A DNA stretch of 64,000 nt from Candidatus Methanohalarchaeum thermophilum. Lineage in GTDB: Archaea > Halobacteriota > Methanonatronarchaeia > Methanonatronarchaeales > Methanonatronarchaeaceae. The notes beneath the pieces are model-generated. The model saw nothing but the letters and a program-made list of their open reading frames with translations, had not been told where the DNA came from and did no database searches. Every line of letters starts with the position of its first letter. Within the stretch, counting starts at the first letter, position 1. The stretch spans positions 558,001 to 622,000 of the forward strand of contig MSDW01000001.1 in the NCBI GenBank assembly GCA_001914405.1, read 5' to 3'. The position numbers were made by a program, and so were the translations under genes. Positions 1-64,000 of this stretch are shown one piece after another.

Positions 1-1
1 T

Positions 2-331
2 AAATTATATAAAAAGTGGAACAAGACAGAAGGGCCTAGGATCTTCTATAACCATGTCTTCGAGTCAGAAGATATGTTTGGGTGTATGGCCGGTAAGAGA
101 TGGCTAAACTTAATACACGATGGGACTTTAACTCCTTGCACTTATGTACCTATCTCTTTTGGAAACATAAAGGAGGAAAAGGTCGAAACGATTTGGCAGA
201 GAATGCAGGAATCGGATGCAATACAGTGTGGTGAGAAGTGTAAAATGCTAGACGAAGAATTTAGAACCAAGGTAGTAGACAAGCATTCAGTTCAAGAGAT
301 GCCTATAGACTATAGAAATATTTCGTGGTGA
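2..331 (+). CDS. Radical SAM/SPASM-type protein, C-terminal fragment (cut by window edge)
   Basis: The reading frame is open from base 2, so this is the 3' end of a gene that begins outside the window. The visible ~109 residues resemble the C-terminus of the next gene: both carry an FGC-x-AG-x-RW segment followed by a PC-x4-PIS-x-GN-x-KE segment and a cysteine-bearing tail (CGEKC here). This layout is typical of SPASM-like auxiliary Fe-S domains that follow a radical SAM barrel. The catalytic CxxxCxxC motif would lie upstream and cannot be checked. It ends 3 bases before the next ATG, so the three radical SAM genes form one tight unit. The substrate is unknown. Confidence 0.7.
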   Translation, partial: KLYKKWNKTEGPRIFYNHVFESEDMFGCMAGKRWLNLIHDGTLTPCTYVPISFGNIKEEKVETIWQRMQESDAIQCGEKCKMLDEEFRTKVVDKHSVQEMPIDYRNISW

Positions 332-334
332 AAA

Positions 335-1510
335 ATGAAGGTTAATGTTCTTAATTCTAAGTTACTAAAAGTAGATTTAGATTACAATGGTGAAAAGGAA
401 CTAGAACTAGAAACATCGGGTCTTCTATCCCCTTTTTTTAAAGGAAGGATCTCAGAAATAGAGGAATATCTCAAAGAACTTAGCCCAGTTGTTTCTGGTC
501 AAAAGCTCTTTCTTTCGACAGGTTTTCCTCCGGTACCTAGCAATGGATTTCAAAGAATGGTTAAAAATGAGATTAAGAGACTACTAGGTTTTCATAAACC
601 CAATGATATGACGATAATGGTTACCAATGAATGCCAATGTAATTGTAAACATTGCTTGGCAAATGATCTAATGAATCAAAATGAAGAATTAACAAATAAG
701 GAAATTAAGAACCTAATAGATCAAGGAATTGAACTTGGAGTTTCTCAGATAGTTTTTGAAGGTGGTGAACCTACTTTAAGAGATGACTTACCAGATCTGG
801 TTGGTTATGTAGGGGATAGAGCCTCCACAATGGTAGTAACTAATGGATATGAAATCAAAGAAAGTTACATAGATGAATTAGATAAAAATGGACTAGGGTG
901 TATTAACTTTAGTCTAGATAGTCCTTATCCAGAGAAACATAATGAGTTTAGGAGAAAAGAAAACTTGTTTAGCTCCGTAATAGAATCGATAGAGGCCTCC
1001 GTATCCTCAAATATATTGACTGGGATACTATATGTAGCAAATCCTTTTAATTCTAATAAATCGACCATAAAAGACTTAATTGAACTTGGAAGACAACTTG
1101 GTGTATTTGAGATTATGATTGAGGAAATAGTGGATGTTGGTAACTGGGAAAATAGAGAAAATCTAACAGAAAGAGATAAAAAGGACATCAGAGCCCTCAA
1201 GTATGAACAAAATGCGGGGATAGTAACCAATTTCTTCGAATTGAGAGACAAGTTTGGATGTTTTGCAGGTGATAGATGGTTTTATGTATCTCCTTCTGGA
1301 GAAGTTATGCCATGTATGCATGCACCAATATCCTACGGTAATTTTAAAGAAAAACCTCTTTCAGAGATATGGAAAAGAATTAGAAGAGATAGATGGATAA
1401 AAGATACTGGAGAAGAATGTTTATATGAGAAAGATTACTATAAAAAGAGTATAAAAGAATTAAGCAAATCAAATAAATTACCTTACAAAATAAAGGACTT
1501 AAAGAAATGA
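335..1510 (+). CDS. Radical SAM/SPASM domain protein
   Basis: A 391-residue protein. The radical SAM cluster motif CxxxCxxC is seen near residue 100 (NECQCNCKHC), followed by a GGEP motif near residue 143 that contacts S-adenosylmethionine. The C-terminal ~100 residues hold FGCFAGDRWFYVSPSGEVMPC and a later Cys, consistent with a SPASM-like auxiliary cluster. The first ~85 residues precede the barrel and are not recognised; they could be a substrate-recognition domain. The upstream partial gene is a paralogue in its C-terminal part. The stop overlaps the ATG of the third gene (ATGA). Such enzymes modify peptides, cofactors or other small molecules; no precursor-peptide gene is visible, so the product is not assigned. 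Confidence 0.85.
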   Translation: MKVNVLNSKLLKVDLDYNGEKELELETSGLLSPFFKGRISEIEEYLKELSPVVSGQKLFLSTGFPPVPSNGFQRMVKNEIKRLLGFHKPNDMTIMVTNECQCNCKHCLANDLMNQNEELTNKEIKNLIDQGIELGVSQIVFEGGEPTLRDDLPDLVGYVGDRASTMVVTNGYEIKESYIDELDKNGLGCINFSLDSPYPEKHNEFRRKENLFSSVIESIEASVSSNILTGILYVANPFNSNKSTIKDLIELGRQLGVFEIMIEEIVDVGNWENRENLTERDKKDIRALKYEQNAGIVTNFFELRDKFGCFAGDRWFYVSPSGEVMPCMHAPISYGNFKEKPLSEIWKRIRRDRWIKDTGEECLYEKDYYKKSIKELSKSNKLPYKIKDLKK

Positions 1511-2471
1511 ATTTAATGAAAAAACTATTTGAGGGGATTTGGCAGTACAAAATAAAGGACAAACCAATAGCAATGTCCCATCAAGTAAATTCGGAATGCA
1601 ACCTAAGATGTCCTTTTTGCTCTGACTGGAGAGAAAAAGGAGATCAAATGGATAAAAAAGAAATCTTCGATCTATTAGACGAAGCTCGTAAATTTGGTAT
1701 AATATTATACAACGCATGGAGTACAGAACCACTACTCAGGGATGAACTACCCGAAATACTCGAATATGCACATAAAAAAAATATGCTAACCTCAACTGTT
1801 ACAAACGGAAAACTTCTCGATAAAAGAATAGATGAATTAGATGACTTAGATTATTTAACAGTATCAGTAGATGGGATCTCCTATAATAAACAAATAAGAG
1901 GAATAAAACCATCTGAATTAATAAAAAGCCTAAAAAAAGCAAAAAATAAAGATATATCAGTTTCATTGAATTGCGTCATAACAAACAAAAATCTAGAAGA
2001 AGTCCTAGATGTAGTAAAATTCGCAGAAAAAAATGATTTACTCGTTTCTCTAGAACCAGTCTACAAACACGAAAACGTATCGAAAGAAACCTGGGATCAA
2101 TTTGGGATAAAAGATAAAAAAAGATACAAAAAACTAATTGACAACCTATTAAAATTAAAAGAAAAAAATTACCCAATTATTAACTCAAAAACTTACTTAA
2201 AAAACATTAAAGAAATAAATAACCTAAATAACTGCCAAAATCAAAATACAATACTACATATTGACTCAGATGGAAATATAATCTACTGTCGCGCCAAAAA
2301 ACAAAAACTAGGGAACTACAAAGACGGCATAAATAATATCTGGGATAAAACAAAAGGAAAAAGAGAAGAAATTGCTAAAGAATGTAACGGATGCCACTTT
2401 TTTGGGTACATAGAGTCATCATACATGGATAAACTAAAAATAGAACCCATATACAATATATTAAAAAATAT

Positions 2472-2475
<4 letters not shown>
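1507..2475 (+). CDS. Radical SAM protein, third of a tandem set
   Basis: A 322-residue protein with a CxxxCxxC motif near residue 32 (SECNLRCPFC). The classic GGEP loop is replaced by a WSTEPLL stretch near residue 75, which occupies the expected place. The C-terminal third has spaced cysteines (NNCQN, IYCRAK, ECNGCHF) that could bind an auxiliary cluster. The start overlaps the previous stop by 4 bases, implying translational coupling; an ATG nine bases downstream is also possible. Codon use is noticeably more A-rich than in the preceding gene. The stop TAA lies inside the conserved leader of the 413-bp repeat element that follows, so that element inserted exactly at the gene end. Confidence 0.85.
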
Positions 2476-2884
<409 letters not shown>

Positions 2885-3115
2885 CCTTCATCTCTCAGCA
2901 TAAAGTAATTTCAGAATCTTAATTTATTAACTAAACTTTTCTTAATAGCTTTTTTTATATTAGTGATTAAAAAACTCCTTACATACCAACCACAAAGAGG
3001 TAAGATAGAGTAATTTACTACTGACAGTAGTTAATGCTTTGAGGTAGATTATAGGAAAGTTAGCTATATCTATCCTCTGCTATGAGGAAAAAGGCCTTTG
3101 AAGAGTTTAGTCAAG

Positions 3116-4252
3116 TTAAATCAAATATTTAATCAATCTTACATTAGTGGGTTTTTTTGTAATTAATTCTAACATAACTCCTAAGGCATTTAAATAAAGA
3201 TTATTGTGTTTTCTAATTTCTCCAGCGAAATTTATTCCTCCCAAGGAAGAAATTATATCGTCCAGGCCATCATCCTCAATGTCTTCCATTTTCCTCAAGA
3301 AAAATCTAGCAAACTTATAATACTTATTATATCCCTTCTTCCATCTCCTCTCATATTCGATTAAATCAGATCTACTAGTTTTACTTTCTTTAACTGCCCT
3401 AGATCCTACCTTACTACAGATTTCAGCAGCTTTCATACTGAAAGGTATTCCTGCTTGTCCTGCTGCCCCTCCAACCACCATTATTCCGTCATCAACAAGT
3501 TTATTAGGTATAGTAATTATTTGATCTTCTCCAGTAGAAACTTCCTTTACTTTTACTTCTTCTCCAATAACTTCTTCAAAAAATTTATCAAAATATTTAT
3601 CCGGATCCACATTCCTCACAAAAACTCCAACGCTTCCAAAATCCTCTCCTTTAGGAGAAATAGTTGCCTTCCACCCAGGAGCATATTTCTTCCCTAAAAA
3701 ATAATGAAAATAGTTACTATCAAAACTCAGACCACTTACTTCAGCTTGAACCGCCTCCGCCAAGTCACTTGGATACTTCATTGTACTAATATTTAACTCC
3801 TCCAAGATATCACTTCTTGAACCACACGCAAAAATAACGAGATCTCCTTCATATCTACTTCCATCCTCCGTTCTAACCTCATTTCTACTAACAGAAACCA
3901 CATTCTTACCTAAAAGCAGATCTACATCATGCTCTTCTGCCTTATTTAAATAATACCTATCAAAGTCCTCTCTAAAAAAAGAAAAACCTCTAGTATTAAC
4001 TTTAATCTCATTACCAGCAGGAGAAATAAGCTTCATCCCCTCTAACTTATGTGCCACATATTCTTCATCAACATCTAAACCAAGATGATCAAAAAAACCA
4101 TAAAAAGAAGTATCAGGTGAAGGCCTTCCTTCTCCTCCCCCATCAAAGCTTCTCTTCTCAACTAAACCCACATTTAACCCTTCTCTCGAAACTTCAATAG
4201 AAGCTTTCAACCCAGACGGACTTGCACCAACAATCAAGACATCATAAGTCAT
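3116..4252 (-). CDS. Geranylgeranyl reductase family FAD-dependent oxidoreductase
   Basis: A 378-residue flavoprotein. The N-terminus is a Rossmann dinucleotide-binding motif (YDVLIVGASPSG) followed by an acidic residue after the second strand (VEKRSFDGG). A second FAD-contact motif with glycines (DGIMVVGGAAGQAG) is near residue 265. The stretch APGWKATISPKGEDFGSVG matches the place of the conserved lipid-binding segment in archaeal geranylgeranyl reductases. Family members saturate the isoprenoid chains of archaeal membrane lipids or related quinones. The ATG at 4252 is preferred to an upstream in-frame TTG. The gene stands alone, flanked by mobile elements on both sides. The exact substrate cannot be told from sequence. 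Confidence 0.8.
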   Translation of the reverse strand: MTYDVLIVGASPSGLKASIEVSREGLNVGLVEKRSFDGGGEGRPSPDTSFYGFFDHLGLDVDEEYVAHKLEGMKLISPAGNEIKVNTRGFSFFREDFDRYYLNKAEEHDVDLLLGKNVVSVSRNEVRTEDGSRYEGDLVIFACGSRSDILEELNISTMKYPSDLAEAVQAEVSGLSFDSNYFHYFLGKKYAPGWKATISPKGEDFGSVGVFVRNVDPDKYFDKFFEEVIGEEVKVKEVSTGEDQIITIPNKLVDDGIMVVGGAAGQAGIPFSMKAAEICSKVGSRAVKESKTSRSDLIEYERRWKKGYNKYYKFARFFLRKMEDIEDDGLDDIISSLGGINFAGEIRKHNNLYLNALGVMLELITKKPTNVRLIKYLI

Positions 4253-4513
4253 TTTATCCAAATCAAATAAAATTTTATCTAAACTACCTATTAGATAAGC
4301 ATCTAGAAGTAATAACCTTTCTTAAATAAAATATTTTATCTTGTTTTGGCGAGAACCCTTTCTCCAAATCTTTTGATTGGATGGATGATGAATCAGCTTT
4401 AAATTTTGTGAGAGTTTGAGGGAGCAGTAAGTCATCTTCGTTTACGGAGGGGAGGCATCGGACTCTCTCATGGAAAGTTTTTTAAAGACTATGGGGTAAG
4501 TATAGTGTGTATT

Positions 4514-4627
4514 ATGGAGAGAAAGAATATCACAATAAGGGAAGACCAAGCTGAATGGATAGAAGAGAACCATCTCAACTTATCTCGTTTCGTTCAGGAC
4601 AAGTTGGATGAGTTGATAAAAAGGTGA
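4514..4627 (+). CDS. Small ribbon-helix-helix-like protein upstream of tnpB
   Basis: A 37-residue ORF reading MERKNITIREDQAEWIEENH and then NLSRFVQDKLDEL. The pattern beta-strand (NITIRE), helix (DQAEWIEENH), turn (LNLS), helix (RFVQDKLDELIKR) fits a minimal ribbon-helix-helix DNA-binding fold. Its stop codon (TGA 4625-4627) is directly followed in frame by the tnpB remnant. A second unrelated-looking small ORF sits in the same place before the intact tnpB at 13.2 kb. Position suggests a regulator or accessory of the element; function is inferred only. Confidence 0.6.
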   Translation: MERKNITIREDQAEWIEENHLNLSRFVQDKLDELIKR

Positions 4628-5697
4628 AAGCTGAAAAAAACCATTGTCTGTAAAATAACAGAACCCAACAAAGGCAAACTCAAAGCAATCAAAAAAGAAT
4701 ACAGCAAGGCTCAGAGATATATTCATGGAGAAACGACTGACCTCTATTCTGCAACCAAGCAGGCGATGGACAAATATATCGACATCGAGAAATTGAAAGA
4801 TGGTAAAGATTACCCGTTGTTCTTGAGAAATGACACATTTAGGGTAGAAAAAGCTGAGAACACCAAGGAATTTGGTTACTGGGCTAAGATACCAGTAAGG
4901 GATGTCTATGGTGGTGTTTGGGTTCCAGTGAAACCACATGAAGAGATAAAACTAACATACAACATCAAGGATTCAAAGATTGTTAGAAAGGATTATGTTT
5001 TCGAGTTCCATCTATCAGTTTCCAAGGAAGTGGAGCCTGTTGAAGCATATAAGGGTGTCTTGGGAGTTGATTTGGGTTTGAATAAGCTTGCAACTTGCGT
5101 CAGGTTGCCTAGCCGTCAAACCCAACGCCACAGAACCCACATAGGCGATATACAGAACAAGTACTACTTTCTTAGAAGAAACTGTAAGAACGGCTATGTC
5201 CAAAAGAGATAGGATAACTAGGACAGTGACAAAGTAGAGGATATCTGCCACAAAGTAAGCAGAAAATAGTGGATACAGTGGAAGAGAAGAACTTGTTGAT
5301 AGTCCTTGGTGACCTAAAAGGTATACAAGAATAGGATAAAGATAGAAAAATGAATAGGAAACTCTACAACTTCCCACACTAGAAAATATGAAACTAAATC
5401 AAGTAAAATGCAAAGTGGGAGGGCATAGAGGTTGTATTGGTAAGTGAAGCATACACCAGCCAACGATGTTCTAGGTGTGGTGAGGTTGGCAACAAACACA
5501 AACACAGAGGCAGATTCAGGTGCAATAACTGTGGCCTTGAAACGAATAGGAATAAGAATGGAGCCCACAACATAGCCGTTCGGGGCATCGGAAAGTTTGA
5601 GAAAACCCCTTTTGATGCTAGGGGCCATGTGGCATGGCCCGAAGCCACTGCCGTTGACCCAGCCTCTGGATACTCCTCCTGTAGAGAGACAAGTTAG
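4628..5697 (+). pseudogene. tnpB: tnpB remnant (RNA-guided nuclease family), multiply disrupted
   Basis: The frame begins right after the upstream stop without an ATG, GTG or TTG. It reads as a TnpB up to about 5212, including the RuvC-I segment GVLGVDLGLNKLAT. It is then broken by several stops and at least one frameshift. The middle is still recognisable in other frames (DICHKVSRK, then IVDTVEEKNLLIVLGDLKGI). The zinc ribbon survives at 5437-5697 (CSRCG and CNNCG), but the RuvC-III aspartate region reads ETNRNKNGAHN, with Asn where Asp is expected. Catalytically dead by decay. TnpB proteins are omegaRNA-guided DNA nucleases of IS200/IS605 elements. Confidence 0.85.
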
Positions 5698-5764
5698 CGA
5701 GGTAGGTGGTAACCTCTTGAAGTTGGCCTGAAACTCCGCCCTTTAGGGCGAAGAGGATGTCACT

Positions 5765-6153
5765 TAAACTGTAACCCTTTCCCGTACCTAATCAACTCCA
5801 CATTTTCCGTTTTCCCATACTCATAATGCTCGTAATCAATCTGAACATATCTTACATGGTTGAAAAAAACCCTCTTTAACCCAGCCTCGACACCATTTTT
5901 CTCCACAGTATCACCCCGGTTGCAGGTCATAGTGATCTGTGGGAACGCTCCTGCTTAAACAAGGTAAGTTCCCTAAGCCAACCGACAATTAAACTTCCTC
6001 TATGTGGCCTGGTCGTACCATACGCAAGCCCCTTCTAATCTTTGATTAGGTAGGGGTATTTGACACAGACAATTTTGTGTTTGCATGTTCCTTGGTTAAA
6101 GCAGGACACCCTCTCTTCACTAGCGAAAGGCGAGTAAGGTAGAGGTAGTTCAA
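5765..6153 (+). other. Intergenic element relic with RNA-like hairpins and a small reverse ORF
   Basis: It follows the right end of the preceding IS element. It contains a segment resembling the other gene-less elements (AAGGTAAGTTCCCTAAGCC near 5980, compare GTAAGTTCCCTTGC at 7.0 and 12.7 kb). It also has an internal family hairpin near 6032-6055 and a right end with GGTAGTTCAA at 6144-6153. A 56-codon ORF on the minus strand (5760-5930) is not recognised and is probably a relic or chance ORF. Likely a decayed family member. Confidence 0.5.
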
Positions 6154-6204
6154 TAACTGAGATTAGTTTAATATATTAGGAATAAAATAAGAATTTAATG
6201 AAAA

Positions 6205-6594
6205 ATGAGTGGTAACTTAGCTGGATATCCTGCAAGGTTAATGTCTTTTTTGATTGATTTCGTTCTTGTTTCAGTTTTATCTTATTTAGTTAGCTTGGTT
6301 GTGTCGGAAGTTTACCTATTTTACCTGGTTTCATTTGCCATAGGTTTTTGTTATTTTGCTTATTTCTTTAAGAAACAGGCAACTCCAGGGATGAATGTGG
6401 TGGATCTAAAATTAGTCAAATTTAATTCAAGTAATGTTAGCTACATAGATGGTATTGTTAGATATTTAGGGATGATTTTTTCAACTTTCGTGTTTTTTAT
6501 AGGCTTCCTTTGGATTATAATAGATGAAAATAACCAAGGCTGGCATGATAAACTGGCAGGAACATATGTAGTAAAAGAAACGCCAAGAATCTAA
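6205..6594 (+). CDS. RDD family membrane protein
   Basis: A 129-residue integral membrane protein. The N-terminal GYPARLMSFLIDFVLV resembles the R/D pattern of RDD domains: Arg near the start of the first helix and Asp in its middle. Hydrophobic stretches lie near residues 11-30, 35-55 and 90-110, and the C-terminus has the usual WHDKLAGTYVV motif. Some family members have been linked to ion or osmolyte transport, but most are of unknown function. The gene is monocistronic between two mobile elements, so the context gives no hint of substrate. Confidence 0.8.
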   Translation: MSGNLAGYPARLMSFLIDFVLVSVLSYLVSLVVSEVYLFYLVSFAIGFCYFAYFFKKQATPGMNVVDLKLVKFNSSNVSYIDGIVRYLGMIFSTFVFFIGFLWIIIDENNQGWHDKLAGTYVVKETPRI

Positions 6595-6671
6595 ATCTTA
6601 CAAATTATCTTAGTATAACATATTAATTATTGAGATCTTTTTGGTTAATTGATATAAAAGCTTGAGTTAAC

Positions 6672-7158
6672 TCTTTATCTATTTGACTGAGAAGACACCT
6701 TCCTAAATCTTTTGATTTAGGTGGGTGATGAATTGGAGTGATTTTATAGAGTTGGAGGCAGAAGACTCGTGTTCTTCAAGGGGCATGGGATGAATGCCTG
6801 TAATAACATTTGAATGATTTTGGAACTGAGTTAAGCTTTGGCTGTTAGGCGTTCTGCCTTATCAAACAAATGCGGGCCGATTTCTCTGTTTATTGGCTAA
6901 AGAAATCTCCCTAGGTAACCTTGAAACAGTTCTTGGAGTAGGGGGTTCTAGTGGTTGGTGTGGAGCAGCCGCTGAGGAATAGGGGGACCTCTCTATGGGT
7001 TGGTATATGGGCTTTGTGCCCTAATCCAATTCTTCCCTCAAAGCGTAAGTTCCCTTGCTTATTGGGTGTATGAGACAAGCCCAGTAGATAACGTAGACTC
7101 CGACTTGTATAAGGCCTCACAAGGAAGCTCACTCCCTTTAGAGAGTGAGCCACTTCAC
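6672..7158 (+). mobile_element. Gene-less structured element, family 2, copy 1
   Basis: The left end has the leader GACTGAGAAGACACC and an AT-rich hairpin (about 6695-6725). The right end is a GCTCACTC/GAGTGAGC hairpin ending CACTTCAC at 7158. The interior (about 6829-7130) is clearly related to 12443-12750: shared blocks include GGCTAAAGAAATCTCC, GGTAACCTTGAAACAG, GTGGTTGGTGTGGAGCA, GTAAGTTCCCTTGCT and AAGGCCTCACAA. Differences between the copies sit in loops or look paired, and no reading frame is kept. Read as a structured RNA with IS605-like ends. Confidence 0.7.
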
Positions 7159-7541
7159 GGAGTTTTTTGAAGACATTGATAGTAAATGGATGTAGGAAAC
7201 CTTTTTAGTTCCTTTAAGCTGGTGAAAGATGGATCTAGGTCAGATTGATAACAGAATAACCTTTTTGAACGAAAAAAGAGGTATTTTCTGCTAGTAAAGT
7301 TGTTACGGCCGTGCTTAAAATCCATTATTGTTAGCTCTGGCATCTGTCTTCGCAAGCTTGGTTTAAGTAGGTGGTAACCTCTGAGAAAAGGAGATGTTTT
7401 CTCCATTATGGGCTATTCCTGATGGTTTTTCATCTGTTGGCTCCGAAATACCAGATGAATATGGGTGAATTGACGGAACCCCCTTTTCTCTAACCAACGG
7501 TTAGGTAGGTGATTAGGTCAAGTTATCTGCGTAGGAAGTTT
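7159..7541. other. Intergenic relic region between two elements
   Basis: No convincing gene. It contains fragments resembling element right ends, such as AGGTAGGTGGTAACCTCTGA near 7366 (compare the 3' part of the tnpB relic near 5701) and CTAACCAACGGTTAG near 7490. Probably nested insertion debris. Confidence 0.4.
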
Positions 7542-8900
7542 GTGAACTACCTCTTCCTAAATTAAGGATTTAGGAGGGGGTTCCCTGTTCTACCACTTGA
7601 CTTACTGGAGCTGAATTGGTTCCATCAGAGGTCGATGTGTCCGAGGGCTTTGACTTTGGACAGTCCCTGTTTTACCAAGTCTATAGCTCTATTCACTATG
7701 TTTATAGCTGCGTTCAAGTCTCGGTCAATTTCCAGGCCGCATCTCTCACATTTGTGTACTCTATCTGATAGTTCTTTATCTACCTTATTACTATAACTTG
7801 GGTTTGAGCAGCTTTTTGTAGTGTTCCTTGCCTCTACTTCTATGATTTGCTTATCAGCTTGTGAAGCTTTGTAAGCAAGCAATGAAACAAACTCGTTCCA
7901 AGCGTGATTAGCTATATGTCTATTTAGGGCGTTGCTTCTTCCTCTGATAGGTTCTTACTATCTAAGGCTTCTACCGCTATTACATCGTATTTGTCGCTAT
8001 ATGCTCTTGATAGTTTATGTAAGAAGTCTCTTCGTGCATCTCTCAGTTTTTTGTGTGTTTTAGCTAATCTTTTCTTTTGTCTTTTTCAGTTGTTGCTTCC
8101 TTTTTCTTTCCTGGATAGTTTCTTTTGTTCTTTCTTGATTTTCTCGTATTTACTGTATAACAAGTCTTTTAAGTCCTCTATTTCTCTATCTTTACTATCA
8201 GTTAAGAAGTTGGATACGTTTAGGTCTATTCCTATTATGTCGCTGTCTTTTGTGATTGGTTTTTTGTCGGGTTTTGGAACTTTTAGTTGGAGTATGATTT
8301 TCGAGTCACCGCAACTGTATTCTTTTATTATAACTCCTTTGACCTCAGCGTTTTTAGGGATTGGTCTGTGGAAGTTTACGGGTATTTTTCCTTATCTTTG
8401 ATAGATGTATATTTCTTTTTTCTTGGTCTATTTTGAATCCTGACTGATTGTATTCAATGATATTAATCGAGTTCTTGTACCTTAACTTTCTAACCTTTTT
8501 TTCCTTTCTCTTTTTTTGTGTTTAGGCCTTTGATTGCGTTGTATATTCTTCCTATTGTTTGTTGAGCAGTCTTTGAATATACATTTTGGAACTCTGGGTT
8601 TGATGTCTTTTTCCACTCTGGTAACCTATTATACATCTTATACTTTTGGTATTTACTCATCTGATTTGTTTAATGTTTCTAGTGCCTTATTGTAAATGTC
8701 TTTGTGTATCTTGAAGTGCTTCATCAGTTCTTCCTTATCTTCCTTTGTTGGATTGGCATCGTATCTGTATGAAAGCGACTGTAAGCCCATCTTAAACCTA
8801 TTTATAGGTTCGTGGTTTAAAAGTATTGTAGGGGGTTGATGCATCTCGCTACTAAAATCAGAGATTTTGGAGAGAGGTCTTCTCAACTACTAAGATAAAA
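7542..8900 (-). mobile_element. IS1341-type element with decayed tnpB (minus strand)
   Basis: Read on the minus strand, the left end at about 8845-8900 has the leader TTTTATCTTAGTAGTTGAGA, the trailing GACC and an AT-rich hairpin. The right end at about 7542-7583 is a CCTAAATCCTTAATTTAGG hairpin followed by AAGAGGTAGTTCAC. The whole length between the ends is taken by a tnpB pseudogene. No tnpA. The ends match those of the solo hairpins and gene-less elements. Confidence 0.75.
7625..8790 (-). pseudogene. tnpB: tnpB pseudogene, full length but frameshifted
   Basis: The start is ATG at 8790 (MGLQSLSYRYDANPTKEDKE). Successive fragments in several frames reconstruct a complete TnpB. These are an N-terminal helical part, a RuvC-I region (IIGIDLNVSNFL), a RuvC-II region (VIAVEALDSKNL, with Glu in the expected place) and a zinc ribbon/RuvC-III part in 7625-7882 (CERCGLEIDRDLNAAINI). 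Stops and frameshifts occur near 8660, 8400, 8087 and 7930-7690. Unlike the intact copy at 13.3 kb it keeps the RuvC-II glutamate and the RuvC-III Asp, so it decayed by frameshift rather than active-site loss. Confidence 0.85.
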
Positions 8901-8986
8901 TTGATGTAATCCGTAATATCTAATTGGGTTTGGGTTGTTAATATTATGTGTAGGGTTATCTCTTTAAGTGAGGTAGTAGGAAAGAA

Positions 8987-9406
8987 ATGATTTGGAACCC
9001 GATTAAGGAGCTTGAAAAGGTTTTTAGCCAGATGGAAGATTTTTACGATGATTTTGAAGAGGACTACTTGCCACAGATAATGTTAAAGGAGGGAGCTCCT
9101 CCTTTTGATCTTGCTGAGGAAGATGGAAAGTTAATTCTTTTTGTTGATCTACCGGGTGTAGACGAAGAGGATGTTGATATAGAAGTAAAAGGTAAAAATG
9201 TTTTGATTTACGCTAGAAGAGATAAAGATATTGAAGAAACTAAGTTAATTAAAGAACAGAGGTTTAAAGGAACATTTAGGAAGAAAATAAAGTTGCCTTA
9301 CAATGTAGATACAGAAGATAGTTTGGCCAGGCTAAAAAATGGTGTTCTAAAGGTGATATTAAAACGATCTCAAGATGAAGAAAAAACGAACATAGAGATA
9401 GAATAA
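8987..9406 (+). CDS. hsp20: Hsp20/alpha-crystallin small heat-shock protein
   Basis: A 139-residue protein with an acidic N-terminal arm (residues 1-40) and an alpha-crystallin domain (about 40-135). Diagnostic are PPFDLAEEDGKLILFVDLPG, the beta-strand pair around DIEVKGKNVLIYARR and the closing motif LKNGVLKVILKR. These proteins form oligomers that hold unfolding proteins for refolding. The protein is markedly acidic, as is usual in halophiles. A GTGAGGTAG stretch lies about 30 bases upstream of the ATG. The gene is single, flanked by a tnpB relic and a repeat-rich region. Confidence 0.92.
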   Translation: MIWNPIKELEKVFSQMEDFYDDFEEDYLPQIMLKEGAPPFDLAEEDGKLILFVDLPGVDEEDVDIEVKGKNVLIYARRDKDIEETKLIKEQRFKGTFRKKIKLPYNVDTEDSLARLKNGVLKVILKRSQDEEKTNIEIE

Positions 9407-10039
9407 ATTAAAGTTATTAATTAAGTAAAATATCTTTTAGTGAAAGATATTTTTATTTTAGTGGTTGGGTAAGACCTCTCTTTTTTTATTAGAAAAAGGA
9501 TACATTCAACGTTTAGAAAGATTAGAACAATACTAGGGATATAACAAGTTTATCGGAAAGCCTGTGTACAAATATATTTATTTCTAAGGTTATGTAGGAA
9601 ATTATATGAGTATTCAAGGGTTTTTGGGAGTAATTCCTTATTAGCTATAAAGATGGAGGTCCTATGTGGTAGTACACTTTAACTCCATAGCATAATATCC
9701 AATCTTGTGTGGGAGGTTGGATGGTGTGAGGAGGTCTGCATTAAGGTAGTTATGAGGGTTTGGAGGCTTTTAATTTTTCTTTACTTTAACCTATTAACCA
9801 AGAAGTCACCTTCCAAAATCTTGATTTTGGTAGGTGAGGAGGTCACTTGGTAAAACTCTGTCCTTAGATAAAATAGAGTGTGAATAGATGTGGACTGATT
9901 CTTCTCTAGCGAAAAGCGGGTAGTTGGAGGAGAGTAGTTCATTAATGATTGAGTTTTGGCGGGGTCTTATTGCTGTAAACATTTTAGTTAGAAGTTAAGA
10001 AATTTTGTAGTAGATATTTTTCTTTTGGAAGGGTGTATG
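9407..10039. other. Intergenic region with family hairpins
   Basis: It holds a leader-like stretch near 9450-9500 (TTTAGTGGTTGGGTAAGACC), a solo hairpin at 9788-9846 and a further right-end-like hairpin at about 9895-9945 (CTTCTCTAGCGAAAAGCGGG, ending TAGTTCATT). The last resembles the right end at 6105-6153. No gene is supported. Confidence 0.5.
9788..9846 (+). repeat. Solo hairpin: leader of the 413-bp element joined to its right hairpin
   Basis: The leader CCTATTAACCAAGAAGTCAC is identical to that of the two 413-bp copies. It is followed not by their left hairpin but by the right hairpin and trailer (CCAAAATCTTGATTTTGG, then GAGGAGGTCAC). It is therefore an internal-deletion derivative, or the minimal mobile unit of the family. 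Confidence 0.75.
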
Positions 10040-10540
10040 TCATACGAAATCTGATAGAGTGGTTTTCTGTTTTTCTTGTTTTTTTAAAAATTCCTTTTTT
10101 TCTATTTCATTGAATTTTGAGTTAATGTACTTTAAACGAGTTATCTCTATTTTTTGTAGATTTTTTCTTTGTTTTGATTTTTCTAGTGACTTTTTTAGGT
10201 CTTTAAATATCTCGGTTAGCAATTTTTGTATTTTTTTTGTTTTGATATTTTTTGTTGCAAATGGAGTAAATCTAAGTTTGTCTCCATTTAGTTCAATTTT
10301 CATAGGGAATCTGGGGATCCTTTTTCTTTCGTGGTTTTTTATTACTTCTTTAGACGATAATTGTATTTTCCTTAGTATCCACTCTAAATCTAGGACTCTT
10401 AGGTTTTTATATGTAAATTTGACTCCGATTGCATCGGTTCTTTCCTTGAAGTCTTCAATCTCATTTGATTTCTTTAGGATTGTGTAATTTTTCTCTTTGA
10501 TTTTTCCTCTTGATAGTTTATCGTCGTCAAGTTCTTTCAT
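10040..10540 (-). CDS. Hypothetical lysine-rich protein
   Basis: A 166-residue protein, strongly charged and mostly helical, with many Lys and Glu. The overlapping plus-strand ORF would encode an improbable Phe/Ser-rich product and looks like a shadow. Upstream on the minus strand (about 10556-10568) is an AT-rich TATA-like stretch (TTATTTAAAATAG) placed for a short leader. I recognise no domain. A segment near residues 70-110 (KRIPRFPMKIELNGDKL) looks like a small beta sheet. The basic composition would suit nucleic-acid binding, but that is only a guess. Confidence 0.5.
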   Translation of the reverse strand: MKELDDDKLSRGKIKEKNYTILKKSNEIEDFKERTDAIGVKFTYKNLRVLDLEWILRKIQLSSKEVIKNHERKRIPRFPMKIELNGDKLRFTPFATKNIKTKKIQKLLTEIFKDLKKSLEKSKQRKNLQKIEITRLKYINSKFNEIEKKEFLKKQEKQKTTLSDFV

Positions 10541-10588
10541 TGGTATAGAAATGTTATTCCTATTTTAAATAATGTATTGGATGTTCTT

Positions 10589-10653
10589 TTTTATCTTATA
10601 GTGGTTGGATAAGACCCTTTCCTAATCTTTGATTTAGGTAGGGGTCACTTCAC
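10589..10653 (+). repeat. Solo family hairpin
   Basis: A compact 65-bp unit with the leader TTTTATCTTATAGTGGTTGG, then AAGACC, a CCTAATCTTTGATTTAGG hairpin and the trailer GGGGTCACTTCAC. It contains nothing else, so it shows the minimal form of the family: leader, one stem-loop, trailer. Confidence 0.7.
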
Positions 10654-10858
10654 TCGATATTGAAATTGTTTTTTTTTCTTCGGATAAAAAATTTATTAAA
10701 AAGAATAATTATTTATTTAAGTTCGCATCTTGGTTTTATGGCAGGATGGTATGTCTGATGGAATTTTTCATTATGGATTTCTGTAGAGAAGGGTTATTTG
10801 GTGGTTGGATTTTTAACTTATTTGGCGAGATGTCTCCAAGATAATTGGTGTGTAAGAA

Positions 10859-11362
10859 ATGGCTGGTGAATGTGAAATAGAAAGTTTAGCGATTGTGGAT
10901 GATAGTAATGAATTAGAGGAATTTAGAAGGGTTTTAGATGCTGATAAATGGGTAGAGGAATTTAACATTGGGGAAATCATTTTTGGTTTTCCAAATGTAC
11001 GTGAAGAGATCAAAAGAGATCTAAAAAAAATTAATGAAAGAACTAAGAGAGAGATTAAATTAATTTTTGTTAATGGTAGAGAGGAGGTAACTAAAGCAGT
11101 TAAAAATGCATTGATGAAAATTTTAAATGTAAATAATGGTTTAGAGTGTTCTAGAGGGAAATTGATTCAAGATAACTTGGATATAAACACTGAATTAGAT
11201 ATTTTGGTAAAAATTGGGGCTGAAACTGCTCCTAATTGTTTTATATGGCAATCAAGTTATGCTGAATTGTTTTATGTAGATGATTGGGGTAGTTTGGATC
11301 GAGAAAAGATACAAGAGATAATAAATGAATTTAAAGAAAGAGAAAGAAGGTTTGGGAGATGA
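10859..11362 (+). CDS. Truncated cis-prenyltransferase (UppS)-like protein
   Basis: A 167-residue protein. The C-terminal part matches undecaprenyl/dehydrodolichyl diphosphate synthases: FIWQSSYAELFYVDDWGS followed by a helix ending RERRFGR is the standard end of that family. The hallmark N-terminal catalytic motif (HxxxxMDGNRR with its essential Asp) is absent, and the length is about 70 residues below the usual 230-250. Either it is a non-catalytic subunit-like homologue, or it belongs to a short archaeal subfamily. It is followed after 9 bases by a presenilin-type protease, so the two are probably co-transcribed. The family call is fairly safe; enzymatic activity is doubtful. Confidence 0.65.
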   Translation: MAGECEIESLAIVDDSNELEEFRRVLDADKWVEEFNIGEIIFGFPNVREEIKRDLKKINERTKREIKLIFVNGREEVTKAVKNALMKILNVNNGLECSRGKLIQDNLDINTELDILVKIGAETAPNCFIWQSSYAELFYVDDWGSLDREKIQEIINEFKERERRFGR

Positions 11363-11371
11363 AGACATATA

Positions 11372-12229
11372 ATGAGTATAGAAGCTAAAAAATATCTTCC
11401 TATGGCAGGTATGGGTTCTTTATTAGTTTTTACACAGCTCTTAGGTGTCTATATATCTTCTTTTTATTTGGATTATAATATCAAGGCTTTTAGGGATCCA
11501 CAATCAGCATGGAATCCGTTATATTTTATTTTGCTTATTTTAATTTTCACAGCTGGTTTTCTTGCTGTTAATAAATTAGAACTAAAGTGGGTTGTCGAAC
11601 TTTTTTTATCTTTTGCTATATTTTTGACGTTAGTTTATTTTTTTATGGCTCTTTTTGGGAAAATATTTGGTTTAAATGTAGTTAATAGTATATTATATGG
11701 TACAATCCCTGCAGTTACCTTACTAGTGTTAATATTTCTTTTTAGGGAGTGGTATGTAGTTGATTTAGTAGGGTTATTTGTTTCTAGCGGAGCAGCAGCA
11801 ATATTTGGGATTTCATTAGATCTAATACCTGCATTGGTATTGCTTTTTTTACTCGCTTTGTATGACGCTTTAGCTGTATATAAGACTAAACATATGTTGA
11901 GTTTAGCTCAAAATGCAATTGAAATGAAAATACCAGTCTTATTTGTAGTACCAAAAGAGAAGAATTACTCATTTAGATCTAAGACAACTAAAATAGGAAA
12001 CAAGGAGAATAAAGCCTTTTTTATGGGTCTAGGGGATGCTGTATTACCTTCAATCCTCACAATCTCAGCTTACAATTACCTTGGTATTTTACCAGCTTTA
12101 GGAGCTTTCATAGGGTCATTAATAGGTTTTATTTTTCTAAGCGCCCTAGTCTACAAAGGAAAACCTCAAGCAGGACTACCACTACTAAACGGAGGAGCTA
12201 TAATAGGTCTACTAATAGCCCTAATCTAA
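11372..12229 (+). CDS. Presenilin/signal-peptide-peptidase family intramembrane aspartyl protease
   Basis: A 285-residue protein with about nine hydrophobic segments. The two catalytic aspartates are in LALYDALAVYK (YD motif, near residue 170) and MGLGDAVLPS (GxGD motif, near residue 220). A C-terminal QAGLPLLNGG fits the position of the conserved PAL-type motif in the last helices. Archaeal homologues (PSH) cleave transmembrane segments. It lies 9 bases downstream of the UppS-like gene, apparently the same transcript. The substrate is unknown. Confidence 0.88.
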   Translation: MSIEAKKYLPMAGMGSLLVFTQLLGVYISSFYLDYNIKAFRDPQSAWNPLYFILLILIFTAGFLAVNKLELKWVVELFLSFAIFLTLVYFFMALFGKIFGLNVVNSILYGTIPAVTLLVLIFLFREWYVVDLVGLFVSSGAAAIFGISLDLIPALVLLFLLALYDALAVYKTKHMLSLAQNAIEMKIPVLFVVPKEKNYSFRSKTTKIGNKENKAFFMGLGDAVLPSILTISAYNYLGILPALGAFIGSLIGFIFLSALVYKGKPQAGLPLLNGGAIIGLLIALI

Positions 12230-12351
12230 TTCATTTTATCAAACTAAATAAGTCTCTCCAAATCTTCAAACACCGACCTCAAGTAAAAAAAGATAACCAT
12301 ATCTCAAAGTGAAGTGACCCTATTTTACTCACATCCGTTCGTAAAGCGGGG

Positions 12352-12792
12352 TTTTATCTTGGTGGTTGAGAAGACCTCTCTCCAAAATCTCTGATTTTGG
12401 TAGAAGGATGAATCAACCACAAATTTCCAATGGTTCTAAGACCAGTTAAGTTTTGGCTGTTAGGTGTTCTGGCTTGAACAGATTACGAGGCCCCTTTGGA
12501 TTGTTTCATTTGGCTAAAGAAATCTCCTCAGGTAACCTTGAAACAGATCTGGAGTAGGGGTCCTAGGTGGTTGGTGTGGAGCAACCATTGAGGAATAAGA
12601 GTAGCCATTGTGTAGCTATGTAGCTAATATATGGGCTCTTGTATCTGCCCTAATCCAGTTTTCCTCAAACCGTAAGTTCCCTTGCTGACTGGGTCTATGA
12701 GACAAACACACTGAACAAGGCAACTCCACTCTGGATAAGGCCTCACAAAGAACCCCCTCCAAAATCCCTTGATTTAGATAGAGGTAGTTGAC
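12352..12792 (+). mobile_element. Gene-less structured element, family 2, copy 2
   Basis: The leader TTTTATCTTGGTGGTTGAGA and a hairpin at about 12375-12405 mark the left end. A CCAAAATCCCTTGATTTAG-type hairpin and GAGGTAGTTGAC at 12792 mark the right end. The interior shares many blocks in order with 6829-7130, with a variable GGGC/GCCC-closed hairpin of different length in the middle. There are no ORFs of note. A GTGAAGTGACC segment with spacer at 12309-12351 precedes it and may be part of a compound unit. Confidence 0.7.
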
Positions 12793-13161
12793 TATTGGCA
12801 GAAGAGATTTTTGTGTGGTAGGAAGGAGGTAAAAGGTGTTAATAAACTCTTTTAAGGTGAATCTATGTTTTTTTAGGGGGGAGAATGGTTCACAACCTAT
12901 TTTGTTGGGGGAAATAACTATGTGGAATAAGAATAATATGATTAAAAGGTGATTGGTTAGGTATCTCTGAGATAGTTGATTTTTGATTCTATAGGTTTTT
13001 CAGAGATATTTGCTAAAAGGTTTAGGGGATGTTTTTTCTTTGAAATCTATTTAACTTTTTTTTGGTGAGAAATCCCTGTCCTTAATCTTTGATTTAGGTT
13101 AGGGATGAATCACCACAAGATGTATATAAGTAGTTAAATAATGTTTATATAGGAGATATAT

Positions 13162-13302
13162 ATGGAAGACCCGACAACCATACAGATAGAAAAAGAAACA
13201 CGGAAGAAACTCAAGGAACTAAGGATAACAAAGAGAGAAACATACGACGAAATATTAAATAGGTTGATGAAAAATGCAACTAACTCAAAAAATAAAGATT
13301 GA
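13162..13302 (+). CDS. Small ribbon-helix-helix-like protein overlapping tnpB
   Basis: A 46-residue ORF: a strand-like start (TTIQIEKETRKKLKELR) and a helix-turn-helix continuation (TKRETYDEILNRLMKN). This matches the pattern of small ribbon-helix-helix repressors (strand, helix, turn with T/S, helix). A good ribosome site (AGGAGATATAT) sits just upstream. Its end overlaps the tnpB start by 29 bases in another frame, so the two are likely translationally coupled. A comparable small ORF precedes the broken tnpB at 4.5 kb. Likely a DNA-binding regulator of the element (inference). Confidence 0.65.
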   Translation: MEDPTTIQIEKETRKKLKELRITKRETYDEILNRLMKNATNSKNKD

Positions 13303-14554
13303 GCCAACAGAAGAACAAGAAGAAGTTCTTACTTCTCTTTCTGAAATATGTAGGTTGCTCTATAATTTTTCACTCAAAGAAAGAATAGAGAACTGGAAAG
13401 AAAACAAGAACAAACCAAAAGAAGAAAGAAACTACATTACATACACAGACCAACAAAATAAGTTACCCAAATTAAAAGAAGAATACCCAAAATACAACTG
13501 GGTGTATTTAAAAGTCTTACAAATGATTTTAAAGAAACTGGACGCCAATTACAAGTCCTTCTTCTCTCTATGGAAAAAAGGAGACAATAAAGCGAAACCA
13601 CCAAGATTCAAAGGCAGTAAATACTTCACAAACCTATGCTATAACCAATCCGGGTTCAAAATAAAAAAAGAGGAAATAAAATTTTCTCACAACCACCCAG
13701 ACAAAACAGAACTATCTTTTGATATTCCAACCAAGTTTCATTTAGAAGATAAGAACATTAAACAAATCGAAATCTTCAGAGACGAAATTAAAGAAGAATA
13801 CTATATCTCAATATCTTACGAGGTAGATACTCCAAAATACAAAGATAACGGAAAGTATCAAGCTTTCGATTTAGGAGTTAACAAACACATAGGAGTTAAT
13901 ATGAGTGGGAAGTTCGTTGAGTTCAAGAACCCAAGACCAGACAAGTATTGGCAATCGAAAATAGAAGAAGTTCAATCAAAAAAAGACAGATGTAAAAAAG
14001 GAAGTAATAGATGGAAATGGTATAACAAGAAATTACAACAGATGAAAAGAAAACTTGCTAATCAAATGAAGGATTGGCAACATAAATTAAGTAAAAAAAT
14101 AGTTGAGAACACTAAAGCGAATACTATAGTAGTTGGAGATTTAGATACTAAAGATATGGCACAGAACAACAAGAATGTAGAGGGCTTGAACAGGAGTTTA
14201 CAAAACACAGGCACCATAGGTAGATTCGTTAGATTTCTAATCTACAAGGCAGAACTTGTAGGTAAGAAGGTAATAGAAATCAACGAAGCAAACACTACCA
14301 AAAAGTGCTGTGTCTGTGGAAAGAAACAGGATATGCCATTACATAAAAGAACTTATAAATGTGATTGTGGAAACGAAATTGACAGAGACAAAAACTCTGC
14401 TATCAATATAATGAATCGTTTCCTATCACAAGAACGCTCTGTGAACGAGCAATCTTCCTTTATGGAAGATTTTCTGCGACAAACAGGTTTGGAATACGCC
14501 AACCAGCAAATGTCCAAACACTCGCAGGAAACCCCTTCCTCACGAACAACGTGA
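13274..14554 (+). CDS. tnpB: TnpB, RNA-guided nuclease of an IS1341-type element
   Basis: A 426-residue protein, full length for the family. The N-terminus (MQLTQKIKIEPTEEQEEVL) is a typical TnpB start. RuvC-I is QAFDLGVNKHIGVN (Asp near residue 199). The RuvC-II region is TIVVGDLDTKDM, where the usual catalytic Glu is Gly. The zinc ribbon has CCVCGKK and YKCDCG, directly followed by RuvC-III NEIDRDKNSAINI (Asp). Some TnpB clades keep the second acidic residue at a displaced site, so this copy may be active with a rearranged site, or nuclease-dead. The 3' end overlaps the right-end hairpin, consistent with omegaRNA processing from the tnpB transcript. Confidence 0.93.
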   Translation: MQLTQKIKIEPTEEQEEVLTSLSEICRLLYNFSLKERIENWKENKNKPKEERNYITYTDQQNKLPKLKEEYPKYNWVYLKVLQMILKKLDANYKSFFSLWKKGDNKAKPPRFKGSKYFTNLCYNQSGFKIKKEEIKFSHNHPDKTELSFDIPTKFHLEDKNIKQIEIFRDEIKEEYYISISYEVDTPKYKDNGKYQAFDLGVNKHIGVNMSGKFVEFKNPRPDKYWQSKIEEVQSKKDRCKKGSNRWKWYNKKLQQMKRKLANQMKDWQHKLSKKIVENTKANTIVVGDLDTKDMAQNNKNVEGLNRSLQNTGTIGRFVRFLIYKAELVGKKVIEINEANTTKKCCVCGKKQDMPLHKRTYKCDCGNEIDRDKNSAINIMNRFLSQERSVNEQSSFMEDFLRQTGLEYANQQMSKHSQETPSSRTT

Positions 14555-14627
14555 GCTAGGTAGGGGTAGTTCACTGCTTTTGTATTTATAAAGGATGAAT
14601 AAAGATCTATTGAATGGAGATAAAAAA

Positions 14628-15503
14628 ATGGAATTAACCCCAGCTCAAAAAGAAATCTTGAATACCTTGATTAATTTGTTTCAAGAAGAAGGAAAGGCGG
14701 TTAAAGGTGAAAAGGTTGCTGATTCTATTGGAAGAAATCCAGGTACAATAAGAAATCAAATGCAGTCTTTGAAGGCTTTAGAGTTGATCGAAGGAGTTCC
14801 AGGGCCTAAGGGTGGTTATAAGCCTACTTCGGATGCATATAGAGCGTTGGATCTTACCTCTTTTGAGGAGGGGGAACCAGTTCAGATCTATAAGAAAGAA
14901 GAAGAGGTTGAGGGGGCTTCGGCAATGGAAATTGATTTAACAACCTTACCTCAGCCAGATGTCTGTAAAGCCTCTATAAGGATTTTAGGTGATATAAGAA
15001 ATTTTGAGGAGGGTGAAAAGATAACGATCGGTCCTACACCGGTTAATAAGATGCTATTAAAGGGAGTTGTCGATGGAAGAGATGATATAGGGAATAAATT
15101 AATTATTAAAATTAGTGAAATTCATTCTGTTCCTAAAATACCTGTGATGGAGATTTCTTCAACTGAGTTAGTTACATTATCTCCGGATGATACTATTCAG
15201 GATGCAACAGAGGTTCTGCTGGATGAAAATATTAGAGGGGCTCCTGTAGAGTCTGATAAAGAGATTAAAGGAATGTTTACATTAACTGATTTAGCTAAAG
15301 CTGTGAGAGAAGGAAATTTTGGGTCAAAAGTCGAAGATGTTATGACACCTAATGCTTATTCAATAAAATCGGACATGAACTTGATAGATGCTATGAGTAA
15401 AATGGATGAATATGATGTTAGTAGGCTATTAATTGAAGAAGACGAGGAGTATGTAGGTATAATAACTAGAACAGATATATTAAAGAGGCTTTGCCCCTAC
15501 TAA
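14628..15503 (+). CDS. Winged-helix protein with C-terminal CBS pair
   Basis: A 291-residue protein in three parts. An N-terminal winged helix-turn-helix (about 1-70) is followed by a small beta-rich central domain (about 85-165) and a pair of CBS domains (about 170-290; motifs [42 protein letters not shown]). CBS pairs bind adenosyl ligands such as ATP, AMP or SAM, so this is likely an adenylate-responsive transcription regulator. The ATG at 14628 is chosen because GGAGA lies 7 bases upstream; an upstream ATG (14595) has no such site. It converges with hisE and overlaps it by 4 bases. Confidence 0.8.
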
Positions 15504-15775
15504 TCTCTTCTTTCTCTTAGTTCTTGAAGTACCTTATTGAATTCACGGTCTTTATTTGCGTATAGCACCATAATATGGAATATTAGGTCTGCGGCTTCGT
15601 GATCTAGGTTTTTATTATCCTTAGCTGATATCAAAAGCTCGGTGCATTCTTCACCGATTTTTTCTAATATATCGTTTTCGTTGTTAATTAGACCTGAAAC
15701 ATAGGATCCTTCCTTTGGATTTATCTTTCTATCTTTAATAACTTCTTCAAGTTCTTCTAAGATATTTAGATCCAT
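15500..15775 (-). CDS. hisE: Phosphoribosyl-ATP pyrophosphatase
   Basis: A 91-residue protein with the MazG-like helical motif of His[16 protein letters not shown] followed by [14 protein letters not shown]. These acidic residues bind Mg2+ for hydrolysis of PR-ATP to PR-AMP, the second step of histidine biosynthesis. Length is normal for a free-standing HisE. It is the last gene of a minus-strand run that starts with an MBL hydrolase at 17.6 kb and follows the CBS/ParB gene after 3 bases. The other his genes, except hisS at 50 kb, are not in the window. Confidence 0.9.
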
Positions 15776-15778
15776 TCT

Positions 15779-16609
15779 TCACTCACCTTGGTTATCTTGT
15801 CCATACATTTTTGTTAATCTCCCTATTGGATGAGGAGCATAGTCTATTATCTTAATGTCATCTAAATTACTTATACCGGATTTTTTAGGTATTTTTTCAA
15901 GTCCAATTGTTTTATCTTCTTTGATTATTAGTTTATAAGCTTCTATTTTATCTATTTCTAGTTTTTTAGCTGCAACCGCTCTGTGATGTCCATCCACTAA
16001 TATCATCTTATCTGGTTTTTGTACTATGATTATAGGTTCGGCTAGTCCTTTTTTTAGCTCATATATTCTTCCTTCTAGTTCATCTTCGTATATGTTTTTT
16101 TGAGTAGGTATTAGTTCGTTAACCTTTACTTCGCCTTTCTCTATATCTAGATTAATGTTGTGTACATCTTCGAGAACTTTCTTGAATTTTCTTAGTTTTC
16201 TCGGATCTGCTCGTTCAATCTGTGACCTTATTACATCAGAGTTTGTGATAATACCAGCCATTCGACCTGTTTCTCTTACTACGGGAAGTTTAGAAATTCC
16301 TTTTCTAAACATTAATCTCGCAGCATCATCTAGATCCATGTCCCTATCAGCTAAAGTAATATCTGATGACATTAATTTAAATGCTAGTTCATCTTTATCT
16401 TGGAGCACTAAATGCCTAGCAGCAATATATCCCTTAACGATACCTTTTTCAACGACTGGAAAGCCGTTATGGCCGGTTTCTTCGATTAATTTTGCTATCT
16501 CCTCAACTGTATCCTCTGGTTCAACTACAACAACATCTGTGGTCATATAATCCTTGACTTTTGGTTTATTCTTCTTGTCCTTTTTAGATTCGTTTATTTC
16601 CCTACTCAT
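15779..16609 (-). CDS. CBS-domain protein fused to a ParB-like domain
   Basis: A 276-residue protein. Two CBS motifs cover residues ~18-135 ([20 protein letters not shown], then GHNGFPVV and GISKLPVV with GIITNSDVI). A ParB/Srx-like domain follows at ~155-235, with the signature [14 protein letters not shown]. Such fusions are known in archaea but their role is not established. ParB-like folds can hydrolyse nucleotides or transfer phosphate, and the CBS pair suggests control by an adenosine ligand. The start overlaps the upstream GIY-YIG gene by 8 bases. Confidence 0.82.
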
Positions 16610-17036
16610 TTTTTGTTTCGAAAATGGGATCTAACCCAATTTCTTTAAAAGCTTTTTCCAGTGTCTTTTTAATATTTTTTAAGTCACTTTCCTCTATTGA
16701 AAATAAATGGCTATTGCAGTTGCAGTCACTACATCCAAAATCATATTTTGTCTCTAAAAAGGAAAGTTTATTTGCTAATTCACATTCCTTATTCTTTCTT
16801 GTTTCTGCATAGCAGTAACCAAGAACCTCAGAGTTACCAAGTAAATAATCTATATGCCAGTATCTAGTATCTTTTTCTCCTTCAGCTATTTTTAAATGTC
16901 TTTTTATTCTTTTTAAACCTCCAGGTCCCTGAGCTGAACCGACATATATGTAGTTTCCCTCAAATCTCATCTCCCCGAGATTTCCAACCTTAAATTTATC
17001 TTTACAATTCAAAATTAGTGAATAAATACCTTTCAT
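16602..17036 (-). CDS. GIY-YIG family protein (DUF123 type)
   Basis: A 144-residue protein. The N-terminus [10 protein letters not shown] and then [20 protein letters not shown] correspond to the GIY and YIG strands and the conserved Arg helix, followed by [17 protein letters not shown]-type cysteines ([13 protein letters not shown]) near residue 105 are typical of the DUF123 branch found mostly in archaea. The family is nuclease-like, but its substrate is unknown. It overlaps the MBL gene upstream by 4 bases and the CBS/ParB gene downstream by 8, so all four genes to hisE form one transcript. Confidence 0.85.
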
Positions 17037-17641
17037 TTTAGTCTCTCTACAGCTTTCTTTAAGCTTTTTCCACTACTTATCTCTCCATGTCCGGGGTAGA
17101 TTTTATCTACATCGAGTTTTGAAAGTTTTTTAAGCGAGTGTTTTAGGTTATTTTTGTCTCCGCCTATTAAATCAGTTCTTCCAGTTCTACCATTTGAGAA
17201 AACTGTATCTCCAGTAAAAAGAATTTCACCATCGTAGAGACATATACTGCCTTCAGTATGACCTGGAGTATGAATAACCTTTAGATCTTGAATTTCATCA
17301 GAGTTGCTTAATAATGAATCAGGTTTGATCTTAGGTGCCTCCTGGCCAAAAAATATTGCAGCAGTTGCAACATTATCACCTGTCTCTATGTACTCTGAAT
17401 CGTCTTCATGTATATAGATTTTAGCTCCGGTTTTTTCTTTTATCCTAGAAGCGGCTAAAAAATGATCGAAATGACAATGCGTTAAAATAATTATCTTCAA
17501 ATCTTCTGGTTTAATGAACTCTTTTAATCCATCTAAAACCCTGCTTGGGTTCATACCAGCATCAATCATTATACTTTTATTATATAGGTACACATTTCCG
17601 GACCTTTTACCGACATTAATCTTATGTACCTTAGAGCCCAA
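17033..17641 (-). CDS. Metallo-beta-lactamase fold hydrolase (glyoxalase II-like)
   Basis: About 202 residues with the complete metal-binding set: LTHCHFDHF (HxHxDH), HTPGHTEG, LFTGDTVF and a final YPGHGE. This pattern fits the glyoxalase II/persulfide dioxygenase-like group that hydrolyses thioesters or related compounds. The long open frame continues upstream into thiC sequence, so I place the start at TTG 17641, with GGTGAT just before it. An ATG at 17695 would overlap thiC divergently. It leads the MBL, GIY-YIG, CBS/ParB, hisE operon and is transcribed divergently from thiC. Confidence 0.8.
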   Translation of the reverse strand: MGSKVHKINVGKRSGNVYLYNKSIMIDAGMNPSRVLDGLKEFIKPEDLKIIILTHCHFDHFLAASRIKEKTGAKIYIHEDDSEYIETGDNVATAAIFFGQEAPKIKPDSLLSNSDEIQDLKVIHTPGHTEGSICLYDGEILFTGDTVFSNGRTGRTDLIGGDKNNLKHSLKKLSKLDVDKIYPGHGEISSGKSLKKAVERLK

Positions 17642-17687
17642 AAGATCACCAAATAAACAAGTATTTTTTAACAAAATTAAGATTTCT

Positions 17688-18956
17688 ATGACCATACTGG
17701 AAGATGCCAAAACTGGCTTATCAAAAGAAATAAAGAAAGCAGCTGATAAAGAAGACTTAAGACCAGAAAAAGTGAGCAAGTTAATTTCAAAAGGCAAATT
17801 AGTTATACCACATAACAATAGAGGCAATTCTGATATAGTTCCAGTAGGACAGGGAGCTTCTACAAAAGTAAACGCAAATATAGGATCATCTCCAGAAAAT
17901 GTTAGCCTCGAAAAAGAGATCAGAAAAGCAAGAATTGCAGATGAATATTCAGATACATTAATGGATTTATCTACAGGCGGAAACCTAGATAGCATCCGGG
18001 AAAATATACTAAATAATGTAAATATACCAGTGGGAACGGTACCCATCTATCAAGCGGTAAAAGAGATTGAAAGACCAGAGTATATGAAAAAAGAAGACAT
18101 CTTCAAAGTAATTGAAAAACATGCCAGAGATGGAGTAGATTTTGTTACTCTACATTCAGCTATCACGATGAATGTACTTGAAAATCTCAATGAAGAAGAT
18201 AGGGTAATGGACATTGTTAGTCGAGGAGGAGCAATAATGGCTGCTTGGATGATTAGAAATAATAAAGAAAATCCATTATACTCGGAATTCGATAAAATAC
18301 TTGAAATAGCACATGAATACGATCTAACTATATCTATTGGGGATTCACTGAGAAGCGGATGTATAAGAGATGCTAACGATAGGTTAATGATCCAGGAATA
18401 CCTAGAAATAGGTAGATTAGTCCAGAAATCAAGAAAAAAAGGAGTACAGACAATAGTGGAAGGACCCGGCCATATTCCAATAGATAAAATTAGAACAAAT
18501 ATTAAATTAATAAAAGAAGCCACAGATGAGGCTCCTCTTTATGTACTAGGTCCATTAGTAAGTGACAGAGGAGTAGGATATGACCACATAACTTCAGCAA
18601 TAGGAAGTGCAATAGCAGGATATCATGGCGCTGATTTTCTCTGCTATGTAACTCCAAAAGAACATTTGTCTATACCCGCTCCAGAAGATGTTAAGAAAGG
18701 AATAATAGCCTCCAAGATCTCTGCAGATGCAATAGATCTAGCAAACCGAAATGAGAATTCTAAAGAAAAAAACCAAAAAATGGCAAAAGCTAGAAATAAC
18801 CTAAACTGGGAGAAACAATTTGACCTAGCAATACTAGACCAAGAAGAACTTGGAAAAAAATTAGAAGAAGATAAAGTCTGTAAATCAGAATACTGTTCGA
18901 TGTGTGGAAATTTCTGTTCCCTAAAACTAACCGAAGAATATCTAGAAGATCTCTAA
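17688..18956 (+). CDS. thiC: Phosphomethylpyrimidine synthase ThiC
   Basis: A 422-residue protein, normal for the archaeal/short ThiC. Recognisable blocks are GSSPENVSLEKEIRKA, the DFVTLHSAI and RGGAIMAAWM segments, VEGPGHIPIDKI and the C-terminal CKSEYCSMCGNFC (CxxCxxxxC) that holds the radical SAM 4Fe-4S cluster. It converts aminoimidazole ribotide to HMP-P for thiamine. The ATG at 17688 is preceded by an AT-rich box (AAGTATTTTTTA) about 25 bases upstream, suggesting a nearly leaderless transcript. There is no room for a TPP riboswitch in the 46-bp divergent spacer. Confidence 0.95.
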   Translation: MTILEDAKTGLSKEIKKAADKEDLRPEKVSKLISKGKLVIPHNNRGNSDIVPVGQGASTKVNANIGSSPENVSLEKEIRKARIADEYSDTLMDLSTGGNLDSIRENILNNVNIPVGTVPIYQAVKEIERPEYMKKEDIFKVIEKHARDGVDFVTLHSAITMNVLENLNEEDRVMDIVSRGGAIMAAWMIRNNKENPLYSEFDKILEIAHEYDLTISIGDSLRSGCIRDANDRLMIQEYLEIGRLVQKSRKKGVQTIVEGPGHIPIDKIRTNIKLIKEATDEAPLYVLGPLVSDRGVGYDHITSAIGSAIAGYHGADFLCYVTPKEHLSIPAPEDVKKGIIASKISADAIDLANRNENSKEKNQKMAKARNNLNWEKQFDLAILDQEELGKKLEEDKVCKSEYCSMCGNFCSLKLTEEYLEDL

Positions 18957-19009
18957 TTCCCTCATCTTTATCCGAGACCACATTACTAGAATACCATAAA
19001 CCTAAGTGA

Positions 19010-19399
19010 TTAATTCCTTAAAATCTTTTTCGCAAGTAATGCTGCATTATCAGCTCTTCCAATTCCAACACAAGCTACTGGAACTCCTTTAGGCATTTGT
19101 ACTATACTTAATAAAGAATCTAACCCACCTAGTTTAGCATCAACAGGTACTCCAATCACTGGTTTACTCGTATTTGACGCAATAGAACCAGGTAAAGCAG
19201 CTGATAAACCTGCTATTCCGATAAATACATCTGCTTCAGTTTCTTCAACGAAATCTACAAGTTTTTCAGGATCTCTATGAGCTGAGATAACCTTTTTAAC
19301 ATAATCTATATTCTCCGAGTCCAGAACCTCAAAAGCCTTTTCTGCAACAGGCATATCAGAATCAGAACCCAAAACAACCGCTACATCAGTCATAATCAT
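19010..19399 (-). CDS. purE: 5-(carboxyamino)imidazole ribonucleotide mutase PurE
   Basis: A 129-residue protein, short as in class I-like archaeal PurE. Motifs are [28 protein letters not shown] (catalytic His) and [13 protein letters not shown]. It rearranges N5-CAIR to CAIR (or carboxylates AIR) in purine synthesis. The ATG at 19399 is chosen because AGGT lies five bases upstream; another ATG six bases on is possible. It converges with thiC; AIR is a substrate of both pathways. A distant relative, larB, is at 45 kb. Confidence 0.92.
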
Positions 19400-19527
19400 C
19401 AACTACCTTATTTTATGAACTTGAAGGACTATAACCTTAACTCACTCCTCGATTTAACTAAAAAATAAATCGACACTTAAAAAATTAAATATAAATTAAA
19501 GGAAAAAAGTAGATAATGGTTGCATAA

Positions 19528-20035
19528 GTGAAGTGGCTCTTACTTTACTCATGTTTATTTGTGGGCCGTAGGTTTTCCGATGTATCCTACTTATCTTGAG
19601 AGGAGTTTTACTTTTATATTAGGGGCTTCTTTTTCAGCACCCTAAAGTCAACATCGGAGAACTATTTTCTTCCTGAGAGAAGACTTAGATCTAGGCGCAA
19701 AGTAAAATATCTATAGTATTTACTATAGATATAAGTGAGGCGGAGAACCCTTTAGCTTTGCCGTTGGGGTGAATACCATAACTTTTATGTTGTGGGAGTG
19801 ACGGCTTTGTATAACTCCTAAAGGAACTCTCCTTTGGGTGATTGGTCTCTGTCTGTACTGTTTCCCAAGAACCTTTAACTCTTTTAGGGGGGAGTTGAGG
19901 GTGACCGGTAGCGGGTTTCTGTGAACGGGCCGACCCTCAGTCCTTGTACACCGCTTGAGGGTATTATACTGGGGTGTGCAGGAGGTTTTAATTAATCTTT
20001 GGGAACCTCCTTGGCTCTGCCGAGAGGTAGTTCAC
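19528..20035 (+). mobile_element. 508-bp gene-less structured element, family 3
   Basis: It starts with GTGAAGTGG and ends with GAGAGGTAGTTCAC, matching family ends. It is dense in potential stems. One is a perfect 12-bp hairpin at 19707-19732 (ATATCTATAGTA / TACTATAGATAT). Others are a CCATAAC/GTTGTGG hairpin near 19788-19806, a long-range pairing of CCGATGT (~19577) with ACATCGG (~19652), and a GGAGGTT/AACCTCC stem near 19981-20010. G+C is higher than in its surroundings. No ORF is supported. Likely a structured non-coding RNA between purE and an aminotransferase gene. Confidence 0.6.
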
Positions 20036-20093
20036 ACCATAGGATTTTTAGTTAATAACTTTAAACTTTTATTGTTTCTTTGGATGTGAAAAG

Positions 20094-21616
<1,523 letters not shown>

Positions 21617-21629
21617 GGAGGAAGAAAAT

Positions 21630-22037
21630 ATGGAAATAAATCTAGGTTTAGTTGTTTCCGAATTTAATTACGATATCACCGAAAGCATGAGAAAATTAGC
21701 AAAAAGACACTCAGATTTCTTAGGAGCCAATGTTGCTGATGAAGTTTTTGTGCCAGGGGTATTTGATATGCCGTTAGCCATAAGGAAGCTCCTTAAAAAA
21801 GATAACATCGATGCTGTTGTAGCAATAGGATGCATAATAGAAGGACAAACCGAACATGACGAGGTAGTGGCTTCTCAATCCTCAAGAAAAATAACTGACT
21901 TATCACTAGAACATGGTAAGCCCGTGACATTAGGAATAAGTGGACCGGGTCAAACTAGGTTAGAAGCACAAGAAAGAGTGGATTATGCGAAAAGAGCTGT
22001 CGAAGCAGCAGTAAAAATGGCTAAAAAAGACCTATAG
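21630..22037 (+). CDS. ribH: 6,7-dimethyl-8-ribityllumazine synthase
   Basis: A 135-residue protein. The conserved lumazine synthase blocks are [28 protein letters not shown] and [17 protein letters not shown] (the catalytic His is in the EHDEV segment). It condenses the ribityl-aminouracil with 3,4-dihydroxy-2-butanone 4-phosphate. It lies downstream of ribC in one operon, and its 3' end overlaps the convergent ribL by 6 bases, so three flavin genes are adjacent. Confidence 0.95.
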
Positions 22038-22421
22038 ATCTTTTATTTTTTCAATAATCTTGCTAGTGCTGCATAGCTCGCATTCCTTATATTTATTTAC
22101 TCGTTTAACTTCTACATCTAGTCCTCTTTCTCTTAATTTTTTACTAATTTCGTTCCCCCTCCAATCCTGATCTGGTCCTAATGCAATAAGATCAGGTTTA
22201 AATTTAGCAACTGGATCCATCATGCTCTCTTCGCTACCAAGTTCTGCTTTATCAACTGGCTTGAGTGAACTAATAACCTTCAATCGTTGTTCTTCAGGTA
22301 CTATGGGATTAGATAAGCTATCTCGGGCTAATATAACGATCAATTCATCTCCCCAGCTTTTCGCCTCTTCTAGATAAAAAATATGGCCAGGATGCAGTAT
22401 GTCAAAAGTTCCGGTTGCCAT
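22032..22421 (-). CDS. ribL: FAD synthase (archaeal cytidylyltransferase type)
   Basis: A 129-residue nucleotidyltransferase. [20 protein letters not shown] carries the HxGH motif, and a later [13 protein letters not shown] segment holds the paired cysteines and S/T motif typical of archaeal RibL. RibL adenylylates FMN to FAD. The start is ATG 22421, which overlaps the upstream JAMM stop (TAATG); the longer frame would overlap that gene by 28 bases. Flavin genes therefore converge here from both strands. Confidence 0.92.
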
Positions 22422-22855
22422 TACTCTTCTATGTTCTCTTTCAGCCATTTTATCTCTTCACTCCAAGTGTCGTCTTCATCTCCTTCAACAACCTTTAAGC
22501 TTATCTCTTTTGCCTGTTTATCGTAAAAACTCCAGTCACCCCATTTAAAGGGAGAGCCAGTAATTATATGTATTTTCCCATTCTTAGAAAACATCTGCTT
22601 ATCTGCTTCTGAAGGTCTTGTGTTCCCAGAAGGATGGCTATGTACGGACCCTATAACATTCATACCTACTGGTAACATATCCAATCTCATTATCGCATTA
22701 ACCTCTGAAGTAAATGTCCCAGGAACTAGAATAACATCAGAAATAACCTTATCTTTTGTAGTTAGGAGTCCCACCATTTCTTTAGGATACGCAGATTTAC
22801 CTATCTCTAAAATAAATTCAAGAGTACCTTTTTCGATTTCAATATTTTTATTCAT
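22421..22855 (-). CDS. JAMM/MPN-domain metalloprotease-like protein
   Basis: A 144-residue single-domain protein. The zinc site is complete: Glu in YPKEMVGLL and the motif SVHSHPSGNTRPSEAD (HxH...D with the conserved Ser). Archaeal JAMM proteins (JAMM1-type) remove ubiquitin-like SAMP proteins from targets. That role is inferred from the family, not from local context. It overlaps pyrF by 8 bases and ribL by one, so pyrF-JAMM-ribL is a minus-strand operon. Confidence 0.88.
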   Translation of the reverse strand: MNKNIEIEKGTLEFILEIGKSAYPKEMVGLLTTKDKVISDVILVPGTFTSEVNAIMRLDMLPVGMNVIGSVHSHPSGNTRPSEADKQMFSKNGKIHIITGSPFKWGDWSFYDKQAKEISLKVVEGDEDDTWSEEIKWLKENIEE

Positions 22856-23504
22856 TACTATAATACATTTTGATATTATCTCTTATCTTTTTAGCGGATT
22901 TAACTGGATCCGTTGAATCATATATGCTTCTTCCTACGATTATATAATCTGCTCCAGCAGAGATAGCTTTTTTGCCTTTCCCTCCCTGTGCGCCAATTCC
23001 CGGTGAAAGAATTTTAGTATCAATCTTGTTTTTTATCATCTCTATTTTATCAGGTTGATTCCCAGGAGCTATTACTCCATCAATATCAGCTTTTTTAGAA
23101 ATTTCACATAACTTTGGTAAACTAGAATCCATGACATCCTCTGAACCAGGATGAGACATGTTTACTACGCTATACACCTCCCCATCAAATTCACTTGCAG
23201 TCTTTGTACAGCTTTTTAAGCTTTCTTCTCCTGTAAATGCATGACAGATAACTGCTGACGCTCCTTTATTAAATGCAATTTTACTGATCCTAGAATTGAT
23301 ATGAGGTACATCAGCTAGCTTAAAATCAGCTATTACATCTGTAATATCCGATAAATCACTAATTATCTCAGCTCCAGTAGATAAAACAAGAGGATAATTA
23401 ACTTTTACTGCATCAATGTAATCAGAAATTTTCCTGGTTAGATTTAAGGTCTTTCTTCTTTCTTTTAGATCTGCAGCAAATATTAAACCGTTTTGTTTTT
23501 GCAT
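22848..23504 (-). CDS. pyrF: Orotidine 5'-phosphate decarboxylase
   Basis: A 218-residue TIM-barrel protein. The catalytic DxKxxD motif is DFKLADVPH near residue 60. An N-terminal FAADL and a C-terminal LSPGIGAQGGKGKKA (phosphate-binding) and YIIVGRSIY complete the family pattern. It makes UMP in pyrimidine synthesis. It is first in a run with the JAMM and ribL genes. Confidence 0.95.
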   Translation of the reverse strand: MQKQNGLIFAADLKERRKTLNLTRKISDYIDAVKVNYPLVLSTGAEIISDLSDITDVIADFKLADVPHINSRISKIAFNKGASAVICHAFTGEESLKSCTKTASEFDGEVYSVVNMSHPGSEDVMDSSLPKLCEISKKADIDGVIAPGNQPDKIEMIKNKIDTKILSPGIGAQGGKGKKAISAGADYIIVGRSIYDSTDPVKSAKKIRDNIKMYYSNE

Positions 23505-23939
23505 TGCCTCTAAAATTTACTTCTCAAAAAATTTAAGTTTTCTCCTCTTATCTTAAGGATCAAATATGGTTCTATTTCTAGGGACAAGGATACATTAAAC
23601 CGAAACATTTTAATGGTTAAAGTATTGATTTATGACTAAAAGACAGTTAGTTGGCTTGTCTACCTTCTATATGCTATAAGTCAATCCTAATCCTCAAGAA
23701 AGGTAGCTAAATATACTGGAACCCAATATTAAGAGATGGTTAGGAGAGGTCTCAGGGTTCTGTAGGAAAAGGGTATTACTAGCATAGAATATATCTACCA
23801 TGGTGAATAAAAGGAACCATAATGAGTTAATAGGTATATCTGTATAGGGCTGCTCTAATCTAAAACTGCTTACGGAACGAAATGTTCCGGTATTAGATTG
23901 GTTTTATAAAAAATTGGAATGGAAAACTAAGTGGTGTTA
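23505..23939. other. Intergenic region without a recognised gene
   Basis: AT-rich, with no ORF that I believe. An inverted repeat-like CTTACGGAACGAAATGTTCCG segment (near 23869) could form a hairpin. Nothing else stands out. Confidence 0.4.
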
Positions 23940-24061
23940 GTGAAGTGACCTCTATCTGAATCAAGGATTTAGGAGGGGTCTTCTCAACCACTAAGATAAA
24001 ACTCCTAAGTGGAGAAGGATCATGTTGGGAAGCTTCTTCCTTTAGGAAGAGATCACTTCAC
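23940..24061. repeat. 122-bp palindromic element with GTGAAGTGA/TCACTTCAC ends
   Basis: The left half (23940-24001) is a solo hairpin read on the minus strand: trailer GTGAAGTGACC, stem, then the leader complement TTCTCAACCACTAAGATAAA. The right half is a plus-strand right end with the hairpin TTCTTCCTTTAGGAAGA and the trailer GATCACTTCAC. Together they make terminal inverted repeats. It sits 28 bases before mnhE. Confidence 0.65.
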
Positions 24062-24089
24062 AGAATTTCTCTAAGAGGAATAATAAACA

Positions 24090-24599
24090 ATGACGGAAAG
24101 AGGGATTTTAGATAAAAGATTTCTGTTCTCATTTCTCGTTTTTTTGGGATTCTGGTGTGTTTTATCCAATGTATTTGATATAGTGCATCTAGGAATAGGA
24201 TTTGTCTTTTCACTAGTATTAGCGTATATCACATCTCCATTTTTAATTAAAAGGGAATCAAGTTTTGCTAGTTTGCCAAGAGAAGCGATAAGATTCCTTT
24301 GGTATTTTTGGTGGCTTTTAATAAATATAGTTAAAGCAAATATAGATGTTGCAAAAATAGTGTTGAGTCCAAGTATTAGGATATCTCCAAGGATAATCAG
24401 CTATGAATCTGACCTAGATAATGATATAGAAAAAACATTGTTTGGTAACTCTATAACTCTTACACCTGGTACTTTAACGGTAAATATAGAAGAAGACATC
24501 TTTTTTGTACATTGCCTAGCCGAAAGACATGGTGAAGAGATAAAGAAAGGTGAGATGGAAAAAAGAATTATAGATATAGATATAGGTGAGGAGAATTGA
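24090..24599 (+). CDS. mnhE: Mrp-type antiporter subunit MnhE
   Basis: A 169-residue membrane protein. Three hydrophobic segments lie in residues 10-85, then a soluble tail. The diagnostic stretch is NSITLTPGTLTVNIEED, shared by MnhE/MrpE. It is the first gene of a ten-gene Na+(H+) antiporter operon in which most genes overlap by 1-4 bases or are separated by less than 10. MrpE supports assembly or activity of the complex. Confidence 0.92.
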   Translation: MTERGILDKRFLFSFLVFLGFWCVLSNVFDIVHLGIGFVFSLVLAYITSPFLIKRESSFASLPREAIRFLWYFWWLLINIVKANIDVAKIVLSPSIRISPRIISYESDLDNDIEKTLFGNSITLTPGTLTVNIEEDIFFVHCLAERHGEEIKKGEMEKRIIDIDIGEEN

Positions 24600-24862
24600 T
24601 TGACCTAGCTTTTACGGTAGTTTCTATTTTTCTAATGTCAACAACTCTTCTAGTTATATATAGAGCAATAATTGGTCCAACCTTTTCTGATAGGTTGGTT
24701 GCTGTCAACATGGTTGGGACAACAACTCTGGTTGTTTTAGTTCTTATAGGTTATATATATCATCAGCCTATATTTGTCGATATCTCTCTAACTTACGCTT
24801 TGTTGAATTTTATAGTAATTTTAGCAGTTGGAGTATATCTAGAGGAGGGAAAAATATTTTAA
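24596..24862 (+). CDS. mnhF: Mrp-type antiporter subunit MnhF
   Basis: An 88-residue protein with three transmembrane helices. The motif YRAIIGPTFSDRLVAVNMVG is the MrpF signature, with the conserved Pro and Asp between helices 1 and 2. It starts with TTG, overlapping the mnhE stop by 4 bases; AGGTGAGGAG lies just upstream. Confidence 0.92.
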   Translation: MIDLAFTVVSIFLMSTTLLVIYRAIIGPTFSDRLVAVNMVGTTTLVVLVLIGYIYHQPIFVDISLTYALLNFIVILAVGVYLEEGKIF

Positions 24863-25218
24863 CTATTTTTAGAAACCTATTAGTTATTATATTGCTGATT
24901 ATAGGATCATTCTTTTTCTTAGTTGGATTTATCGGTTTAAATAGGTTTCCAGATGTTTTTAGCAGGCTGCATGCAACCACCAAATGTGATACTCTTGGAA
25001 GTGGTTCAATTTTACTGAGTGTTATTATATACGAAGGACTAAACTTCAAGTCGGCTAAAATACTATTAATTATAGTTTTCCTGTTTCTGGCTAATCCAAC
25101 TACATCCCATATAATTGCTAGAGGCACATATAAATCAAAACAAAAGGGATTAAAAGATATAGACTTTGATGAATACAAAAAATATCTTAAAGGAAATAGG
25201 GAGGAGGACGAGGATTGA
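24856..25218 (+). CDS. mnhG: Mrp-type antiporter subunit MnhG
   Basis: About 120 residues. The pattern is GSFFFLVGFIGLNRFPDVFS followed by RLHATTKCDTLG, diagnostic of MrpG. The first ATG/GTG/TTG in frame (TTG 24892) would cut into the first membrane helix and has no ribosome site. The perfect GAGGAGGG at 24842-24849 points to ATT at 24856, overlapping the mnhF stop, so I annotate an AUU start. The C-terminal tail is charged (KGNREEDED). Confidence 0.88.
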   Translation: MLTIFRNLLVIILLIIGSFFFLVGFIGLNRFPDVFSRLHATTKCDTLGSGSILLSVIIYEGLNFKSAKILLIIVFLFLANPTTSHIIARGTYKSKQKGLKDIDFDEYKKYLKGNREEDED

Positions 25219-25457
25219 TCTGGGTATTAGATATTTTATTACTAATTTTGCTTCCATTAACGGCAATAGTTGTAGTACGATCTCGTGATTTAATGGTTGC
25301 TGCAATAGTTTATTCTATATATAGTTTCGATATGGCTATAATTTATACTCAGTTAAATGCTCCTGATGTAGGTTTAGCAGAAGCAGCTGTAGGAGCCGGA
25401 GCTACTACAATTTTATTTCTTATAGCTATAACTAAAACTGAGAGGATGGAAGAATGA
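25215..25457 (+). CDS. DUF4040/MbhD-like antiporter subunit
   Basis: An 80-residue protein with about three transmembrane helices and the family pattern MVAAIVYSIYSFDMAIIYTQ and PDVGLAEAAVGAGATTI. It corresponds to part of the C-terminal region of bacterial MrpA, which in archaea is split into small subunits named after Mbh hydrogenase (MbhD). TTG start with GGAGGACGAGG upstream. It overlaps mnhG and the next gene by 4 bases each. Confidence 0.85.
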   Translation: MIWVLDILLLILLPLTAIVVVRSRDLMVAAIVYSIYSFDMAIIYTQLNAPDVGLAEAAVGAGATTILFLIAITKTERMEE

Positions 25458-25723
25458 ATAAATTGGCTCCAACTTTTGTGGTATTAGTTATCGGATTGAT
25501 TATGGCTATAGCAGTAGGAGATATGCCACCATTTGGAGCACTAAACAGTCCGGCCTCGAGTTATCTTTCTCCTTATTATATTAAAGAGGCCTATGATGTA
25601 GCAGGAGTTCATAACATTGTAACTGCAGTTTTAGCGTATTGGAGAGGATATGATACATTTGGAGAAGTAACAGTTATATTTACCGCTGGAATCGCTGTTA
25701 TGGCTCTCTTAGGGAGGGAATAA
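25454..25723 (+). CDS. MbhE-like antiporter subunit
   Basis: An 89-residue protein with two hydrophobic segments separated by an extracellular-looking loop. It carries HNIVTAVLAYWRGYDTFGEV, the conserved block found at the C-terminal end of bacterial MrpA and in MbhE. It completes the split MrpA tail together with the preceding gene. Confidence 0.85.
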   Translation: MNKLAPTFVVLVIGLIMAIAVGDMPPFGALNSPASSYLSPYYIKEAYDVAGVHNIVTAVLAYWRGYDTFGEVTVIFTAGIAVMALLGRE

Positions 25724-25724
25724 A

Positions 25725-26156
25725 TTGCCAGCAGATAGATGGGAGGATGTAATTGCGCAGACCATAGCAAGATTACTTATACCTATGATTCTGTTATATG
25801 GAATTTATGTGATTTTTCACGGACATTTATCTCCAGGAGGAGGTTTTCAAGGAGGAGTTATTCTTGCTTCTAGTGTGATACTCTATTCTCTCGTACATGA
25901 ACTGGATCAGGCGACAAAATTCTTTAAGAAAAAGTTTAGAGTTATTTTAGAACCAATTGGTCCAATAATTTTCGCTTTTATCGGTTTATTGTGTATATTC
26001 TTTAGCGGTAATTTCATACAATACTCTAAGCTACCGTTTTTAGGTGATAAGGAAATGGCAGCTGTTTCCATAACTATAATAGAAGCTGGAATAGGTGTTA
26101 CTGTAATGGCAATGGTGATATCAATATTCTTCTCTTTGGGAGGACGGAATAGATGA
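25725..26156 (+). CDS. mnhB: Mrp-type antiporter subunit MnhB
   Basis: A 143-residue protein with four hydrophobic segments. The motif YVIFHGHLSPGGGFQGGVIL is the MrpB signature. TTG start, with GGGAGGGAATAAA directly upstream. Its stop overlaps mnhC by 4 bases. Confidence 0.92.
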   Translation: MPADRWEDVIAQTIARLLIPMILLYGIYVIFHGHLSPGGGFQGGVILASSVILYSLVHELDQATKFFKKKFRVILEPIGPIIFAFIGLLCIFFSGNFIQYSKLPFLGDKEMAAVSITIIEAGIGVTVMAMVISIFFSLGGRNR

Positions 26157-26518
26157 ACTTAAGTTTTTATCTACAGCATTATAACTACTGGATATGTGTT
26201 TCATTATTTATGATAGGTATTTACACTATGATAGCCAAGAAAAACATCATTAAGAAATTTATGGGGTTGAATATAGTTGATACTTCGATATTTTTGTTTT
26301 TTATCTCAATGGGGGATAAAAGAAATGCTGCAGCTCCAATATTGCATGCAGAAAATGAAATCATTGTAAATAATTATGTTAATCCTTTACCTTCAGTTAT
26401 AATATTAACAGCAATTGTTGTCGCTTTAGGATTAACTGCAACTGCTTTAAGTTTTGCCGTAAAAATATACGAAGAGTATGGAACACTTAATTCTGAAAAA
26501 ATAGAAAGGCTGTGGTAA
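26153..26518 (+). CDS. mnhC: Mrp-type antiporter subunit MnhC
   Basis: A 121-residue, three-helix protein homologous to NuoK/MrpC. A conserved Gly-rich first helix precedes a middle GLNIVDTSIFLFFISMG. The C-terminal half has PLPSVIILTAIVVALGLTA, the usual NuoK/MrpC third-helix pattern. It is followed directly by mnhD. Confidence 0.9.
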   Translation: MNLSFYLQHYNYWICVSLFMIGIYTMIAKKNIIKKFMGLNIVDTSIFLFFISMGDKRNAAAPILHAENEIIVNNYVNPLPSVIILTAIVVALGLTATALSFAVKIYEEYGTLNSEKIERLW

Positions 26519-26519
26519 T

Positions 26520-28007
26520 TTGTTTGGTTCTTCAGACCTTTTGATTTTAGTAGTTTTGGTTCCACTAATTACCGCTTATTTTTTGCCGCTTTGTGGTTAC
26601 ATTAGATCCAGTTTATGTAATCTAGTTTCAGTTTTTTCTTTATCGATTAGTTTAATTATCTCTCTGTATTTAGCCAAGATTGTTGTCTTGGAAGGAACTA
26701 TTCAGTATTTTACTACAGGTTTTCAGCCTCCTTTTGCTATAGAAATAAGAGCAGATCAATTAACGGTATTAATGGTTCTTGCTACGATTTTATTGAGTTT
26801 ATTAACTGTTATATATTCAAGATATTTTATAAGAGGAAGATTTACTGAAGAAAGAAAAGGACTCTATTATGCTCTTATATTGTTATTGGCTGGAGGATTA
26901 AATTGGTTCATAATAGCTGCAGATATATTTAATATGTTTGTTGGATTAGAAATTTTATCAATATCTTCTTATACTCTAATAGGTATCTCCCAAAAAAGAA
27001 AAGCCATAATATCAGGTTTCAAATACCTATTGATGGGGGCTATAGGTTCAAGCTTCACTCTCTTAGGAATTGGTTATTTGTACATAATGACTGGAACCTT
27101 AAATTTCAATGATCTAGCTTTAAGAATAATAGAACTAAATTTAATGCATTCAGAGGCTATTTTAGCTAGCCTAGCTTTTATAGTAACTGGATTAAGTATA
27201 AAATCGGCTATTTTTCCGTTACATGTCTGGATGCCAGATGCATATTCAGAAGCCTTAGTTCCTATATGCGCCCTATCCTCTGGTATAATAGTCGAAGCAG
27301 CAGTTTACATGCTAATAAGAATAATATATACAGTTTATGGAACTAAAATTATAATGGAAATAGTTCCAATAACGACTATCTTTCTATACATCTCAGGAAT
27401 AGCTATTATATTAGGTTCATTTTTCGCAATTTCTCAAACTAATATCAAAAGAATGTTAGCTTATTCAAGCGTCAGTCAAATGGGTTATATAATATTAGGA
27501 GTCGGTATATCCACTAAACTAGGGCTCTCCGCAGGTTTTCTTCACCTTTTTAATCACACTATAATGAAAGCATGCCTATTCTTTGCCGTCGGAGGAGTCG
27601 TCTATAGAAAAGGAATAACTGAGATCTATGAATTTAGAGGTATAGGAAAAAAAATGCCTTGGACAATGACTTTCTTCTCAATAGCGGCACTATCAATAAT
27701 AGGGGTACCACCAACAAATGGATTTGTGAGTAAATTTTTATTAGCATATGCATCATTAGATGCTGAAAAATGGTTCTTTGCTATAATCATACTTATAAGC
27801 TCACTATTAAACGCAGTATATTTCTTTAAAATAATTAACATATCATTCTTCTCCGGAAAAAAAGAAGAAGAAAAAGATATTAAAGAACCACCTAAAACTA
27901 TACTAATCCCTACCGGAATTCTGGCAATACTTTGCATAATAATAGGATTCGCATTTCCCATCCCTCTATCAATGATAGAAACAGCTATAAAATCCCTAAT
28001 AACCTAA
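26520..28007 (+). CDS. mnhD: Mrp-type antiporter subunit MnhD (NuoN/NuoM-like)
   Basis: A 495-residue protein with about 14 transmembrane helices, in the proton-conducting transporter family. The conserved acidic and basic channel residues are seen in FVGLEILSISSYTLIG (Glu) and GLSIKSAIFPLHVWMPDA (Lys, PLHxWLPDA-type motif). A further FLHLFNHTIMKACLFF holds His and Lys. It exchanges Na+ for H+ together with the larger subunits. TTG start, one base after the mnhC stop. Confidence 0.93.
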   Translation: MFGSSDLLILVVLVPLITAYFLPLCGYIRSSLCNLVSVFSLSISLIISLYLAKIVVLEGTIQYFTTGFQPPFAIEIRADQLTVLMVLATILLSLLTVIYSRYFIRGRFTEERKGLYYALILLLAGGLNWFIIAADIFNMFVGLEILSISSYTLIGISQKRKAIISGFKYLLMGAIGSSFTLLGIGYLYIMTGTLNFNDLALRIIELNLMHSEAILASLAFIVTGLSIKSAIFPLHVWMPDAYSEALVPICALSSGIIVEAAVYMLIRIIYTVYGTKIIMEIVPITTIFLYISGIAIILGSFFAISQTNIKRMLAYSSVSQMGYIILGVGISTKLGLSAGFLHLFNHTIMKACLFFAVGGVVYRKGITEIYEFRGIGKKMPWTMTFFSIAALSIIGVPPTNGFVSKFLLAYASLDAEKWFFAIIILISSLLNAVYFFKIINISFFSGKKEEEKDIKEPPKTILIPTGILAILCIIIGFAFPIPLSMIETAIKSLIT

Positions 28008-28404
28008 AAATTAACAATTTTTTATTCAACCAACATGATTAGAAAACTGGAACCTTATAGCTTTTCTATTTAAGTATAGAAGTATTTCTATCTGTATATA
28101 GGTTTTTGATGGAAATAAATTACTCTTGTTGAGTAGGAAGCAGATACAACGGAACTTTTAAATAATTCAAATTTTAGTAAAAAAATACGGTCTTTTGGGC
28201 GAAAATAGTATAACATTAAAAAAAGCATTAAAGAAAAGGTCTAGAGTATTATTGTAGGTTACTTGGGTTGAGATAGGGCAAGGATAGGTAAAAGTTTTTT
28301 AGTAATAAGTTGGTATAGGGCGGATCTCTAAAATCGAATATATAATACGATTAATAATGTATAAATGATTTAATTAATAGGATCTATGTATTGGAGAAAA
28401 TAAG
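28008..28404. other. Gap inside the antiporter cluster
   Basis: AT-rich, with no supported gene and no family hairpin that I can see. A TATA-like stretch (AATATATAATACGA near 28339) could be a promoter for the two following large subunits, dividing the cluster into two transcripts. Confidence 0.4.
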
Positions 28405-29886
28405 ATGCCTATTACGGATTTGAGGCCAATATTACCTATTATAATAGGTTTAATTACTTCTATATTGATTTTGGCTATAGGAAAGAGGCATAAGGATATT
28501 AGAGAAGCAATAAGTTTGATTTCAGCAATATTGATGGTTTCCGTTATTATCACTATGCTTCCTCAAGTTTACCAGGGAACTAAATATGTCTATCATACCC
28601 CAGAGTTAATTTCCAATGTTTCAGTTTCTTTTATGGTAGACCAATTTTCTATATTTTTTTCTCTTCTTTCGTCTTCTCTATGGTTTTTTACAACTATTTA
28701 TTCAATAGGATACATGAGAGGCCTAGAAGAGCATAGTCAAACTAGATATTATTCTTTTTTTGCAATTTGCATAGCCTCTACAGTAGGTATAGCTCACTCT
28801 AGTAACCTATTTTCACTGTTCATCTTCTATGAGTTATTAACGATTGCTACTTATCCTCTGGTCATCCATGACGAAACTCAGGAGTCAATTAGAGCAGGTA
28901 AAAAATATCTAGCTTACACTTTGACTGGAGGTATCCTAGTTCTTTTTGGATTGATCTGGACTTATGTAATTTCAGGGAGTCTGGCTTTTACTGAAGGAGG
29001 ATTGCTTAACTCACAAATTGCTAGTTTTAACGACTTAAGAATACTTTTTACTGTCTTTATTCTAGGATTTGGGGTTAAATCAGCTATAATGCCGCTGCAT
29101 GGTTGGTTGCCTACTGCAATGATAGCTCCAACTCCAGTTTCAGCTTTATTACATTGTGTAGCTGTAGTAAAATCAGGGTGCTTTGGTATAGTTAGAGTTG
29201 TGTTAGATGTTTTTGGACCAGGTCTAGTAAGGGATCTTGGACTAAGCTATCCTTTGGCTTTTGTAGCCTCCGTAACAATCATTGTTTCTATGATTATAGC
29301 ATATAAAAAAGACCACTTAAAGGCTAAGTTAGCTTATTCTACTATAAATGAATTGTCTTATATTGTTTTAGGGGTGGCTTTTTGTACTCAAATAGGGATA
29401 GCGGGAGGAATTGTCCATATATTTAATCATGCCCATATGAAGATAGGGATGTTCTTTTTTGCAGGAGCTATCTTTGTGCAAGCTGGAAAGGAGTATACTT
29501 CAGATCTGGACGGGATAGGTAAAAGGATGCCAATTTCGACTTTGGTTTTCACAATAGGAGCACTTTCTTTAGCGGGAACTCCTCCTCTTGTTGGCTTTAT
29601 CTCAAAGTGGTACCTAATCTCTGGTTCGATAGAGGCTGAGATGGTTATCTACTCTGCTGTGCTGATAATAAGTGCACTTTTAAATGTAGTCGTTTTTTGG
29701 CCTATAATATATAGAAGTTTCTTTAAGGAACCAGAAGTTAAAAAGATGAGTATTCCATCTAAATCCCTGTTAATTCCAATGTTATACTCGGCAGTTATAA
29801 CTATAATTTTTGGTATTTTTGCACAAAAACAGTTCTTTCCTCTAAAATTGGCCTTTGAAATAGCAAAAAAGGCAGTGGGTGGATAA
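28405..29886 (+). CDS. Second MrpD/NuoM-like proton-conducting subunit
   Basis: A 493-residue, multi-helix protein of the same family as the preceding antiporter subunit. It shows LFIFYELLTIATYPLVIH (Glu), FGVKSAIMPLHGWLPTAM (Lys) and GGIVHIFNHAHMKIGMFFF. The presence of two more large subunits beyond mnhD indicates a complex larger than a standard bacterial Mrp with one MrpA and one MrpD. It ends 3 bases before the next gene. Confidence 0.9.
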   Translation: MPITDLRPILPIIIGLITSILILAIGKRHKDIREAISLISAILMVSVIITMLPQVYQGTKYVYHTPELISNVSVSFMVDQFSIFFSLLSSSLWFFTTIYSIGYMRGLEEHSQTRYYSFFAICIASTVGIAHSSNLFSLFIFYELLTIATYPLVIHDETQESIRAGKKYLAYTLTGGILVLFGLIWTYVISGSLAFTEGGLLNSQIASFNDLRILFTVFILGFGVKSAIMPLHGWLPTAMIAPTPVSALLHCVAVVKSGCFGIVRVVLDVFGPGLVRDLGLSYPLAFVASVTIIVSMIIAYKKDHLKAKLAYSTINELSYIVLGVAFCTQIGIAGGIVHIFNHAHMKIGMFFFAGAIFVQAGKEYTSDLDGIGKRMPISTLVFTIGALSLAGTPPLVGFISKWYLISGSIEAEMVIYSAVLIISALLNVVVFWPIIYRSFFKEPEVKKMSIPSKSLLIPMLYSAVITIIFGIFAQKQFFPLKLAFEIAKKAVGG

Positions 29887-29889
29887 AAG

Positions 29890-32127
29890 ATGGAATTAAT
29901 TAAACTCTTGTTAGTTTTTTCAATAATTACACCTGCAATAGGAGGATTGTTAGCATATGTTTTGGGAATATATGTAGACAAAAAGTTATCATTTTTATCT
30001 TCTTCAGTAGCCTCAGTTATTTCTTTTTTAATTATAGTTTTTTTATATATACCTATAAGTTCTGAAGGTGCCCTATATGTGCCCTTAGAGATAACGGGGC
30101 TATTGGCATTTGAATTTTACTTAGATAGCTTTAGTTACATATTTGCTGTGTTAACTTCCTTTATATGGATGTTTGCAACTATATACTCTATTGAATACAT
30201 GAAGATGGAACATTCTGTTCCAAGATATTTCCTTTTTTTACTTATCACTCTTTCAGTCGATCTTGGTGTAATCTTTGCCGCTAATTTTTTGAGCATATAT
30301 GTATTTTTTGAACTATTAGCTCTGTTTTCTCTCTTATTGGTTATTCACGAACAGAACAAAGAAGCATACGAAGCTGGAAAGGTTTATTACTACACATGTG
30401 TTTTTTGTGGAGTCCTACTTTTAGTTGGGTTACTCTTGTTATACTTTAAAACTGGTTCATTGAAAGTCTACGAGTTAGGAGTAGGACTAGAAAAATTAGG
30501 GTATATTAAATATGTAATCCTGATATTTATAATATTTGGATTTGGCGGTAAAGCAGGAATATTTCCTGTCCATATATGGCTACCTAAAGCCCATCCAATA
30601 GCACCTTCACCGGCATCTGCTTTGCTTTCAGGAATAATGGTAAAAGCAGGGATTTATGGGATCTTTAGGGTTTTATATGACATAATAGTACCATTACAGG
30701 GCTTAATAGTAAAACCAGTTGGGGTTTTTCTTTTGTTGATAGGAGTAATAACCGCAAACTTAGGTTGGCTATTAGCGTTATATCAAGATAACATTAAGAC
30801 TCTTTTGGCTTATAGTACAATTAGCCATGTTGGATATATAACCATATCTATAGGATCTTTTGCCTATTTAGGCCTAGAAGGAGTTTTTGCACTATCAGGA
30901 GCTCTTTACCATGTAATAAATCATGGGATATTTAAATCTACTCTATTTTTGGTAGCTGGAATAGTTTATGTGGAAGAAAACACACTGGATATCAATAAAT
31001 TTAATTTTTTATGGCAAAAGATGCCTTTATCCTTTTTTATCTCATTAATTTCAATAGGCGGATTAATGGGGCTTCCTCTTTTTAATGGATTTATAAGTAA
31101 GACCTTAATTCACCATTCTTTAATACATCTAATGGAGATAGAGGGAATATTTTTCCACCTAATAGAAATTTTATTTATGTTGTCTGCAGGAGGCAGCGTA
31201 GCTTATTCCTTAAAGTTTATATCAGGTACCTTTTTAACTGCTGGTGAAGCGATCAATAATAGAAGAAAGTTTGATGTGAAGATAAAAATCTTTTTAGCCT
31301 TTCTACCCATTATCATACTTTTGATTGGGTTTTTTCCAAATACTATATTAGAAGCATTTATTGCTCCGGTTTTGTCAGAACTTAATGTACCTCTTGGAGG
31401 CCTTGAACATTTGAGTTTCTATTCAATAGAAACTGTAAAATCATCAGTTTTGTCTTTATTTATTGGCCTTCCTCTCTTTTATTATTTTACTAAGGAAAAC
31501 CGTATTTTTCCTAAAAAACTCAATTTAGTAGAATTGAATAGAATATTGTACGAGAGGTTTATTTTGCTTATTCCTAAGGCCTTATTAAACATAGAAAATA
31601 AGTTTAAAAATATTTTAACGAGGTTTTTTGGTATCTTAGTTACTCGATTAGTTAATTTGGGGGAGCCCACAGATGAAAATAGTTCTAGATATAGTGAAAG
31701 AATGGTTGAACCGTACTTGAGACGGATCCCAGTAGGTGGAGAATACCTAGCTAGCCACAAGTACGAAAGTGTAGGATTAAGGTTTTTAAACTTAATTAGA
31801 GGAAGTTCTATTGAATTTGAAAACGATGAAAGTAAGAAACCTTTTTTGGCTGAAGTAATAACCATTCTCTTGTCTGGATTACTAGAAAAGATTCTGGATA
31901 GGTTGATATTGCCTTTGCTTCTATATCCGGTTTTATTTATACAAAGGGAATTGAGGGTTTTACTAGGTAAAGAAGATGTTTTTGAGGTAAAAAATCGATT
32001 TAGTGAGATGAAGAGATCAATTAAGCCTGTTTCACCTAAGTTAGGTACGATTAGTTTTTCTCTATTTGCAGTTTCACTTGTGTTAGCTCTTTACATGTTA
32101 TACTTAGCGATAGTAAACGTACTTTAA
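29890..32127 (+). CDS. Large MrpA/NuoL-like antiporter subunit
   Basis: A 745-residue membrane protein. Residues ~1-480 are the NuoL/MrpA-type channel (VFFELLALFSLLLVIH; FGGKAGIFPVHIWLPKAHPI; LYHVINHGIFKSTLF). A further ~260-residue tail has extra helices and a soluble stretch. The MbhD/E-like parts of a bacterial MrpA are separate genes upstream, so this is the N-terminal MrpA portion with an archaeal extension. It is probably coupled with the gene 3 bases before it. Confidence 0.9.
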   Translation: MELIKLLLVFSIITPAIGGLLAYVLGIYVDKKLSFLSSSVASVISFLIIVFLYIPISSEGALYVPLEITGLLAFEFYLDSFSYIFAVLTSFIWMFATIYSIEYMKMEHSVPRYFLFLLITLSVDLGVIFAANFLSIYVFFELLALFSLLLVIHEQNKEAYEAGKVYYYTCVFCGVLLLVGLLLLYFKTGSLKVYELGVGLEKLGYIKYVILIFIIFGFGGKAGIFPVHIWLPKAHPIAPSPASALLSGIMVKAGIYGIFRVLYDIIVPLQGLIVKPVGVFLLLIGVITANLGWLLALYQDNIKTLLAYSTISHVGYITISIGSFAYLGLEGVFALSGALYHVINHGIFKSTLFLVAGIVYVEENTLDINKFNFLWQKMPLSFFISLISIGGLMGLPLFNGFISKTLIHHSLIHLMEIEGIFFHLIEILFMLSAGGSVAYSLKFISGTFLTAGEAINNRRKFDVKIKIFLAFLPIIILLIGFFPNTILEAFIAPVLSELNVPLGGLEHLSFYSIETVKSSVLSLFIGLPLFYYFTKENRIFPKKLNLVELNRILYERFILLIPKALLNIENKFKNILTRFFGILVTRLVNLGEPTDENSSRYSERMVEPYLRRIPVGGEYLASHKYESVGLRFLNLIRGSSIEFENDESKKPFLAEVITILLSGLLEKILDRLILPLLLYPVLFIQRELRVLLGKEDVFEVKNRFSEMKRSIKPVSPKLGTISFSLFAVSLVLALYMLYLAIVNVL

Positions 32128-32309
32128 GTTAAATCCCGTAACTTAAACCATTGTAGGTTTGAGAGTTAATGAAATTAAAATATATTAAGAAACTTATTTA
32201 CTTTAATTCTCGCAAGGTAAGGAAAAATTTAAGTGCATTTGAATATACTGCTTGATAGTAAAGTAAAAGAAAAATTAAGTTCATCATTTCAACCGGGGGC
32301 ATAATTGAT

Positions 32310-34331
32310 TTGCTAGAACTAAAAAAGATGAGAAAAGTAGATTTAATAACTCTACAGGGCTACAGACGAGACCTAATTTCAAGCTTACATCAAAAAGGTA
32401 TTTTACATATCGAAAATTTCTCTAATAAAGCAGGTGAATATGGATTAGATGCTGGGAAGCCCATTGACAAGTCAGAGATACATTCTCTTAATCTTAGAGT
32501 AAAAAGAATATTAGATGTACTAGGTAAACCTGAAGAAAGCGATAAAGGATTTCTAGAAAAGATAAAGTCTACATTGAAAGCATCAGATAAGGAAAAATTG
32601 GGTTACGAACTTACAGACATAAAAAATGACTACAAACCCTTTATAGAAAACCTAGAAGAAAGACTGGATTCTCTGGAAGAAAGACTAAGTGAGATTAATT
32701 CTAAACTTAAGAACCTCAAGGAAACTAGAAATAACTTGGGCATTTATAAAAGTTTGGGTATTCCATTGAGCTTTTTAGGTGAAGGCTTTAGCACTTATAC
32801 CTATATAGGCCAAGGATCAAAAAGCAATCTTAAATCTCTTAAAAATGATTTAGAAAAAATTACGGAAACATATTACCTAGAAACCTCAGAAGATGGCTCA
32901 AATTTAGTTTTAGTATTAAATGTACTCAAAGAACATAAAGAAGAAGTAACAAAGGCTATAAGAAGGAACAACTTTGATTTACTTGAAACAGAATTAGAAA
33001 ATACGCCAAAAGAAGAAATAAAAACAATAAACGACAAAATAAAAGAACTAAAAGAAAAAAAAGAGAAAACCAAAAGACAACTAAAAGGATTAAAAGAAAA
33101 CCATCTCCAAAGACTCCTAAAAATTAATGAAATATTAAAAAAAGAGTTAGAGAGAGGAGAAGTACAGGCAAAATTCGGCGAAAGTAAACAAGTCTTTGTG
33201 ATAGAAGGATGGATATCAAAAAATAACCTTAAAAAATTAAAAAACCTTGTTAATGATATAACAGAAGGAAATTCAATAATCGATGTCAAAGAACCTAAAG
33301 AGAATGAAAAACCACCAGTTGAATTCGATAATCCATGGTACCTAGGAGCATTCGAAAAATTAACGAGAATGTACGGGCTACCAAGCTATGGGGAGCTAGA
33401 CCCAACTCCTATACTAGCCTTATTCCTCCCATTGTTTTTTGGGTTCATGTTTGGAGACTTTGGACATGGAATAATAGTCTTTTTAGTAGGTCTAGGGCTC
33501 TATAAATATGCAGAAGGAACTATTAAAGAATTTTCTATAGTCTTGCTTTTTTGTGGTTTCTTTGCAATGATAATGGGTTTGCTTTACGGAGAATTTATGG
33601 GTATGCCATTCTCGGAGTTAGGAATAAATTACCATGCTCCATTACATGTAGGATTAGGTCATGGAGGACATATACAAGACGCAATAATGAGATTACTTCT
33701 CTTATCTCTTGGAGTAGGGGTTTTTCATATAGGTCTTGGAATACTAATGGATCTTGGTAATAGAATTAAGAAATCAGATTACCTCTCGTCGATTGTTCCC
33801 GTTGCAAAATTGTGGGTCTACTTTGGTGCAATATATCTGATAATAAGAGAAACCTTAATGATGGGGCATGGTTTCCAGATAATGGAATGGAACTTCCCCT
33901 TAATGATAGCTTTCCTGGTTCCTCCTCTTATAATATTAGTCTTTGGTGAGCTGTTAGCTGAGTACGGTGAAATTGAAAGCAAAAGAGAAGCCATTTCACT
34001 GATCGGAGAAGGTTTCTTTGAAGCATTCCATGATATGCTAGGGTTTTTATCGAATACATTCTCCTACAGTAGGTTATTTGCTCTTGCTCTCGTTCACATG
34101 GGGTTGTTTATAGCTTTAGGAAAGATTTCCTTTGTTTTCTCTGATCTAATAGCAGGAGGAGGGATTCTAGGATACCTAATTTGGTTTGCGATATATGTAG
34201 TGGGAACAGTATTTATTCTAGGGTTAGATGGAGTGATTGTTTTCTTACATTCACTGAGGTTACATTTCTATGAATGGTTTGATAAATTCTTTTCAGGAGG
34301 AGGCAGATCTTTTGAACCATTTAAAATGTAA
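32310..34331 (+). CDS. atpI: A-type ATP synthase subunit I (a-like)
   Basis: A 673-residue protein. The N-terminal ~360 residues are soluble, charged and coiled-coil (peripheral stalk contact). The C-terminal part has about eight transmembrane helices forming the ion half-channels, with the family pattern GFMFGDFGHGIIV and FSYSRLFALALVHMGLF carrying the essential Arg. It starts with TTG at 32310 behind GGGGGC. It is first in the ATP synthase operon; the usual subunit H gene is not in front but after subunit C. Confidence 0.93.
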   Translation: MLELKKMRKVDLITLQGYRRDLISSLHQKGILHIENFSNKAGEYGLDAGKPIDKSEIHSLNLRVKRILDVLGKPEESDKGFLEKIKSTLKASDKEKLGYELTDIKNDYKPFIENLEERLDSLEERLSEINSKLKNLKETRNNLGIYKSLGIPLSFLGEGFSTYTYIGQGSKSNLKSLKNDLEKITETYYLETSEDGSNLVLVLNVLKEHKEEVTKAIRRNNFDLLETELENTPKEEIKTINDKIKELKEKKEKTKRQLKGLKENHLQRLLKINEILKKELERGEVQAKFGESKQVFVIEGWISKNNLKKLKNLVNDITEGNSIIDVKEPKENEKPPVEFDNPWYLGAFEKLTRMYGLPSYGELDPTPILALFLPLFFGFMFGDFGHGIIVFLVGLGLYKYAEGTIKEFSIVLLFCGFFAMIMGLLYGEFMGMPFSELGINYHAPLHVGLGHGGHIQDAIMRLLLLSLGVGVFHIGLGILMDLGNRIKKSDYLSSIVPVAKLWVYFGAIYLIIRETLMMGHGFQIMEWNFPLMIAFLVPPLIILVFGELLAEYGEIESKREAISLIGEGFFEAFHDMLGFLSNTFSYSRLFALALVHMGLFIALGKISFVFSDLIAGGGILGYLIWFAIYVVGTVFILGLDGVIVFLHSLRLHFYEWFDKFFSGGGRSFEPFKM

Positions 34332-34349
34332 AAATAGGAGGTGAAAAAT

Positions 34350-34562
34350 TTGCCAATATTCTCCCCCCAATTTGCGGCCGCATTAGCGATAGGAATAGCA
34401 ACCATTGCATCCGCTTACGGTATAGCAAAAGCAGGAAGTGCAAGTGCAGGAGCAATAGCAGAAAATCCAGATGTAGGTGGAATAACTATAATTTACGTTG
34501 CATTTGCCGAAGCACTAGGGATCTACGGCCTGCTGGTAGCGCTGTTGATACTCTTCTTATGA
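34350..34562 (+). CDS. atpK: A-type ATP synthase subunit K (proteolipid, c ring)
   Basis: A 70-residue, two-helix proteolipid. The second helix has the ion-binding Glu ([18 protein letters not shown]). The first helix is Ala/Gly-rich ([21 protein letters not shown]). I choose TTG 34350 because AGGAGGTG ends seven bases upstream; an in-frame GTG overlaps that site. The residues around the Glu do not settle whether the ring carries H+ or Na+. Confidence 0.92.
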
Positions 34563-34566
34563 AATT

Positions 34567-34767
34567 ATGGAAAGAAAGAAAGCTATAAAGAAAGGTTTGA
34601 ACCTAGGAGTTGAATTTGCCTTATTGGTAATAACGGCTACCCTAGGGGGTTATTATCTAGGAAAAATGACGATAGGTGCTGCCATTGGAATGGTAATCGG
34701 TTCAATAGCAGGGTTTCTAGCCATGACATATTGGGCTTTAAGAATCTACAGGGATTACAAGGAATAA
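34567..34767 (+). CDS. AtpZ-like two-helix membrane protein in the ATP synthase operon
   Basis: A 66-residue protein. A short basic N-terminus is followed by two helices (GVEFALLVITATLGGYYLG and AAIGMVIGSIAGFLAMTYWA) and a basic tail. This resembles AtpZ/AtpI proteins of bacterial F-type operons (Gly-rich first helix, G-x-x-x-G packed second helix). It is an unexpected member of an archaeal A-type operon. It sits 4 bases after atpK, so co-expression is near certain; an assembly role is inferred. Confidence 0.6.
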   Translation: MERKKAIKKGLNLGVEFALLVITATLGGYYLGKMTIGAAIGMVIGSIAGFLAMTYWALRIYRDYKE

Positions 34768-34820
34768 CAGTGAATTCCAAAAACCCCCCTAAATTATTAA
34801 TTTGATTAAAAGGTGTAAAA

Positions 34821-35810
34821 ATGGGATATGAGTACACAAATGCCAATTTAAAAGGAAAAAAAAGGAAGTTATTGAAAGAAAACGAGTTTTCAAACTTAGT
34901 AAGAGCTAGTGACCTACCTGAGATTAAAGATATATTAAGCGATACTAATTACTCAAAATATTTGAGAGATAGAACCAAGTTTAAAGAGTTTGATGGAGCA
35001 CTAAACCGTTACTTAATAGATGTTGAATATAAATTAAGTGAGATGGTTCCAGAGGAAATTGCTGAAGTTTTCAGAGCCTATATGCAACGCTGGGATTATA
35101 AAAACTACAAGAGGGCAATTACATTAATTCTTAAAGATAAGGAAATAAAAAAAGACAAGCTTATTGATGCTCCAACAGGAGATAGTATAGAGCGTATAGA
35201 AGAATGGACAAATGTAGAGTCGGAAAGAGAACTAAAGAAAGGTTTTTCTGGTACCAAATTCGATTTATTGAGTAAAATACTCGAGGAGTCAGAATCTAGG
35301 GAAGATGCTATTTTTAAAGGTAGGCTAGCTTTTGAAAAATTATTCCAAGAAAAAATTCTAGAAGCTATTGAAGGTAAACCAGAGCCAGTTAGGCAGTTTT
35401 TTGGAACCAGAATAGATTTTAGAAATATCAAGGTAATAATAAGACTAAAGGAAGAGGACTTGGATCGATCTGAAATATTAGACCTACTTCTTCCTACATA
35501 TCAGATTCAAGAGCAAAAGATCAAAGAAATGATAAATAAAGAAAATAGAGAAGACATTTTGAGAGAACTAGATCACTCTTTCTATGAATCATTAGTAAAA
35601 GCGGAAGATTTAGATGCAATGGATCTTATATTTGAAAAATCCCTAAAAAAATACGCAAAAAGATTGTTCCTTAGAGATGTATTGGGGCCAGGAGTAGTAA
35701 TTGCATATTACTGTTTAAAGTCTTTAGAAGTTTCTAATCTTAAGAAAATATTAGCTGGGAAAACAGCTGATTGGTCGGTAGAAGAAATTTCGAATTTTAT
35801 AGTTACTTAG
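34821..35810 (+). CDS. atpC: A-type ATP synthase subunit C
   Basis: A 329-residue, mostly helical, charged protein matching the V/A-type subunit C (d-like) that sits on the c ring and links it to the central stalk. The start ATG follows AAAAGGTG. It contains the typical MGYEYTNANLKGKKRKLL start and the middle QRWDYKNYKRAITLILKD. The segment FGTRIDFRNIKVIIRLK is also characteristic. Confidence 0.9.
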   Translation: MGYEYTNANLKGKKRKLLKENEFSNLVRASDLPEIKDILSDTNYSKYLRDRTKFKEFDGALNRYLIDVEYKLSEMVPEEIAEVFRAYMQRWDYKNYKRAITLILKDKEIKKDKLIDAPTGDSIERIEEWTNVESERELKKGFSGTKFDLLSKILEESESREDAIFKGRLAFEKLFQEKILEAIEGKPEPVRQFFGTRIDFRNIKVIIRLKEEDLDRSEILDLLLPTYQIQEQKIKEMINKENREDILRELDHSFYESLVKAEDLDAMDLIFEKSLKKYAKRLFLRDVLGPGVVIAYYCLKSLEVSNLKKILAGKTADWSVEEISNFIVT

Positions 35811-35827
35811 AGCTATGAGGGTTATTT

Positions 35828-36136
35828 ATGGAGGAAGAGATTAAGGAAATAAAAAAGGCTGAAACTAGAGCCGAGGAGAGAATTCAAGAAGCCAAGGAAA
35901 AATCAAAGGAAATTATTGAAGAGGCGCAAGAGAAGTCAGATGAAGTAATTGAAGAAATTAAAGAAGAAGGTAAAGAGAGATCTAACGAAATTATGGACTC
36001 TAAGAAAGCGGAAGCCGAAGAAAAAATTGAAGAGATAAGATCAGAGACAGATACTAAGATACAAGAAATCCAAGAAAAAGGTAATAAAAACCAAGAAAAG
36101 GCCATTGATCTAGTTTTAAAAGAAATAGCTCAATAA
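35828..36136 (+). CDS. atpH: A-type ATP synthase subunit H (peripheral stalk)
   Basis: A 102-residue protein, almost entirely a Glu/Lys/Ile coiled coil with a roughly 11-residue repeat (for example EEAQEKSDEVIEEIKEEGKE). This fits subunit H, which pairs with E to form the right-handed coiled-coil stator. It lies just before atpE; its usual place in many archaea is at the front of the operon. Confidence 0.8.
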   Translation: MEEEIKEIKKAETRAEERIQEAKEKSKEIIEEAQEKSDEVIEEIKEEGKERSNEIMDSKKAEAEEKIEEIRSETDTKIQEIQEKGNKNQEKAIDLVLKEIAQ

Positions 36137-36152
36137 AGAGGTGTAGTGAAAT

Positions 36153-36764
36153 ATGAGTACCCAGGGTGTGGAAAAGGTAGTTAATAGGATTGAAGAAAAC
36201 TCTAAAGAAGAAGCCGAAGAGATAATTTCAGATGCTAAAGAAGAAGCCGAAGAGATTTTAGATGAAGCAAGGAAAAAAGCAGAAACCGAAAAGCAAGAAA
36301 TAATAGAAAAAGGTAAAGAAAAGGCAGATAGAGAGAAAAATCGAATGATATCAGAAGCAAAACTGGAAAATAGAAGAAAAATACTAGAAACCAAGGAAGA
36401 GATTATTAGCGAAATATTTGAAGAAACCCTTAGAAGATTGGAAGAAGGAGAGGTTGACAAAAGAGATATATTAGGTAGAATTGTAAAAAGTGCAGGAATT
36501 GAATTAGGTGGAGGAAGTCTAACAGTTTCATCCAAGGAAGATGAATTGGATCTAATAAAAGATATGAAAAATAACTTGGAAGATCAAATTACTGAGAAAA
36601 CAGGAAATAAGACCTCAATTGCTTTAGATGAACCTATAGAAGATGGTGGTGTGATAGTAAGGGATCCTGAAGACCAGACAAAGATTAACAAAACCTACAG
36701 AAAAATAATCGATAGAAGAAGGAACGACCTACGCCAGAAACTGGATGAAATCTTATTTAGTTAA
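36153..36764 (+). CDS. atpE: A-type ATP synthase subunit E (peripheral stalk)
   Basis: A 203-residue protein. The N-terminal ~100 residues are coiled coil, and the C-terminal domain contains the conserved DEPIEDGGVIVRDPEDQT block that binds the A3B3 head. The ATG follows AGAGGTGTAG. Pairs with subunit H made from the gene just upstream. Confidence 0.92.
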   Translation: MSTQGVEKVVNRIEENSKEEAEEIISDAKEEAEEILDEARKKAETEKQEIIEKGKEKADREKNRMISEAKLENRRKILETKEEIISEIFEETLRRLEEGEVDKRDILGRIVKSAGIELGGGSLTVSSKEDELDLIKDMKNNLEDQITEKTGNKTSIALDEPIEDGGVIVRDPEDQTKINKTYRKIIDRRRNDLRQKLDEILFS

Positions 36765-36776
36765 GATGGAGATAAA

Positions 36777-37094
36777 ATGAGGATAGCTGTTTTAGGTGAT
36801 GAGGAAACTGTTACAGGTTTTAAGTTGGCGGGAGTTAGTTGTTCTGAGGTAATTGAAAGTAATCAAGGTTTTGAAGAAGCTTTAAATAATTTGGATCAGG
36901 ATATAGGTATTATTATAACGACAGAAGATTTAGCTAAGGAGAACCAAGAGACAATTAACGAATTTAAATCAGGAAAAGATGTTTTTCCACTGTTAGTTGA
37001 GATTCCTAGTAAATTTGGATCAACAAAGGAATCAGAGATTATGGATCTTGTTAAGAAAGCAATAGGTGTGGAAATAAACCTAGAAGATATATAA
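36777..37094 (+). CDS. atpF: A-type ATP synthase subunit F
   Basis: A 105-residue protein. MRIAVLGDEETVTGFKLAGV and GIIITTEDLAKENQETI are the standard N-terminal strand/helix elements of V/A-type subunit F. It regulates rotation through the central stalk. Spacing of 12 bases from atpE and 22 to the proposed atpA start keeps it inside the operon. Confidence 0.93.
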   Translation: MRIAVLGDEETVTGFKLAGVSCSEVIESNQGFEEALNNLDQDIGIIITTEDLAKENQETINEFKSGKDVFPLLVEIPSKFGSTKESEIMDLVKKAIGVEINLEDI

Positions 37095-37116
37095 AAATAA
37101 ATAAGGAGGTTTTAGA

Positions 37117-38889
37117 ATCTCAACAAAAGAAAAAATGAAAGAAGGAAGAATAAAAAAGGTTTCAGGACCCGTAATTATTGCCGATCAAATGGAAGGCACT
37201 GAAATGTACGAAGTAGTGAAAGTGGGGGAAATGGGACTATTCGGTGAGGTTATTGAACTAGAAGGAGATGAAGCTACGATTCAATGCTACGAAGAAACTT
37301 CCGGAGTAGCTCCCGGTGAAAAAGTAGAACGAACAGGATCCCCTCTATCAGTAGAACTAGGTCCCGGCCTAATTAATTCGATATTTGATGGAATACAAAG
37401 ACCCCTAAATAAAATTAGAGAAAAAGGTGGCAACTTTATCCCTCGTGGAATAGATGTGTCATCTTTAGATGAAGAGAAAAAATGGGAATTCAAGCCAAAA
37501 GTTAATGAAGGAGATGAAGTCGAAGCTTTAAGCGTCTTGGGAATAGTACCTGAAACCAAAGTTATTGACCACAAAGTAATGGTTCCGCCAGAAACTGAAG
37601 GAAAAGTCACAGAAATTAGAGAAGGAGAATTTACTGTAAACGAAACGATTGCAAAGTTAGAATTGGATGATGGAGAAACTAAAGAGATTAAGTTAAAACA
37701 AGAGTGGCCAGTAAGACAATCTAGGCCCGTTGAAGAAAAATTAGAGCCAAGCACTCCATTGCTAACGGGTCAAAGGATATTGGATACATTTTTCCCAATT
37801 ACAAAAGGAGGTACCGCAGCAGTTCCAGGAGGATTTGGAACTGGTAAGACAGTTCTACAGCATCAGATCTCTAAATGGGCAGACGCTGATGTAATAATAT
37901 TCATAGGATGCGGTGAGAGAGGAAACGAGATGGCAGAAGTTCTAGAGGATTTCCCAGAGCTAGAAGACCCTCGTACTGGTGAATCGCTAATGGAAAGAAC
38001 AATATTAGTAGCTAATACAAGTAACATGCCAGTAGCAGCTAGAGAGTCATCTATATACACTGGGATAACTTTAGCAGAATACTATAGGGACATGGGATAT
38101 GATGTTGCCCTACAGGCAGATTCAACTTCTCGGTGGGCCGAAGCACTCAGAGAGATCTCTGGTAGACTTGAAGAAATGCCAGGAGAAGAAGGATATCCTG
38201 CGTATCTGGCTTCAAGATTAGCGGGATTCTATGAAAGAGCAGGAATGGTTAAACCAACCGAACAAAGAAAAGGATCAGTCTCTGTTGTAGGAGCGGTAAG
38301 TCCACCAGGAGGAGACTTCTCTGAACCAGTTACACAAAATACCCTAAGAATAGTTAAAGTATTTTGGGCTCTTAGCACTGAACTAAAGGATAGAAGACAT
38401 TTCCCAGCTATTGATTGGCTTGAATCCTATTCATTATATACAGATGATGTTGAAGAATGGTGGGATCAAGAGGTAGAAAAAGATTGGTACGATCTTAGAG
38501 AAAGATCACTAGAATTACTCCAACAAGAAGACGAATTACAGGAAGTAGTCCAATTAGTTGGACCAGATGCTTTACCAGAAAAGGAAAGAGTAATACTAAA
38601 TGTAACTAAAATGCTTAGAGAAGATTTCTTACAACAAAATGCATTCCACGAAGTTGATACCTACTGTGAACCTCATAAACAGATTGAGATGTTAGATATA
38701 ATTTTGGATTATTATGATATAGCTAGTGAAGCCGTAGACGAGGGAGTATCGGTAGAAGAGTTGAATCAACTCGAAGTTGTAGATAGAATAGCAAGAATGA
38801 AAGAGATCCCCGAAGAAGAATTCGAAGAAAAAGCTGAAGATATAAGAAAACAGATGGAAGAGGAGATAAATTCATTAGAGGAGGAATAA
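37117..38889 (+). CDS. atpA: A-type ATP synthase catalytic subunit A
   Basis: A 590-residue protein if begun at ATC 37117, or 584 from ATG 37135. The P-loop is [19 protein letters not shown], the GCGERGNEM loop and [17 protein letters not shown] follow, and the ~90-residue non-homologous insert is present before the P-loop. AAGGAGG lies at 37103-37109, 7 bases from ATC 37117 but 25 from the ATG, so translation probably begins at the AUC. Catalyses ATP synthesis or hydrolysis in the A3B3 head. Confidence 0.95.
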
Positions 38890-38892
38890 AAA

Positions 38893-40290
38893 ATGAGCGA
38901 ACCTAAATCAATAGAGTATCAAACGGTTTCAGAGGTTTCAGGATCGATTATGGTAGTCGAGAATATAGAAGGAGTAGCATACGATGAAGTTGTAGAGGTC
39001 GTATTACCTGATGGAAGCAGAAGACAAGGACAAGTCCTAGAAGCTGAAGAAGATAAAGCTGTAGTCCAAGTTTTCGAAGGAACCAGAGGTATCGATACGG
39101 CTAATACAAATGTGAGGTTTACTGGAGAAACAATGAAGTTTGGTGTGTCCGAAGATCTCTTAGGACGAATATTAGATGGAATAGGAGACCCAATTGATGG
39201 CGGCCCAGAGATTCTTCCAGATGAAGAAAGAGACATATACGGATCATCAATAAATCCTGAAGCAAGAGAACACCCTAACGAATTTATTCAAACAGGTATC
39301 TCTGTAATAGATGGCATGAATACACTTGTTAGAGGACAAAAACTACCTATATTTACTGTATCAGGATTACCACATAATGAATTAGCTTCACAGATTGTTA
39401 GACAAGCAAAAGTAAAAGGTGAAACTGAAGAATTTGCAGTTGTCTTCGGAGCAATGGGTATAACTAACGAAGAAGCAAACTATTTCATGGAAGACTTCGA
39501 AAATACTGGAGCTCTGGAAAGAACTGTAGCTCTACTAAATCTAGCAGACGATCCAGCAATAGAAAGAATAGTTACCCCAAGAATAGCTTTAACCATAGCC
39601 GAATACCTAGCCTTCGAAAAAGACATGCAGATACTTGTTCTATTAACAGATATAACAAATTACTGCGAAGCACTCAGAGAAATAGCAGCAGCTAGAGAAG
39701 AAGTTCCAGGAAGAAGAGGTTACCCAGGGTACATGTACACGGACTTAGCAGAGATATACGAAAGAGCAGGAAGAGTAAAAGATCAAAAGGGAACAATAAC
39801 ACAAATGCCAATGTTAACTATGCCTGACGATGACATAACCCATCCAATACCAGATCTAACGGGATATATCACTGAGGGCCAGATAGTGTTTTCTAGATCC
39901 TTACATAGGAAAGGCATATATCCTCCCGTAGATGTGCTGCCATGCCTATCTAGATTGATGGATAGTGGAATAGGAGAAGACAAAACCAGAGAAGATCACG
40001 GCGATGTAAGTGACCAACTCTACTCAGCCTACGCAGAAGGAAGAGATCTAAGGGATCTAGTAGCCGTAGTAGGTGAAGAAGCATTAACAGATAGAGACCA
40101 AAAATTCCTAGATTTTGCCGACGAATTCGAACAAGAATTTGCCTCACAGGGCCAAGAGGAAGAGAGAACCATAGAAGAAACTCTAAGCATAGCTTGGGAT
40201 CTATTTACGCAATTACCAAAGAGTGAACTCAAGAGAATTGATGAAGAATTTATAGAGAAATATTATTCTTCAGACTCTGAGAGTAATTAA
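38893..40290 (+). CDS. atpB: A-type ATP synthase subunit B
   Basis: A 465-residue non-catalytic nucleotide-binding subunit. In place of the P-loop it has [18 protein letters not shown], the usual B-subunit pattern. It also shows [16 protein letters not shown] and [19 protein letters not shown]. It starts 3 bases after atpA and is followed after 2 bases by atpD. Confidence 0.95.
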
Positions 40291-40292
40291 AT

Positions 40293-40943
40293 ATGTCATC
40301 TAGCAGCGACGAAATTGTTGAAGGAGTAAGGCCTATACGAATGGACCTTCTGGAGATGAGAGAAAGACTAGAGTTAGCGGAGAAAGGCCATGATCTACTG
40401 GAAGAAAAAAGAGATGCACTGGTAATGGAGTTCTTTGATATAATTAAAGAGGCAAAAGGAATAAGAGAGGATGTCGAAGAAGAAATGGAAAAGGCCTTTA
40501 AGAATCTAATTAAGGCCCAAGCAACACTAAGCTATGACGAGGTAGAGTCAATTTCAGAATCTACAACTGAATGCCCAGAAATCGATACCTCCGAAAATAA
40601 TGTAATGGGCGTTACAGTACCCGTAATAGAACTAAAAGAAGATCCAGAAAGAGATATTGATGAAAGAGGATATCCGCTAACCGAATCAAACCAATATCTA
40701 GATAAAGCAACAGAACACTTCGAGAAAGCCATAAAAAAGATAATAGATCTAGCAGAAATAGAGGAAAGTGTCAGATTACTTTCAGAAGAAATAGAAAGCA
40801 CAAAAAGACGAGTAAATGCCCTAGAATACAATCTAATACCAAAATTCGAGAACACAGTTGATTACATAGAAATGAAATTAGATGAAATGGAAAGAGAATC
40901 TTTCTTCAGACTGAAAAGAATAAAAGACAAACTAGAGAGATAA
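40293..40943 (+). CDS. atpD: A-type ATP synthase subunit D (central stalk)
   Basis: A 216-residue, long antiparallel coiled coil. [20 protein letters not shown] and the C-terminal [20 protein letters not shown] are the conserved ends that enter the A3B3 head. It is the last gene of the operon, ending before a 786-bp intergenic region with family hairpins. Confidence 0.95.
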
Positions 40944-41729
40944 ATAAACATATCTGTATGTAGAAGATATAGTGACCATATAATCAGGGCAATTCACTAT
41001 TTTTTCTTTTTCTTTTTCTTTTAATAGGAAAATTGATTCATAGTACATGCTTGTGAATGGTTTCTCTCTATCTGCAATAAAAGAGAGGTCATGTGAAGCA
41101 ACTCCTATCTAAAATCAAAGACTTGGGAGGGGTTTTTCATTACCACTAAGATAAAAGTATTATGTTAAGACCTGGTTTTTATCATGTCGTGGTCGCTAAG
41201 ACTCTGCCCTATAGGATAGAGAGGATGTCACTGACCCAATTTAGTTCTTTTATAAAATTAAATGAAGAGTAGTTCATTACCCTAATGTCTCTAGATTTTT
41301 TGGAAAAATATGTTTTTACAAAAACCAAAAGTAATAGGGTCCCTAGGTGATACGATGACTATTTTTAGTTAAATTTGGACAAAAATAGTAGATTTAAGTT
41401 TATTTTAGATTTTGTAGTAATTTAATTTTTTTAGAGTAATAGAGGAAGAATCTAGGAGTTTTTAATGAATTGGCCTGTTAGTTGGTAAATCAAATAATTT
41501 TGGTTAGTGCTTTTGGCATATAAAAGTTATAAAGTTATCAAAAGAGTTTAGGGAAGATGGGGATAAGAAAGATATAGCTCAAATTCGTTGAGATCCTTCA
41601 GACTGTAAGAGATTTTGGGGAGATTAGAGGGTTATGTCTAAAAGCTGGGTTTAGTCAAATGTTAATTAAAAAATTAATGATTTTGGGTTAAAGTAAGCTT
41701 GTTTTTAATCTTTAATGAATTTATATAAT
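40944..41729. other. Intergenic region with family hairpins
   Basis: It contains a hairpin near 41060-41090 (CTCTCTATC...AAAGAGAG) and the repeat described at 41093-41231. The remainder, about 41290-41730, is AT-rich with no gene I can support; the T-rich run right after atpD (41000-41020, TTTTTCTTTTTC) could end transcription. Confidence 0.45.
41093..41231. repeat. Compound hairpin repeat of the IS605-like family
   Basis: The left half is a solo hairpin on the minus strand: GTGAAGCAACTCC, the stem CTAAAATCAAAGACTTGGG, then TACCACTAAGATAAAA, the complement of the family leader. The right half is a plus-strand right end with a GCCCTATAGGAT hairpin and the trailer AGAGGATGTCAC, similar to the end of the element at 5764. 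The head-to-head arrangement resembles the unit at 23940-24061. Confidence 0.6.
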
Positions 41730-42113
41730 TTAAATTATTTTCTTTTTATCAACAGCTTCCATGTAGGTTGTCTCTTCGCCTTCAGTCAACTTATCTAGCT
41801 TGCTTTCATCTGTTACCTTTACTTCGAATGTGTCGTATGTTTCCATATCCATTAGTTGGACAGTTGTACCTGATATTGATATGACTTGTCCATCTTTTCT
41901 TTCAACTATGGGTACATCGACTTTGGTGTCTACTGGGTTGATCATGTTTCTCTTTTTTCCGTCAAATAATCCTTCGGCTGTTATGTTAGCTTTTGCTGAT
42001 CCGTGTTTACCTGGGCTGGACACTTGCATCTTTGTTATCTTACAAGGTTCTTCGTCCATCATGATGTAATCGCCTTGATCAAGATTTCTTATTTCGGTTC
42101 TTTTCGTTGGCAT
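41730..42113 (-). CDS. eif5A: Translation initiation factor aIF5A
   Basis: A 127-residue protein. The N-terminal SH3-like domain contains the hypusination loop SSPGKHGSAKANI with the modified Lys near residue 36. The C-terminal OB domain follows (GQVISISGTTVQLMDMETYD). aIF5A helps ribosomes through difficult peptide bonds and needs deoxyhypusine/hypusine made from spermidine or agmatine-derived groups. It is divergent from pdaD, the first step of that polyamine route. Confidence 0.96.
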   Translation of the reverse strand: MPTKRTEIRNLDQGDYIMMDEEPCKITKMQVSSPGKHGSAKANITAEGLFDGKKRNMINPVDTKVDVPIVERKDGQVISISGTTVQLMDMETYDTFEVKVTDESKLDKLTEGEETTYMEAVDKKKII

Positions 42114-42192
42114 ATAATTTTTCCCTCGAAAATAATACTTGTCTTACAAACAATAATTTTTCTATTGTAATCAAATTTAAGCAAAAAATAAA

Positions 42193-42648
42193 ATGTTTCG
42201 CCAACCAAACAAAGCTTATTTAACTTCTGGGTCAGGAACTGGTAAAACTGAAATTGAGGCTTTCGATAACGCATTGTTAGATGCAGGGATTGGTAACCTA
42301 AATTTGATTAAGGTTTCATCTATTTTTCCAAAAAACTGTAGATTTGTTGAGGATCACTCTATTAGTCCTGGATCAGTTGTCCCAGTAGTTTATAGTAGAA
42401 AGATTGATTCAGATAAAGGTAATTTAATTTCTTCATCAGTTTGCGTTGCAAGGTCTCCTGATGGAATAGGAGTTGTTTGTGAATCCTCTGCAAAGGAATG
42501 TGAAAAAGAAAGTAGGAATAAATCGATTAAAAAAGCTAAGAGGATGTTAAAATCTAGAGGATTAAAGTTAAAGGATTTAAATTTGGCTTCAGATTCAATT
42601 GAATCCGAAGAAGTTTCTTGTACGGTTTCAGCTTTGTTGCTTTGGTGA
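42193..42648 (+). CDS. pdaD: Pyruvoyl-dependent arginine decarboxylase
   Basis: A 151-residue proenzyme. The self-cleavage site is LIKVSSIFPKNC: the second Ser becomes the pyruvoyl group, splitting the chain near residue 40. GTGKTEIEAFDNALLDAGI and PGSVVPVVYSR are further family motifs. It produces agmatine from arginine for polyamine synthesis. 79 bp from the divergent aIF5A gene, so the two likely share a regulatory region. Confidence 0.95.
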   Translation: MFRQPNKAYLTSGSGTGKTEIEAFDNALLDAGIGNLNLIKVSSIFPKNCRFVEDHSISPGSVVPVVYSRKIDSDKGNLISSSVCVARSPDGIGVVCESSAKECEKESRNKSIKKAKRMLKSRGLKLKDLNLASDSIESEEVSCTVSALLLW

Positions 42649-42653
42649 TCTTA

Positions 42654-43415
42654 ATGGATTATTTAGAACTATGTGAGTCGATAACTGAAGAAATAGAAGA
42701 TGAGATAAATGATTTAATTGGTAAGAAAGAAGCTTCTAGGCAAATAAGGATAGGAGCAGATGATAAACCAACTAGGTTAATAGATAATAGGGCTGAAAAA
42801 GCTGCAATGAATTTACTAAAAAGTGAAGATGTTTTATTGATAACTGAAGAGAGTGGAAAAGTAGATTTTGGGGAACCTGAGTGTGCTGTTATTTTAGATC
42901 CAGTTGATGGAACTTTTAATGCAACAAAGGATATTCCATTTTATTCGGTTTCTGTGGCGGTAGCTGATTTAGATTTAAGTAAAATAAAATTTGGGTACAT
43001 TAAGGATATACCTAGGGATAACATTTACTATGCGAATAGGGATAAAAGCTACCTAAATGGAAATGAAATTAGTGTATCTCAAGAGAGTGAATTAGCAAAA
43101 TCTTCTGTAAGTTATTACAGTTATGGAGTAGATAAATATAAAAAAAGTAGATTAGATCAGTTTGTAGATAGAGTAAGGACTTTAGGGTGTATTTCTCTTG
43201 AGATGTGCTATGTTGCGTCAGGTAAATTAGAGGGTTTTGTAGATGTCAGGGGAGCCGGAGTTATGGATATAGCTGCAGCTTCTCTTATAGTCAGGTCTGC
43301 AGGAGGATCCTTCGAAGTATTTTCTAGCAATTTCCCATCTAAAAAAGTAAAAAAGAGCACAAAAAGTGTAGCAAGTAACGGTTTGGTTCATGAAGATATA
43401 AAAGGGGTTTTATAG
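42654..43415 (+). CDS. Inositol-monophosphatase family sugar phosphatase (FBPase/IMPase)
   Basis: A 253-residue protein with the Li+-sensitive phosphatase motifs ITEESG and ILDPVDGTFNATKDIPFYS (metal-binding Asp/Glu), then GAGVMDIAAASLIVRSAGG. Archaeal homologues are bifunctional fructose-1,6-bisphosphatase/inositol monophosphatases. The ATG at 42654 is used because the longer frame overlaps pdaD. It is followed by nadK, a common archaeal pairing, after one base. Confidence 0.9.
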   Translation: MDYLELCESITEEIEDEINDLIGKKEASRQIRIGADDKPTRLIDNRAEKAAMNLLKSEDVLLITEESGKVDFGEPECAVILDPVDGTFNATKDIPFYSVSVAVADLDLSKIKFGYIKDIPRDNIYYANRDKSYLNGNEISVSQESELAKSSVSYYSYGVDKYKKSRLDQFVDRVRTLGCISLEMCYVASGKLEGFVDVRGAGVMDIAAASLIVRSAGGSFEVFSSNFPSKKVKKSTKSVASNGLVHEDIKGVL

Positions 43416-43416
43416 G

Positions 43417-44244
43417 ATGAAAGCTGATAAAATAGGATTAGTATCAAGATTTAACTCCAAAGATTCTCTAAAATTAACAAAAAATCTATTAAGTCATTTA
43501 AATAAATCAGATGTGGATATACTTATTGAAAAGGAAACTGCTATGCGAATAGGGCAGCAGGGAGTAGGTTTCTCTAATTTAGAGAAATGTGATTTTATAG
43601 TAACAGTAGGTGGTGACGGAACGATTTTAAAAACCTTTCAAGTTCTTGCAGATCCGGTTCCAATTCTGGGAATAAACACGGGAGAAGTCGGGTTTCTTAC
43701 TTCAATAGAACGAGATGAAAATTATAAACAAATCGTATCTGATAAAATAAATAGCTTTGACGTGGAAAAGAGAGAAAGACTGAAGGTTGATGTAAAGAAT
43801 AAGAATCTTCCTCCAGCAGTTAACGAAGTAGTTATTTTGACTTCAGAGCCAGCAAAAATGCTTCAGTTAACTATAAAATTGAGAGGCCGGGAAATCGAGA
43901 GATTTAGAGCAGATGGATTAGTAGTTTCAACTCCAACAGGATCAACAGCTTATTCGATGAGTGCGGGAGGCCCTATTTTAGACCCTAATGTCGAAGCTTT
44001 TGTCTTGGTTCCAATAGCACCATATAAGCTTTCAGCTAGGCCCTTTGTAGTTCCATCTTCATTTAATTTTACTGTAGAATTGATTAGAAAGGGAAAAGAA
44101 GCAGATTTGGTTGTGGATGGACAAACATCAGAAAAAATTAGTGAAGGACAAAAGATCAAATTTACTAAAGCAGAAAAACCTGCATTTTTTGTTAAAACTA
44201 AGGGTCATGACTTTTACTCAAAAATAAGAGAAAAGTTAATCTAG
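43417..44244 (+). CDS. nadK: NAD kinase
   Basis: A 275-residue protein. Motifs are TVGGDGTILKTFQ (GGDG), GINTGEVGFLTSIE, NEVVILTSEPAKM and GLVVSTPTGSTAYSMSAGGP. It phosphorylates NAD to NADP with ATP or polyphosphate. In one operon with the phosphatase upstream and ppaC downstream. Confidence 0.95.
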   Translation: MKADKIGLVSRFNSKDSLKLTKNLLSHLNKSDVDILIEKETAMRIGQQGVGFSNLEKCDFIVTVGGDGTILKTFQVLADPVPILGINTGEVGFLTSIERDENYKQIVSDKINSFDVEKRERLKVDVKNKNLPPAVNEVVILTSEPAKMLQLTIKLRGREIERFRADGLVVSTPTGSTAYSMSAGGPILDPNVEAFVLVPIAPYKLSARPFVVPSSFNFTVELIRKGKEADLVVDGQTSEKISEGQKIKFTKAEKPAFFVKTKGHDFYSKIREKLI

Positions 44245-44253
44245 GTGATTTTA

Positions 44254-45189
44254 ATGTCTTCGAATAAGAATAAGAAATATGTTGTTGGCCATAAAAAACC
44301 GGATACGGATTCGATTGCTTCAGCAATAGGTTATGCAAACTATAAAAAAGAAGAAAGTGGAATTAATGCCGTACCAGTAAGAGCAGGTGAATTGAATCCA
44401 GAAACCAAATTCGTTTTGGATAAATTTGACGTTGAAAAACCATCCATACTTGAAGATGCTTCAGACAAAGACCTAATATTAGTTGATCACAATGAGATTA
44501 ACCAAGCAGTAGACAATGTAAAAGATGCAAACATAGTAGAGGTTCTTGACCATCATAGAATAGCTGGAATAGAAACTGAATCACCAATATACTTCCATAC
44601 AGAACCAATTGGCTCGACTTCTACTATGGTAGCGGAAAAATACCTAAACTCAGATATAAGACTGGAAGAGAGTATAGCTGGTGTATTATTGAGCGCAATA
44701 CTAAGTGATACAGTGGTTCATCGTTCTCCAACTAATACGAAAAGAGATGAGGAAATAGCCTCAAAACTAGCTGATTTGGTTAATGTAGGAATTGAAGAGT
44801 ACGGAAAAGAGATGTTAAAGAAAAAAAGTAAAATAGGTAAGAAAAGTCCTAAAGAAATAATTTTAGGTGATTTCAAGGAATATGAAATAGGGAAGGAATT
44901 TATAGGTATAGGACAAGTCGAAACGGTTACGCCTGAGGAAGTTATAGATCAAAAAGAGGATCTAATAAAAGAAATGGAGTCAATCTCGAACGAAAGGGGA
45001 TATGATCTATTATTACTATTAATTACCGATCTATTAGAAGAAGATTCTGAAGCATTAACAGTAGGCCCTAAGAGTAAAGCTATTGAAGATGCCTTTGATA
45101 CGAAAATAGAAAACCAATCCACATTCCTAGAAGGAGTTCTTTCTAGAAAAAAACAAGTCGTCCCTAGGCTAAGGAAAAAATTTAAGTAA
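44254..45189 (+). CDS. ppaC: Manganese-dependent inorganic pyrophosphatase
   Basis: A 311-residue DHH-family protein. The metal-binding motifs are VVGHKKPDTDSIASAIGYA, LVDHNEINQA and VEVLDHHRIAGIE, with a later DHHA2 domain ending RKKQVVPRLRKKF. It is a family II PPase that drives biosynthesis by removing pyrophosphate. The ATG at 44254 (GGTGAT five bases upstream) is preferred to GTG 44245. Confidence 0.95.
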   Translation: MSSNKNKKYVVGHKKPDTDSIASAIGYANYKKEESGINAVPVRAGELNPETKFVLDKFDVEKPSILEDASDKDLILVDHNEINQAVDNVKDANIVEVLDHHRIAGIETESPIYFHTEPIGSTSTMVAEKYLNSDIRLEESIAGVLLSAILSDTVVHRSPTNTKRDEEIASKLADLVNVGIEEYGKEMLKKKSKIGKKSPKEIILGDFKEYEIGKEFIGIGQVETVTPEEVIDQKEDLIKEMESISNERGYDLLLLLITDLLEEDSEALTVGPKSKAIEDAFDTKIENQSTFLEGVLSRKKQVVPRLRKKFK

Positions 45190-45192
45190 ACT

Positions 45193-45951
45193 TTACATAC
45201 TTTTTAATATTTTTGCAGCAAATGCACCTGCTGTAAACCCTGCATCTATGTTAACAACCGAAAGTAGAGAACAGGACTGTAGCATTGAAAATAAAGCACC
45301 TCGTCCATTACCACCTAACCCGTATCCCGTGGATGTTGGAACTCCTATCACCGGAACTTCTACTATACCAGCAACTACTGGGGGTAAGGATCCATCTCTT
45401 CCCGCTGCAACTATAAGTACTTCTACTCCATCATCTATCTGTTTTTTTAATTCAGGAAATAGCCGATGTATCCCAGCAACACCTACATCGTAAGATCTCT
45501 TAGTTTCAGCGCCCATAAGTTTTGCAGTTACTCTAGCTTCTTCTGCTACTTCAATATCAGCAGTACCAGCGGAAATAACACCAATCTTCCCAATCCTTCT
45601 ATTTGATCGATATTCTTCAGATCTTAGTTCAACTATACTCGCCTTTTCATACCAATTTAACTCAAAATCCTCATTTTTGTTTTTAAGTTCTAATAATTGA
45701 TCTTTACTTACCCTAGTACCAATGCCAACCCCCTTATTAGAAGCCATATCGATCATAATATCTGAAAACTCTTCAGGGGATTTACCTTCCCCTAATATAG
45801 CTTCAGGAGTTCCTGCTCTTCTTTTTCTCCCTGTATCCAACTTAGCATAATCCCCTAACTCTGAGATCTCAAGTAAATTTATCTCTCTCTTTAATTCCTC
45901 TTTGGTTATCTCACCTTCTCTAAAATCATCAAGCAGATCATCCAGATCCAT
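45193..45951 (-). CDS. larB: LarB-type pyridinium-3,5-biscarboxylate mononucleotide synthase (PurE-related)
   Basis: A 252-residue protein. The N-terminal half has a helical region and LDTGRKRRAGTPEAILGEGK; the C-terminal half is PurE-like (GVISAGTADIEVAEEARVTA, AAGRDGSLPPVVAGIVEVPV and IDAGFTAGAFAAKIL). LarB starts synthesis of the nickel-pincer cofactor by carboxylating nicotinic acid adenine dinucleotide. LarC and LarE are not in the window. It sits 6 bases downstream of a pilin-like gene on the same strand, which is probably chance placement. Confidence 0.88.
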   Translation of the reverse strand: MDLDDLLDDFREGEITKEELKREINLLEISELGDYAKLDTGRKRRAGTPEAILGEGKSPEEFSDIMIDMASNKGVGIGTRVSKDQLLELKNKNEDFELNWYEKASIVELRSEEYRSNRRIGKIGVISAGTADIEVAEEARVTAKLMGAETKRSYDVGVAGIHRLFPELKKQIDDGVEVLIVAAGRDGSLPPVVAGIVEVPVIGVPTSTGYGLGGNGRGALFSMLQSCSLLSVVNIDAGFTAGAFAAKILKSM

Positions 45952-45957
45952 CCAATT

Positions 45958-46380
45958 TCACCTCAAAACAATTTCTGAGCCATTATAAAAAACTTTTTTT
46001 TGTCTTTCACTACTGTAAAAGCTTCCATCTAACTCAACACTCGATTGAATCTTATTAAGATTTATCTTAACTATAACCTCTCCCGATTCTAAAGATAACT
46101 TTCCATCATCGAAACCAACCCTGTAAATATCTCCACTAGCATCCGTAGGTATATTTAATTCCTTAGTTACTTTGCCTTCGCCCAAGTACCCATTTAAGTA
46201 TATTTCCAATATCTCATCCTTGATTTTATTTCCAGTATTCTCTAAGACCTCTTTTTTAGTTTCCGACTTAACATTACTCTTCAATGTACTTAAAACCAAA
46301 AATGAGGAGGTCAATATAATCGATGAAATAATAAAGATTAAAATATAGTCCAAAGTGGTTGCAACACCTTTATCATTCAC
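45958..46380 (-). CDS. Pilin-like membrane-anchored protein
   Basis: A 140-residue protein. A short charged tip (MNDKGVATTLDY) leads into a hydrophobic helix (ILIFIISSIILTSSFLVL) and a mostly beta C-terminal domain. This resembles a family of haloarchaeal proteins (DUF7266-like) found next to type IV pilus genes. It overlaps the upstream gene by 4 bases. Cleavage after a Gly-like position by a prepilin peptidase is possible but not shown. Confidence 0.65.
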   Translation of the reverse strand: MNDKGVATTLDYILIFIISSIILTSSFLVLSTLKSNVKSETKKEVLENTGNKIKDEILEIYLNGYLGEGKVTKELNIPTDASGDIYRVGFDDGKLSLESGEVIVKINLNKIQSSVELDGSFYSSERQKKVFYNGSEIVLR

Positions 46381-47186
46381 CTTACTTCTACCTCCAACTT
46401 AGTCTCATAAACATTTAGATAAATATCTTCTCTATCAGTATTTGTAATATTTATCAAAAGTTCCTTACCAGTAATATGAACAGAGAAATTATTACTCAAG
46501 TCATCTATCTCGCTTCTAACATAGTTACGCCACCCAAAAGAATGATCACTACTCACCTTAATAGTCAAATTAGAGCAGGAAGGAGATTTTTCACTTTGGT
46601 ATATTTTTTTAAAACCTATGTTAGAGATAGCTAAATACTTTTCTCCACTAAAACCTATATCTTCACCAGTTATATTTATAATATGCACATTTACGGATAG
46701 ATTGCCTTTGCTATCATTAGCAATAAACAAGTTAGGTTCAATCAAAACTCCAGAAGAATTACTACCAGCAGTTTTCTCAAAAAGACCATTCATCTCTAAG
46801 GAAGTAACCATATCTTGAAAATTATATCTAATAACACCGATCTCGGCAGAGTAAATTACATCTTCTCCATCTTTAATCAAAGTAAAATTGGTTTCATTAG
46901 GCTTTACCTCTAAGAAACCCTCTCCTATGTCCATTAATACTTCTCTATTTAATTTTTCACCCCTAATAGGTCCTCTAGAAATTTCTTCTACATTACTCTC
47001 AAGATGAGACATAGAATTCTTCCCTTTCTGATAAAAAGCAACATCCTTAGCATTTTGTATCGTGGGCAAACCAAAAACAGTAATAACGGCAATTGAGGTT
47101 ACAACTATACCAAAAATAAGTATATAACCAACAACATCAGAAACACCATCTTCATTATCCAAGATCGTACACAACTTCCTCGACAT
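46377..47186 (-). CDS. Pilin-like protein with archaeal pilin-type N-terminus
   Basis: A 269-residue protein (start placed at ATG 47186; an ATG at 47207 is possible). DNEDGVSDVVGYILIFGIVV is a typical archaeal pilin-like hydrophobic start, resembling haloarchaeal DUF7289-type proteins. The rest is beta-rich with several N-glycosylation-like NxS/T sites. It overlaps the gene upstream and the gene downstream, so the three are one transcript. Confidence 0.65.
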   Translation of the reverse strand: MSRKLCTILDNEDGVSDVVGYILIFGIVVTSIAVITVFGLPTIQNAKDVAFYQKGKNSMSHLESNVEEISRGPIRGEKLNREVLMDIGEGFLEVKPNETNFTLIKDGEDVIYSAEIGVIRYNFQDMVTSLEMNGLFEKTAGSNSSGVLIEPNLFIANDSKGNLSVNVHIINITGEDIGFSGEKYLAISNIGFKKIYQSEKSPSCSNLTIKVSSDHSFGWRNYVRSEIDDLSNNFSVHITGKELLINITNTDREDIYLNVYETKLEVEVR

Positions 47187-47559
47187 ACCTAATATCTTCT
47201 CCTTCAAAAATAAAACTAACTTTAGCCAAATCTCTGCTTGGATAGTAATCTTTCTCTTTTATAGATAAAAAATATCCCTCACTTGATGCATAATTGATAA
47301 GCTGACCCTCTAACCTCTTCAACTGATCAGAATTAAATGGATTACTAACATCCTTATCCCTTGAACCAACATCTAATATTTCACTATAAACTTCTCTGAT
47401 ATTATAAAAATAATAACTCTCTTCTTCTATAGCATTATCCACATAATTACCTCTAGTGCTCTGAATCTGAAAGAAAATACTGCTTAAACTAATAACCAAT
47501 AAAGCTAAAACAACTGCTAAAGTCAGAGTCACTTGGCCACTTTCATCTGAAAATACCAT
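47155..47559 (-). CDS. Pilin-like protein
   Basis: A 134-residue protein. DESGQVTLTLAVVLALLVIS is the hydrophobic start, similar to haloarchaeal DUF7261-type proteins. A short soluble domain follows. It opens the operon of three pilin-like genes ending in larB. Confidence 0.6.
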   Translation of the reverse strand: MVFSDESGQVTLTLAVVLALLVISLSSIFFQIQSTRGNYVDNAIEEESYYFYNIREVYSEILDVGSRDKDVSNPFNSDQLKRLEGQLINYASSEGYFLSIKEKDYYPSRDLAKVSFIFEGEDIRYVEEVVYDLG

Positions 47560-47918
47560 ATAAAGGCAACCTCAGGCCATTAAATACCCTAATATACCAA
47601 CCGTATTTAAGAAAACATTTTTCGGCAAAAACTATAAAACCACCTATCATCACCTCACAAAACTAATTTTGAACTTTATCTCTTACCTTCTCTATCACTA
47701 GGAATATATGTCTTTTAGTTACATATGAGACTCTCTCAAAAGTATACCCTACTAATATACCCTTTGAATAACTATACCCGAAGATAATCCCCAAAATTAT
47801 ATCACTTCCCCTTCTTCAATATGATTAAAAATAAATAATTTAAAAGACCTAAATAGCACAAATCTGGTTGAGAGTTCTCGTTCTAGGTATAAAAACTGAA
47901 ATCGAGGAATTAGTTACT
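47560..47918. other. Intergenic region, no gene recognised
   Basis: AT-rich, without a supported ORF or family hairpin. It likely carries the promoter of the minus-strand pilin-like operon near 47580-47620. Confidence 0.35.
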
Positions 47919-48620
47919 TTACCATAACCAAATCAAGACTGAGTATCTTATCGGCTTTTGCTGAGTGTTCTTTAAGTAATACCATCTATCTAGATCTGGA
48001 TTAAATTTTTTAATAAAAACAATTTTTTCAACTTTTGCAGTTTCTTTATCTGGAATAACCTTTTCTATTTTATTATTTGCTTTTTCTTCTGAATAATTTG
48101 AATTAATAGGCCTGATCTGTGTGTAAAAATTATATGTAGGATACAGTCCTAGGCACCTGCTTGCATTTTTGTATATTTTTTCATTTGTTGTATTAAGATC
48201 CCACCAGTAATTACTTTCGTTTGTTCCGTGTCTATTTAATAGTCCACTACAATTTAAGGTCGAATTAAATACTCCATCTACTTTATAGAAAGATAAAACA
48301 TAGTTTATAGAGGGATTAGTTGAGTTAAAACTATTTGGAGGTTTTGTTCCTTTTTGTAAAGCTAAACCGATCCTTGATACATTTTTTTTATCATTTGGCC
48401 AAGCTTCTTCCCATGCGGTGTCATTATCAGATTTTAATCCTGCATCCTTTACTAAAACATCTGAAACATGCATAGCGTTAGGATAAAGACTGTTATCTCT
48501 TCTTTGATCAGGGATTGTCCCAGATAATGAATAAATTACGAAAAAAAGGGCTATTAAAAATATTGATATTGCTGTTAGAAAATCCAAACTAATCTGGCCG
48601 TTATCGTTAATTAGTTTCAA
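47919..48620 (-). CDS. Pilin-like protein, larger
   Basis: A 233-residue protein. INDNGQISLDFLTAISIFLI begins a hydrophobic anchor helix as in the three other pilin-like genes. The soluble part is rich in Asn and in NxS/T sequons (for example NSTNPSINY, NASRC), as expected for an exported archaeal glycoprotein. It resembles haloarchaeal DUF7287-type proteins. It is separated from the other three by about 360 bp. Confidence 0.62.
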   Translation of the reverse strand: MKLINDNGQISLDFLTAISIFLIALFFVIYSLSGTIPDQRRDNSLYPNAMHVSDVLVKDAGLKSDNDTAWEEAWPNDKKNVSRIGLALQKGTKPPNSFNSTNPSINYVLSFYKVDGVFNSTLNCSGLLNRHGTNESNYWWDLNTTNEKIYKNASRCLGLYPTYNFYTQIRPINSNYSEEKANNKIEKVIPDKETAKVEKIVFIKKFNPDLDRWYYLKNTQQKPIRYSVLIWLW

Positions 48621-49160
48621 GGTACTTCGAGAAGTGATTATTATCTTATATCTTAAGTAATTTGTCTTTCCGTGTAAGTTTCTTTTTCAGGAAAATTAAT
48701 CATTTCGAGTTTATAAGGAGAGAATTCTTTTTAGAAATAAAATAGTAATTGAATAAAATCATGTTTTTCGTCTATACAAAATAATTTTATGGATATAAGG
48801 AAAGTAAGATGCTTTTATTAATCTCTAATTGGGTGGAAAGTGTAGATAGTAGAAATCTGAAAAGATAAACCAAGAATTAAAATAGTTTATGGTGAGATCA
48901 GATAGAGTTATTTACTTACTATATATCTTTGGTGAAGGAAGGATCTAACTGATCTTGTCTAGGAGCCTGATAGATATAGGAAATCTACTTAGTTAAACAG
49001 TATAATTTATCTTGTGTGTTGGGAAAAAGTTTTTATATGGGGGATTCTTTCAAGGTTCAGTTGTGGTTGGAGGATAGTATCTTTAAGTGGTTAGTTTATT
49101 AGCTTTTAGAGGGATTAAGAAACAAGTTAAGGTAGTAGGATCTAAAAGTATAATTTTAAG
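48621..49160. other. Intergenic region upstream of HARP
   Basis: AT-rich, no ORF supported. A TATA-like box (AGTTTTTATATGG near 49028-49040) may drive the HARP-hisS unit, leaving a leader of about 95 bases. Confidence 0.4.
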
Positions 49161-49853
49161 GTGAATGCTTTGACGGAAAAACAATACTTTGTGTTGGATA
49201 CAACGGCTTTGACTGATGTTGAAACTCGGGAAAAGGAAGACTATGGTTCTTTGTGTGAGGGGATGAGTGAGATATTGGATTTGATATCAAAAGCTAGGTT
49301 GAAACTAAATATAAGTTGTTATGTGCCTTATCCTACGGTTTATAAGGAGATGACTGGGTTTATTGATAGGTATGATTGTGATGAAGAGGTTAAAGTGAAA
49401 TTGGATACTTGGTTAGTTAAAAAGACACCGAATAGATACGAAGTTGATATTCCAGCTGGGATCTTTTATGAATATGTGGACTATATGCGGGGAAGAATAA
49501 ATAAAGGGATGAATGTTGCGGAGGATGCAATTTGGGATTCTTCACTTAATTGTTTGCATAGATCCGTTGAGGAGATGGATAGTGAAGAGATTGAGAAGGA
49601 GATAAAAAGAAAGGAGATAGGTAATAAGATTAGTGATTTTAGGGATAAATATAGGGATGCTTTAAGGTATGGTATTTTGGATAGTGCTCCTGATATAGAT
49701 GTTTTATTGTTGTCAAAGGAGCTTGATGCTGCAGTAGTAGGAGCGGATGATGGTATAGAGAAATGGGCTGAAAGATTGGGATTGAGATTTGTTAGAGCAA
49801 ATTCTTTTCCAAGGATGATTAGAGAGTATTTAATGAAGAAAAAAGAACTTTAA
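49161..49853 (+). CDS. HARP: RNA-free ribonuclease P (PIN domain)
   Basis: A 230-residue protein matching the Homolog of Aquifex RNase P. The N-terminal [15 protein letters not shown] has the first metal-binding Asp of the PIN fold, and the C-terminal [20 protein letters not shown] holds further acidic residues. An extended helical middle (about 90-170) carries [11 protein letters not shown]. These enzymes remove tRNA 5' leaders without RNA. HARP in many archaea coexists with RNA-based RNase P. It lies 15 bases before the hisS AUU start and so is likely co-transcribed. Confidence 0.9.
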
Positions 49854-49868
49854 AAGGAGGTTTAGACT

Positions 49869-51170
49869 ATTAAAATTGATAGGCCAAAGGGTACTAGAGA
49901 TTTTAGTCCTGAGGAGATGGAGGAAAGAAATAAGGTCAAAGAGAAGATGAAGAATCTGTGTACTAGATGCGGTTATCAGGAAGTTAAGACTCCAACATTC
50001 GAGAAATTAAAGCTTTTTAAGCTAAAATCAGGAGAAGAAATTGTAGAAGATATATACAAGTTTGAAGATAAGGGTGGCAGAGGCCTAGCTTTAAGGCCTG
50101 AATTGACTGCACCTATTATGAGGTTTTATTCAAATGAATTAAAATCTAGGACGAAACCAATTAAGTTATTTTATTTCAGTAACTGCTTCAGGTACGAACA
50201 GCCTCAAAAAGGCCGTTACAGAGAATTCTGGCAATTTGGTACTGAGATACTAGGTGGTAAGACATTGGAGGCTGATGCAGAAGTAATTTCACTAGCAGAT
50301 TCAATTTTAAGGGAATTGAATTTAGAATTTGACCTAAAAATAGGGCATCTTGGCGTCATCAGAGAGCTTTTAAAGTCAGAAGATATTGAAGAAGATGCAC
50401 AGGATAAAATAATGTCGGTAATGGATAAAGAAGATGTTGAAGAACTAAAAACTGTTTTAAACAGCTATGGCATTACTAAAGAAATTAAAAACAAGTTAAT
50501 TAAATTATTTGGGCTGGAAGGTGAACCTAGAGAGATATTGGATAAAGCTGGAAAGATATTAGAGGGAAATAAATCTGTATTAGGTAGATTAAGTGATTTA
50601 GATAAATTAATTGATTTATTAGATTATTATGGGGTTTCTGATTTTAGTTTAGATCTAGGAATAGCTAGGGGCTTAGATTACTATACTGGAATAGTCTTTG
50701 AGGCATTTGTTCCTGGACTAGGAGCACAGAACCAAGTATGTGGAGGAGGATCCTATGAATTTCCAGAGTTCGTTGAGGGAGGATTCAAATCCACAGGCTT
50801 TGCTATAGGCTTTGATAGAATAATGGATGCATTAGAGATACAAGGTGAGAAAATACAATCTCGACCTAGATCAATGGCATATATAGTTCCAGTTTCAGAG
50901 GAATTCAGAGAAGAATCTATGAAAGTATTAAGAGAAGCTAGAAAAAGTTTTCCAGCGGAAATAGATCTTCAAAATAGAGGGATAGGAGCTCAGCTCTCCC
51001 ATATAAATAAGCTAGAGATACCTTATGCGATATTAATTGGTGAGGAAGAAGTAAAAAAGGATAAGGTTTCTTTAAAGGACATGAAAACTGGTGACCAAGA
51101 TCTGATGGAACTTAAAGACGCTATTAATAAAATCAAATCAAAATATAAGGAATACGACATACGCTATTAA
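49869..51170 (+). CDS. hisS: Histidyl-tRNA synthetase
   Basis: A 433-residue class II synthetase. The N-terminus reads KIDRPKGTRDFSPEEM, motif 2 is FRYEQPQKGRYREFWQFG, histidine-specific loops are RGLDYYTGIVFEAF and GGSYEF, and motif 3 is STGFAIGFDRIMDAL. An ATG start at 49917 would remove the conserved first residues. The AAAGGAGG at 49853-49860 is eight bases from ATT 49869, so I annotate AUU as start. Its 3' end overlaps the convergent secretion gene by about 33 bases. Confidence 0.95.
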   Translation: MKIDRPKGTRDFSPEEMEERNKVKEKMKNLCTRCGYQEVKTPTFEKLKLFKLKSGEEIVEDIYKFEDKGGRGLALRPELTAPIMRFYSNELKSRTKPIKLFYFSNCFRYEQPQKGRYREFWQFGTEILGGKTLEADAEVISLADSILRELNLEFDLKIGHLGVIRELLKSEDIEEDAQDKIMSVMDKEDVEELKTVLNSYGITKEIKNKLIKLFGLEGEPREILDKAGKILEGNKSVLGRLSDLDKLIDLLDYYGVSDFSLDLGIARGLDYYTGIVFEAFVPGLGAQNQVCGGGSYEFPEFVEGGFKSTGFAIGFDRIMDALEIQGEKIQSRPRSMAYIVPVSEEFREESMKVLREARKSFPAEIDLQNRGIGAQLSHINKLEIPYAILIGEEEVKKDKVSLKDMKTGDQDLMELKDAINKIKSKYKEYDIRY

Positions 51171-52085
51171 TGAAAGAACAACTGAATGCTTCAATCCAGC
51201 CTTTACATCTCCTTCACCCATTTTACCAGCTACTAAACCGGAACAAAATCCTTGTATAGCTGATGCGTGGAAAAAAATTCTTTGATATAAGTCAGGGTCA
51301 AAGCTTCCAGCCATTAATCCGGTTCTGGATAACCCTTCTGTAGACGATGTAGCTTCAGTCATCACAGGTATAAAGGAGTTATATAGTATTAATATTACAG
51401 CAAGGAAAACAAAAAATGCAACATAAATAATGACTACATACATAGCCATATTACCTTTTCTATCTTTTTCTAGCATTTTAACTTTTCTAGCATCTTTGGC
51501 AGCTGCATTTAATATATCAGTTACATCTCCTCCTGCTTTTTCGGCCTCTGTTATTAGGGAAACTGATCTTTCGATTAGAGGCGTTTTCACGCGACCTGAA
51601 AATCTTTTTAACGCCTCGTTAAATGATATCCCCCAGGAGATCTGATCACTCATCTTTTTTATTTCAGGAGAAAGCTTGCCATAAGAACCCTTTCTAGCCT
51701 TATGAACAGCTTGAGTTAATGTCATACCTGATCCGTTAGACTCAGCTATGTCTCTTAAAAAATCTGGAAATTCTTCTTCGATCTTTTTGTTCTTTCTCTT
51801 CTTGTAATATGATAACATCCCAGGTGGGGTTACGATTATTATAGTGGTGAATAACAAAATATCATCTATTACCCAGAAATTATCTCCTTGAACTATGAAC
51901 ACGTAGGTAGAAGCTAAGGCAATGATCAAGCCAATAGGGAATGTAACCAAAAAAGAATAAATCGGTTTGCGTTTGATTAGAGAAAGAGGAGATTTAAATA
52001 ATATATCAATAAAACTTCTCTCTTGGTAACTTTCTAATTCCTTCTTAAGATCTCTTTCCTGAATGTTTTCCGATTCTTTATTCAT
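51138..52085 (-). CDS. Type II/IV secretion membrane protein (TadC/GspF-like)
   Basis: A 315-residue membrane protein with a cytoplasmic F-domain: LRDIAESNGSGMTLTQAVHK, then ISWGISFNEALKRFSGRVKT and LITEAEKAGGDVTDIL. Helices lie at both ends. It forms the platform of the pilus assembly machine together with the paralogous gene directly upstream (3 bases away). Confidence 0.85.
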   Translation of the reverse strand: MNKESENIQERDLKKELESYQERSFIDILFKSPLSLIKRKPIYSFLVTFPIGLIIALASTYVFIVQGDNFWVIDDILLFTTIIIVTPPGMLSYYKKRKNKKIEEEFPDFLRDIAESNGSGMTLTQAVHKARKGSYGKLSPEIKKMSDQISWGISFNEALKRFSGRVKTPLIERSVSLITEAEKAGGDVTDILNAAAKDARKVKMLEKDRKGNMAMYVVIIYVAFFVFLAVILILYNSFIPVMTEATSSTEGLSRTGLMAGSFDPDLYQRIFFHASAIQGFCSGLVAGKMGEGDVKAGLKHSVVLSLIAYVVFLIF

Positions 52086-52088
52086 CTA

Positions 52089-53036
52089 TTAAACCTCAGG
52101 AGTTATAATATCTATTAATAAGACAAAAAGTACTGTACCAAACGGTATAGCTATATAAACTATTAGATAAAGAATCATTACATTTGCTCCGCCTAGCATC
52201 GACATTACTACGACCATTACTATAATAAAAAGGGGGCCTGCAACGAAGGTGGTTACATAAGACTCTCCTATTAAACTTAATGTATCAAGAAACTCTTTCT
52301 GTTCCTGTCTGCTTTCCCGCATGTACTGTTCAGTTTTTCTTTTGAAGTAATTCTTTAAATCTCCACCAGAGGTCAAGGTAGTAATTGCTCCCTGTAGGAA
52401 CTCCTGAAATCTGTCTGAGGCAGTATTTCTTGCGGTATGTCTTAGCGAAGTTATAATGTCCATTCCAAATACTTCAGTATTCCTGTAGATATATCTAGCT
52501 TCATCGCTTACTTTACCATATGTTTCAGCTTCTGCTAGATTTTTAAAGATTTTAGGAGGAGTTACGCCTGCTCCTGCCATAGCAGATATGTAATTAACTG
52601 CATATGGAAGCATTGAGGTTATCTCTCTTCCTCTTTGATTAGCTCTAAATTTTGGAATCCACTTAAATATTTGATAAATGATTAACGCTGATAAAATAGG
52701 AGATAGTAAAAAGAGCCCTACTAAAACTGTTTCTATAACCTTTTTGGGTGTTAATTCAATGTAATAATACCTGTAGTTTAAAACCAAATCGATTAGGTCA
52801 ATTCCTATTATTTTTTCAAGGCCACCAAAATAAACTACTGTGGCAATTAAAAACGAAAAAACCAATGAAAAAACTATTAGTGATGTAAATAATGCTTTAG
52901 ATAACCAAATTTCTGCTGGAACCTCCATTCTAGCTTTCTGAAGATTTTTAGTTATATTATGGTAATTTTTCTTATTCTTTTCAATGTGGTTGCCAAATAT
53001 AGAAAATGCTATTTTTTGGAAGAAACTATTTTTCAT
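52089..53036 (-). CDS. Type II/IV secretion membrane protein, second platform subunit
   Basis: A 315-residue protein with the F-domain motifs MLPYAVNYISAMAGAGVTPP and FGMDIITSLRHTARNTASDR. Hydrophobic helices sit near residues 45-70, 100-120, and at the C-terminus. It overlaps the ATPase gene by 11 bases and precedes its paralogue. Archaeal pilus machines often have two such proteins. Confidence 0.85.
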   Translation of the reverse strand: MKNSFFQKIAFSIFGNHIEKNKKNYHNITKNLQKARMEVPAEIWLSKALFTSLIVFSLVFSFLIATVVYFGGLEKIIGIDLIDLVLNYRYYYIELTPKKVIETVLVGLFLLSPILSALIIYQIFKWIPKFRANQRGREITSMLPYAVNYISAMAGAGVTPPKIFKNLAEAETYGKVSDEARYIYRNTEVFGMDIITSLRHTARNTASDRFQEFLQGAITTLTSGGDLKNYFKRKTEQYMRESRQEQKEFLDTLSLIGESYVTTFVAGPLFIIVMVVVMSMLGGANVMILYLIVYIAIPFGTVLFVLLIDIITPEV

Positions 53037-54867
53037 AGAGTTCTTCCCTCACGGTTTCCATTATTCTTTCGGGTTCTCTGTAGTATCCCACAACTACTTT
53101 GGCAACATCTTCGTAGTGTCTAATGTCTTTCAATCGCATCCATTCGATTATTTTCTGTCTTCTTTCAAGTTCTTCTTCTATCTCTGATTCATTCATTCCC
53201 TTCTCTTCAATAATTTCTTCAAATATATTAGAAGTCCCTGAATACCTGAATTCGTCTCTTGCGGGGATCCAGGTGAATACTTTATTAGTTAAAAGTTCTC
53301 CTGAATGTGGATCTACTCCAACTATTTCCACTATATCTTTGCATCTTCTTACTCTTTCACCCCCGATCCTTGCTTGAGTTTGTATTGAAAAAATATCTAG
53401 AGACTCTAACATAGATCTAGGGACATTAATTGGAGGATTCTCTAATCTATGTACGGCTGATTGTACTGAATCCGCATGCATTGTAGAAAAACAAGTGTGT
53501 CCAGTGGACATTGCCTGGAAGAGTACATAGGCTTCTTCTCCTCTTACTTCTCCTACAACTACATATTCAGGTCTCTGTCTCAAAGCTGATTTCAGTAGCT
53601 TATACATACCTATCTCGGTCTCTTCGGTTCCTCCGAAACTCTGTCTCGTTACTCCTGGAATCCAGTTTGGTTGTGGTAGATTTAATTCCCTTGTATCTTC
53701 TATGCTAACGATCTTCATCTCTGGAGGAATAAATAAAGATATAGCGTTTAAGCTCGTAGTTTTCCCACTGGCCGTTCCACCTGCGAATATGACGCTCTTA
53801 CCATTTTCAACAGCTAGCCAAAAATATGCCACCATTGCTGATGAAAAGGTATTAAAATCAACTAAATCAGGAGGTGTAAAGGGTTCTTCTCTGTATTTTC
53901 TTATGGTGAAAGTACTTCCCTTTGTAGTTACCTCGTTGCTCAGCGAAATCTGTATTCTTGACCCGTCAGGAAGAGTTCCATCTAATAATGGTTGAGCTAC
54001 TGAGATATGTCTGCCGGTTCTCTGAGCTAATTTAATAACGAAAGAATCTAGCTTACTCTCTTCATTGAATGTTATGTTAGTTTTGGCAGATTCATACTTT
54101 TGATGGTAGATATAAACTGGAATGTTGGGGCCATCGCAGGAAATATCTTCAATTCTTGGATCTTTCATCAAGGGATCGATTTTTCCAAATCCATAGAAGT
54201 TTCTAACCAAGAAATAGATTATTTTCTCTCTCTGCTTAGGACCTAATTTTATCCCCAAGTTCCTTAGTATCTCAGTTATTTTTTTCCTTAGATGCTTCTC
54301 TGCATCTTTTTCGACTTCTCTTAGATCTATATCTATGTTTTTAACCAATTTCTCTTTAAGTTCATCAAGTATTTTTCTTTCAGTTTCATTTAGATCTGGT
54401 TCTATGATCCTATAGGTATTTGTATGGGTTTCAGGATCGTATGTTATCCTTATATAGGCATAAGGCTCATTTACACTATATGTATCTATTACGTCATAAT
54501 TAGCACTTTCACTGATACTTAAATCTACTAAAGGCCCATGTTTTTCCTTTGAATACTCTTCAAATTTCCCTTCATCGCTTTTGCTCGGTCTTAATTTCTT
54601 AAAGTACTTGATTAATTTTTTTTTATTTCTAATTTCTTCTTCGTCTTCCTGTGCCTCTTTCGTTTCCAGGTATTCCTCTACTTCTTTGCGGTTAAAGTCA
54701 AACTTGTTTTTATTCTCTTTGACTAAGAATTCTTCTAAGTTAAGACTAGCTTCTTCTTTTATAGGTATTTCGCTAACATGGCTATTTTTTAAATGTTCAA
54801 CTAGATTTGTTTTTTCTTCAAATTTTTTTCCACAGTTAGGGCAGCTAAAAAGATTTTTGGAGGACAT
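53026..54867 (-). CDS. Type II/IV secretion system ATPase with N-terminal zinc finger
   Basis: A 613-residue ATPase of the VirB11/PilB group. Walker A is FAGGTASGKTTSLNA, Walker B/Asp-box is EYVVVGEVRGEEAY and the His box is STMHADSVQSAVHRL. The first ~30 residues are a C2H2 zinc finger (FSCPNCGKKFEEKTNLVEHL then KNSHV). It powers assembly of pili made from the pilin-like genes nearby. It follows the gene at 54869 after one base, and both F-domain genes follow. Confidence 0.92.
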   Translation of the reverse strand: MSSKNLFSCPNCGKKFEEKTNLVEHLKNSHVSEIPIKEEASLNLEEFLVKENKNKFDFNRKEVEEYLETKEAQEDEEEIRNKKKLIKYFKKLRPSKSDEGKFEEYSKEKHGPLVDLSISESANYDVIDTYSVNEPYAYIRITYDPETHTNTYRIIEPDLNETERKILDELKEKLVKNIDIDLREVEKDAEKHLRKKITEILRNLGIKLGPKQREKIIYFLVRNFYGFGKIDPLMKDPRIEDISCDGPNIPVYIYHQKYESAKTNITFNEESKLDSFVIKLAQRTGRHISVAQPLLDGTLPDGSRIQISLSNEVTTKGSTFTIRKYREEPFTPPDLVDFNTFSSAMVAYFWLAVENGKSVIFAGGTASGKTTSLNAISLFIPPEMKIVSIEDTRELNLPQPNWIPGVTRQSFGGTEETEIGMYKLLKSALRQRPEYVVVGEVRGEEAYVLFQAMSTGHTCFSTMHADSVQSAVHRLENPPINVPRSMLESLDIFSIQTQARIGGERVRRCKDIVEIVGVDPHSGELLTNKVFTWIPARDEFRYSGTSNIFEEIIEEKGMNESEIEEELERRQKIIEWMRLKDIRHYEDVAKVVVGYYREPERIMETVREELYEK

Positions 54868-54868
54868 C

Positions 54869-56173
54869 TTATTTATTTGGGAGATATTTATTGATTTTTT
54901 CCTTTAAGACATCTTTTAACTCTTTATTTACTTTATTGCTTTCTTTAACTATATTTTTTTTATCAAATTTTATCAAAATTTTTTTCTCATATCCACTAAA
55001 GTTCTTTAGGTCTATTTTAAAATTTTTTTCTAATTCTTTATTTTCTATCTTTATTGAGTATATGCCCTCAGGTAAAATCGTTTCATAAACACCTTTATCG
55101 TTCGTTTTACCTCTATCGATTCTTTTTAGGCCCTTTAAAGTTTCGACATTTGCCGCGGTTAGAGGATAGTTATTTTTAGTTAATATCTGTAGCCCTAAAT
55201 TTATTTTTTTGGTTTCTAGTTCAACTCTTTTTTCTACTTTTTCTCCTTTTTCTATATACAGTTTAAAGCTCTTCTCTTTGAGACCTTTTTTTCTAATGGT
55301 AATCTCGTATTCTCCGGGTCTTATTTTTTTCTCGGCTCTGCCATTGGCATGAGTCTTTGCTATACCTAGATCCTTTCCGCCTTTTTTGAATTCAATGACT
55401 GCATCTTCAACTGGTTCCCCGTTTGAAGTAACTTCTATTTTAGATTTACCGAATCCTCCTGCATCTTTTTTCTCTTTTGGCCTTTCTTTTAAGCTTTCCC
55501 AAAACTTTTCCGGTGACTTAAACTTTATTTGCTTTATTAGGTCATCGATTGGAGGATCCGACATGAATTCGGCTACGAGATAGGGTGATTTTTCTCTTAT
55601 ATCTAAAATAGATTCATCTCTTTTAAGTAGCCCCATTTCATCTTTATATGCTCCTCCTTTTACTTTGCCTTCTACGAATACGATAATAGAATTCTCTTCC
55701 TTTGATTTAGCATATCCGGTTAATCTATTTTCTTCCAAGATTTCTTTTAGTTTTTCTAGATCTTCTATTTGTGTAATGTATTTGGCTTTTGGGATTTTTA
55801 GGTTGCCAATTGAGAATTCATTTAGCTCTTTTTTTTGGACACTGTGGTTTGGATATTGTTCAATAATTTCGTTAATTTTATCTAAGTTAGTATTATATGT
55901 TTCTATAATAGACTTATCGTCATTAAAAAGTTTTTTAATCTCTTTTAATGCTTTATTGCCTTTAAAATGAGATTTATTGTTTTTATATTCAGCTAAGATT
56001 TCATCATTATTCTTTAAAACTAGAACTCCTCTTTTATTAGATTTTTCAGGGAATTTTATAACTATGAAACCTAAAAAATCATCATCTATCCAATCTAAAG
56101 TTTTATTATATCCTTTCCCACCAAAAAGTGTTTTTCCTTTTTCTTCTTCATCTAAAACTTTTAGTAATTTCAT
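54869..56173 (-). CDS. Hypothetical protein with carboxypeptidase-regulatory-like beta domains
   Basis: About 434 residues. The N-terminal ~240 residues are not recognised. From about residue 250 there are two Ig-like repeats of the regulatory-like/SdrD-B type: SKIEVTSNGEPVEDAVIEFK ... HANGRAEKKIRPGEYEI, and LQILTKNNYPLTAANVETL ... TNDKGVYETILPEGIYSI. The end is a basic coiled helix. It is the first gene of the secretion operon, so a structural or regulatory role at the base of the pilus is possible. An upstream in-frame ATG at 56194 exists. Confidence 0.65.
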   Translation of the reverse strand: MKLLKVLDEEEKGKTLFGGKGYNKTLDWIDDDFLGFIVIKFPEKSNKRGVLVLKNNDEILAEYKNNKSHFKGNKALKEIKKLFNDDKSIIETYNTNLDKINEIIEQYPNHSVQKKELNEFSIGNLKIPKAKYITQIEDLEKLKEILEENRLTGYAKSKEENSIIVFVEGKVKGGAYKDEMGLLKRDESILDIREKSPYLVAEFMSDPPIDDLIKQIKFKSPEKFWESLKERPKEKKDAGGFGKSKIEVTSNGEPVEDAVIEFKKGGKDLGIAKTHANGRAEKKIRPGEYEITIRKKGLKEKSFKLYIEKGEKVEKRVELETKKINLGLQILTKNNYPLTAANVETLKGLKRIDRGKTNDKGVYETILPEGIYSIKIENKELEKNFKIDLKNFSGYEKKILIKFDKKNIVKESNKVNKELKDVLKEKINKYLPNK

Positions 56174-56582
56174 TATTACAGAGATATAACCCATTTTAAT
56201 TCAATTTAGGATAAAACCTTTATTATTTCATCTACATTGAACTTTAAATAAACTTCGCTAGACTTAATTCTCTTAAATCATCATAATGACTATTTTTAGC
56301 CTATCTGGTAAATTAAATTTAAGCTAAATAGAAATACATTTGCATAGAATAAGCTTATTACATATCTTTACTTTTTAAGTGGAAATTTAAACATTTTTTT
56401 ACTAAGATAGTGGAACTTACTTTCCTTTAAAAAGCAGCGAGGGCCGTAAATTAAGGCAAAAATTAAAAAGCCCAGGCTAGATATAGAAAAACAAACATTG
56501 ATAAAAATAAATAACAAACATTGATAAAAATAAATAAAAAACCCCTAATATATATTAAGATGAAGTTCTTTTTAAAATTAAA
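56174..56582. other. Intergenic region with a 23-bp tandem repeat
   Basis: AT-rich divergent region. A 23-bp unit (ACAAACATTGATAAAAATAA plus ATA) is repeated exactly twice at 56491-56536, just upstream of the next gene. A TATA-like AATATATATTAAG lies near 56547-56560. The T-rich run near 56393-56400 may be part of the opposing promoter. No ORF is supported. Confidence 0.5.
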
Positions 56583-56882
56583 ATGTCTAGTGAAAAAATT
56601 ATTGATCCAAGGCTAGAAGAGTTAAACTTCGATAGGGACAGGCTTCCATTATTTATAGTGCCAGCAACCTCCAATGAGGCTTTTTCCAATTTCATAAAAA
56701 ACAAAATAATGAAAAAATTTGGGATAAGCTGTGAGGTAAATAGCTTAACGAATAATGTTTACTTAGAAGCAAAAAAGGGCCAAATCCCCTCTATAATAGA
56801 ATTTGTTAAGGGAAGCAATTATATTCAATCACTAGAGTATAATGATATGAAAACGAAGGACAAAGAAGGAGAGGAAATGTAG
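56583..56882 (+). CDS. Hypothetical protein, 99 residues
   Basis: Not recognised. A small soluble alpha/beta protein. PLFIVPATSNEAFSNFIKNK looks like a strand followed by a helix, and a C-terminal acidic tail (KTKDKEGEEM) is present. It is followed after one base by another small hypothetical gene and then TFB, all on the plus strand, suggesting one transcript. Confidence 0.55.
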   Translation: MSSEKIIDPRLEELNFDRDRLPLFIVPATSNEAFSNFIKNKIMKKFGISCEVNSLTNNVYLEAKKGQIPSIIEFVKGSNYIQSLEYNDMKTKDKEGEEM

Positions 56883-56883
56883 A

Positions 56884-57249
56884 ATGGTGGATGAGGAGAA
56901 AGTAAAAAAACTGCTGAGCAAGCTAAAGTACATGTACTATAAAACCGAATTAGATGGACGAGAAGTTGAGTTTGAGGAGTTTTTAGAAGGTTTAAGTGAA
57001 GGAGAAAGTTTTAAAGGAGTTATACATACTGAAACTGAAGTTAAAGAAAATAACAAAATAAGAGATGGCTATATTCTTATTGATGAAGGAGAGATTAAAC
57101 TCGTTATTTTTATGGGAAAAGATATTTATTATGGTTCTGAAGCATTAGATATGATAAAAAATCCTGATAAAATAAATTACACTCGTCTAAAGGAAAGCAA
57201 GAAAGAAGAAATTCTTAAAAAAGCCAGAGATGCTGGCATTCTTTTCTAA
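56884..57249 (+). CDS. Hypothetical protein, 121 residues (possible DUF2226-like)
   Basis: A 121-residue, acidic protein. The middle SFKGVIHTETEVKENNKIRD and DGYILIDEGEIKLVIFMGKD resembles the beta-rich domain of DUF2226-type archaeal proteins, which I cannot confirm. It begins two bases after the preceding stop codon, so it is coupled. The last codons lie within the 63-bp tandem repeat. Confidence 0.55.
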   Translation: MVDEEKVKKLLSKLKYMYYKTELDGREVEFEEFLEGLSEGESFKGVIHTETEVKENNKIRDGYILIDEGEIKLVIFMGKDIYYGSEALDMIKNPDKINYTRLKESKKEEILKKARDAGILF

Positions 57250-57358
57250 TTGAAGGGCTTATCTATCAAAGATTCTTTTTTTTATATGGACATATCTGGC
57301 ATTCTTTTCTAATTGAAGGTATTATTTATCAAGGATTCTTATTTTTATATGGACCTAT
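57233..57358 (+). repeat. 63-bp tandem duplication covering gene end and TFB leader
   Basis: Two head-to-tail copies of a 63-bp unit starting CTGGCATTCTTTTCTAATTG (57233 and 57296). Copy 1 includes the last codons of the upstream hypothetical gene; copy 2 ends at the TFB start codon. Each copy carries a TTTTTTATATGG-like stretch. The TATA of copy 1 is placed for a leader of about 45 bases. Confidence 0.75.
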
Positions 57359-58253
57359 GTCTGATAAAGAAGAAGATAAAGAGAGATGCCCTGAGTGTGG
57401 CGGCATGTTAATTGTTGAAGAAAATAAGCTCAGATGTGAAAAGTGTGGGTTAATACTTGAGGAAGATTATTTGAATAGAAAGCCCGATTGGAGGGCTTTT
57501 TCGAGTGAAGAGAGGGATAAGAAGAAGAGGTCAGGGCCACCGGTTTCTGTTACGAAGCATGATAAGGGGCTGTCTACTGAAATAGGATCTTATGGAATTT
57601 CTGGTGAAGATTTTTCGCCAGAGAAAAGAAGGTATCTTTCTAGGTTAAGGAGATTGCATTCTCAATCTAGGAGGTTGAGTGGAAAGGAAAGAAGTTTGTC
57701 TGTTGGCTTTCAGGAGTTACATAGGATCAGCACTCAATTATCTCTTTCAAAAAGTGTTCATGAATTTGCTTCTGTTATCTATAAAGTTGCATCAGATAAG
57801 AATTTAATTAAAGGTAGAAGTATAGAATCAATAGCAGCTGCAGCTTTATATATAGCGTGTAGGTATTATAATGTTCCTAGGACTTTGGATGAATTTAAAG
57901 AGGTTGCTAGAGTTTCTAAAAAAAAGATTGCTAGAGCTGAAAGGTTTTTAGTTAAGAATCTGGATGTTTCATTGGAGCCCACCTCTCCGGTTGATTATAT
58001 TCCCAGATTTGTGAGTAAAGTTGGTTTAGGTAAGGATGTAGAGGATTTGAGTAATGAAATAGCTGAGAAGGCTATGGAGGAAGGGGTTTTGAGTGGTAGA
58101 TCTCCGGTGAGTATAGCTGTGGCTTCAATTTATATTGCTGCTAGGAGGAAGGAGGTTAAGATGACTCAAAGGGAGTTAAGTGAGGTTTCGGGTGTTAGTG
58201 TCGTTACTATCAGGAAGAGGTTTCATGAGATAGAGGAAATTTTGGGATCCTAA
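57357..58253 (+). CDS. tfb: Transcription initiation factor B (TFB)
   Basis: A 298-residue protein. The zinc ribbon CPECGGMLIVEENKLRCEKC is at residues 12-31, followed by the B-finger region (WRAFSSEERDKKKRSGPPVS). Two cyclin repeats then follow (SIESIAAAALYIACRYYNVP and SPVSIAVASIYIAARRKEV). TFB joins TBP on the BRE/TATA of archaeal promoters. Upstream is a duplicated leader. Confidence 0.96.
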   Translation: MSDKEEDKERCPECGGMLIVEENKLRCEKCGLILEEDYLNRKPDWRAFSSEERDKKKRSGPPVSVTKHDKGLSTEIGSYGISGEDFSPEKRRYLSRLRRLHSQSRRLSGKERSLSVGFQELHRISTQLSLSKSVHEFASVIYKVASDKNLIKGRSIESIAAAALYIACRYYNVPRTLDEFKEVARVSKKKIARAERFLVKNLDVSLEPTSPVDYIPRFVSKVGLGKDVEDLSNEIAEKAMEEGVLSGRSPVSIAVASIYIAARRKEVKMTQRELSEVSGVSVVTIRKRFHEIEEILGS

Positions 58254-58321
58254 TTCAGTTACAAAAGGTATCACCTTTTTGCCAGGGAATTCAAAATATA
58301 TTTAAGTACCAAGGACATACT

Positions 58322-58336
58322 GTTACTTGAGGTAAC
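58322..58336. promoter_or_regulatory. Palindrome GTTACTTGAGGTAAC at the start of a regulator gene
   Basis: A 5-5-5 inverted repeat (GTTAC-TTGAG-GTAAC) four bases before the TTG start of the HTH gene and about 15 bases past a TATA-like stretch (AAAATATATTTAAG, near 58293-58306). Position suits an operator for autoregulation. An AAAAGGT/ACCTTTT palindrome with a T run (58263-58279) lies just after TFB and may be its terminator. Confidence 0.4.
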
Positions 58337-58340
58337 TGAA

Positions 58341-58973
58341 TTGGGGATCTTTGAGATACTGGGAAACAAAAACAGGAGAAAAATCTTGGAAATCTTATCC
58401 AAGAAACCTATGTATGTAACAGAGTTATCAAGGGAACTAGAGATAAATAGAAAAGCCGTAATAGATCACTTAAAGGCATTAAAAAGAGAGAAATTAATCA
58501 ACGAATTGGATATGGGCGGTAATAAAAAATACTACAAGATTTCAAATAATTTATTTGTGAAATCAGTAATTTCAGAATATTTTGTTAACACAGATGTGCA
58601 AGAGATCCAGAGCCCTAAAAAAGATGCCAAGGAAATCAAGAAAAAATTCAAGGAAATTGATAAAATTGAAAAAGAACTCTCCAAGAAAAATAAAGATCTA
58701 AAAACAATTTTTGAATTAATTAGAGAGCTAGAAAACTTTCAAAACCAACTTTTTGAAGCAGAAAAGTATGCCAGCTACTTAATGAACGAATTAAGAAATC
58801 AAGCAAACAAGAAAATAGAAAAAAAAGTTGAAAAGGATTTTGAAAAAGAAATATTAATAAAATTAGTTACAAATGGGCAGATATCCCCTGAAAAATTATC
58901 TAACGAATTAAAAATAAATAAAAATAAAGTTTACGATTTATTTAGAACCTTAAAACAAAAAAACTTAATCTAA
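58341..58973 (+). CDS. ArsR-like winged-helix regulator with second C-terminal HTH
   Basis: A 210-residue protein. The N-terminal domain is a winged helix ([51 protein letters not shown]). A long Lys/Glu-rich coiled coil (about 95-155) links it to a second short HTH ([20 protein letters not shown]). TTG start. It is followed by cdc48 after about 20 bases with AGGAGGTTTAAT, so it may control that gene. The effector is not known. Confidence 0.8.
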
Positions 58974-58993
58974 AAATTTATAGGAGGTTTAAT

Positions 58994-61213
58994 ATGTCAG
59001 ATAAAAAAATAGAGTTAAGAGTAGCAGAAGCAAGACATCGAGATGCGGGAAGAGGCATAGCAAGAATCAGTCAAAAAATAATGAGCCAATTAAATCTAAC
59101 GAGCGGCGATATAATCTCTATTAAAGGCGAAACCCTCGCTACAGCTATCGTATGGCCAGGGTATCCCGACGATCCAGACGACATCATTAGAATAGATGGA
59201 AATGTCAGAAATAACGCAGGCACCAGTATTGGAGAAAGAGTCAAAATCAGTAAAGTGGAAGCTGAAAAAGCAGAGAAGATAACAATAGCTCCTACGGAAG
59301 AAGTCAATGTCAAACTGTCCACAGAAGGAATAAAAAAGATGATCGAGGGTAGACCAATATCTAAAAACCAGAAAATCAGAGTCGAATTCTTCGGGAGACC
59401 TATAAACTACAAAGTAGTTTCAACGCAGCCAAAAGGAACAGTTATTCCAGATAAGGAGACAAAAATCGAAATTAAAGAAAAACCAGTAAAAGGAGCAGAA
59501 GAAGTACCAGATGTTACATACGAAGATATCGGTGGACTGGAGGAGGAATTGAGAAAGGTAAGAGAGATGATAGAACTACCAATGAAAAAACCAGAACTCT
59601 TCCAAAAACTAGGTATAGAGCCACCAAAGGGAGTTTTATTACATGGACCACCAGGAACAGGTAAAACTTTAATCGCAAAAGCAGTTGCAAACGAAAGCGA
59701 TGCAAACTTCATATCGATAGGTGGACCTGAGATTATGAGTAAATTCTATGGAGAAAGCGAAAAGAAACTAAGAGAATTATTTGAAGAAGCAAAAGAAAAT
59801 TCACCATCAATAATATTCATAGATGAACTGGATTCAATAGCACCAAAAAGAGAAGAAGTAAGCGGAGAAGTAGAAAGAAGAGTTGTAGCCCAGCTTCTTT
59901 CACTAATGGATGGTCTAGAAGCCCGAGGAGAAGTAGTAGTAATAGCCACTACAAACCAAATCAATCTAGTAGACCCTGCACTAAGAAGACCAGGTAGATT
60001 TGATAGAGAAATAGAGATAGGAGTACCAAGCAAAGAAGGAAGAAGAGAGATATTAGAAGTTCATACTAGAGGCATGCCTCTCTCAGATGGCATAGACTTA
60101 GATAACTATGCAGAAAGAACACATGGATTCGTAGGAGCAGACATAGAATCACTAGCCAAAGAATCAGCCATGAATGCTCTTAGAAGAATAATCCCTGAAA
60201 TTGACATCGAAGCAGACGAAGTACCCGCAGATGTAATAGAAGACCTAGAGATAGAAAAAAATGACTTTGAAAGCGCTCTCAAAGAGATCGAACCAAGCGC
60301 TATGAGAGAAGTTTTCGTTGAAGTACCAGATGTTGAATGGGATCAAGTAGGAGGATTAAAAGAAGCAACACAAGAACTAAAAGAGTCAATAGAATGGCCA
60401 TTAAGCTACCCAGAGGCCTTTGAAAAAGTTGCAACTTCACCCCCAAGAGGAATCTTACTCTACGGCCCCCCAGGAACAGGTAAAACGCTAATGGCTAAAG
60501 CTATAGCAAATGAATCAGAAGCCAACTTTATTTCAGTTAAAGGCCCAGAATTATTAAGTAAATGGGTAGGAGAATCAGAAAAAGCAGTTAGAGAAACATT
60601 TAGAAAAGCAAAACAATCTTCACCAACGATTATATTCTTCGACGAAATAGATTCACTTGCACCAAGGAGAGGAGGAACCACAGGAGACTCACAGGTAACA
60701 GAAAGAGTAATAAGCCAAATGCTCACCGAACTCGATGGATTGGAAGAAAGAGGAGAAGTCGTGGTGATTGCTGCAACCAACCGACCAGATTTAATCGATC
60801 CAGCTCTTTTAAGACAAGGAAGACTTGAAAGACACATAGAAGTCGGTCCTCCAGACAAAGAAGCTAGAAAACAGATATTCAAAATACATACAGAAGGCAA
60901 ACCACTAGCAGACGACGTAGATCTCGAAAAGCTCGCAGATAAAACAGAAGGCTATGTAGGATCAGACATAAATGGAATATGTAAAGAAGCATCCATGGTA
61001 GCTCTCAGAGAAAAGATAAAGCCAGGAATGGATAGAGAAGAAGCAAAAGAAGCTTTAAATGATCTAGAACTGACTATGGATCACTTTGAAAAAGCTATTA
61101 ACAAGGTAAGATCCTCAGATCAAAGAGGAGAACTAGAAAAATATGAAGAGATATCAGAGAATTTTGAGTCAAAAAGAAGTGAAGACGAGACGATAGAGCC
61201 AAGTATAGCATAA
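58994..61213 (+). CDS. cdc48: CDC48/VAT family AAA ATPase
   Basis: A 739-residue protein. The N-domain covers residues 1-180, D1 has Walker [21 protein letters not shown] and [15 protein letters not shown], and D2 has [20 protein letters not shown] and [16 protein letters not shown]. The second regions of homology ([20 protein letters not shown] and [20 protein letters not shown]) contain the arginine fingers. It unfolds proteins for the proteasome. Good Shine-Dalgarno. The 413-bp element copy 2 follows 44 bases downstream. Confidence 0.96.
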
Positions 61214-61257
61214 AAAACACATTTTCTTTATTTTATTTTATTTTATTTCTTTGTTTT

Positions 61258-61670
<413 letters not shown>

Positions 61671-61751
61671 CAAAGATCATAGACTAAACATCATTCACTA
61701 ATCGAGAAATATCACAGGATTAAAAAGAAAAAATAAAATAAGGGATCTTTT

Positions 61752-61793
61752 GTGAAGTGACCCCCCAGCAAGCTGTGGGGGTCTCTCCTTCAC
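61752..61793. repeat. GTGAAGTGACC...TCCTTCAC solo hairpin with GC-rich stem
   Basis: GTGAAGTGACC opens the unit, a GC-rich stem follows (GACCCCCCAGC / GCTGTGGGGGTC), and CTCCTTCAC closes it. It is a short member of the family, about 80 bases after the 413-bp copy; it could also act as a terminator. Confidence 0.5.
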
Positions 61794-61934
61794 TCTACTA
61801 TAGAAAGATTGTTTCATAAGAGATATTTAAAAGATAATAAAGATCTAGTTCTAATGAATAACTTAAATTTAGTATAAATGGAGTATATGTTTAATTTGGT
61901 TGATTTTCCGGTAGATTTGTTTTGGAGTTAATTC

Positions 61935-61990
61935 TAGTGCCAAGGAGTCTCCTTTCTTAATCTTTGATCTGGGTAGGTGGGGATGTCACT
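61935..61990 (+). repeat. Solo family hairpin before the MBL gene
   Basis: GTGCCAAGGAGTCTCC, an imperfect CTTAATCTTTGATCTGGG stem and the trailer GGGGATGTCAC. It resembles the solo unit at 10589-10653, but with an atypical leader. Confidence 0.5.
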
Positions 61991-62065
61991 TAAGGTATAT
62001 AAAGGCCTAATTTTTGAATAGATACATTAATTTTTTGGTTTATAGGATATATGGAGTCTGTATAA

Positions 62066-62878
62066 ATGGAGATAACTTTTTTAGGAACTGGGGGAGGTAG
62101 ATTTTCAACAATCTACCAAAGAAGGAAAACTGGTGGAATAAGATTTGTGGATGAAAAAAACAACATCCACATAGATCCAGGTCCAGGCGCTCTTTTGCTG
62201 TCTCATAGATTTGATCTTAATCCATTGGATATTAATACAGTAATTTTAACGCACGCACATCCAGATCATTATAATGATATTGAAGTACTTATTGAAGCAA
62301 TGACGAGAGGAGGAACGAATAAAAGTGGGAATTTTTTATCCTGTGAGAGTGGATTAAGGAAAGTAGGGAACTTTGGTCCAGTGGTTTCGGAATATCATAG
62401 AGATCTCACTTCAAGGAATGTTTTATTGGAGGAGGGAAATGAAATAGCGCTTAAAGGTAACATAGAGGTTTCTCCTAAAAAGGTTAGACACTCGGATCCC
62501 TCTACACATGGGTTGGTGATTAAAACGGAAGAAGGTAGAATTGGTTATACGAGTGACACCTCTTTTTTTGAGGGGATGAGAAAGAAATTTGAAGGAAGTA
62601 GACTATTGGTTTTGAATGTAACTAGACCTCGGGATTCTTCGATTAAAGGTCATCTTTCAACCGAGGATGCCGTGAAATTGGTAAATGAAATTGAACCTGA
62701 AGTTGTTGTTTTGACACATTTTGGGTTTAAGATGTTGGATAAGGGACCAAAAAAGGAAGCAGAATTTATAGAGGAAAAAACAGATATTAAAAGCATTGCG
62801 GCTGAAGATGGGATGAAAATTAAGTTTAATGAAGATATAAATCTCCGAGGAATAACAAAACCCATTACAAGATATTAG
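62066..62878 (+). CDS. Metallo-beta-lactamase fold hydrolase
   Basis: A 270-residue protein. MEITFLGTGGGRFSTIYQRR begins it, the metal motif is LTHAHPDHYND (HxHxDH), and GYTSDTSFF and VVLTHFGFKML give later metal ligands. The fold resembles RNase Z/ElaC-like or cyclase-type MBL proteins with an archaeal distribution; the substrate is unknown. Thirteen bases downstream valS begins. Confidence 0.85.
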   Translation: MEITFLGTGGGRFSTIYQRRKTGGIRFVDEKNNIHIDPGPGALLLSHRFDLNPLDINTVILTHAHPDHYNDIEVLIEAMTRGGTNKSGNFLSCESGLRKVGNFGPVVSEYHRDLTSRNVLLEEGNEIALKGNIEVSPKKVRHSDPSTHGLVIKTEEGRIGYTSDTSFFEGMRKKFEGSRLLVLNVTRPRDSSIKGHLSTEDAVKLVNEIEPEVVVLTHFGFKMLDKGPKKEAEFIEEKTDIKSIAAEDGMKIKFNEDINLRGITKPITRY

Positions 62879-62890
62879 GGGAAACTAAAA

Positions 62891-64000
62891 ATGATGCCAA
62901 AAGAATTCGAATCTGAAAAAGCGGAATCTAAGTGGTATGATGAGTGGAATGAAAATTCTATATATGAGTTTGATCGATCCTCAGATTCAAAGAAGTATGT
63001 GATAGATACTCCGCCACCATATCCAACAGGGGATTTTCATGCTGGTAATGCACTAAATTGGTGTTATATAGATTTTGTTGCAAGATATAAGCGAATGAGA
63101 GGATACGATGTAATGTTTCCCCAAGGATGGGATTGTCATGGCCTACCAACAGAAGTAAAAGTGGAAGAGATAAAAGGTATAACCAAAAACGATGTGGATA
63201 GGTCAAAGTTTCGTGAATACTGCAAGCAATTAACTCACAAGAATATTGGAAAAATGAAAGAAACCATGGGTAACCTTGGTTTCAGCGTGGATTGGTCTCA
63301 AGAGTACATCACTATGGATCCAGATTATTGGTCTAAGACCCAGCTCTCTTTTGTTGAGATGTACAAAAATGATGAAATATACCAGAGGAATCATCCTGTT
63401 AACTGGTGCCCTCGTTGTGAGACTGCCATTGCATATGCCGAGGTCGAACACGAAAAGAGAAAAACTAAACTAAATTACTTAGATTTCTCCTTAGATAATG
63501 GTTCTATAGAAATAGCTACTACTAGGCCAGAGCTATTGCCAGCATGTGGAGCTGTAGCTGTTCATCCGGAAGATGATAGATTTAAAAAATATATTGGTAA
63601 AAAAGCAAAGGTTCCACTCTTTGATCAAGAAGTGGATATAATTTCAGATGAAGATGTCGACCCTGAATTTGGTACTGGAGCTGTAATGGTATGTACATTT
63701 GGAGATAAACAAGATGTTGAATGGTGGAATAAATACGATTTACCTCTTAGACAGGCGATAAGTCCTCAAGGAAAACTAACCGATTTAGCAGATGAATACA
63801 AGGGCTTGAAAACTGATGAAGCCAAAGAACAGATTATCCAGGATCTTGAAGAAAAAGATTATCTAGTTGATCAAGAGGAGATAGAACAGAGTGTGGGAAC
63901 ATGCTGGAGATGTAGCACTCCGATAGAGATCATTTCAGAAAAACAATGGTTTGTAGAAGTAAACAACGATGAAATACTTGAAACGGCTAAAACAGTGAAC
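62891..64000 (+). CDS. valS: Valyl-tRNA synthetase, N-terminal part (cut by window edge)
   Basis: The visible 370 residues match ValS: the HIGH-type motif in PPPYPTGDFHAGNALNW (HAGN), the connective Cys-rich NHPVNWCPRCETAIAY, and the editing-domain start IATTRPELLPACGAVAVHPE. FGTGAVMVCTFGDKQDVEWW is part of the editing domain. The KMSKS motif and the anticodon domain lie beyond the window. Starts ATGATG; the second ATG (62894) is equally possible. Confidence 0.93.
   Translation, partial: MMPKEFESEKAESKWYDEWNENSIYEFDRSSDSKKYVIDTPPPYPTGDFHAGNALNWCYIDFVARYKRMRGYDVMFPQGWDCHGLPTEVKVEEIKGITKNDVDRSKFREYCKQLTHKNIGKMKETMGNLGFSVDWSQEYITMDPDYWSKTQLSFVEMYKNDEIYQRNHPVNWCPRCETAIAYAEVEHEKRKTKLNYLDFSLDNGSIEIATTRPELLPACGAVAVHPEDDRFKKYIGKKAKVPLFDQEVDIISDEDVDPEFGTGAVMVCTFGDKQDVEWWNKYDLPLRQAISPQGKLTDLADEYKGLKTDEAKEQIIQDLEEKDYLVDQEEIEQSVGTCWRCSTPIEIISEKQWFVEVNNDEILETAKTVN

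Follow-up and report, generated by a model that had tools for sequence, protein, structure and literature searches.

Elements of the IS605 type transpose in the form of single-stranded DNA and have ends that are hairpins, and insertion at a fixed motif without duplication of the target is a signature of IS200/IS605 elements. The TnpB protein is thought to prevent the loss of IS605-type elements. A comparable RNA, HEARO, is the omegaRNA of IscB, lies upstream of its ORF and includes copies that have no ORF. In ISDra2 and its relatives, the scaffold of the TnpB omegaRNA (also called reRNA) adjoins the 3′ end of tnpB or overlaps it, and the flank of the element serves as the guide (PMC8612924, PMC10278001). 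Archaea express circular omegaRNAs (PMC12558985), and palindrome-associated transposable elements (PATEs) have been described in Haloquadratum (PMC3119063).

The elements analysed here resemble the PATEs in being protein-less, having palindromes near their ends, lacking target duplications, being present in many copies and being putatively mobilised by an IS605-type TnpA. However, the description of PATEs was based on their ends, and the passages of PMC3119063 used here report no conserved covarying RNA inside them, whereas RNA dominates the elements considered here. As in TnpB omegaRNAs, the RNA ends at the right end of the element, and the element adjoins a short motif, in this case TTTAT. 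Unlike those RNAs, more than 90% of the copies lie in elements that lack tnpB, and the scaffold is separated from the right end by an extra 3′ domain, about 90 nt long. HEARO is likewise a mobile structured RNA found with and without a nuclease ORF, but the present RNA lies downstream of tnpB or overlaps it, and has no match in Rfam. While TnpB omegaRNAs and protein-less IS605 derivatives (PATEs, PMC3119063) are thus already known, our incomplete search of the literature found no description of omegaRNA-only elements that selection maintains in such numbers.

Two protein-less elements with IS605-type borders

We analysed a stretch of 64,000 nucleotides (the window), corresponding to C1:558001-622000 of a 2.14-Mb genome. 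The host is a methanogen, since its genome contains mcrA, and it probably falls near Methanonatronarchaeia. Loci with L numbers are stretches taken around matches. The window contains the two elements in question, which we call copies A and B:

6743..6747, + strand: TTTAT, target and putative TAM, abutting the left end of copy A
6748..7158, + strand: copy A, protein-less IS605-type element with RNA (411 bp; tnpA and tnpB absent)
6912..7127, + strand: RNA core of copy A, omegaRNA-like scaffold plus extra 3′ domain (covariance model R1)
7128..7158, + strand: right-end hairpin of copy A (CTCACTCCC-GGGAGTGAG) and terminal CACTTCAC
12353..12357, + strand: TTTAT, target and putative TAM, before copy B
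12358..12792, + strand: copy B, protein-less IS605-type element with RNA (435 bp; tnpA and tnpB absent)
12529..12753, + strand: RNA core of copy B (covariance model R1)
12754..12792, + strand: right-end hairpin of copy B and terminal TAGTTGAC
6679..6747, + strand: left end of a different IS605-type element, abutting TTTAT, not part of copy A
7534..8901, − strand: decayed tnpB element, both ends matching copy B

These borders revise those in an earlier note on this DNA, which had started copy A at 6672 and given lengths of 441-487 bp; copy A is 411 bp rather than 487, and copy B 435 bp rather than 441. Six near-identical sisters (83-93% identity to copy A) group with it, and they start at the TTAT that precedes copy A, so a start at 6672 would add the left end of a neighbouring element. 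Indeed, 6679-6747 is missing from these sisters (L002-L007), and its left-end type is that of the intact TnpB element L121 and of the RNA elements L012 and L020. The earlier note had also assigned both copies the ends of the tnpB elements. This applies to copy B, which shares its left-end and right-end hairpins with tnpB elements and whose left end is 90% identical over 67 nt to that of the decayed element at 8901-7534. It does not apply to copy A, which has its own left-end sequence and right-end hairpin, yet has identical borders, with TTTAT before its left end and TTCAC at its right end.

In all 30 of the loci listed, TTAT (mostly TTTAT) precedes the left end; for copy A's own locus (L001), the automatic left-end match is the neighbouring end at 6679, and copy A itself is also preceded by TTTAT. 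Right ends close with TTCAC or near variants (TTCAC/TTGAC in A and B), and the 20 bases 3′ of the right end differ in every copy listed. No unoccupied copy of the element adjoining copy A was found within the window, but an exact empty site could be reconstructed at L047, where an element copy is inserted antisense within a tnpB gene. When this copy was excised in silico and the flanks were joined at TTTAT/GAGG, the tnpB frame was reopened and aligned to its paralogues. In this empty site, TTTAT belongs to the flank and there is no target duplication, which confirms the boundaries of the family. As expected of PATEs and IS200/IS605 elements, the copies have subterminal palindromes, lack inverted repeats and insert at a fixed motif without duplicating the target, and they contain no transposase gene, for which 411 and 435 bp would be too short.

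The rest of the element that starts with 6679-6747 is probably represented by 7159-7520, which has a distinct structured-looking interior and a right-end-like hairpin near 7476-7518; no further copy of this interior was found in the window. A second class of protein-less elements with IS605 ends, with a G+C-richer interior of about 300 nt, occurs at 2471-2884 and 61257-61670 of the window, and the genome contains 14 copies at 95-100% identity and 10 diverged ones. This interior has no match to the tnpB 3′ ends of the tested loci. The window also contains two tandem 63-bp copies, 90% identical, at 57233-57358.

A large family found mostly without tnpB

The two elements had been presented as a pair, but the family to which they belong has about 140 copies. 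A BLAST search of the host's own genome with copy A gave at least 49 matches (40 of the 221 first-look candidates were scored), and covariance model R1, built on the 217-nt RNA core, detected 148 in the 2.14-Mb genome, with E<1e-9 for about 140. Such numbers are far beyond chance. The cores of copies A and B, both of which are among the model-building sequences, score 215.9 and 204.7 bits. A TnpB zinc ribbon lies at most 700 nt upstream on the same strand of 8 of the 148 matches, and the other 140 have none. Two further matches in the window are diverged:

19578..19690, − strand: diverged partial RNA copy (R1 E=1.3e-4; nhmmer 2e-7)
23741..23920, + strand: possible RNA copy, very diverged and weak (R1 E=0.005)

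Another genome of the order, from a second genus, has nine covariance-model matches. A phylum-wide covariance search with stricter filters was positive for 2 of 295 genomes, both belonging to the same family. The element had no match in a search of plasmid DNA, nor in viral contigs searched with a strict pattern. The whole genome contains 89 TnpB zinc-ribbon matches, many of them fragmentary, and 24 Y1 transposase matches, some with ORFs uninterrupted by stop codons. The IS605 load of this genome (89 TnpB zinc ribbons, 24 Y1 matches and about 140 RNA elements per 2.14 Mb) is therefore extreme.

A covarying RNA structure

The interiors of copies A and B had been described as sharing conserved blocks in a fixed order, interrupted by variable stems; our alignment bears this out and shows the interiors to be homologous. 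Covariation had been named as the check on a structured RNA, and it is strong. Among 27 sequences (26 of them tnpB-less), 93.5% of cells in six named helices are paired, with 42 compensated (double-change) cells, compared to 14.5 +/- 2.9 when shuffled. With 100 distinct sequences and a long-range helix added, there are 299 compensated cells, compared to 108.9 +/- 10.5 when shuffled, and at most 87 in a control in which partners were slid by 1-3 columns; the alignment is model-fitted for all helices except the long-range one, which lies outside the model. For the long-range helix alone, an earlier test in which its 3′ side was badly anchored gave a weak signal (30 of 2000 shuffles), and a test allowing for offset found that 1 of 5000 shuffles was as good. 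Between the scaffold and the right end, the tnpB-less RNAs have the extra 3′ domain, which is about 90 nt long (GUUCCC.../...GGGAA around two hairpins).

RNAalifold applied to the raw MAFFT alignment gave plausible helices mixed with right-end artefacts, so we counted a smaller, hand-checked structure instead. Minimum-free-energy folding of single sequences gave no significant signal (z = -1.5 and -1.6), and is therefore left out of our argument.

Neither the whole window nor the RNA core has an Rfam match at the gathering score. We rejected the possibility of a known Rfam family, as the only candidate is HgcC, sub-threshold and outside the core. HEARO, the IscB omegaRNA, is ruled out, since the linked ORFs encode TnpB and the RNA lies 3′ of the ORF. 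A group I intron (IStron) has no support from Rfam, and the RNA is on the wrong side of tnpB for one.

HgcC (RF00062) is an archaeal RNA family of unknown function. Its sub-threshold matches are found at the following places:

window 5620-5776; L069-L076: sub-threshold HgcC (RF00062) matches

Of the eight matches in the genome, seven follow a TnpB zinc ribbon on the same strand at a distance of 46-170 nt. Given this position directly behind TnpB zinc ribbons, HgcC looks like the 3′ part of another omegaRNA, one distinct from the present RNA, whose core contains no HgcC matches.

Linkage to tnpB and tnpA

Homologues of the RNA occupy the omegaRNA position, downstream of tnpB or overlapping its 3′ end, at L040, L114, L117-L121 and L122:1513-1681. 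The element at L040 runs from its left end through tnpA, tnpB and the full RNA to its right end, with the RNA beginning 49 nt after the tnpB stop codon (covariance model E=2e-54). Among the tnpB-linked copies, only this one contains both RNA domains in full, and the tnpA of L040 has stop codons. At L117-L121, as well as at L114 in the second genus, the 3′ end of the tnpB coding sequence and the 5′ domain of the RNA overlap; the covariance E-values at the intact TnpB of L121 and at L117-L120 and L114 range from 1e-14 to 4e-9.

The left end of L121 consists of TTAT followed by CTATTTGACTGAGAAGACACC, and its 3′ end reads GGGTAAGCCTGAAACTTCGGGAGTAGGG...GGAGAATAAGG...CTTCTCC, followed by the right-end hairpin and by TAGTTCAC. 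The GGGTAAGCCTGAAACTTCGGGAGTAGGG portion is nearly identical to tnpB-less copies such as L025. The L121 RNA has the 5′ domain and lacks the 3′ domain that the tnpB-less RNAs have in addition. The tnpB-less copies are homologues of the tnpB-linked RNAs, and are not themselves at tnpB 3′ ends. They have the conserved secondary structure that characterises omegaRNA families, and the scaffold extends to the right end, judging by the geometry of core, right-end hairpin, TTCAC and unique flank. A putative guide would begin at position 7159 for copy A and at 12793 for copy B.

The earlier suggestion of an omegaRNA-like RNA is thus supported, both by the scaffold that follows tnpA and tnpB at L040 and by its overlap with the coding end of an intact tnpB. 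The alternative offered with it, a new RNA class, gives way, since the position of the scaffold at tnpB 3′ ends makes the RNA omegaRNA-related and not wholly new, although the tnpB-less form has an extra 3′ domain. No promoter was assigned to the RNA in a test of bacterial promoters only, the host being archaeal.

The window contains a TnpB gene of its own:

13274..14554, + strand: TnpB gene, 426 aa, IS1341-like, without tnpA (PF07282, PF01385, PF12323; guided_TnpB)

The element of this gene is of the IS605 type, with its right end reaching to about 14574. NCBIfam assigns this protein and the TnpBs of L121 and L040 to the RNA-guided endonuclease TnpB family, and a PDB search with L121 returned a single weak TnpB-like chain. 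Intact Y1 transposase ORFs coexist with the intact TnpB ORF in the same genome. The usual RuvC-II glutamate position reads Gly in L121 (VFCGDG). Gly-Asp is found there in all three proteins, namely L121:323-1681, the window gene at 13274-14554 and L040 (VVGDL, AIGDL for the latter two), and in each of them a Glu lies close to the zinc ribbon (VDES, INEA, VDER). From these residues, the three TnpBs possibly have a rearranged active site.

Selection on copies without tnpB

The RNA structure is under selection in the tnpB-less copies. We compared 28 disjoint pairs of close tnpB-less copies, counting each pair in both directions. Changed base pairs were still standard in 65.5% of cases, compared to 43.5 +/- 1.8% expected when the same substitutions are permuted, and compensatory doubles numbered 24, compared to 6.4 +/- 2.4 expected; gene conversion between copies could transfer both sides of a pair together, and the alignment is model-fitted except for the long-range helix. 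None of 1000 permutations reached either observed value.

In a tree of the copies, those linked to tnpB occur in two places only, so most of the divergence arose without tnpB. The tnpB-less copies of the second genus interleave at five places among the rest, which implies that lineages without tnpB either have existed for long or have passed from one lineage to another.

Alternative explanations

The copies could be passive passengers, that is, PATE- or MITE-like deletion derivatives in which the omegaRNA was merely spared and whose covariation arose in autonomous lineages. Protein-less deletion derivatives of IS605-type elements are known in haloarchaea (PATEs, PMC3119063), some copies are visibly decayed (e.g. 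L007), and the long-range helix is partly broken in some subfamilies. However, the 83 tnpB-less copies of the host's own genome span the diversity of the tree while tnpB-linked copies do not, recent changes between tnpB-less sisters preserve pairing, matches are nearly all full length, and the second genus has tnpB-less copies with an identical joint between left end and core. We therefore consider this explanation unlikely. We give even less credence to the idea that the tnpB-less RNAs, instead of serving as working guides, regulate TnpB, act as its decoys or represent an RNA adopted by the host, with a function altered by the extra 3′ domain. Consistent with this idea, that domain is missing from the RNA of the intact TnpB gene, and a decoy function was proposed for circular omegaRNAs in archaea (PMC12558985). 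On the other hand, every copy retains a junction of right end and flank that would supply a distinct guide, and the long form is found also behind one tnpA-tnpB pair.

It is most improbable that selection acts on the structure in single-stranded DNA, for folding, excision or circle protection in TnpA transposition, and not in RNA. Although there are many conserved hairpins between the element ends, as this would predict, the core is homologous to RNA at or over tnpB 3′ ends, i.e. the place of an omegaRNA. Moreover, many of the preserved pairs are G-U, which is weak in DNA, and hairpin-end recognition in IS608 and ISDra2 needs neither conserved loop blocks nor a long-range helix.

Discussion

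The explanation we favour, and consider probable, is that copies A and B are omegaRNA-only, non-autonomous (PATE-like) IS200/IS605 elements that are mobilised by TnpA and probably load TnpB in trans. The protein genes have been lost and the RNA kept, so each copy probably borrows proteins encoded elsewhere in the genome. We infer transcription, TnpB binding, cleavage and mobilisation in trans as follows. A Y1 TnpA from elsewhere would peel the element out and paste it as single-stranded DNA. The transcript would read through the right end into the flank, such that its last bases form an insertion-specific guide. TnpB supplied in trans would bind the scaffold and cut the TTTAT-flanked empty site left by excision, and repair from a copy still holding the element would restore it. 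In this way, about 140 protein-less copies could persist by means of shared proteins. The following observations count against this explanation: the RNA of the L121 TnpB has no extra 3′ domain, the tnpA of L040 has stop codons, the test of bacterial promoters assigned none to the RNA, and L121 has Gly at the usual RuvC-II glutamate position.

A further-reaching hypothesis, which we put forward tentatively and hold with less than even confidence, is that these are long-lived, TnpB-dependent transposons consisting only of a guide RNA, in which about 140 separately inserted, trans-acting omegaRNAs, with a maintained structure and an extra domain of their own, share a few TnpBs.

It is natural to ask whether TnpB guide RNAs serve tnpB-less elements in trans. 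In the present family, the RNA is more numerous than its nuclease genes, diversifies without them in two genera and shows compensatory changes, so trans use can be tested directly. In addition, an archaeal omegaRNA is now represented by a deep alignment of about 100 natural sequences, and the orphan Rfam family HgcC has a likely explanation. If the further-reaching hypothesis is true, the RNA, and not the nuclease gene, would be the unit that spreads and is selected, and the approximately 140 copies would constitute a genome-wide set of guides, possibly extending to guides adopted by the host.

Follow-up and report, generated by a model that had tools for sequence, protein, structure and literature searches.

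In Haloquadratum, palindrome-associated transposable elements (PATEs) occur together with 52-bp "terminal-only" forms, which Dyall-Smith et al. (2011, PMC3119063) described as products of repeat-mediated deletions that run from one near-terminal palindrome of an IS605-type element to the other. IS200/IS605 elements that carry both TnpA and TnpB, such as IS608 and ISDra2, combine a Y1 TnpA bearing an HUH motif and a catalytic Tyr with subterminal hairpins, a short target at the left, and a tnpB gene with a guide RNA at the right end. In Halobacterium salinarum, the guide (omega) RNAs of TnpB comprise a right-end hairpin and a pseudoknot in which a hairpin loop pairs with a motif at the transposon end (PMC12558985). 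In REP/RAYT systems (PMC3733652), short palindromes are mobilised by a REP-associated tyrosine transposase.

A 64,000-nt stretch of the genome of Candidatus Methanohalarchaeum thermophilum (hereafter, the window) contains, at 10595..10653 on the forward strand, a 59-nt unit that lies after TTTTTTAT and consists of the leader CTTATAGTGGTTGGATAAG, one hairpin, and a trailer ending in GTCACTTCAC. Genes such as Cdc48 mark the host as archaeal. Units of this one-hairpin type, which we refer to as solos, are like the terminal-only PATEs of Haloquadratum walsbyi (the HqIRS46 core deletion and an ISHwa23 derivative; PMC3119063) in that a fused left end (LE) and right end (RE) surround one palindrome within ∼52–60 nt, the target is not duplicated, the targeting oligonucleotide is kept at the left, the parents are both non-coding and tnpB-bearing, and the host is a halophilic archaeon. 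Unlike them, the solos have other sequences, occur in another class (Methanonatronarchaeia), follow TTTAT or TTTAA, form more subfamilies with about 100 extrapolated copies, and have parents that include probable guide-RNA-only elements. The Y1 TnpA with HUH and Tyr, the subterminal hairpins, and the short left target recall IS608 and ISDra2, as does the tnpB with a guide RNA at the right end of the parent elements, but the solos retain a single hairpin and no gene. Every testable feature of terminal-only PATEs is present in the solos, for which these PATEs are the closest described kind, and the solos are a real and well-populated instance of it. We consider it very probable that a solo derives from an IS200/IS605 element as its terminal-only form, most likely produced by deletion between the LE and RE hairpins and mobilised, now or once, in trans by a Y1 TnpA as a PATE.

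The hairpins of this family are of three kinds with a common core. An LE consists of TTTAT or TTTAA followed by CTTAGTGGTTGA, GAAG, the stem, GATGAA, and TCAACCAC, and its outer arms match as well (GGTTGA/TCAACC, TTGGTGA/TCACCA). An RE consists of GGAAGC, the stem, and a trailer that ends in GTCACTTCAC, GTAGTTCAC, GTAGTTGAC, GAGGTCAC, or GAAGTCAC. A solo, mostly 54–60 bp long, has the LE leader after TTTAT or TTTAA, one hairpin, and an RE trailer ending in TTCAC, TTGAC, or GTCAC. The inner stem is maintained through compensatory changes in its arms, which covary as 48 distinct pairs (e.g., CCTAAATC/GATTTAGG, CCAAAATC/GATTTTGG, and CCTAATC/GATTAGG). LE and RE differ in sequence, lie in direct orientation, and have subterminal hairpins and no terminal inverted repeats; the terminal inverted repeats and target duplication of a classical (DDE) MITE are both absent. 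The features found are those of IS200/IS605 elements, namely insertion without duplication on the 3′ side of a short, fixed target (TTTAT or TTTAA), differing LE and RE with subterminal hairpins, and a TnpA with HUH and one catalytic Tyr, together with that of terminal-only PATEs, a non-coding unit whose ends are homologous to an IS605-type element of the same genome.

The initial annotation had treated the anchor and several other places in the window as copies of one unit. Leader, AT-rich stem, and trailer do recur, in five solos; the places listed are otherwise a mixture that includes one LE and orphan RE-like hairpins. Besides the anchor, the solos are located at 9790..9846 (forward strand, after TTTAA), in which sequence comparison reveals an alpha LE leader joined to an alpha RE hairpin and trailer; at 23940..23995 (reverse strand, 56 nt, trailer GTCACTTCAC); at 41093..41150 (reverse strand, 58 nt, trailer GTTGCTTCAC); and at 61933..61989 (forward strand, diverged leader, trailer GGATGTCAC). 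The second halves of 23940–24061 and 41093–41231 turned out to be separate right-end hairpins. What had been taken as a copy at 8845–8900 is the LE hairpin (8834..8894, reverse strand) of a 1.35-kb element, whose RE hairpin lies at 7542..7585 on the same strand, ends in GTAGTTCAC, and is separated from the LE by the remnants of a broken tnpB. A GC-stem hairpin with GTGAAG/CTTCAC arms at 61752–61793 lacks the LE leader and is either an orphan RE or a symmetrical relic. We also noted a 63-nt stretch in two tandem copies (90%) at 57233–57358, adjoining an ORF.

About ten further members in the window had been missed. Two are non-coding alpha elements on the forward strand: that at 2476..2884 contains an LE, a structured RNA, and an RE, and its terminal GGTCAC pairs with the loop GTGACC at 2674–2679; the second, at 61262..61670, is 98% identical in the LE-side 300 nt and has its loop GTGACC at 61460–61465. 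Two are gamma elements, also on the forward strand. The copy at 6679..7158 has an LE, an RNA cargo, and an RE ending in GCCACTTCAC, and its loop GTGGAG (6960–6965) pairs with CTTCAC; the copy at 12358..12792 has exchanged its RE for another (GTAGTTGAC), and the end-loop pairing has therefore been lost. A tnpB-only IS200/IS605 element occupies 13055..14574 on the forward strand, with its LE at 13055–13116, its RE at 14527–14574 ending in GTAGTTCAC, a loop GTGAAC at 14441–14446 that pairs with GTTCAC, and a tnpB of the RNA-guided endonuclease family (OrfB_IS605, Cas12f1-like TNB domain) at 13274..14554. A further RE lies near 6026. The relatives that explain the anchor are within the window: this tnpB element, one broken tnpB element, and four non-coding LE–RE elements.

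A profile built from copies of the unit was run on the window, on a 1.65-Mb sample of the 2.14-Mb genome (one genome of the species), and on a reversed-sequence control. It found 17 matches in the window and 462 related hairpins in the sample (∼0.28 per kb, or ∼600 when extrapolated genome-wide); the control gave none in 864 kb. The sampled hairpins comprise 179 LE, 118 RE, and 74 solos, with 90 unclassified or uncertain; as to the suggestion that a 65-bp unit alone is enough, solos exist at 74 places, five of them in the window. With the anchor unit as the query, blastn returned 42 matches within its own genome. A second genome of the same family, from a sister genus, gave 37 matches and contains solos as well as relatives of alpha and gamma, while the remaining 19 genomes of that search had no copies. 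No copies were found among other genomes of the class and phylum (up to 58 searched) or among the viral contigs and phages searched, and the sole named genome that carries the exact leader is that of archaeon SCG-AAA382B04, which appears to be the sister genome.

The composition of the solos is that of fused ends. In addition to the alpha fusion at 9790, in solos of the ATTTGACTGA type the left arm, CCTAAATC, is that of an LE and the right arm, GATTAGG, which leads to GTAGTTCAC, is that of an RE; 18 solos with a CTATTTGACTGAGAAGACACC-like leader mostly have an LE-type left arm and an RE-type right arm ending in GGTAGGGGTAGTTCAC; and the solo at C1:988815 is the same type of fusion for a tnpA–tnpB kind of element. 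The left boundary reads T(T/A)A(T/A), mostly TTTAT, in all 39 solos measured. The search pattern accounts for part of this, but for neither the T at −5 nor the free right flank. At C1:936411 a solo lies inside a gamma element, and intact gamma copies provide the empty site, reading CAGTTTATTTGGCTT across the junction and running through CAGTTTAT|TTGGCTT. Because these copies are uninterrupted at the site, 56 nt were added exactly after TTTAT and nothing was duplicated. Copies of tnpB are likewise disrupted by one beta and one gamma element, and tnpB paralogues, in their best alignments, run across these sites with 0–2 gaps. For the solo at C2:305541 a possible empty site was set aside, as its left-hand homology extends over only about 16 nt.

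Since the LE and RE hairpins are nearly identical, a deletion from one to the other would generate a solo with the loss of everything between them. TnpA would bind the hairpin in single-stranded DNA, with cleavage following TTTAT or TTTAA on the left side and following a terminal TTCAC, TTGAC, or GTCAC on the right; the one-hairpin unit could then be moved in trans, and solos would move as solos. It is quite conceivable, if somewhat short of an even chance, that the solos are instead dead footprints: a full element inserted, its LE and RE hairpins then underwent recombination or replication slippage, and the 56-nt form never transposes. The two hairpins have identical tracts, such as ATCTTTTGATT, which would give the same hybrid each time, and core deletion mediated by repeats has been observed between Haloquadratum strains (PMC3119063). 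Core deletion in situ after insertion of a full element would also leave the same empty site as insertion of a solo. In keeping with such footprints, the solos form no distinct cluster, since their left halves are no more alike mutually than they are to LEs (permutation p = 0.32), so that this comparison gives no sign of independent amplification of solos. Also weighing against the PATE reading is that most tnpA copies are broken. Against them stand the abundance of solos, 74 as compared with few intact coding parents, and the ATTTGACTGA subfamily, with 18 solos to 12–18 LEs; the authors of PMC3119063 also suspected that a 52-bp form is mobile. The solos show that an IS200/IS605 element can be reduced to one hairpin and two cut sites and yet occur at many separate places. 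This raises the question of whether TnpA, which is believed to bring two ends together, could also work on a substrate with a single hairpin, in the way that RAYTs act on REPs.

The initial annotation had viewed the unit as a REP-like palindrome spread by a Y1 transposase (TnpA/RAYT) encoded outside the window. The Y1 link was borne out: its own genome has 24 matches to PF01797 (Y1), several with an intact frame and most broken, and tnpA genes carry the same LE directly upstream, one of them intact (C1:1551317) and several broken. A further intact tnpA, at C1:452514, has a related LE. Both intact TnpAs contain the HUH motif (DHTHIIF, DHIHILF) and the catalytic Tyr (QLKQYVENQ, QLKEYVEAQ), and the closest solved chains, 2xm3 and 2a6m, are IS200/IS605 TnpAs. 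The sister genus has a complete LE–tnpA–tnpB–RE element (L129) with tnpA between directly oriented LE and RE. The REP/RAYT part of the proposal fared differently. As in REP/RAYT systems (PMC3733652), the units are short, palindromic, one-hairpin, intergenic, and present in high copy number, with a Y1 transposase in the genome; unlike in those systems, the enzyme is an IS200-type TnpA, LE and RE are distinct rather than inverted REP pairs, each with its own cut site, and no RAYT is found. The equivalog test contradicts it, as TnpA scores 121.8 against the IS200/IS605 model NF033573 (cut-off 55) but 28–34 bits (33.5 included) against the RAYT model NF047646, whose cut-off is 80. Most units have GAAG at the 5′ foot of the palindrome, with no GTAG or CGTC tag, and GTAG occurs only 3′ of the stem in one RE class. 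We have rejected this explanation as highly improbable. Equally hard to credit is the notion that these are not mobile DNA but hairpins that the host retains for regulation or as terminators, to which the absence of all 371 classified hairpins from ORFs of at least 150 aa might point, a count that is partly circular because insertion breaks the frame; the LE/RE anatomy and the precise insertions into other mobile elements and into tnpB genes, for which paralogues show the empty site, speak against it.

The more interesting part is the system that surrounds the solos and that probably includes guide-RNA-only elements. LE and RE pair at fixed spacings; some pairs enclose tnpB and many are non-coding. 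The non-coding pairs belong to alpha, beta, or gamma, families with lengths of ∼410, ∼320, and ∼430–480 bp, respectively. Counting copies that reach at least 60% of the length, the 1.65-Mb sample contains 38 of alpha, 29 of beta, and 106 of gamma (∼173 near-full together). A different, nearly uniform non-coding family of ∼400 bp, with the left end CATCTTTTCACCTCAAGGAGACTCC and the right end GTAGTTGAC, occurs at C1:449775–450192, C2:62341–62754, C2:306996–307409, and C2:328312–328727. At C1:503513, a beta element with a truncated left end lies only some bases past the RE of a tnpB element (GTAGTTCAC|TCTGTCAAGAAG), possibly an end-to-end insertion.

The cargo of alpha and beta folds far better in the LE-to-RE sense than in the antisense (−97 vs −66 kcal/mol for alpha and −87 vs −55 for beta; gamma, −47 vs −43), and all three fold better than column shuffles, with z values of about −13, −7, and −13 for alpha, beta, and gamma, respectively. 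Of 27 alpha copies, 85% allow the six terminal bases, GGTCAC, to pair with the hairpin loop GTGACC (12% for the next-best column); of 68 gamma copies, 69% allow CTTCAC to pair with the loop GTGGAG (3% for the next-best column). The corresponding pairing of beta, GTCAC with GTGGC, extends over 5 bp and is seen in 74%; an LE-leader column reaches 73%, and the case for beta is therefore weaker. As a positive control, many tnpB elements of the same genome show end-loop pairing, often in hairpin loops 83–135 nt from the end and with matching changes (GTTCAC/GTGAAC, TGTCAC/GTGACA or GTGGCA, GTTGAC/GTCAAC, TGTCAA/TTGACA, and AGTCAG/CTGGCT). Across eight classes, 2 of 40,320 permutations reached the pairing of each class with its own end, a figure that is not an independent test because the loops were chosen with pairing in view. 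In the window the pairing is kept in both alphas, one gamma, and the tnpB element.

Taken by their sequences, the alpha, beta, and gamma elements look like guide-RNA-only elements. What appears to be new here is the combination of LE and RE with a putative sense-strand RNA whose loop would pair with the last 5–6 nt of the element. They resemble the H. salinarum omega RNAs in the right-end hairpin and the putative loop-to-end pairing, and differ from them in having no tnpB and matching no Rfam family. None of the tnpB elements checked carries the RNA or the end motif of any of these three families, nor was a cognate TnpB found among them; if these are guide RNAs, they would thus act in trans or their TnpB has been lost. 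We also considered whether the gamma cargo might represent the 3′ part of the tnpB element at C1:1500470 and rejected this, as that element is inserted beside a gamma fragment. We give about even weight, for and against, to a broader proposal, that ∼200 guide-RNA-only transposons (alpha, beta, and gamma) combine IS200/IS605 ends with a TnpB-type guide RNA and no protein gene, use TnpA and TnpB in trans, and take as guide the DNA 3′ of each insertion, with the 56-nt solos as the last step after loss of the guide RNA. Were this so, TnpB could be directed by a single archaeal genome to ∼200 sites, each determined by the place at which an element has landed. A literature search of partial coverage returned no paper in which PATEs bear guide RNAs. 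IscB, however, provides known cases of guide RNAs that lack a nuclease gene, and bacterial IS605-type elements that are non-coding and have guide RNAs may already have been described; we therefore make no claim of first discovery.

Rfam gave no match at gathering score in the window and none for the sister-genus copies, and its single sub-threshold match on gamma was at chance level. Elsewhere in the genome, sub-threshold matches to HEARO, the IscB guide RNA, occur at C2:305927–306195 and C2:121767–122049 (L151 and L152; E = 2e-7 and 6e-7); each lies a short way upstream of a broken IscB (RRXRR) gene. These two HEARO-like loci have sequence in common with the non-coding LE–RE element at C1:464083–464618.

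What the first reader, a model, noticed from the sequence alone, without database searches (positions are those of the whole stretch)
19528..20035. 508-bp structured non-coding element between purE and an aminotransferase gene
GC-richer than its surroundings, many nested stems including a perfect 12-bp hairpin, and family-type ends. Its interior does not resemble the other two families, so there may be several RNA types using the same ends.
Basis: partly seen in the sequence, partly recalled or inferred. Interest (0 to 1): 0.75.

Follow-up and report, generated by a model that had tools for sequence, protein, structure and literature searches.

The report
Transposon fragment carrying a guide-RNA scaffold
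This is a short jumping-DNA element that has lost its protein genes but still looks like the guide-RNA part of a transposon nuclease, sitting on the stump of another such element; it is one of a swarm of similar elements in a little-known archaeon.

Summary
The 508-bp "element" is two things. (a) 19712-20035 (+), 324 nt: a non-autonomous IS200/IS605 element with 6 further diverged copies in this genome. Its left end and 3' end match a complete element in the same genome that encodes TnpA and TnpB. Its 3' half has the layout of the TnpB guide-RNA (omega/reRNA) scaffold: two stem domains, a right-end hairpin, and a 3'-terminal GUUCAC that is the exact complement of the stem-2 loop GUGAAC (omega-RNA pseudoknot). 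A core covariance model finds 30 copies in the genome; 27 have no tnpB beside them. It also hits the 3' end of a tnpB in another archaeal family, where Rfam's sot2652 (a Halobacterium omega RNA) also matches weakly. (b) 19528-19711 (-): the truncated 3' half of a different non-autonomous element type. The perfect 12-bp hairpin is private to this copy. Elements of this kind (PATEs) are known; unusual here are the number, variety and retained RNA fold of guide-RNA-only elements. Use by TnpB in trans is inferred, not shown.

The parts
19528..19711 (-). Truncated 3' half of a type-II non-autonomous IS605-like element, with its own right end at 19528 (minus-strand ...GAGCCACTTCAC); 5' half and left end not found
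   Evidence: nhmmer with a profile of 9 type-II elements matches 19710-19597 (-), E 6e-4 in the whole window and 3.4e-6 on the segment alone; partial paralogues L008 and L009
19712..20035 (+). Non-autonomous IS200/IS605-type element 'W' (type III), 324 nt; left boundary uncertain by about 5 nt
   Evidence: 7 copies in the genome with sharp ends, 70-80% identity of the 6 others to W
19707..19732 (+).
   Evidence: read; absent in 6 of 6 other copies
19738..19779 (+). Left end (LE) with subterminal hairpin, shared with the tnpA/tnpB element on contig C2
   Evidence: LE alignment A3; LE model match at contig C1:577724-577780, bits 51
19817..19838 (+). Interior hairpin CCTAAAGG...CCTTTGGG, also seen in type G and type I elements
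   Evidence: read; type G profile matches 19733-19841, E 9.7e-14
19857..19934 (+). Omega-RNA core: stem 1 with inner hairpin, then stem 2 (19914-19918 / 19927-19931)
   Evidence: R3 covariance model, 59.5 bits, the only window match below E 0.3 (W was in the training set); covariation
19921..19926 (+). Stem-2 loop GUGAAC, one side of the pseudoknot
20010..20024 (+). Right-end hairpin CTTGGC-TCT-GCCGAG
   Evidence: read; aligned with the right end of the tnpB element
20030..20035 (+). 3'-terminal GTTCAC, complement of the stem-2 loop; last bases of the element
20036..20051 (+). Flank that would supply the guide if an omega RNA is made from this element (inferred)
   Evidence: by analogy with the ~16-nt guide of ISDra2 reRNA (PMC8612924, passage seen)

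Best explanation
19712-20035 is a non-autonomous IS200/IS605-family element. It can be moved in trans by a Y1 transposase (TnpA) that recognises its left-end and right-end hairpins as single-stranded DNA, and it retains the 3'-terminal omega/reRNA scaffold of a TnpB nuclease. If transcribed through its 3' end, it would give a scaffold RNA whose guide is the first ~16 nt of the flank at 20036. TnpB supplied in trans would then cut the empty donor site after excision and favour keeping or restoring the element. SHOWN by sequence: dispersed copies with sharp ends, ends shared with a tnpA/tnpB element in the same genome, homology of the 3' core to tnpB-linked 3' ends, covarying stems between types, loop-terminus complementarity. 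INFERRED: mobility in trans, transcription, TnpB loading, retention by cutting. 19528-19711 is the truncated stump of a second, type-II element of the same general kind on the other strand, next to or into which W came to lie. The confidence given is for the identity (non-autonomous IS605 element with an omega-RNA-derived 3' half); for actual use of the RNA by TnpB in trans I would give about 0.5.
For: Copies: 7 in the own genome (aligned). Autonomous partner: L014:2005-3775 (-) has the same LE, a 133-aa TnpA (Pfam Y1_Tnp, E 7.5e-40), a 419-aa TnpB (Cas12f1-like_TNB, E 7e-23) and the same RE ending GTAGTTCAC; beside it lies an internal-deletion copy of 398 nt keeping LE and the tnpB 3' end. 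RE model R2: 9 places = 7 W-type + these 2 (all 9 were in its training set). Core structure across 23 rows (W family, types I and G, the tnpB-linked copy): 89.5% of cells paired against 36-51% for slid structures and 79% for shuffles (0 of 500 reach); 37 cells changed on both sides against 15.8 shuffled (0 of 500). Stem 2 over 32 elements: 141 of 160 pairs, permutation mean 108.5, 0 of 20000 reach. Loop:3'-end complementarity full (6 of 6, G-U allowed) in 23 of 32 rows, with a compensatory switch GUGAAC/GUUCAC to GUGAAG/CUUCAC between types; 6 of 20000 permutations reach. Outside check: in a genome of another family, L077, R3 hits the 3' end of a tnpB (35% identical to the own TnpB) at 39.7 bits, with loop GUGGAG and terminal CUUCAC, and Rfam RF02657 sot2652, a Halobacterium omega RNA (PMC12558985), matches the same place end to end at E 0.015, below its gathering score.
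Against: No expression data; no proof of movement (no empty site with both flanks intact was found). Within W's own type III the stem-2 arms pair no better than when swapped among copies (30 of 35 against a mean of 30.6), and 5 of 7 type-III copies, W not among them, have an imperfect loop-terminus match: some copies look decayed and no selection on RNA after loss of tnpB is shown inside this type. The consensus fold of the 7 full copies has little covariation (term -0.35). W lacks an obvious archaeal promoter box (0 of 7 type III). R3 was built from W and most of the copies it finds. Permutations ignore relatedness of the rows.
Confidence: 0.8

Rival explanations
1. Passive PATE: the element moves by TnpA in trans, but the RNA-like 3' half is only a leftover of tnpB and has no role as RNA.
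For: PATEs as degenerate IS605 derivatives are known (PMC3119063, passages); a Halanaerobium PATE keeps the last 58 nt of tnpB plus the whole right end (PMC7290912, passage); the own genome has a direct deletion derivative; within type III stem 2 pairs no better than swapped arms.
Against: Compensatory changes in stem 1, stem 2 and the loop-terminus pair between types, and within type II (37 of 40 pairs against a mean of 33.6; 288 of 20000 reach), in copies without tnpB; TnpA is not known to need the core.
Confidence: 0.4
2. An independent structured RNA class (HEARO-, ROOL-, group II- or IStron-like) that uses transposon ends as a vehicle.
For: 300-500 nt, several elaborate interiors; strong folding.
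Against: No Rfam match to 19380-20120 except one at E=8 and none at gathering in the window; the core is homologous to the 3' end of tnpB, in this genome and in another family.
Confidence: 0.05
3. A host regulatory RNA or long 5' leader of the aminotransferase gene 59 nt downstream.
For: Same strand and adjacent.
Against: The same sequence occurs at 6 other places with unrelated flanks.
Confidence: 0.03

Closest known systems
PATEs (palindrome-associated transposable elements) of Haloquadratum walsbyi and Halanaerobium, PMC3119063 and PMC7290912 (passages read)
   Same: IS605-type near-terminal palindromes, no terminal inverted repeats, too short for a transposase, many copies, some derived by core deletion of an IS605 element, nested insertions
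   Different: The passages of these papers (2011, 2020) that I saw do not speak of guide RNA; here the retained part has a covarying omega-RNA core, and at least four interior architectures are seen
TnpB omega/reRNA, e.g. ISDra2 (PMC8612924, PMC10097598, passages) and Halobacterium sotRNA/omega RNA RF02656/RF02657 (PMC12558985, passages)
   Same: Derived from the right end, right-end hairpin, stem-2 loop paired with the terminal motif, guide expected from the 3' flank
   Different: Known ones overlap or follow a tnpB gene; here 27 of 30 core copies have no tnpB match beside them; types I, G and II insert about 150-200 nt between stem 2 and the right-end hairpin
IStrons (group I intron + IS605 with omega RNA) - recalled, paper not held
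   Same: Structured RNA joined to IS605 ends and omega RNA
   Different: No group I intron detected by Rfam

Membership tests
Non-autonomous IS200/IS605 element (PATE) | Multiple dispersed copies with sharp ends | tested here: met
   7 copies
Non-autonomous IS200/IS605 element (PATE) | Subterminal hairpins instead of terminal inverted repeats, ends shared with an element encoding a Y1 transposase | tested here: met
Non-autonomous IS200/IS605 element (PATE) | Too short to code for a transposase | tested here: met
   no ORF of 80 aa or more in 19528-20035
Non-autonomous IS200/IS605 element (PATE) | Insertion without target duplication, 3' of a fixed short motif | tested here: inconclusive
   TATA at the left junction of 35 of 35 elements, but the extraction was anchored on it; the -2 T is 32 of 35; no complete empty site
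Non-autonomous IS200/IS605 element (PATE) | Transposition in trans by TnpA | not testable with these tools
   needs an experiment
TnpB omega/reRNA | Homology to the 3' end of tnpB plus right end | tested here: met
TnpB omega/reRNA | Pseudoknot between a hairpin loop and the terminal motif | tested here: met
   W 6 of 6 Watson-Crick pairs; compensatory change between types, (complementarity only; the fold itself is not measured)
TnpB omega/reRNA | Match to Rfam omega/sot families RF02656/RF02657 | tested here: not met
   no such match to W up to E=10; a weak one to the tnpB-linked L077
TnpB omega/reRNA | Transcribed, bound by TnpB, guides cleavage | not testable with these tools
   no expression data
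HEARO / ROOL / group II intron | Match to the Rfam covariance model | tested here: not met

The most novel reading that the evidence does not exclude
Methanonatronarchaeia-like archaea host a swarm of guide-RNA-only mobile elements: stand-alone omega-RNA genes that parasitise TnpA and TnpB of a few autonomous elements. They have diversified into several RNA architectures with added domains, some with their own promoter, and swap ends with one another, forming a multi-locus RNA-guided retention system.
Probability: 0.4. Interest if true: 0.75.

Novelty: new variant of a known kind. Interest (0 to 1): 0.5.

Why it matters
If these RNAs are loaded in trans, one TnpB would police dozens of insertion sites at once, and the guide RNA itself would be the unit that spreads. 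That would make testable how guide RNAs separated from their nuclease genes (a step proposed on the way from OMEGA systems to CRISPR) and whether selection acts on RNA in transposons without genes. The different, enlarged omega-RNA scaffolds are natural variants for structure-function work on TnpB. For annotation, it replaces an 'unknown structured RNA' by a named kind.

Tried and rejected
Rfam scan of the window at gathering (0 matches) and of 19380-20120 up to E=10 (one chance snoRNA hit). Whole-length consensus fold of 7 copies: weak covariation, not used as evidence. Empty-site search by joining the 5' and 3' flanks of 11 elements: no place matched across a junction; for W only a paralogue of the 5' flank (L008) runs up to the TATA. 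The idea that the 12-bp hairpin is a family feature: rejected. Archaeal promoter box as a general feature: a strict BRE+TATA pattern (consensus recalled) is in 7 of 11 type I, 0 of 9 type II, 0 of 7 type III, 0 of 5 type G, so not claimed for W. tnpB at 13274-14554 as the RNA partner: its 3' end gives no R3 match better than E 9; it has its own right end. Literature: searches for TnpB with non-autonomous/MITE/PATE/nonautonomous/standalone terms listed no paper on guide-RNA-only IS605 elements by title or abstract start, but only open-licence PMC papers are held, hits were not all read, and two likely papers (Meers 2023; Zedaveinyte 2024, both recalled) are not held. So no claim that this is unpublished.

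Rows dropped before counts: AUTOdel (same core as AUTO), L049 (deleted copy) and L071 (loop motif not found), which examined 32 of the 35 elements collected; L045, L053, L073, L074, L058, L060 were seen but not put into that set; L043 and AUTOdel were left out of alignment A5 (23 rows from 25 extracted). The right end of L055 was cut one base short by my pattern; the next base is T, so it truly lacks the final C, and its loop-end score is out of register.

Full report
What was asked.

The observation. The neighbours are as stated (AIRC domain, E 9e-49; class-V aminotransferase, E 9e-22). The stretch is GC-richer than its surroundings and folds better than shuffles. A perfect 12-bp hairpin is present (arms 19707-19718 / 19721-19732). 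However, searching the genome that holds the window (2,141,311 bases, 4 contigs) with 19500-20060 gave 10 places: W itself, six that cover about 19710-20040 only, and three short ones that cover other parts. Alignment shows that the copies begin at TATAG(T)ATTTAAGGCAG and end at GTAGTTCAC or a close variant, with unrelated flanks. The window copy is therefore 19712-20035. It differs by a 15-nt insertion near its left end, which creates the 12-bp hairpin; the other 6 copies lack it. The remaining 19528-19711 is, on the minus strand, a piece of another element type that ends ...CCACTTCAC at 19528 (paralogues L008, L009).

What the element is. One place that matches only the 3' end of W (L010) lies at the end of a tnpB gene. 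Its surroundings (L014) hold a complete IS200/IS605 element of 1771 nt: left end TATATTTTAAGGCAGAGAACCTCATGGCTCTGCCATGGGGGTGAATGCC, tnpA (133 aa, Y1_Tnp), tnpB (419 aa, Cas12f1-like TNB domain) and right end GGCTCTGCCGAGTGGGTAGTTCAC. The left end of the W family is nearly the same and the last ~170 nt of W align with the 3' end of that tnpB plus right end. About 0.7 kb away lies a 398-nt internal-deletion copy of it, so loss of the genes with retention of both ends is seen directly.

The RNA. In the tnpB-linked copy the 3' end reads CUCAAGAA-[hairpin]-UGAGAUGG..GGCAUCGG-[stem GGCCU loop UGUGAAC stem AGGCC]-...-[right-end hairpin]-GUUCAC. W has the same order. The loop GUGAAC and the terminal GUUCAC are exact complements. 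This is the pseudoknot layout described for omega RNA: in ISDra2, bases -5 to -3 pair with -103 to -105 (PMC10097598, passage); in Halobacterium, the second hairpin loop pairs with the terminal motif (PMC12558985, passage). Over 32 elements the loop-end pair is complete (6 of 6, counting G-U) in 23, and it switches from GUGAAC/GUUCAC to GUGAAG/CUUCAC between types. Stem 2 pairs 141 of 160 positions against 108.5 for permuted partners; 0 of 20000 permutations reach it even when each may choose the best of three registers. By type: II 37 of 40 (288 of 20000 reach); III 30 of 35 (15056 of 20000 reach, i.e. no signal); I and G carry no information. On alignment A5 (23 rows, 17 named pairs) 89.5% of cells pair against 36-51% when slid, and 37 cells have changes on both sides against 15.8 shuffled. 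So the structure is well supported across types, and not separately within the W family.

How widespread. Left-end model R1 (built from 11 rows, 9 of them from this genome): 37 matches in the own genome, 11 in the one relative of the same family, 1 weak one in G016, and none in the other 38 of the 41 genomes searched. Core model R3: 30 matches in the own genome at E<=0.01 (most were in the training set); in the 41-genome search 29 own matches, 2 in the family relative and 1 in G010. By position, 3 of the 30 adjoin a tnpB match and 27 do not; 23 of the 27 have a left end 122-158 nt upstream. The own genome has 18 TnpA-like and 58 TnpB-like places, many broken. Reading the loci shows at least four non-autonomous architectures with R1-type left ends: III (W and 6 copies, 303-324 nt), I (about 356-369 nt), G (332-339 nt, own genome and G001) and II (407-506 nt), plus a possible fifth in G001 (L058, L060, ending GUUGAC). 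Type II interiors also occur with different end hairpins (window 12352-12805; L009; read), so ends and interiors have been exchanged.

An outside check. The G010 match (L077) lies at the 3' end of a tnpB 35% identical to the own one; it has the same core, loop GUGGAG and terminal CUUCAC. Rfam's sot2652 (RF02657) matches L077:1773-2014 over its full length at 27.6 bits, E 0.015, below its gathering score of 61. Sot RNAs are the Halobacterium omega RNAs (PMC12558985, passages). This ties the core to an RNA family known as omega RNA, although the R3 model that found the place was built from W and its relatives.

How it most likely works. TnpA in trans would excise and insert the single-stranded element by its end hairpins (mechanism as described in PMC7290912 and PMC8612924, passages). 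A transcript through the 3' end would be an omega RNA with the guide from the flank. TnpB would cut the empty site, favouring retention; TnpB's role in retention and spread is argued in PMC11870625 (passages). None of these steps was tested for W. W itself has an intact loop-terminus pair and stem 2 (with three G-U pairs), a right-end hairpin and a somewhat decayed left-end hairpin. It may be a competent RNA source or a fossil.

Novelty. PATEs have been known since 2011 in haloarchaea, and one that keeps the tnpB tail and right end was described in 2020. W is a member of that kind. What I did not find described in the papers I could search is a swarm of such elements with covarying, enlarged omega-RNA scaffolds; the library is partial, and two likely papers are not held.

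Noticed in passing
window 6744-7158 and 12392-12759: Two type-II elements of the same general kind, + strand (E 1.9e-74 and 4.1e-58); partial ones at 23795-23891 and 61815-61752.
   Followed up: partly
window 13060-14572: tnpB element with an open 426-aa TnpB, LE hairpin at about 13068 and RE ...GGTAGGGGTAGTTCAC; other TnpB group, no R3-type core.
   Followed up: partly
window 5242-5598 (+) and 7688-8035 (-): tnpB remnants with several stop codons.
   Followed up: no
window 2471-2770 and 61257-61556: 300-nt direct repeat, 98% identical, 58.8 kb apart: looks like a recently copied element with AAATCTTTGATTT-type end hairpins.
   Followed up: no
L034, L037, L038, L039, L047, L051, L070 (element positions 53-68): Type I elements carry a strict archaeal BRE+TATA-like box in 7 of 11; background 0.06 per kb and strand in the window. 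May be an own promoter for the RNA.
   Followed up: partly
L058 and L060 (G001): A further ~400-nt non-autonomous type with terminal GUUGAC and a GCCCCGUCCCUUGGGGC right-end hairpin.
   Followed up: no
L077:1773-2014 (G010): tnpB 3' end with a long insertion between stem 2 and the right end and a sub-threshold sot2652 match; could be used to extend RF02657.
   Followed up: partly
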